Positions 1 to 20,676 of a stretch of DNA of 20,676 nt are shown piece by piece. The position numbers and the translations under genes are program-made. The stretch is from the IMG/VR virus record IMGVR_UViG_3300010371_000624, positions 1 through 20,676 of that record; one strand, 5' to 3'. Within the stretch, counting starts at the first letter, position 1; each line of letters begins with the position of its first letter. Under the pieces are notes generated by a model that was not told the DNA's origin, searched no databases, and saw only the letters and a list, made by a program, of their open reading frames with translations. Source of the DNA: a virus.

Positions 1-1
1 C

Positions 2-3000
2 GCCGGCAGCAACGCGCTCACCGGCGCCACCTTCGGCGCCGTGGGGCGCCTGCTCCCGAAGAACACGCTGGCGCAGCTGATCGGGCGCGTCGTCGCCAAC
101 AACGCCGCCACGGACCTGGCGCAGGGTAACCGCCCCTGGGATGAACGCCCGGTCGATCAGAAGATCATGGACTACGGTTTGAACACGCTGTTTTCGCTGC
201 ACGGCATGCCGCCGGCGGAAAGCGAGGCGATCCAGAACGCTGGCTCCGCGGCGGCGGCGACCGAGGACGCGCAGCGCGTCGCCGGGCTCAGCCAGCTGTT
301 CACGGCGTCCAAGTTCCGCGACCGCGACCCGGAGCAGTTCAAGCAGTTCGTGTCGGACGTCGCCGATCGCGCCGGCACGCCGGACCTGTACGTGGACGCC
401 AAGCAGTTCGCGCAGGTGCTGGACCAGTCGGGCGTGAGCGCCGACGAGCTGTCGCAGACGATGCCCGGCGTGGCCAAGCAGATGCGCGAGGGGCTGCAGA
501 CCGAGGGCATGGTGCAGCTTCCGATCGAGGACTATGCCCAACACATCGCCGGCAGCAAGGTGGACGAGGCGCTGCAGCCGCACCTGCGCACCTCGCCGGA
601 CGGCATGACGTTCGCCGAGGCGCAGCAGTATTACCAGGACAACGCACGGTCCTTTGCCGACCAGGCCAAGGTGGCCGATGCACGCGTGCAGGACGAAGCG
701 TTCCAGCAGTCCGGGCAGCAGGTTGAGGATACCGTGCAGCAGCAGCTGGACGCGACGGGCCGCTTTCCGAAGGACGTCAACAGCGCCTACGCGAAGATGT
801 GGCGCGCGTTCTTCGAGACGACCGCCAGCAAGACCGGCCAGCTCCCGCACGAGGTCATGGCGCAGTACCCGGCCGAGGTGCGCAGCGATCAGTTGACGCG
901 TCCGTCGCTGGATCAGGAGGCGGCACCGGAGCGCACCGTCAGCGTGCCCGGCTTCGGCGACGTGAAGTTCAACCAGCAGCACGACGTGGAGCTGCTGGGC
1001 GGCAGCTCCGACGATGGCAGTACGGTCTACGCGGATCGGAGCTGGAAGCCGGTGGCCAAGCTGCGCATGGCCGATGGCACCGAGAAAGACGTGGACCGCT
1101 CGCCGTTCCTTGGCGTGCACGAGCTGCGCGAGCGTGCGCTGGAGGACCAGGGCTGGAGCTACACCGACGCGCACAACCAGGCCGAGCGTGAGGAAGACGC
1201 CGCCGTGCGCGCGGCCGGCATCGACCCGAAGTCCTACCAGGAAAGCTACGACGGCGAGATCAAGGACGCGGCCAAGAAAGCCGACACCGGCAACCCGCCG
1301 CCGGATATCGTGGCCAAGCCCTACGACCACCCGGATTCCCAGCGCGCCCGTGAGGCGCTGGGCCGCGTAGAGCAGGCCGAGAACAATGCCAGCGGCGAGT
1401 CGTCGGCGTCGCTGGAGGCGCAGCACCGCGTAGCCGACGAAAAGGCGGCCGGGCAGACGCGCGCCATCATCCGCCGCGACGGCTCCGTGGAACCGCTCTA
1501 CGGCGTCGATGCCGTCGACACGCATGCGCGCGCCGGTGAGGTGGTCGTGCAGCACGGCGTGGGCCGCGAGCCGTGGACCGTCCTGTCGCATGGCGACGAC
1601 CTGTCGCGCGATGTGGCGCAGGGCAAAGTCAACCGCGCGCTGGCCGACCTGGAAGGCCTGCGCAGCTACAACCAGCCGTCGCGCGGTTCGATCGCGTTTG
1701 ATGAGCGCGGCGTCGACAAGGGCGCCAGCATCAGCCTGTTCAAGGGTGCGGACCTGTCTACCTTCCTGCACGAGTCCGGCCATTTCTTCCTGGAGGTCTA
1801 CAGCGACCTGGCCGGCAAGATGGGCGCCGACAGCGCGGTGGGGAAGGACATGCAGCGCGTGCTGGACTGGTTCGGCGTGAAGGACGTGGCCGCGTGGCGC
1901 GACATGTCGCTGGAGGACAAGCGCGATTTCCACGAGCAGTTCGCCCGCGGCTTCGAACAGTACCTCATGAGCGGCAAGGCGCCGACCATGGAGCTGCAGA
2001 GTCTATACGGTCGCTTCCGTGCATGGCTCGTGAACGTCTACAAGTCCATGACACAGCTGCACGTCTCGCTCACCGACGACGTGCGCGGCGTCATGGACCG
2101 CATGCTGGCCAGCCAGGACATGATCGAGCGGACGCAGGCGGCGCGCGGCATGCTGCCGATGTTCCACGTGAAACCCGAAGGCATGACCGATGACGCCTGG
2201 GGCAAGTACCAGGACGAGCTGCGCCAGTCTACCGAGGACGCCATCAGCGACCTGCAGGCGAAGTCCATCAAGGACATGCGGTGGATGGGCAACGCCAAGG
2301 ACCGGGCGATCCGGTCCCTGCAGCGCGAGGCGCGCAATGCGCGCGCCGATATCCGTGAGCAGGTGACCCGGCAGGTGGCGGAATCACCCCTTCGGCAAGC
2401 GGAACAATACATTAAGAGTCCCGGGCAAACCGATACGGGTTTCAGCGAAGCGTCTACGTTGTGGAAGACAGATCGCGAGCGCCACGAGGCAGAAACGGCG
2501 GCTGAGATCAAAGCGGAATACCTCACGAAGCCGGAAGCCCGCGGGCTAAAGGGCATCGAAAAAGGCCAGTATCTTGCACGCGTAAAACGCGAAATGGCTA
2601 ACGAAGTAGAGCGCCACATGCTTGCGTGGGAACGCGAAAACCCCAAGCCAGTTCGTCAAGCGCCTGATGCTCAAATCGTAGCTGAAATGTTCGGCTTTAG
2701 CTCAGGTGAAACGCTTAAGAAAGCCATCCGCGACGCCGGGTCCATGAAAGGCGAAATCGAGGGACTCACCGACCAGCGCATGCTGGAAGAGCACGGTGAA
2801 CTGGTCGACCCGCAGAGTATCGAGCGCGCGGCCGAGAGCGCCATCCACAACGACGTGCGCACGCGCGTGCTGGCGCGCGAGCTTAACGCCCTGGCCAAGG
2901 CGACCGGGCCGGCCCGGCTGCTCGCCAAGGCCGCCGGAGAGGCCGCAGAGAGCGCCATCAGCGCGCGCAAGGTGCGTGACGTCAACCCGCGCCAGTTCCA

Positions 3001-5662
3001 GGCGCAGGAAGGCCGCGCCGGCAAGGCGGCGATGGACGCCATGAAGAAAGGCGACACCGAGACGGCCGCCGTGCAGAAACGCGCCCAGCTGCTGAACAAC
3101 CAGCTGGCGCGCAAGGCGCAAGACGCGCGCGAGGACATCACCAAGGCGCTCGCCTACTTCAAGCGGTTCCAGCGCGTCAACCCGCTCAAGGCGATGGCGC
3201 CGGAAGAGCGCGAGCAGGTGCTGAAACTGCTGTCAGCCTACGACTTCCGCACGAACCCGTCGGCCAAGCCATCGCGCGCGCAGGAGAACCTGCACCAGTG
3301 GCTGGAGTCGCAGCAGCTGGCCGGCTACAGCCCGTTGGTGGACGAGACGCAGCTGGCGGCTACGCCGCGCACCGGCTACCGCGACATGACGGTCAGCCAG
3401 CTGCGCGGGCTGTACGACACCGTGCGCAGCATCGAGAAGATCGGCCGCGACAAGCTCACGGCCACGTGGGACGGGCAGCAGGTCGCGCTGGACGATCTGG
3501 TGCGCAATACCTTCGTGCCGAAGATGCAGGAGCGCGGCGACACGTTCACGGCCGACCAGATCTACAGCCACGAGAACAACCGCGATGCTGGCCGGGTCAG
3601 GCTGGCGTTCGACCGCATGGGGAGCGCGTTGCGCGCGACTGGCGCCGAGCTTAAGCCGCAGTACTTCAAGGCCAACCAGTTCGACATGCACGACATGCTC
3701 GGCCCGTTCCATGAGCTGTACAACCAGGTGTTCGAAGCGAACTATCGCAAGCTGGACCTGATGCGCGAGCAGTCCGCCCGCGCCCGCGATCTCGCCGCGA
3801 CGCTGGGCCGCGACTGGCAGACGTCGATGTTTGACAGCGTGCCCAACGCGCAGCTGGCCGACGCCAAGGCCAGCGAGGAAGCCGGGCGCACCGTGCCGAT
3901 GCGCCTGACGCGCGACAACCTGATCCAGATCGCAGCGCACGCCGGCAACGAGTCGAATTTCGACAAGCTGGCCAAGGGCTACGGCTGGAAGCCGGAGGAC
4001 GTGTGGGCCTTCCTCGACGGCAAGCTGACGGCCAAGGACGCCGAAGCGGTCAAGGCGCAGTGGGAGTGGGCCAACCAGTACTGGCCGGAAGTGAAGGCCC
4101 AGTACGAACGGCTGGGGCAGGTTGTGCCGCCGAAGATCGAACCCCGGCCCTACGCGCTGCGACTGGCAGACGGCAGCACGGTGGAGATGCCCGGCGGCTA
4201 CATGCCTATCCGGTACGACCCGCTGCGTTCGCGCCTGGGCGACAAGCAGCAGGCCGAGCGCGTCATCAAGGAAGGCGAGGTCCGGCTGGGCTACGACTTC
4301 TTCGGTCGCGACACGACCACGAACGGCAGCATGAACGCGCGCGTGGATGGCTACACCGACGCCATCGACCTGCGCCACGAGGCGCTGGAGCAGGCGTTGA
4401 AGGAAACGGTGCACGACTTGGCCTACCGCGAGCCGCTTATCAACGCCAACAAGATCATCAGCCATCCGGACTTCAAGTCGCAGTTCTTCAAGTCCTACGG
4501 CCGCGAGCAGTACGACGCGCTCTACACGTGGCTGGGGCGCATCGCGAACAGTGAGAACATCGATCGGCAGGTGGGCGCGCTGGGCCGCTTCCTGCACTAC
4601 ACGCGCACCGGCATGGTGATGAACGCCATCGCCCTGCGCGCCAGCACCGTGCTCAAGCACGGCGGCAGCGCGGCCCTCAAGAGCGCGGGCTACTTCGTCG
4701 GCGGCGGCGAGAAGTACTATCTGGCGCGGCAGGCGGCCATGGCCTACGACTACAAGGCGCAGTTGCAGGAAGCCTTCGACAAGTTCCCCGAGATCCGCGC
4801 CCGCGCCATGCAGCAGGACCGCGACTACCGGCAGACCGTGGGTAGCCTGTTCAAGCCCGAATCGCTGCGGTCGCGCGCCGAGCGCTTCGGCCACGCCGCG
4901 GTAGCCTACGCCGACCTGTTCACCGCCGTGGCGACGGCCCATGGCGCCTACGACCGCGCCGTGACCGAGGGCGTCCCCAAGAACCAGGGCGGCACGGGCG
5001 CGCCGCTGACGCACGACCAGGCCGTGCGCTACGCCAACCAGATCGTGCGCGAGGCCCACGGGTCGCAGATCGAGTCGGCACGATCCAACCTGATGACCAA
5101 CCCGCACGAGGGCGTCAAGCTGTTCACGACGCTGTACGGTTTCATGAACAACACACTGGGGCAGGCTACTGACATGGCTGACGCATGGCATGCCGGCCGG
5201 ATATCGCACCCCGTCATCGCGGCGCGCGCCATGGCCGCGTTGATCGTGCCAGCGCTGTGGGCTGGCGTGATCCAAAACGGGTGGCCCAGTAAGGACGACT
5301 GGGGCAAGTGGGGCTCCGAAGCGCTGGCGTCCGAAGGCGCCGGCATGCTGCCATTCGGGCGTGACGTGTACGCTTTCCTGGCCGGATACCAGCACGCCGG
5401 TATCGTGGGCGTGGAGAACTGGCTGCAGGCTGTAGCGCAGCCGGCCAAGGACGTGACCCACGCCGTCGAAGGCAAGAAGGTATCTAACCCCATCGCGCAT
5501 GCGGCCGATGCCGCCGGCATGGGCCTGCACATCCCCGGCCTGGGCCAGATTGGACACTCCGCGCAGTACCTCTACAATGTCCACACCGGTAAGGAACGCC
5601 CGAAGAACGTGGGGGAACTCGCCGAGGGCGTCCTGCTCGGCCACGGCCAGCGCAAGCACTAG
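2..5662 (+). CDS. Giant phage virion-associated polyvalent protein with zincin motif (5'-partial)
   Basis: The frame is open to the left edge, so the true start lies outside the window; the GTG at 41 is only the first internal start codon. Numbering from that GTG, residues 577-581 are HESGH, a HExxH zinc-metallopeptidase motif. A second conserved block with HEQFARGFEQYL lies at about 631-642 and may hold the third ligand. Upstream (about residues 115-200) is an acidic/helical segment of the kind found in very large podoviral internal or ejected proteins. The middle is long, charged and probably coiled-coil. The last 300 residues include a hydrophobic stretch near AALIVPALWAGVI. Size, position before the tail fibre and the embedded peptidase fit the 'polyvalent' proteins that are packaged and injected with DNA. 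I infer that role; the catalytic activity is unproven. Nucleotides about 2380-2775 have visibly lower GC than the rest. Confidence 0.8.
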   Translation, partial: AGSNALTGATFGAVGRLLPKNTLAQLIGRVVANNAATDLAQGNRPWDERPVDQKIMDYGLNTLFSLHGMPPAESEAIQNAGSAAAATEDAQRVAGLSQLFTASKFRDRDPEQFKQFVSDVADRAGTPDLYVDAKQFAQVLDQSGVSADELSQTMPGVAKQMREGLQTEGMVQLPIEDYAQHIAGSKVDEALQPHLRTSPDGMTFAEAQQYYQDNARSFADQAKVADARVQDEAFQQSGQQVEDTVQQQLDATGRFPKDVNSAYAKMWRAFFETTASKTGQLPHEVMAQYPAEVRSDQLTRPSLDQEAAPERTVSVPGFGDVKFNQQHDVELLGGSSDDGSTVYADRSWKPVAKLRMADGTEKDVDRSPFLGVHELRERALEDQGWSYTDAHNQAEREEDAAVRAAGIDPKSYQESYDGEIKDAAKKADTGNPPPDIVAKPYDHPDSQRAREALGRVEQAENNASGESSASLEAQHRVADEKAAGQTRAIIRRDGSVEPLYGVDAVDTHARAGEVVVQHGVGREPWTVLSHGDDLSRDVAQGKVNRALADLEGLRSYNQPSRGSIAFDERGVDKGASISLFKGADLSTFLHESGHFFLEVYSDLAGKMGADSAVGKDMQRVLDWFGVKDVAAWRDMSLEDKRDFHEQFARGFEQYLMSGKAPTMELQSLYGRFRAWLVNVYKSMTQLHVSLTDDVRGVMDRMLASQDMIERTQAARGMLPMFHVKPEGMTDDAWGKYQDELRQSTEDAISDLQAKSIKDMRWMGNAKDRAIRSLQREARNARADIREQVTRQVAESPLRQAEQYIKSPGQTDTGFSEASTLWKTDRERHEAETAAEIKAEYLTKPEARGLKGIEKGQYLARVKREMANEVERHMLAWERENPKPVRQAPDAQIVAEMFGFSSGETLKKAIRDAGSMKGEIEGLTDQRMLEEHGELVDPQSIERAAESAIHNDVRTRVLARELNALAKATGPARLLAKAAGEAAESAISARKVRDVNPRQFQAQEGRAGKAAMDAMKKGDTETAAVQKRAQLLNNQLARKAQDAREDITKALAYFKRFQRVNPLKAMAPEEREQVLKLLSAYDFRTNPSAKPSRAQENLHQWLESQQLAGYSPLVDETQLAATPRTGYRDMTVSQLRGLYDTVRSIEKIGRDKLTATWDGQQVALDDLVRNTFVPKMQERGDTFTADQIYSHENNRDAGRVRLAFDRMGSALRATGAELKPQYFKANQFDMHDMLGPFHELYNQVFEANYRKLDLMREQSARARDLAATLGRDWQTSMFDSVPNAQLADAKASEEAGRTVPMRLTRDNLIQIAAHAGNESNFDKLAKGYGWKPEDVWAFLDGKLTAKDAEAVKAQWEWANQYWPEVKAQYERLGQVVPPKIEPRPYALRLADGSTVEMPGGYMPIRYDPLRSRLGDKQQAERVIKEGEVRLGYDFFGRDTTTNGSMNARVDGYTDAIDLRHEALEQALKETVHDLAYREPLINANKIISHPDFKSQFFKSYGREQYDALYTWLGRIANSENIDRQVGALGRFLHYTRTGMVMNAIALRASTVLKHGGSAALKSAGYFVGGGEKYYLARQAAMAYDYKAQLQEAFDKFPEIRARAMQQDRDYRQTVGSLFKPESLRSRAERFGHAAVAYADLFTAVATAHGAYDRAVTEGVPKNQGGTGAPLTHDQAVRYANQIVREAHGSQIESARSNLMTNPHEGVKLFTTLYGFMNNTLGQATDMADAWHAGRISHPVIAARAMAALIVPALWAGVIQNGWPSKDDWGKWGSEALASEGAGMLPFGRDVYAFLAGYQHAGIVGVENWLQAVAQPAKDVTHAVEGKKVSNPIAHAADAAGMGLHIPGLGQIGHSAQYLYNVHTGKERPKNVGELAEGVLLGHGQRKH

Positions 5663-5671
5663 GATCGTACG

Positions 5672-7495
5672 ATGACCATCTCGTCTACCGTTCGCACCGC
5701 CGGCCCCTACACGGGCACGGGCTCCGTCAACACCTACCCGTTCGCCTTCAAGGTGTTCCAGGCCGGCGACCTGCTGGCGCAGCAGACCGACACCAGTGGC
5801 AACATCACCACGCTGGTGCTCACGACCGATTACAGCGTGGCGCTCAACGCGGACCAGAACGCCAGTCCGGGCGGTTCGGTCGTGCTGAACAGCAACCTGC
5901 CGAACGGCTACAAGCTAATCCTCAGCTCGCGGGTGGCCGAGCTGCAGGGCACGTCGATCACCAACAACGGCGGCTTCTACCCCAGCGTCGTTGAAAATGC
6001 GCTCGACTACCTGACCATTCTGACGCAGCAACTGCAGACGGAAGTATCGCAATGCATGCAGCTTCCCCTCGCCGTGCAGGGCGTTACGACGACGTTGCCT
6101 GCGCCCATCGCCGGGAAACTGCTGGGCTGGAACGCCACGGGTAACGCGATCGTCAACCTCGACCCCTCCGGTGTAGGCGCCGGCTCCATCGCCGACGTCA
6201 ACGTAGCCGCCAACGCGGCAATTGCGTCTACGAAAATAAACTTCAATCAAGCGTCAACAGGTAGCTTTTTCGTACAAAACGGCGCCATTATCAACCGCTT
6301 CAATGATCGTATTTTTCTGGGGGGTGCCACCATTAACGACGGGGTTTACCCCACCGTGGTCAAGGATTGGCTGACGAACTTCTACGATGCCAACGGCTAC
6401 ACGCAAGGGTATACGTTGAACGGTCAGTTCAGCGTGCTGTCCAGCCAAAGTAGCGCAAGCTCCGAAATGGTCGTGAGTGGCGTGCAGTCGCAGTATTTCC
6501 CCGGCAACGGTTCGTACGGTACGGCTTTCTACGGGGTGGGCGTCAATAACGGAACGACTTACACCGGCATGGGCATCAACGCCTTTTACGGTGAAATCCA
6601 CAATACTGTGTCCAATCTCAACTCGGCTTACGTGTGCGAATTCGATACGCGCACCACGGTCGACCCTTCCTTGCCTACGCCGTACAATCAAGGCACCGTT
6701 GTGGGTATCCAGCTGGCCTCCGGAGCCGGAACTTCCGGTGTGACGTTCACCGGCTCAATCTCGGGCACCACCCTTACCGTCGCGTCGCTGATCTATGCAC
6801 TCCCCTACGGTAACGTTCCGCAGAGCTACCAAATCAAGGTGGGTAGCAAGCTCTACGGCGTGGGCATACCTGCAGGCACGACGGTTACCGCGCTGGGAAC
6901 GGGGGCGGGAGGTACGGGAACCTACACGATCAGCACATCGTTGACCGTGGCCTCCGAAACGATGGTGGCAACGGATCAGTACGATGCCTCGTGCGCGCTT
7001 CAGATAGAGGCCAATCCAGTCAAGTTCAAGGTGGGCATCAACTTCGGGGCGATGTCGATTGCGGGGTGCGATGGCGTCAACGGCGCGGGTACCGCGATAG
7101 CGCTTGCGCTGGGGCATCAGCTCAACTGGTACAACTCGTCAGGCGCCGTTATCGGCCGTATTTACTCGCTTGCCACGGCGCAAGCCAATACGGGCGAAAT
7201 ACAGTTCAATGATCAAGGTATCGAGCTGCGCAGTTTCAACACAGGCGGCGCGGCCATCGCCTACTTCCAAGGCGTTTCCAGCGGCACAAACTGGCTGGCA
7301 TTCAACAACAGCATTTCGGGATCGCCCGTCACTATTTCGGCGACAGGAACCGACGCGAATGTGGACCTGCAACTGGTTACGCGGGGATCTGGCAATGTCC
7401 GCTTCGGAACGTATACGGCGGGAACTGTAACCCAGGCCGGATATATCACCATCAAAGATATTGGCGGCACTGTCCGTCGCCTTCTCGTGGGTTAA
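5672..7495 (+). CDS. Tail fibre protein with T7 gp17-like N-terminal domain
   Basis: 607 residues. Residues 1 to about 130 resemble the T7-type tail fibre N-terminal (virion-attachment) domain: a TISSTVRTAGPYTG-type opening, then the VENALDYLTILTQQLQ helix. A short ADVNVAANAAIASTKI linker follows at about 170-190, as is common in fibres. The rest is Gly/Ser/Thr/Asn-rich and beta-structured, as expected for a trimeric receptor-binding shaft and tip. Residues about 353-436 form a GSISGTTLTV...TYTISTSLTVASETM module seen in many phage tail proteins. The C-terminus (GYITIKDIGGTVRRLLVG) is a typical fibre ending. AGGA at 5661-5664, overlapping the upstream TAG, lies 7 nt before the ATG and supports this start. 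GC falls after about 6230, so the distal part was probably exchanged horizontally. It likely binds the host surface and sets host range. Confidence 0.9.
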   Translation: MTISSTVRTAGPYTGTGSVNTYPFAFKVFQAGDLLAQQTDTSGNITTLVLTTDYSVALNADQNASPGGSVVLNSNLPNGYKLILSSRVAELQGTSITNNGGFYPSVVENALDYLTILTQQLQTEVSQCMQLPLAVQGVTTTLPAPIAGKLLGWNATGNAIVNLDPSGVGAGSIADVNVAANAAIASTKINFNQASTGSFFVQNGAIINRFNDRIFLGGATINDGVYPTVVKDWLTNFYDANGYTQGYTLNGQFSVLSSQSSASSEMVVSGVQSQYFPGNGSYGTAFYGVGVNNGTTYTGMGINAFYGEIHNTVSNLNSAYVCEFDTRTTVDPSLPTPYNQGTVVGIQLASGAGTSGVTFTGSISGTTLTVASLIYALPYGNVPQSYQIKVGSKLYGVGIPAGTTVTALGTGAGGTGTYTISTSLTVASETMVATDQYDASCALQIEANPVKFKVGINFGAMSIAGCDGVNGAGTAIALALGHQLNWYNSSGAVIGRIYSLATAQANTGEIQFNDQGIELRSFNTGGAAIAYFQGVSSGTNWLAFNNSISGSPVTISATGTDANVDLQLVTRGSGNVRFGTYTAGTVTQAGYITIKDIGGTVRRLLVG

Positions 7496-7507
7496 CAGGA
7501 GTACAAC

Positions 7508-7825
7508 ATGCAGCTCGACGTCACGCAGACGATCAGCGATCTGGACGGCCAGGTCATTCGCATCAATCCTGCCGATCCCGGCAGTGCGCCTTTTACCGTC
7601 AGGGTGCTGTTCATCCACGCGTTGTTCATGCCGCGGCAGAGCGATGCGCAGATGACGGGCGAAGCCAAGTTCAAGCGTTTCCTGCTAGCGCAGAAAATCC
7701 ACGACAACGACACCGTTAACCTGACGGTGGAGGATTGTGCCGAGCTCAAGCAACTGAGCGCCGAGACGTTCGCCACGCTGGTCTACGCGCGGCTGGCCTC
7801 GCTGCTCGACCCGCCGGCGCCTTGA
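7508..7825 (+). CDS. Small conserved phage protein downstream of tail fibre
   Basis: 105 residues, soluble, no signal peptide or TM segment. AGGAG at 7497-7501 sits 6 nt before the ATG, a strong Shine-Dalgarno that fixes the start 12 nt after the fibre stop. The N-terminal half looks beta-rich (TVRVLFIHALFM) and the C-terminal half helical (LTVEDCAELKQLSAETFATLVYARLASLLDPP). I do not recognise the family with certainty. The position directly after the fibre suggests a tail-assembly or fibre-associated accessory role, which is inference only. It is followed by the 79-aa membrane protein after a 4-nt gap, so the two are probably translated from one message. Confidence 0.8.
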   Translation: MQLDVTQTISDLDGQVIRINPADPGSAPFTVRVLFIHALFMPRQSDAQMTGEAKFKRFLLAQKIHDNDTVNLTVEDCAELKQLSAETFATLVYARLASLLDPPAP

Positions 7826-7829
7826 TGCC

Positions 7830-8069
7830 ATGGATATCGAACTGCAGGACTGGATTCGCTGGGGTCTGGGCCTTGTGCTAGTGGGCTACGTGCGCTACAC
7901 GCACATGCAGGTGGACAAGCTGCGCGACCGGCTCGATAAGGTGGAGCACGCGGCCGCCGCAGCTTCCGTCAACAACGAAACGCTCAAGCGCTTGGAGGGC
8001 GAGCTGTCATCGCTCACCAAGGTGGTGTACAAGATCGCAGGTCATCTTGGCATTCAAACAGGGGAGTGA
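7830..8069 (+). CDS. Single-TM, coiled-coil small membrane protein
   Basis: 79 residues. Residues about 9-24 (IRWGLGLVLVGYVRYT) form one short TM helix. It is followed by a heptad-like coiled coil (VDKLRDRLDKVEHA... NETLKRLEGELSSLTKVVYKIAGHL) to the end. This layout, an N-terminal anchor plus a coiled coil, is that of small phage lysis-region proteins and superficially of inner-membrane spanins. It is shorter than a usual Rz and no partner lipoprotein is seen. The start has only a weak ribosome site and lies 4 nt after the previous stop, so coupling is likely. Function unknown; a lysis accessory role is inferred from the neighbours. Confidence 0.75.
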   Translation: MDIELQDWIRWGLGLVLVGYVRYTHMQVDKLRDRLDKVEHAAAAASVNNETLKRLEGELSSLTKVVYKIAGHLGIQTGE

Positions 8070-8072
8070 CCC

Positions 8073-8405
8073 ATGGAAGTCAGCGAGGATCTCGCAACGG
8101 CGCTGCGCCAAACTGTCAACGCGTTGCGGGAGATCCAGGAAGAACTGCGCCGGGCGAACGCCCAGCCACTGCGCAGCCAAGTGGGCACGTCGCACGTCAA
8201 CGTGGACAGCGGCGGCTTCTTCGCCGTGCTCATTCTGTTCGTGTCCGCCATCACGCTGGGCGTCGCGCTGGCCACCTGCTGGAACGTGTCCAGCCGCATG
8301 GCTACACTGGAGCAGCGGCAGGACGGCCAGCACGACCAGCTTGACGCCATCTACATGATCGCCCCTCAACTCAAGCCGAAGGACAGCAGCCATGCCCAGC
8401 CATGA
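8073..8405 (+). CDS. Single-TM protein with flanking coiled coils
   Basis: 110 residues. An N-terminal amphipathic, Glu/Arg-rich helix (residues about 5-32) is followed by a polar linker, one TM segment at about 48-70 (GFFAVLILFVSAITLGVALA) and a short helical C-terminal part. GGGGAG at 8061-8066, overlapping the previous gene's stop region, is 6 nt before the ATG, a strong start. The gene stands in the small-membrane-protein cluster before the holins and endolysin. It could be a lysis regulator or antiholin, or a virion membrane protein; the sequence does not decide. The last 14 nt overlap the start of the 43-residue gene at 8392. Confidence 0.78.
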   Translation: MEVSEDLATALRQTVNALREIQEELRRANAQPLRSQVGTSHVNVDSGGFFAVLILFVSAITLGVALATCWNVSSRMATLEQRQDGQHDQLDAIYMIAPQLKPKDSSHAQP

Positions 8406-8523
8406 CCAACCGTCGCACGAAGGCCGTGTATTCACCTCACGCGAAGAAGCCATCGCCTACCTGCGGTCACTGCCGGTGGCGCCCGACAGCATCATTATCC
8501 TGACCCCACCGCCGAAGAAGTAG
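8392..8523 (+). CDS. Very small 43-aa phage protein
   Basis: 43 residues beginning MPSHDQPSHEGRVFTSREEA and ending in a Pro/Lys tail (TPPPKK). It overlaps the end of the 110-aa gene by 14 nt in another frame. AAGGA about 9 nt before the ATG gives a plausible ribosome site. The core (VFTSREEAIAYLRSLPVAPDSIIIL) reads as a compact alpha/beta miniprotein rather than as out-of-frame noise, and the ORF fills the gap exactly up to the next gene. Function unknown. No TM segment. It is easily missed by length cut-offs. Confidence 0.6.
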   Translation: MPSHDQPSHEGRVFTSREEAIAYLRSLPVAPDSIIILTPPPKK

Positions 8524-8551
8524 CGGCATGAACCGGTTGAAGGAGGCGTGT

Positions 8552-8800
8552 ATGCGTCACCTTGTGGATGACTGGAAGCGGGCGCACCACTGGCTCAGCC
8601 TGCGCCTCCTTGTCCCGGCCGGCACGCTGGACGGCGCGGCGATGTACCTTCGCGCGTCGCACCCGCTGTGCGGGCAGTCGTTGCCGTACGATCTGCACAT
8701 GGCGGCCTGGGCGCTGCTGTGGGGTGCCCTCGTCGGGCGACTGGTGCGGCAGAAAGGCCCAAAGCCGATCCAGCCCACCGTGCCGAAGAATCGACCGTGA
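8552..8800 (+). CDS. Putative holin-like small membrane protein (DUF7940-like)
   Basis: 82 residues from the ATG at 8552. I chose this start over the ATG at 8528 because AGGAGG at 8541-8546 lies 5 nt before it, whereas 8528 has no ribosome site. The opening LVDDWKRAHHWLSLRLL matches small phage proteins with a DW(K/R)RA.RW.S pattern often found beside endolysins. Two hydrophobic stretches (residues about 14-33 and 48-65) and a basic tail fit a two-TM holin topology. The stop TGA overlaps the endolysin ATG (TGATG), so the two are translationally coupled. That coupling supports a lysis role, but holin function is inferred. Confidence 0.7.
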   Translation: MRHLVDDWKRAHHWLSLRLLVPAGTLDGAAMYLRASHPLCGQSLPYDLHMAAWALLWGALVGRLVRQKGPKPIQPTVPKNRP

Positions 8801-9348
8801 TGGACGCCGCAACGCTCGCCGCCTGCCTTGGTTGCCCGACCACGGTGGCCGTCGACTGGTTGCCGCATCTGGACTACGGCATGTCGCAGTACGACATCGA
8901 CACGCCGGCGCGGCAGGCGGCTTTCCTCGCGCAGGTAGGGCACGAAAGCGGCGGCCTGAAGTGGCTGACGGAGTTGTGGGGGCCGACGCCCGCGCAGCGC
9001 CAGTACGAACCGCCGGCGGACAAGGCGCGCGAGCTGGGCAACACGGAGCCGGGCGACGGTTTCCGCTTCCGCGGTCGCGGCCTGATCCAGGTCACCGGCA
9101 GGGCCAACTACGACGCCGTGGGCGCCGCGCTGTGTCTGGACTGCATCCGCCAGCCGGAGCTGCTAGCCGAGCCGGAATTCGCGCCCATCGTCGCCGCCTG
9201 GTGGTGGGCGCAGCACGGGCTTAACACGCTGGCCGATGCCGGCGACTTCGAGACGATCACCCGCCGCATCAATGGCGGCCTGAACGGCTACGACGACCGG
9301 CTGCAACGCTGGGTCGCGGCCAAGCACGCGCTGGGGGTAACCGCATGA
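8800..9348 (+). CDS. Endolysin, glycoside hydrolase family 19 (chitinase-like)
   Basis: 182 residues. The reading frame is open further upstream, but ATG 8800, which overlaps the preceding TGA, gives a domain-exact start. Family 19 hallmarks are clear: AAFLAQVGHESGG at 40-52 with catalytic-type Glu49, and FRGRGLIQVTGRANY at 90-104. The C-terminal helices (NGGLNGYDDRLQRW) are also typical. It should cleave peptidoglycan glycan strands (muramidase/chitinase-like fold) for host lysis. There is no signal peptide or SAR-type N-terminal TM helix, so release to the periplasm needs a holin, and candidates lie on both sides. The stop overlaps the next ATG as ATGA. Confidence 0.93.
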   Translation: MDAATLAACLGCPTTVAVDWLPHLDYGMSQYDIDTPARQAAFLAQVGHESGGLKWLTELWGPTPAQRQYEPPADKARELGNTEPGDGFRFRGRGLIQVTGRANYDAVGAALCLDCIRQPELLAEPEFAPIVAAWWWAQHGLNTLADAGDFETITRRINGGLNGYDDRLQRWVAAKHALGVTA

Positions 9349-9866
9349 ACTGGAAAGATATCGCGAGCGACGTGGGCAAGGCGGCGCCGCTATTGGGCGG
9401 CCTGCTGGGCGGCCCAGCCGGCGCGGCCATCGGCTCCATCGTGTCGTCCGCACTGGGCACCAACAATGATCCCGGTTCCGTGCTGGCCAGCCTGGCCAAC
9501 CCCGACGCGGCCGTGAAGCTCAAGCAGATTGAAAGCGACCAAGCCCTTGGCCTGCAGAAGCTGGCGGTGACCGCCGAGCAGAACCGGCTGGCCGCCGAGA
9601 CGGCGGCGGCGCAGGCGGTGAACGCCACCATGCAGGCCGAGGCCAAGTCGGACCATTGGCCCACCTACAGCTGGCGCCCGTTCGTCGGCTTCGTGTTCGG
9701 CACGACGTGGCTGGGCGTGTACCTGCTGTTGCCGCTGCTCAAGACGCCCATCCCCACCATCCCGCCAGAGGCATGGCTGGCGATCGGCGGCGTGCTGGGC
9801 GTGGCCTCGTTCTACCGGGGCAAGATGCAGGCAGACCCGCGCGTTCCCTCCGACAACCGGGGCTAG
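9345..9866 (+). CDS. Three-TM holin (GTA_holin_3TM-like)
   Basis: 173 residues, starting inside the endolysin stop (ATGA). A Gly/Ala-rich hydrophobic segment is at about 14-36 (LLGGLLGGPAGAAIGSIVSSAL). A long Ala/Gln-rich helix (55-100) follows. Two strong TM segments come next: about 112-132 (PFVGFVFGTTWLGVYLLLPLL) and 142-157 (EAWLAIGGVLGVASFY), then a charged tail. The order and the WRPFVGFVF motif match the three-TM holin family known from gene-transfer agents and many phages. It probably forms the membrane lesion that frees the endolysin. Its TAG stop shares CTAG (9863-9866) with the stop of the converging methyltransferase gene, so no separate terminator fits between the units. Confidence 0.87.
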   Translation: MNWKDIASDVGKAAPLLGGLLGGPAGAAIGSIVSSALGTNNDPGSVLASLANPDAAVKLKQIESDQALGLQKLAVTAEQNRLAAETAAAQAVNATMQAEAKSDHWPTYSWRPFVGFVFGTTWLGVYLLLPLLKTPIPTIPPEAWLAIGGVLGVASFYRGKMQADPRVPSDNRG

Positions 9867-10315
9867 TCCAAGCCCCACCACGGCGGGTAGAACACAACGA
9901 TGGCCGAGGGAAATGGCGCGTTGTGCTTCGCGCTGCCGAAGCGCAAACGGCCACGGATGAACCTAACTTCACCCTTCATCGCGTAGTCGTGCCACCAAGC
10001 GGTATCCGTGCGAACGGGAACGAGACAGACAACCAGCGCGCGTAGCGACGCATCGTATGCCTTGCGCATCCACGAAAGCATGTCGCTATAGGGCGGGTTC
10101 ATGAATACCCGGCCGCAGCCCCAGTCCTGCGCGAGTCCATCCGTTTCCGGGGTAAAGTAACGCGTACACAGTGCATTTGTGCCGTTGCTGCATGGATCAA
10201 GGTCAAAAACACCAAATTCCGCGATCAGTGCGGCAAACAGCTCGGGTGGCGTGCCGTGGACATCCGTTGCCGTTTTTCCGCCGGGCGGTAACAGAATGTG
10301 CTTGTGGCCGTCCAT
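9863..10315 (-). CDS. dam: Phage DNA N6-adenine methyltransferase (Dam family)
   Basis: 150 residues. FMNPPYSDM at 71-79 carries the catalytic NPPY motif of amino-methyltransferases, and FDLDPCS (37-43) fits the SAM-binding motif region. The opening (TPPELFAALIAEFG) is that of the short phage Dam-type family, and length matches. It should methylate adenine in phage or host DNA, protecting against restriction or altering regulation; no cognate restriction enzyme is present. The start ATG overlaps the helicase stop (TAATG, 10313-10317), so it is the last gene of the replication unit. Confidence 0.9.
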   Translation of the reverse strand: MDGHKHILLPPGGKTATDVHGTPPELFAALIAEFGVFDLDPCSNGTNALCTRYFTPETDGLAQDWGCGRVFMNPPYSDMLSWMRKAYDASLRALVVCLVPVRTDTAWWHDYAMKGEVRFIRGRLRFGSAKHNAPFPSAIVVFYPPWWGLD

Positions 10316-11721
10316 TACGCGCGCCTCTTCATGTAGTCCAGCAGGGCGTCCTGCACGCTGCGCTTGCCGTCGCGCCGGGCCATGACCACCTCGTCAATCG
10401 TCTTGCGCGCGACGATGTAGTGCACGAACACGGGCCGGTCGTGGCCGGCCTGCAGCTGGCGCACCGGCCCGATGCGCTCCAGGATCTGCAGCTGGGCCTC
10501 CAGCGCCCACCAGTGCGCGAAGAACACGAGGATGTTGCCGCCGTCCTGCAGGTTGAGGCCGTGGCCAGCGCTGTCGGGGTGGGCGAACAGGACGGGGATG
10601 CGCCCAGCGTTCCAATCGGCGATCGTTTGCGGGTGCTTGTCCAGAACGCGGCCCTGCGGAAATGCACGACGCAGGCGCTGCAGGTCGCTCTTGAAATGGT
10701 AGGCCACCAGCACCGGCATGCCCGCGGCTTCGTTGACGATCGACTCCAGCGCCTGCAGCTTGACGTCATGGACCTCGATCGTCTCCCGATCCGTCGATCC
10801 TTCCGGCGTGACGTACACCGCGCCGTTGGCCAGCTGCAGCAGCTTCTGCGACTTGGCCGCGGCGTTGACCGCTTCGACGTCGTGCCCGGCGATCTCGGCG
10901 AAGAACTCCTTTTCCATGTCGTCGTAGGCCTTGCGCGCCGCGCGCGGCAACTCGACTTCGATCACGTTGACGATGGGCTCGCGCAGGTCGAACCAGTCCT
11001 TCGGGTCGATCGACAAGGTGCAATCGGCGAGTCGCGCGTGGATCTCGTCGTGGGCGCTCTCGTTCGGCACCCACTTGACGTACTGCGCGTCGCCTTGCGG
11101 GATAGGCCGGAACCAACGCGACTGGAAGGCGCTGTACGTGCGTCCGAGCCGCTGGCCGGCGTCGATGAACCACTGCTGTCCCCACAGGTCCATGAGCCCG
11201 TTGGGCGCCGGCGTGCCGCTCAGGTTGATCCAGCTCTTCACCTGCGTGTGCGCGACCTTGCCGAGCGCCTTGGCGCGCACGCCGCCCTGCCGGGTGCGGA
11301 ACGACTTGAGCCGCGTGGACTCATCGGCGACCACCCGGCGGAACGGCCACGGCTTGCCGGCGTCCTCGAGCCACTGGCGCAGCCATGGCAGGTTTTCGTA
11401 GTTCGTGCAGTAGACTTGCGCGTCGCGGCGCAGCGCGGCGCCACGCTCAGCGGCACTACCGGTCACGCTGACGACGCTCAGGTCGCTCAGGTGAGACCAC
11501 TTGCGCGCCTCGTCAGGCCACGTAGACGCGGCGACGCGCAGGGGGGCCAGTACCAGGGTAGGGGCCGAGATGCCGACGATGTTGTAGAGCGCGTCCAGCA
11601 GCGTCAGGACGGTGATCGTTTTGCCAAGCCCCATGCCAGCGTAGAGGTTGGCGCGCGGCGTCGACAGCAGGAAATCCTGCGCCAGCGACTGGTAGGGGCG
11701 AGGAGTGAAAAGGCGGCTCAC
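10315..11721 (-). CDS. SNF2-type DEAD/DEAH-box helicase
   Basis: 468 residues from GTG 11721. The frame runs 70 codons further upstream, but those overlap the nuclease gene and look like Arg/Ala-rich shadow sequence. GTG 11721 overlaps the nuclease stop as GTGA and opens directly on FTPRPYQSLAQDF (Q motif region). Walker A is GMGLGKT at 29-35. The motif II equivalent is VVADES, motif III LSGTPAPN, and the C-terminal motif VI region ERIGPVRQLQAGH, all typical of phage SNF2-family helicases beside a VRR-NUC nuclease. It probably remodels or unwinds DNA at forks or recombination intermediates with ATP. It is the sixth-to-last function of a compact replication operon with polymerase, nuclease and methyltransferase. 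Confidence 0.9.
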   Translation of the reverse strand: MSRLFTPRPYQSLAQDFLLSTPRANLYAGMGLGKTITVLTLLDALYNIVGISAPTLVLAPLRVAASTWPDEARKWSHLSDLSVVSVTGSAAERGAALRRDAQVYCTNYENLPWLRQWLEDAGKPWPFRRVVADESTRLKSFRTRQGGVRAKALGKVAHTQVKSWINLSGTPAPNGLMDLWGQQWFIDAGQRLGRTYSAFQSRWFRPIPQGDAQYVKWVPNESAHDEIHARLADCTLSIDPKDWFDLREPIVNVIEVELPRAARKAYDDMEKEFFAEIAGHDVEAVNAAAKSQKLLQLANGAVYVTPEGSTDRETIEVHDVKLQALESIVNEAAGMPVLVAYHFKSDLQRLRRAFPQGRVLDKHPQTIADWNAGRIPVLFAHPDSAGHGLNLQDGGNILVFFAHWWALEAQLQILERIGPVRQLQAGHDRPVFVHYIVARKTIDEVVMARRDGKRSVQDALLDYMKRRA

Positions 11722-12008
11722 GCGAACAGCTCGTCTACCTGCGCGACGGTGCCCACCACTTTCACGATCTGGCCGAGCTGGCGCATGCGGATGTGCTCGC
11801 GCTGCTGCGCGCGCTCGTGGGCGTTGGCGGGGAACGTCCGGATGGTCTCCGGGTTCTTGACTTCGATCCAGACGCCGGGCTTGTGGGGCAGCATCAGGAA
11901 GCGGTCGGGCGCGTTGCGCCGCGCGATCCACTGGACCTTGCGCACTTCGCCGCGCGCCACGCGGGCGCGCTTGACCAGGTAGCGTTCGATGTCGCGTTCA
12001 AGGGTCAT
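11718..12008 (-). CDS. VRR-NUC domain nuclease
   Basis: 96 residues from ATG 12008; the longer frame starting at 12152 lies within the polymerase gene and is not protein-like. The compact PD-(D/E)XK core is visible: E5, N-A-P-D35, then W-I-E49-V-K51, and a QQREHIRMRQLG helix, as in stand-alone phage VRR-NUC proteins. Such nucleases cut structured DNA (Holliday junctions or flaps). It starts 1 nt after the polymerase stop and its own TGA overlaps the helicase GTG. The pairing with an SNF2 helicase is recurrent in phages and suggests a joint role in resolving replication/recombination intermediates. Confidence 0.9.
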   Translation of the reverse strand: MTLERDIERYLVKRARVARGEVRKVQWIARRNAPDRFLMLPHKPGVWIEVKNPETIRTFPANAHERAQQREHIRMRQLGQIVKVVGTVAQVDELFA

Positions 12009-12009
12009 G

Positions 12010-14082
12010 TCAATCTTTACGATACCTGTGGCATTCAAAGCCCGCGGCGGCGAGCGGCAAGCCCTGTGCCCAGGGCGGATTCGTCGCCAGCATGCGTGCC
12101 AGCGTTTCGTGCGAGTAGTCGTCGGCATCGGGTGTTTCGGTGAGCAGTTCATCGTGCACCGACAGCACGATCTCGTAGCCAGCGCTTTCGACAGCGGGCA
12201 TATTGTGCGCCATCACGTCGCGGGCAAAACCCTGCGTCCAGTTCTCGACGAACTTGCCGCCGTAGGCGGGGATGCGCCCCCACTGGCGCGTGTACTGGTT
12301 GATGCCCATGTAGCTGATCGAGCCGTCCTCAGCCACCTGCGGCTGCACGTAGCAGAGGTAGCGGCCGCTGGGCAAGCGACAGCGCAGCCATGCGCCATCA
12401 CAGCGCACCTTGATGTGCTGGCCGGCGCTGAACGTCTGGCCCTTGTTCGCCACGGCCTTGCGCACGGCGTCGGCGGCGGCGCTCCACAGCGCCTTGGTCG
12501 CGGAGTGCGCATCGCGCCACATCAGCACGAGTGCCTCACACGCCAGCCAGACGTGCTTGCGCAGGCCGAGCGTGCTGCGCTTGTTCTTCTTGAACCAATC
12601 CCACATGACCGAGGCCTGCTCCAGCCATTCGCGTGGCGCGTTGGCGTGCACCGAATCCGCTAGTTGGTCCAGATCCATGCCGTACACCGCAGCGAACGTC
12701 AGGAAGGCGCCGACACCGCCTTCATAGCCCAGGCCCAATTCCATCACCTTGCCGATCTGGCGCATGTACTTGTCGACCAGTTCGACCGGGATGCCGAAGG
12801 CGCGCGCGTAGGCCAACTTGTACAGATCCGCGCCATCGCCTTCGTCGTAGGCTTTGAACGCGCGCAGCTTCCAGCGCTCGCCGGCGAGGAACGCCAGGCC
12901 GCGGCCTTCGATATTCGACAAGTCGGCCACGCGCAGCTTCCTGCCGGGCGGCGCCACGATGCAGCCGCGCAGGGCGTTGGACGTCAGGCGCATCACCTCG
13001 TCGGTGACGAGCTCTACGCAGCCGGCTTTCAGCGCGTCGATGCCGGCGTCAATATCGCCGTTCTCCATGTCCGGCCGTGGCAGGTTCTGCGGCTGGAATA
13101 CGCGCCCTGCCCACCGACCCGTGCGCTGGGCGCCGCAGAACTGGAGCGTGTTGCGCAGGCGCCCGTCACTGGACGTAGCGTTCAGCAGCGCCTTGTACTT
13201 GGCCGTGCTGGTCTTGGTCGCTTCCAGACGGATGCTGATAAGCAGCTTCACCGCCTCGGGCAGCTCGGGGTCTTCCAGCCGGCGCCGGAGCGTGTCGGCG
13301 CGCATGTCCGGCAGTGTCACGCCGTGCTCGGCCAGGATGTACGCCAGCAGTTCGTCGCGCTTGCTGGGCGTCGTGAGCACGTCGTTCGTTGCGGCGCCCA
13401 ACTTCTTCTTGAGCCGCGCCTGTTCATCGGCCACCGCCGCGAGAGCGGCGTTCGCCAGATCCAGGTCGACGGCGAAACCGCGGTCATTGACGCGCTGGTC
13501 CAGATGCCACAGCGCCAGCTCGTCGCCGCGATAGTTCCAGTTCGGCAATCGGCGGTCGATCTCGCGCATGGCGACGATATCCTGCCGGCTGTACTCCAAG
13601 AACTCAGCCCACTCCTTCGGGTGCGTCTCGCGCGTGGCGCGGCGCAGCTTCATGTTCCTCGGACGCGGCTTGCAAAAAAGCTGAATCAGTTCGCGGCCAC
13701 GTTTGTCCTTGGCCTTGTCGTCCTCGACGCCGAGCGCGGCGCCGACCTTGTCCAGGCCGCCGGGCAGGCCGTGGGCCATGGCTTTGACCATGGTGTCGCG
13801 CCAGCGCTCCACTGGCACGTCGATGCCCCAGCAATGGCGGACCAGCGTGCGGTCGAAAAAGCTGTTGTGCGCGACGACTTCAATGGCTGGGTCTTGCAAC
13901 GCCGGCAGCAGTCCCAGCGGCACGTGTCGGCCGGTGCAGTCGATAACCGTAGGCTCGTCGTTGTCGAACGCCCACTGCACCACCGTAATCTCGGTGCTGG
14001 GGTGCGCGGCATAGCGCGCCGTGCCGTGCGCGCGCAGGTCGCATTCGCTGTACGTCTCAGTATCGAGATAGAGAGTGGTCAT
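12010..14082 (-). CDS. Family A (PolI-type) DNA polymerase with 3'-5' exonuclease
   Basis: 690 residues. The N-terminal exonuclease is intact: Exo I D7-x-E9 (LYLDTET), Exo II around N73/D77 (AHNSFFDR), Exo III Y164-D168 (YSRQD). The polymerase half has TGRWAGRVFQPQNLPR at 321-336, motif A with D387 (VADLSNIEGR), motif B at about 441-456 (RQIGKVMELGLGYEGG) and motif C H643-D644-E645 (VLSVHDELL). All catalytic residues are present. This is the replicative polymerase of the phage. Motif A reads DLSNIEGR rather than the PolI DYSQIELR, as in many phage enzymes. The start overlaps the previous small gene as ATGA. The enzyme has no 5'-3' exonuclease domain. Confidence 0.96.
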   Translation of the reverse strand: MTTLYLDTETYSECDLRAHGTARYAAHPSTEITVVQWAFDNDEPTVIDCTGRHVPLGLLPALQDPAIEVVAHNSFFDRTLVRHCWGIDVPVERWRDTMVKAMAHGLPGGLDKVGAALGVEDDKAKDKRGRELIQLFCKPRPRNMKLRRATRETHPKEWAEFLEYSRQDIVAMREIDRRLPNWNYRGDELALWHLDQRVNDRGFAVDLDLANAALAAVADEQARLKKKLGAATNDVLTTPSKRDELLAYILAEHGVTLPDMRADTLRRRLEDPELPEAVKLLISIRLEATKTSTAKYKALLNATSSDGRLRNTLQFCGAQRTGRWAGRVFQPQNLPRPDMENGDIDAGIDALKAGCVELVTDEVMRLTSNALRGCIVAPPGRKLRVADLSNIEGRGLAFLAGERWKLRAFKAYDEGDGADLYKLAYARAFGIPVELVDKYMRQIGKVMELGLGYEGGVGAFLTFAAVYGMDLDQLADSVHANAPREWLEQASVMWDWFKKNKRSTLGLRKHVWLACEALVLMWRDAHSATKALWSAAADAVRKAVANKGQTFSAGQHIKVRCDGAWLRCRLPSGRYLCYVQPQVAEDGSISYMGINQYTRQWGRIPAYGGKFVENWTQGFARDVMAHNMPAVESAGYEIVLSVHDELLTETPDADDYSHETLARMLATNPPWAQGLPLAAAGFECHRYRKD

Positions 14083-14273
14083 TCTCGCTCTGCCCAGCGA
14101 CCGGTGCGTGCGTTGAACCGGCTGAGCTCGCGTTTTAGCTGTTTAAGAACGTAGGGCGACACCTTGCGCATGCGACCGCGAAGCATGGCGGCCATGCTAT
14201 CGGCTACGTCGTCGGCTTGCTTCATCGTTTTTTCAGCTTCGGCGTAGCACTTTCTAAAATCGTCCCAGTACAT
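14079..14273 (-). CDS. Small helical protein before DNA polymerase
   Basis: 64 residues, mostly charged helix (FRKCYAEAEKTMKQADDVAD... MRKVSPYVLKQLKRELSRFN). AGGAG lies 7 nt before the ATG, and the TGA overlaps the polymerase ATG (14079-14082), so expression is coupled. No TM segment or known motif. Small basic helical proteins are common directly upstream of phage polymerases, but I cannot name a function. A polymerase-associated or nucleic-acid-binding role is only a guess from position. Confidence 0.75.
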   Translation of the reverse strand: MYWDDFRKCYAEAEKTMKQADDVADSMAAMLRGRMRKVSPYVLKQLKRELSRFNARTGRWAERE

Positions 14274-14283
14274 GGCGCATCTC

Positions 14284-14475
14284 CTATCGGTTGACTTCTT
14301 CGAACTCGTTGGCCTTCGCCGCGTTCTGGCAGCGGTGTAGCTTCATGCCTTCGTACAGCTTCCAGCCGGCGGACCCGCAGTCCACCCACTCCAGATCCTC
14401 CGCGCCGCAACGCGTGCACGTCGCGCTGCGCGGTTCGCCGTCATCTTCACGGTAGGTATCGAATCGCATGGGCAT
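14284..14475 (-). CDS. Small zinc-ribbon-like protein
   Basis: 63 residues. CTRCG at residues 20-24 and a second set C33 and H47-R-C49 (W..CGSAGWKLYEGMKLHRC) suggest a treble-clef or zinc-ribbon fold, a pattern repeated in many small phage proteins (CxxC ... W.L ... HxC). A second in-frame ATG two codons in (14469) is an equally good start: GGTGAG precedes it by about 7 nt. Likely metal-binding; partner and role unknown. It lies in the replication operon 10 nt before the 64-aa gene. Confidence 0.72.
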   Translation of the reverse strand: MPMRFDTYREDDGEPRSATCTRCGAEDLEWVDCGSAGWKLYEGMKLHRCQNAAKANEFEEVNR

Positions 14476-14489
14476 CTCACCCGGCTCCG

Positions 14490-14675
14490 TCAGTTAGGAG
14501 TAAGGATGCGCGGCGCGGCGTCGCGCGCAGCGGCGGTGACGGCGTTCAGGGCCACGATCAGGGCGGCTTGCGCCTTGGTAGGCTCCTGCGTTTCCGCCAG
14601 CGGCGGCTCGCTGAACGCCTGCGCGTTGACGCCGCCGTCGGCGGTGTCCTGGATCACGAGCGTGACGAGGGCCAT
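14490..14675 (-). CDS. Small conserved phage protein (61 aa)
   Basis: 61 residues from ATG 14675. The opening MALVTLVIQDTADGGVNAQA looks like a beta-strand pair. A Pro/Glu linker follows, then an Ala-rich helix (AQAALIVALNAVTAAARDAA). Proteins of this build, with a short beta hairpin and a helical tail, are common in phage replication operons, but none has a role I can name. The frame extends upstream to 14789, yet that part overlaps the previous gene and is Arg/Pro-rich noise. ATG comes 1 nt after the previous TGA, and no ribosome site is evident, so translation probably depends on coupling. Confidence 0.65.
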   Translation of the reverse strand: MALVTLVIQDTADGGVNAQAFSEPPLAETQEPTKAQAALIVALNAVTAAARDAAPRILTPN

Positions 14676-14676
14676 G

Positions 14677-14886
14677 TCATTCGGCCCGCGCGGGTGCGGA
14701 CGACGCCGACGCGGAAGGCGCCAACACGGAATAGCCGCGGGACTGCAACAGGGCAACGGCGTCCGCCTCGGCCTGCTTGCCTTCGACAAACGTGGCGAAA
14801 CTGCGGAGGACGCCGTGGAAGTCCTGGGTGAGATCAGTGCCGAGCGTGCGGATGAAGTCCTCGGCGTGCTGCTTGATGTTTAGCAT
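14677..14886 (-). CDS. Small helical protein with Ala/Pro tail (69 aa)
   Basis: 69 residues from ATG 14886, supported by AAGGAG about 8 nt upstream. The longer frame to 15069 runs back through the hairpin and into the ssDNA-binding gene and is rejected. Residues 1-45 are helical (LNIKQHAEDFIRTLGTDLTQDF...FVEGKQAEADAVALLQ); the last 15 are a low-complexity Ser/Ala/Pro stretch. Unknown function. It follows a strong hairpin (14919-14952), which could lower its expression relative to the genes before it. Confidence 0.68.
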   Translation of the reverse strand: MLNIKQHAEDFIRTLGTDLTQDFHGVLRSFATFVEGKQAEADAVALLQSRGYSVLAPSASASSAPARAE

Positions 14887-14918
14887 GGTGGTTCTCCTTG
14901 TAGTCGGGGATGGGTGGC

Positions 14919-14952
14919 ACGGGGAGGGTAGGTGTGGCGCTACCCTCCCCGT
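14919..14952 (-). terminator. Perfect 13-bp hairpin after the ssDNA-binding gene
   Basis: The arms ACGGGGAGGGTAG (14919-14931) and CTACCCTCCCCGT (14940-14952) are exact complements around an 8-nt loop. On the - strand the hairpin starts 7 nt after the DUF2815 stop. No U-run follows (the next bases are GCCACCC), so it is not a classic intrinsic terminator. It may act as an attenuator, an RNA 3'-end stabiliser or a processing site separating abundant upstream message from the downstream part. Confidence 0.6.
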
Positions 14953-14959
14953 AAAGCGA

Positions 14960-15538
14960 TCAGCCGAAATCGCTGGCGTCGGCGCCTGCGGACACCTCGT
15001 CGAACTCGTCGGCATCGGCCGGACGTCCGGCGCTGAACGCGTCACCGTCGTGGTCGAACTGGACGCCACGCAGCTGGGCGTTCACGCGCTTGCCGAACTT
15101 GTTGTCCTGCGCCCAGAACTCAATGCTGGCGTTGACGTAGCAGCCGGCGTACACGACGCCATCGCTCTCCGTAAGCGGCGAGCGATCCTTGGCCAGCACC
15201 GTCGGCCGGTTGGCTTTCTGCGCGGCGGCGGCGATGTACAGGCAACCGGGGAAACCGTCGTAGCTGGCCTTGTTGTCGCCGTCGTGCAGCGCCAGCTTGT
15301 CGGTCTTGTCCAGCTGCTTGTAGACCTCGGGCGCCTTGTCCTTCCACTTCTCCTTGGCGACCGCCTGCATCGCCTTCTTGATCTCGGCGATCTGCGGGTG
15401 ATCGGGCGGAATCAGGAAGCTGGCGCCGTAGCGGGGCTCGCCTTCGCCGTTGACGGTGGCCGGGGTGAACAGGTTGGGGAAGGCCAGGCGTGCGTTCTTG
15501 AGCATCACGCGGCCGATGGGCTGGGCAGGAGTGGTCAT
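14960..15538 (-). CDS. DUF2815 single-stranded DNA-binding protein
   Basis: 192 residues from ATG 15538, with AAGAGGA about 10 nt upstream. The frame further up belongs to the nuclease overlap. The body matches the phage DUF2815 family: GRVMLKNARLAFPNLFTP opening, GASFLIPPDHPQIAEIKKAM, then DGFPGCLYIAA and the VYAGCYVNASIEFWAQDN block. DUF2815 proteins are OB-fold ssDNA-binding proteins related to T7 gp2.5. The C-terminus is acidic and ends in aromatic-Gly (ADEFDEV...DASDFG), the usual protein-docking tail of SSBs. It likely coats ssDNA and recruits the polymerase and the Cas4-like nuclease encoded next to it. Function by family; the tail is seen directly. Confidence 0.9.
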   Translation of the reverse strand: MTTPAQPIGRVMLKNARLAFPNLFTPATVNGEGEPRYGASFLIPPDHPQIAEIKKAMQAVAKEKWKDKAPEVYKQLDKTDKLALHDGDNKASYDGFPGCLYIAAAAQKANRPTVLAKDRSPLTESDGVVYAGCYVNASIEFWAQDNKFGKRVNAQLRGVQFDHDGDAFSAGRPADADEFDEVSAGADASDFG

Positions 15539-15555
15539 GGCTTTTTCCTCTTGGG

Positions 15556-16926
15556 TCAGCGAATCCAGGCGCAGCCATCCTGCGCCTGACTGGTGGATGA
15601 AACGTCGGTGAACTCGTCGGCCACGGCCGACACGGTGAGCGCGGGGCGCGGATCGGATACGTGGGCGACGTGGGGCCTGCCCTCGCGCTGCACGATGATC
15701 TCCTGCAGCTTGGTCCACTGGCGCGGTCCGATCACGCCGGCCTTGGCGCGCTTCTCGGCGGTAGTGGGCGAGATCAGCTTGAAGTCGTACATCTCCTCCA
15801 GCTTCAAACGGAACGACTTGAGCAGCGTTTCGGCTTCCTGCTCGCTGGCGAACTGACGATTGCCTTTCTTGCCTGGCACCAGCTTGAAGTCCGGCACGCT
15901 CTCGCCGGCCAGCAGGCGACGCTCAACCTCGGTACGGATGCCCTTGCACCAGTCCTCGATCAGGTCGACCTGTTGCAGGCACGCGGACAGCCACGCTGCG
16001 CCGTCAATCGCGCCACTTTCTTGCGTTACGCCTTCAACCGCTGTGGCGTCAACGAACTCTTCCGGCGACGCGGGCGACGTGCCGAACACCGCCAGCGCCA
16101 CCTCGTTGCGCAACGCCGGACAGGTGGCCTTGGCCTTGCAAAACCGGCACTGCTTCTCGCCCGGCGTCAGGTAGGCATCGTCCCAGTGCTTGCGGTCGTG
16201 GACGCTTTCGAACGACGCCTCAGCCCGCTGGCACTTCTCGACAGCGGCGCGCGCGGCTTCGTTGCCCCAACGTTCCAGCTCCGCGATCAACAGGTCGTAC
16301 TCGCTGGGCTTCTTCGTGATGCGTGGCTGGCTGATGACCAGGCGCGCGCGTTTGAAGTCGCCGAAGTCACGGTATGCCGTCAGCGCGCCCAAGCCGTAGC
16401 ACGCCATCTGTGGGTTCGGCTCGACTCGGCCTTCGTCGCCCGTGCGGCCCGCTTGCACCTCGACACCCATGCCGTACTTGAAGTCGACCACGACGATCTC
16501 GTCGGGCAGCAGGACGATGACGTCGGCAGTACCCCAGCCATCCTCCTCGGGCACGCCGAGATAGCTGGCGTAGTTGACCTTGACGTCGTAGAGCACCGGG
16601 TTGTCGCCGGCGATCTCGCGCACGTAGTCGAGGCACACCTGCACGTGTTCGGCCATGTCGTCATCGACCAGGAACTGCCATGTGTGCAGCGTGGCGCTTT
16701 CCGGCGGCAGCACGCGGCCGTGGTCGTCCAGCGAAATGAACGTGCCCTTGAAGTCGGCGGCGTTCTTGTTCTGCTGTCCGGCCCACGTCAGCACCTGGTG
16801 CGCGGCGGTGCCCTCGGCGGCGTAGCTGTTCGCGTTGTCGGGCTGGTTCTGTTGCAGGACGTGCGAGCCGGCGCACAACATGCGCTGCTCCATGCCACTG
16901 GCAGGCCAGTAGGAGTGGGCGCTCAT
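15556..16926 (-). CDS. DUF2800 Cas4/RecB-like PD-(D/E)XK nuclease
   Basis: 456 residues. The nuclease core is complete: E38GTAAH43, WGTAD135, V-D148-F-K150 and QMACYG near 173-178. Four cysteines, C18 and C260-x2-C263-x5-C269 (CRFCKAKATCP), are placed as in the Fe-S cluster of Cas4/AddB nucleases. The rest is a C-terminal helical extension unique to the DUF2800 family. It is expected to resect DNA 5'-3' or 3'-5' and feed recombination or repair with the neighbouring ssDNA-binding protein. Start ATG 16926 follows the previous TGA by 1 nt; no strong ribosome site, so it is likely coupled. Confidence 0.9.
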   Translation of the reverse strand: MSAHSYWPASGMEQRMLCAGSHVLQQNQPDNANSYAAEGTAAHQVLTWAGQQNKNAADFKGTFISLDDHGRVLPPESATLHTWQFLVDDDMAEHVQVCLDYVREIAGDNPVLYDVKVNYASYLGVPEEDGWGTADVIVLLPDEIVVVDFKYGMGVEVQAGRTGDEGRVEPNPQMACYGLGALTAYRDFGDFKRARLVISQPRITKKPSEYDLLIAELERWGNEAARAAVEKCQRAEASFESVHDRKHWDDAYLTPGEKQCRFCKAKATCPALRNEVALAVFGTSPASPEEFVDATAVEGVTQESGAIDGAAWLSACLQQVDLIEDWCKGIRTEVERRLLAGESVPDFKLVPGKKGNRQFASEQEAETLLKSFRLKLEEMYDFKLISPTTAEKRAKAGVIGPRQWTKLQEIIVQREGRPHVAHVSDPRPALTVSAVADEFTDVSSTSQAQDGCAWIR

Positions 16927-16927
16927 G

Positions 16928-17275
16928 TCACTCGCCCATCGCGGCGACGAGCTTGGCGTGCACGGCGCCCAGCTGGTCGTCCGGCAGATCCTTGACCGCC
17001 TTCACGTCGTGCTCGGCGAGGATGGCCACGGCCTTGGCCTTGTCCTTGATTGCGAGCGCCACGGCCGCCTTGCTGACGGTGGCACGGTCGATGTTGGCAG
17101 TTTCGATCATGTCCTTTGCCGCCGGGTTTTCCTTGACGAGCTTCTCCGTCTTGGTCGCTGCGGTCGCAGCGGGCTGCGGCGCGCCGACGACGGACTCCAG
17201 CGGGCGGCTGGCACGGCTGAAGAAGTCGGCGGCTTCCTGGATGTGGTCGAACGAAAGGGTGACGGTAACGGACAT
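16928..17275 (-). CDS. Small protein, first gene of replication operon (115 aa)
   Basis: 115 residues from ATG 17275, with GGAG 8 nt upstream. Residues 1-22 (MSVTVTLSFDHIQEAADFFS) form a beta strand and helix. An Ala/Pro/Lys linker (to about residue 45) leads to a helical C-terminal domain (VSKAAVALAIKDKAKAVAILAEHDVKAVKDLPDDQLGAVHAKL). This two-part build with an Ala-rich hinge is usual for small phage proteins encoded before DUF2800 nucleases; their function is not known to me. It is the first gene behind the predicted promoter at 17318-17346. Confidence 0.75.
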   Translation of the reverse strand: MSVTVTLSFDHIQEAADFFSRASRPLESVVGAPQPAATAATKTEKLVKENPAAKDMIETANIDRATVSKAAVALAIKDKAKAVAILAEHDVKAVKDLPDDQLGAVHAKLVAAMGE

Positions 17276-17317
17276 GGTTTTCTCCGGTCGGGTGGGTTGT
17301 AACAAGTGCGAGGCTGC

Positions 17318-17346
17318 AAGCTAGCAGATGCTAAGACGCAGCGCAA
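17318..17346 (-). promoter_or_regulatory. Predicted promoter of the replication operon
   Basis: On the - strand: -35 TTGCGC (17346-17341), 17-nt spacer, -10 TAGCTT (17323-17318) with an extended TG (TGCTAGCTT). It lies in the 77-nt gap before the 115-aa gene, leaving a leader of about 36 nt with a ribosome site. The TGCTA context is shared with both promoters at 20.1-20.2 kb. The -10 is weak, which could suit an activated or regulated promoter. Confidence 0.45.
17322..17333. promoter_or_regulatory. Palindromic operator candidate TAGCA-NN-TGCTA (replication operon)
   Basis: TAGCA GA TGCTA is a perfect 5-bp inverted repeat that overlaps the predicted -10 box and spacer. The same arms with the same 2-nt centre occur at 20132-20143 over the early promoter. 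A repressor or activator bound here would act directly on polymerase. Confidence 0.5.
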
Positions 17347-17352
17347 TGGCCT

Positions 17353-17691
17353 TCAGGCGCCATTTCGCATCGCGGCGTCGAAGATGCGCACAACCGCTTC
17401 TTCATCCTTTCCGTCGCGGCTAACGCCGTCCGTAGTGATGAATCCTTCGCGTGATGAGTCAAGCCAGCAGATGCGGAACTTACCGTGCCGACCCTTGTTG
17501 TTCTCGGCGACCAAGCTTCGCCAGCGCTCCGCATCCTTCCTCAGCGCCTCAACCTCGGCGTCTCGGGAGGCGTAGGCGGCTAGCCACCCCATCCACGCAT
17601 AATGCTTGAGGGATGATAGATTTTCATCCACGTACCAGTAGTTTTCTTTCCACCACGCCTCAAACTTCGCCCGCAGTTCGTCGGTGTTCAT
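17353..17691 (-). CDS. Small phage accessory protein (112 aa)
   Basis: 112 residues. Trp/Tyr-rich N-terminal half (RAKFEAWWKENYWYVDENLSS... AWMGWLAAYASRDAEVEALRKD), then a helix and a C-terminal alpha/beta part (GKFRICWLDSSREGFITT). The FEAWW...W.AWLA arrangement with a coiled helix recurs in early-region phage proteins of unknown role. GGGAG lies about 9 nt before the ATG, and the ATG overlaps the previous stop (ATGA, 17688-17691). It is the last gene of the leftward early unit before the replication promoter. Confidence 0.72.
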   Translation of the reverse strand: MNTDELRAKFEAWWKENYWYVDENLSSLKHYAWMGWLAAYASRDAEVEALRKDAERWRSLVAENNKGRHGKFRICWLDSSREGFITTDGVSRDGKDEEAVVRIFDAAMRNGA

Positions 17692-17885
17692 TCCTGCTCT
17701 CCCGTCCGTTCGGCGTGTTCGATGATTTCACGCAACTCCTGAATATCGATTTTGTAAGTCCGCGTCGGAGCGCCTGTCGGAGAAATAGACGGTCCGTAAA
17801 GAACGCGACTACCTAGCGTGGCGAACGTGCCATGGCGGCGTTCATAGATGCAGAGATTCACATATTTAAGTTTGTCGGTGGTCAT
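17688..17885 (-). CDS. Small early protein of unknown function (65 aa)
   Basis: 65 residues. Predicted beta strands (LKYVNLCIYERRHGTFATLG, TRTYKIDIQ) end in a charged helix (ELREIIEHAERTGEQE). Both ends overlap neighbours by 4 nt (ATGA at 17688-17691 and 17882-17885), the strongest support that it is translated. No known domain recognised, no TM segment. Confidence 0.68.
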   Translation of the reverse strand: MTTDKLKYVNLCIYERRHGTFATLGSRVLYGPSISPTGAPTRTYKIDIQELREIIEHAERTGEQE

Positions 17886-18091
17886 GGCTTAATCCATCCC
17901 TGTTGCGCGCTGCGCGCGCCAGCGTTGAACGCTTCGACCCACGCCATATGTAGCAGGAAGCTCTCTTCCGCGAGGAACGCGCCGGTCTTGCTACGACCCC
18001 ATGCGCGGGTGACGTGCGGCTGGGCCTTCGTCCACCACTCGCGGCATGCGGTCTGCGCGGGGGTTTCGGGTGGCGCGTCTTTGTGGGTCAT
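17882..18091 (-). CDS. Small early protein of unknown function (69 aa)
   Basis: 69 residues. AAGGAG 7 nt before the ATG marks a strong start. The sequence (ACREWWTKAQPHVTRAWG... FLLHMAWVEAFNAGARSAQQ) is helical and Trp-rich, like many small accessory phage proteins with a W...AF.AG ending. The stop overlaps the next ATG. Unknown function. Confidence 0.7.
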   Translation of the reverse strand: MTHKDAPPETPAQTACREWWTKAQPHVTRAWGRSKTGAFLAEESFLLHMAWVEAFNAGARSAQQGWIKP

Positions 18092-18094
18092 CTC

Positions 18095-18310
18095 TCACTC
18101 CTTCTCGGGCTTCGTCATCTCGTACAACTTCGCACGCAGCACGGCGCGAATCTCGTAAGGATCGAGCGCATCTCTGCAACCTGATCCGCTGTGGGTCGTG
18201 CCAGTGAGCGTTCGTGCGGAATTCTGCAAGCGACGCAAGTAACCATCCTGTTCGATTTTCTGCGCAGCAGATTCACGGGCCGCGCGCTCAGCTTTCCACC
18301 TGGCGAACAT
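18095..18310 (-). CDS. Small basic early protein (71 aa)
   Basis: 71 residues. Strongly basic/charged N-terminal helix (FARWKAERAARESAAQKIEQDGYLRRLQ), a Ser/Thr/Gly middle and a second helix (DPYEIRAVLRAKLYEMTKPEKE). AGGG lies about 9 nt before the ATG, and the start is 2 nt after the previous stop. It could bind nucleic acid, but no motif proves it. Next gene starts 3 nt after its stop. Confidence 0.65.
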   Translation of the reverse strand: MFARWKAERAARESAAQKIEQDGYLRRLQNSARTLTGTTHSGSGCRDALDPYEIRAVLRAKLYEMTKPEKE

Positions 18311-18312
18311 GA

Positions 18313-18912
18313 TTATTTTCCCTCTGGCTTCGGGGCTGCGGCGAGCATGCTTTTTGCCAATCTTTGGCGTTCATACAATTCCTGCTGGTAGATCGCTGCT
18401 CGATAGCTATTGGTGGTCGATGAATCCATGCTCGTTTCCACGTCTGCAGCAATTTTTTGCAGATTGTCCGACTGAACAAGCACCATTCCTTCTGGCACCT
18501 GAGCACTCGCCAATTTGATGATCTGATCGATGATTTCTGGATAGCTTCCCTTGAAACTCCACTGGTTGTAGCGCAGACGCTTTTCTATCTCTCGGCCGAA
18601 CTGTTCCCAATACTTGAGTTCCTCGGAGGATTCACTCGCCAGCATCGGCGCGACGGTTTCAATCATTAGGTCGGATATCTCCCGCGCCTTAGCGTAAGAG
18701 CGTGCAGAGGGGAACGGTGCCCCGGAAAGAATGGCCGCGACTTTTTCCACGAACGTTGCAACTATTTCATCCGTCACCCTCTCCTTCGCCGATTCGCGCT
18801 CGCGCAGGAGGGCGGCGTAATCACGGAGCATTTCCATGTGCACGGGATTGAAATAGCCCCTTTCCGCTTTCTCGACATATTCCAGCACCTGCTCCGCTGT
18901 GTACTTGCTCAT
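18313..18912 (-). CDS. Early-region phage protein with 'MLAAAP' C-terminus (199 aa)
   Basis: 199 residues, soluble, helical. The N-terminal segment (SKYTAEQVLEYVEKAERG... MLRDYAALLRERE) and the tail SMLAAAPKPEGK are typical of variable early proteins in many phages (Ea22-like composition), whose functions are mostly unknown. GGGAG 8 nt before the ATG supports the start. GC is visibly lower than in the replication and structural genes, consistent with recent exchange. Confidence 0.75.
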   Translation of the reverse strand: MSKYTAEQVLEYVEKAERGYFNPVHMEMLRDYAALLRERESAKERVTDEIVATFVEKVAAILSGAPFPSARSYAKAREISDLMIETVAPMLASESSEELKYWEQFGREIEKRLRYNQWSFKGSYPEIIDQIIKLASAQVPEGMVLVQSDNLQKIAADVETSMDSSTTNSYRAAIYQQELYERQRLAKSMLAAAPKPEGK

Positions 18913-18944
18913 TGCATCACTCCCATGATTTCCAGATCGATCTC

Positions 18945-19002
18945 GTCCACCTTGTTGCGCAGGTGTTATCCTGCGAAAATGGGGTCTAATCAGGTGTTGG
19001 GC
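18945..19002. repeat. Degenerate attC-like element 1
   Basis: 58 nt. Right core GTTGGGC (18996-19002) matches the integron consensus GTTRRRY exactly; the left end GTCCACC (18945-18951) is one base from RYYYAAC. An inner 6-bp stem CGCAGG/CCTGCG with a TGTTAT loop is at 18958-18975, and the outer arms pair as CACCT/AGGTG. The inner arms are asymmetrically placed (6 versus 20 nt from the ends), so it is at best a decayed site. Alone it could be a chance hairpin; its length and spacing match the two better sites to the right. Confidence 0.35.
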
Positions 19003-19241
19003 GGCAAACTGTCGATCAGGCTTGATTCAAGGTTGCACACTTCATCCGCGCTTGCCTTGTCGTAGCAGGCCTTGTGTGCCCGGTAGAAATAGCTGCGTGC
19101 ATCGCCGGGCTTCATCAAGCTAATAGCCCTCATGGGCCGGCTAAGCGGCTTGAGGCAATACGCACATGGCACGCCAAGGCCAGGATCAAATGCAGGGGCT
19201 TCCTGCTCCGGCGCATCAAAATATCCAAAAATCTCGGTCAT
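18990..19241 (-). CDS. Small Cys-pair (zinc-finger-like) protein in cassette-like unit
   Basis: 83 residues. CAYC at residues 26-29 and HKAC at about 56-59 give a CxxC...HxxC pattern expected of a small zinc-binding domain; the rest (LMKPGDARSYFYRAHKACYDKASADEV) is helical. The start, 21 nt from the attC-like element 2, has only a weak GAG ribosome site. The TGA lies 4 nt beyond the GTTGGGC core of element 1. The gene thus fills one 317-nt unit between two attC-like elements. Function unknown. Confidence 0.7.
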   Translation of the reverse strand: MTEIFGYFDAPEQEAPAFDPGLGVPCAYCLKPLSRPMRAISLMKPGDARSYFYRAHKACYDKASADEVCNLESSLIDSLPPNT

Positions 19242-19261
19242 GTTCGTTTCTCGTGTCTGCC

Positions 19262-19319
19262 GTCCAACTCTGCATTCCAGCGGAGCGCGTACCGCGCCCG
19301 CTGAATTTGGTTGTTAGCC
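19262..19319. repeat. attC-like element 2 (integron recombination-site architecture)
   Basis: 58 nt with ends GTCCAAC (19262-19268, perfect RYYYAAC) and GTTAGCC (19313-19319, one mismatch to GTTRRRY). On the - strand these read GGCTAAC and GTTGGAC, the latter a perfect core. An inner stem CAGCGG/CCGCTG extends to ATTC/GAAT, with one unpaired C on the left arm, as in real attC sites where an extrahelical base sets strand choice. The central GC-rich loop AGCGCGTACCGCGC is self-complementary. The TAA stop of the 79-aa gene sits inside the right core, the place gene cassettes usually end. Confidence 0.65.
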
Positions 19320-19553
19320 GTCATTGAGGCCCAATAGCAGCGTGTGGGCATCCTTGTAAGTCGCGTCATCCTTGATCCACGGGTTGCCGCGCAGGTCGGT
19401 GTATTCGGCGTGCTTTTCGGGGTCAAACTCGACGCTGCTGGTGACGCCGCCCTGTTGGACATACGGCGCACCCGGTCGGCATTCCAATACTTCCACCGTC
19501 GCGTCCTGATCCGGGAACTGCGCCAGCCATTCGATAAACTCTCGCACTCGCAT
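19314..19553 (-). CDS. Small conserved phage protein in cassette-like unit (79 aa)
   Basis: 79 residues from ATG 19553, 6 nt after AGGAGGT, one of the best ribosome sites in the window; the frame further up runs into the attC-like element and is not used. The opening RVREFIEWLAQFPDQDATVEVLE and later EFDPEKHAEYTDLRGNPW match a small phage protein family without known function (short beta/alpha fold, acidic). The gene fills a 316-nt unit between attC-like elements 3 and 2, with its TAA inside the core of element 2. An alternative is an ordinary phage gene flanked by palindromes. Confidence 0.8.
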   Translation of the reverse strand: MRVREFIEWLAQFPDQDATVEVLECRPGAPYVQQGGVTSSVEFDPEKHAEYTDLRGNPWIKDDATYKDAHTLLLGLNDG

Positions 19554-19577
19554 CGTTACCTCCTGCCGTCGCGTGAC

Positions 19578-19633
19578 GGCTAACACGTCATCCAAGCGGA
19601 CGGCTGCGCCGCCGCTTAATTCAAGGGTTACCC
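19578..19633. repeat. attC-like element 3 (integron recombination-site architecture)
   Basis: 56 nt. Left end GGCTAAC (19578-19584), right end GTTACCC (19627-19633), each one or two bases from consensus and complementary except at one position. The inner arms CCAAGCGGACGG and CCGCCGCTTAATTCAAG closely follow the classic 59-base elements of aadA-type cassettes, including TTAATTCAAG before the right core and extra C residues on the left arm. It separates the 33-aa ORF from the 79-aa gene. Confidence 0.62.
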
Positions 19634-19722
19634 AAAGCGAGCCGGATCAGCTCTACCGTTACTGACTCCACACCGGAATGCGTCCAACACGCACCCGGCC
19701 CGCATTCGCCCTGTAAGTTCAA
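19621..19722 (-). CDS. Possible 33-aa protein, TTG start
   Basis: 33 residues, ending VTVELIRLALGNP. The TTG start overlaps the stop of the preceding membrane-protein gene (TTGA), and the stop lies inside attC-like element 3, as in cassette-borne genes. There is no Shine-Dalgarno, so translation would depend on re-initiation. The Cys-rich first half followed by an amphipathic helix looks protein-like but is short; it may be chance. Confidence 0.3.
   Translation of the reverse strand: MNLQGECGPGACWTHSGVESVTVELIRLALGNP
19676..19707. repeat. Inverted repeat GAATGCG/CGCATTC
   Basis: A perfect 7-bp stem (19676-19682 and 19701-19707) with an 18-nt loop lies within the possible 33-aa ORF. GTCCAAC in the loop (19682-19688) reads as the perfect core GTTGGAC on the - strand, but I find no matching second attC arm. 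Could be a transcript structure or a remnant. Confidence 0.35.
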
Positions 19723-19898
19723 ACCCGGCTGACCGCCCAGGCAATGATCGGCCACGCGATCGCCACCAGTGCGGCGACGACCACGCCGCAGCAGACGATG
19801 CCCAACAGCGTATCCAGGAAGTCGTGCGGCTCGCCGATGCCCGGCTGGTAGCCCTGGCCCTGCATCGGCTTGTGCCGGTTCGCGAGATGGTTGTTCAT
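19719..19898 (-). CDS. Small single-TM protein (59 aa)
   Basis: 59 residues from ATG 19898, which overlaps the previous stop (ATGA, 19895-19898). A polar Gln/Gly/His-rich N-terminal part is followed by one strong hydrophobic segment (residues about 30-56, LLGIVCCGVVVAALVAIAWPIIAWAV) and SRV. No cleavable signal peptide; topology is probably N-in or N-out with a single anchor. Early-expressed small membrane proteins of phages can block superinfection or disturb host membranes; which applies here is not known. The longer frame to 20156 is rejected because it crosses the 67-aa gene and the promoter. Confidence 0.7.
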   Translation of the reverse strand: MNNHLANRHKPMQGQGYQPGIGEPHDFLDTLLGIVCCGVVVAALVAIAWPIIAWAVSRV

Positions 19899-20098
19899 GA
19901 CTGGCCGTCCAGAGTGGGTTTGTGCCGGTGGTAGTCGCGTTCGGCTTGTTCGTAGATCTCGCGGGTTGTCTCGAATCGCCACGCGTACAGCGGCGTGCCG
20001 CACTTGAGCCTTTTGTCGCTTCCTACCCTTGTCATGAAATGCTCGTCGCTTATGGCTACCGAGTTTTGCATGACGATTGCCGTGGGTTCGTAACTCAT
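19895..20098 (-). CDS. First gene of leftward early unit (67 aa)
   Basis: 67 residues from ATG 20098; GAGGG lies about 8 nt upstream. The frame also runs 13 codons further to 20137, but that start would sit inside the promoter. The sequence (SYEPTAIVMQNSVAISDEHFMTRVG... YAWRFETTREIYEQAERDYHRH) has beta strands and a C-terminal helix. Function unknown. As the promoter-proximal gene of the early unit it is expected to be strongly expressed soon after infection or induction. Confidence 0.7.
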   Translation of the reverse strand: MSYEPTAIVMQNSVAISDEHFMTRVGSDKRLKCGTPLYAWRFETTREIYEQAERDYHRHKPTLDGQS

Positions 20099-20127
20099 GG
20101 CGCCACCCTCGTTGACGAAGTGCGCAC

Positions 20128-20156
20128 ACCATAGCACCTGCTATAAACGATTGCAA
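20128..20156 (-). promoter_or_regulatory. Leftward early promoter
   Basis: On the - strand: -35 TTGCAA (20156-20151), 17-nt spacer, -10 TATGGT (20133-20128) in an extended TGCTATGGT context. It is the best sigma70-type match in the window and lies 30 nt before the first early gene. Two palindromes overlap it, one at the -10/spacer and one at the -35, so it is probably the repressed early promoter of a lysis/lysogeny-type switch. Confidence 0.7.
20131..20144. promoter_or_regulatory. Operator candidate ATAGCA-CC-TGCTAT
   Basis: A perfect 6-bp inverted repeat with a 2-nt centre covers half of the -10 box and part of the spacer of the leftward promoter. Its core TAGCA-NN-TGCTA recurs at 17322-17333 in the replication promoter. 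A TGCTA half site lies at 20191-20195 in the rightward promoter. Confidence 0.6.
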
Positions 20157-20161
20157 GCGTT
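20146..20161. promoter_or_regulatory. Operator candidate AACGATTGCAAGCGTT
   Basis: A 16-bp palindrome with one mismatch, centred on the TTGCAA -35 box of the leftward promoter. Its sequence is unrelated to the TAGCA-type palindrome, so a second regulator (host or phage) may bind here. Confidence 0.5.
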
Positions 20162-20169
20162 TTCCCTCG

Positions 20170-20199
20170 TTGCATAAAAATCTCGCATCGTGCTAGGGT
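20170..20199 (+). promoter_or_regulatory. Rightward promoter of the regulator gene
   Basis: -35 TTGCAT (20170-20175), 18-nt spacer, -10 TAGGGT (20194-20199) with an extended TGCTAGGGT. Expected start near 20206 leaves a leader of about 24 nt. A TGCTA half-operator overlaps the -10, which would allow autoregulation. It is weaker in consensus than the leftward promoter. Confidence 0.55.
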
Positions 20200-20229
20200 A
20201 CGCCCGACTTCCCACCACACCGGCCGCCC

Positions 20230-20616
20230 ATGAAGAAGCCCGCGAAATCCCGCCGTCCTACCGCCGTCTCGGCGCTCAAGCTGTGGATGCGGCTGGCGAC
20301 CGCCACCGAGCAGGAAGCCCTCGCCGCGAAGTGCGACACGAGCCGGCAGATGCTGTACCAGGTCGCCAACGGCCATCGCAACTTCAGCGCGTCGAAGGCC
20401 GGCCTGATCGAAGCCGCCAGTGCCGCCATGCACAAGGCGACGCGCGGGCGACTGCCGTTGCTGTACCGGTCGGACCTCGCCACCGCCTGCGCCAGCTGTG
20501 CCTACGCCCGCGAGTGCCTGGGCGCGCGCGCCGAGTTCGAGCTGGTGGACGACAGCGCGGGCCATCGGATCGCGGCGAAGATCCGGCCCGCAGCACGGCG
20601 CAAGCCGCGGTCGTGA
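20230..20616 (+). CDS. HTH transcriptional regulator (Cro/YdaS-like) with Cys cluster
   Basis: 128 residues. After a basic N-terminus, residues 26-52 (TEQEALAAKCDTSRQMLYQVANGHR) form a helix-turn-helix of the Cro/YdaS type, where a two-helix unit is followed by a small body (SASKAGLIEAASAAMHK). C87-x2-C90-x5-C96 (CASCAYAREC) suggests bound metal or a disulfide, an addition to the usual short Cro-like repressor. The C-terminus is basic (RPAARRKPRS). No Shine-Dalgarno precedes the ATG (CCGGCCGCCC), so translation from a short leader is likely inefficient. Its divergent position beside the early promoter and its size suggest a switch regulator that binds the TAGCA-type palindromes; binding is inferred. 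Confidence 0.8.
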   Translation: MKKPAKSRRPTAVSALKLWMRLATATEQEALAAKCDTSRQMLYQVANGHRNFSASKAGLIEAASAAMHKATRGRLPLLYRSDLATACASCAYARECLGARAEFELVDDSAGHRIAAKIRPAARRKPRS

Positions 20617-20676
20617 TTACTCTGGTGCTGGCCGCGCTGTGGTTCGCCACGATGCCGCCGGTGCATCGCACGCCGC
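20613..20676 (+). CDS. Partial gene after the regulator
   Basis: A frame opens with GTG at 20613, overlapping the regulator's TGA (GTGA), and runs off the window. The visible 21 residues (ITLVLAALWFATMPPVHR) are hydrophobic at the start, as in a signal peptide or TM anchor. Coupled to the regulator, hence in the same rightward unit. Only a fragment is visible. Confidence 0.45.
   Translation, partial: MITLVLAALWFATMPPVHRTP

Follow-up and report, generated by a model that had tools for sequence, protein, structure and literature searches.

Antisense gene cassettes in a two-site attC cluster of a phage operon and their probable exchange by a host integron integrase

The window analysed here, that is the whole stretch of DNA, is a 20.7-kb virus record (IMGVR_UViG_3300010371_000624, positions 1 to 20,676). 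It contains replication genes of phage type: a DNA polymerase, a helicase and an exonuclease. The best database relatives of the polymerase, Bordetella phage BPP-1 among them, reach no more than about 56% identity, and the BPP-1-like polymerase suggests a podophage-like virus. Two small genes on the minus strand, encoding 83 aa (18990-19241) and 79 aa (19314-19553), are embedded among phage genes of the same direction. Downstream lies a phage gene at 18313-18912 (minus strand). Upstream are a gene for a membrane-like protein of 59 aa (19719-19898, minus strand), conserved in the related contig L004, and a gene for 67 aa counted from its ATG (19898-20098, minus strand), 85% identical in L004.

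We scanned the whole window, both strands and unfiltered, with a covariance model (R1) trained on 22 non-viral attC sites, taken from plasmids and from integron arrays of bacteria. A sequence-only reading of this DNA had proposed three attC-like elements and called for such a search; two strong matches were obtained, with exactly the ends given for elements 2 and 3, while element 1 had no match. Site 2 (19262-19319, plus strand; R'' GTCCAAC, R' GTTAGCC, left arm with an extrahelical C and A) scored 44.4 bits (E 1.4e-9) on the plus strand against 17.8 bits on the minus strand. Site 3 (19578-19633, plus strand; R'' GGCTAAC, R' GTTACCC) scored 42.3 bits (E 5.2e-9) against 10.1 bits. Apart from these sites and their reverse readings, the best match in the whole window had 10.2 bits (E 1.3). 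Both sites consist of R''/R' cores around a hairpin of L''/L' arms, with extrahelical bases giving polarity, and their recombinogenic (minus) strands fold more stably than shuffled versions (z -4.1 for attC 2, z -2.9 for attC 3). A blastn alignment links attC 3 with the aadA7 attC; in L097 the matching sequence sits directly behind aadA7, on its strand, and this attC also has the C and A bulges of the window sites. Covariation across 55 phage attCs gave 143 double-changed cells compared with 46 after shuffling, with 89.4% paired compared with 26-39% in slid versions. Elements 2 and 3 are genuine attC sites by model score and fold, and element 3 also by alignment; the last part of the R' core of attC 3 (GTTACCC) is probably phage backbone.

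Being GC-rich and lying between the genes of a single operon, the hairpins could also be transcription terminators or RNA processing sites that merely resemble attC. We consider this most improbable, as no T-run follows the hairpins in either direction, Rfam gave no family match at them, and a model of bacterial attCs awards them 42-44 bits, their cores and bulges being correct.

Element 1 (18945-19002) was rejected as an attC: besides giving no R1 match, it has R-box-like ends but neither arms nor the pair of extrahelical bases between them. A likeness to a cassette start is confined to its last 7 nt, GTTGGGC (18996-19002, plus strand); this perfect GTTRRRY core can be read directly and forms the left boundary of the first cassette, arranged as at the first cassette of L034, and the rest (18945-18995) is not attC. 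In L034, too, no attC match precedes the first cassette. The first cassette may thus have entered a G/TT site that is not an attC. Such a site would be attG-like, and insertion of cassettes at attG has been described (Loot et al. 2024, as cited in PMC12444791). The likeness to that account is a first cassette behind a GTT core with no preceding attC, in the window and in L034; the difference is that here insertion is deduced from a one-sided structure, with no empty site in the viral contigs.

Circular integron cassettes start with TT after a G and end with their attC. Both units in the window have this form. On the plus strand the order is backbone ending in ...ATCAGGTG, cassette 1 (reversed 83-aa gene, then attC 2), cassette 2 (reversed 79-aa gene, then attC 3) and backbone continuing with TTACCC. 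Cassette 1 (18997-19313, plus strand) and cassette 2 (19314-19627, plus strand) each run from G/TT to G/TT and hold one gene and one attC, which bears out the earlier claim of one small gene per interval. The two attC sites are 258 nt apart, and two is the minimum for a CALIN. No TIGR02249 match to an integron integrase was found in the window, as the sequence-only reading had stated, or in the 40-kb L004 contig. The locus is therefore a CALIN and not an integron, which would have intI and attI with the array; the window has no intI.

The 79-aa gene ends with a TAA within the R' core of attC 2, again as proposed from the sequence, and its ribosome-binding site AGGAGG (19559-19564, minus strand) lies within the cassette. 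It matches phrog_14647, and its relatives (53-63%), from Stenotrophomonas phages and further viral contigs, are phage genes located outside attC arrays, which favours a phage origin. The 83-aa gene reads through the core and has its TGA stop outside its own cassette, giving a C-terminus ...PPNT, a pattern that recurs in other phage cassette genes. Its orthologue in L004 is 94% identical; among annotated phages it has no match, and neither protein has a Pfam match.

attC sites are asymmetric, and the gene of a cassette usually, if not of strict necessity, shares the direction of its attC. In the window both attCs are on the plus strand and both genes on the minus strand. The genes are antisense within their cassettes, because the attCs score on the plus strand and attC 3 also aligns there with the aadA7 attC in the reading direction of aadA7. 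We also considered placing the cassettes on the minus strand, which would make the genes canonical; the R1 strand scores rule this out. Core spacing, one gene per interval and a stop in a core would speak for a canonical CALIN with three attCs and normally oriented genes, recently captured from a bacterial integron, and phages can indeed carry bacterial cassettes (article text of PMC9892861). That reading now appears very unlikely: there are only two attCs, they are opposite to the genes by strand score, and the relatives of the 79-aa gene are phage genes outside attC arrays. What stands of the original proposal is a CALIN in a phage, with two attCs and G/TT exchange in relatives; the third attC and the canonical gene orientation do not.

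Comparison with related phages, which had also been suggested, was informative. The 40-kb contig L004/L022 has flanks 92-94% identical to those of the window and also carries attC 3 and the 83-aa gene (94%), but between the attCs an unrelated 86-aa gene replaces the 79-aa gene. The third attC of L020 is the one that attC 3 of the window resembles, while the L004 counterpart resembles the fourth, as expected if the swapped gene brought its own attC. In a second comparison, L015 and L030/L031 share 2,813 bp at 100% identity, and three complete gene+attC units set them apart, with the junction GGGTCG/TTAGAG in the short form and TTTACG/TTAGAG in the long form; this is the product that would be expected from excision or insertion by an integron integrase. 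One G/TT-bounded cassette is common to L034, L051 and L060, whose flanks are unrelated, and L045 and L059 have an N6/N4-methyltransferase cassette in common. The related phages L020 and L027 carry four attCs and one, respectively, at the same place; L020 encodes a phage integrase. Taken together, these phages show that cassettes are gained, lost and exchanged at G/TT.

Phages swap modules at conserved linkers, and host or phage recombinases could in the same way have exchanged genes between hairpins acting as linkers, with no integron integrase involved. The swap between the window and L004, in which attC 3 and the centre of attC 2 stay similar, would agree with this. Homologous recombination of this kind is nevertheless unlikely here, since L015 and L030 differ exactly at G/TT, by entire gene+attC units that contain different attCs, common cassettes sit in the unrelated backbones of L034, L051 and L060, and the linkers carry an attC-specific asymmetry in the R1 strand scores.

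Several further observations were made on these loci. The attC 2 of the window (19262-19319) and its counterpart L022:5330-5387 share the core and a 24-nt central stem but differ in both outer arms, each staying self-complementary. The L015 contig, a 37-kb phage contig, has a further pair of attCs, on the opposite strand (G278:C1:20326-20873). DNA methyltransferases are recurrent cargo of antisense phage cassettes (L045:9373-10008, L059:276-911, L046:2046-2714 and L053:2869-3531), three with an above-threshold N6_N4_Mtase match and that of L059 by alignment to L045. The joined empty-site string expected of a relative of the window phage had no match in IMG/VR viral contigs. A candidate bacterial home for a phage cassette gene was rejected, the lone close match (G255:C36, a 5,574-bp contig) appearing to be the L034 contig itself. 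Among isolate phages, only a P1 isolate had a DNA match to the L020 array, and it is described as carrying class 1 integrons (article text of PMC9892861).

We then compared gene orientation between phages and bacteria. Loci came from two IMG/VR pattern scans that were blind to gene direction and targeted one attC sequence family; the virus records are metagenomic assemblies, some of only 5-10 kb. Thirteen phage contigs were used: the window, eleven contigs verified through PHROG matches such as terminase, portal, head, tail, baseplate, primase, RecE and DNA polymerase, and L022, verified by its collinearity with the window. L055 looks like an ordinary integron array and was placed in the bacterial set, to which it adds 9 same-sense genes and 1 antisense gene. 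With automatic gene calls based on start codon and ribosome-binding site, the clear cassette genes of the phage contigs were antisense in 30 cases and same-sense in 3 (7 unclear), compared with 5 and 43 (11 unclear) in ten bacterial arrays (Fisher P 9e-14, for cassettes that are not independent). Because of this non-independence a vote per contig is fairer; counted and calculated by hand, antisense genes were in the majority in 13/13 phage contigs but in only one of the nine bacterial arrays whose majority was clear (P about 3e-5). The automatic calls are supported by the sharp clustering of stops and by the GenBank annotation of H101 and ctTUS972, in which 8/8 coding sequences are antisense to the attCs. 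The published phage CALIN of TJE1 has both annotated genes (2/2) same-sense, and the antisense rule is thus not universal.

Stops of 61 antisense genes fell mainly at offset +1 (27 genes; TAA formed by the core) and at -6 (18 genes; TGA, lying six bases into the arm of the adjacent attC), with 5 more at +8. Genes stopping at -6 have C-termini such as PNT or PNA. As a side observation, the C-termini of many antisense cassette genes, for example that at 18990-19241 of the window, converge on P-N-T/A/G because the reading frame passes through the attC core. TTA follows the G in 73/89 phage attCs, and 56/89 have a stop at -6. An own ribosome-binding site precedes 24/30 antisense phage cassette genes, compared with 13/43 same-sense bacterial genes, and the median interval is 264 nt in phages and 588 nt in bacterial arrays.

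We conclude, with a probability of about 0.8, that the locus is a two-cassette attC cluster inside a leftward phage operon, with antisense genes and exchange by a host integrase. Cassette exchange would be carried out by an integron integrase, presumably supplied by the host because the window has none. The host-made enzyme would cut the folded bottom (minus) strand at G/TT, so that whole cassettes would be added, removed or swapped. The genes would lie antisense to attC because they must follow the direction of the phage operon, and could work after shuffling by means of their own ribosome-binding site and a stop taken from the core (TAA) or the adjoining attC arm (TGA). The antisense layout, with co-directional flanks, own ribosome-binding sites and stops borrowed from attC, fits such an operon. 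The orientation might serve to keep phage cassettes apart from those of the host, or to expose the recombinogenic strand; in chromosomal integrons, strand placement relative to replication alters excision (PMC11023631). Against this explanation, a plain G/TT swap does not account for the outer-arm differences of attC 2 between the window and L004. The integrase-free window and L004, the lack of an empty-site match in the viral contigs, the same-sense genes of TJE1, an array of no more than two attCs and the metagenomic nature of the virus records also count against it.

Among 20 virus records tested, G280 (L023) alone had an integrase family match above the cut-off. This contig (IMGVR_UViG_3300044712_002101), phage-like and encoding a primase, has an attC and, about 3.2 kb away, a full integron integrase (G280:C1:29469-30407; TIGR02249, 385 bits), and would be a phage with its own integron.

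Phage CALINs have been published for TJE1, PH101/H101, P12002L and MW202573 (Qi et al. 2023, PMC9892861), and in tests with attCs from three virulent phages, H101 and TJE1 included, IntI1 recombined 5/6. According to the article text, these clusters combine attCs with small genes and lack an integrase, as in the window; attC clusters in phages are thus already known, and the novelty is smaller than the sequence-only reading assumed. H101 and ctTUS972, both from that study, are antisense like the window, in contrast to TJE1; in P12002L, whose attCs are below the reach of the model, R1 found none. The text of PMC9892861 does not discuss how genes are oriented relative to attC or describe before/after phage pairs. 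In the open-access literature searched, to which subscription papers and the PMC9892861 supplement do not belong, we found neither the antisense rule nor stop codons borrowed from attC reported, nor cassette exchanges documented side by side. With chromosomal and mobile integron arrays the phage clusters share attC architecture, G/TT boundaries, one gene per cassette and, in attC 3, an alignment to the aadA7 attC; they differ in lacking intI and in their antisense genes and shorter cassettes.

Many phages of integron-bearing bacteria may possess their own pool of antisense small-gene cassettes, shuffled by host integrases, with orientation separating the phage and host pools; we put this tentatively, at slightly less than an even chance. 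If true, a phage cassette in a host integron would be antisense to the host promoter and silent, and a host cassette caught by a phage, for example an anti-phage one, would be silent there. Recent papers (2025, as cited in PMC12444791) have described integrons as anti-phage gene libraries. Phages using integron sites in the opposite orientation for accessory genes, methyltransferases included, would be the counterpart of these libraries and, if so, some phages would have a defined, testable mechanism for fast gene swapping.
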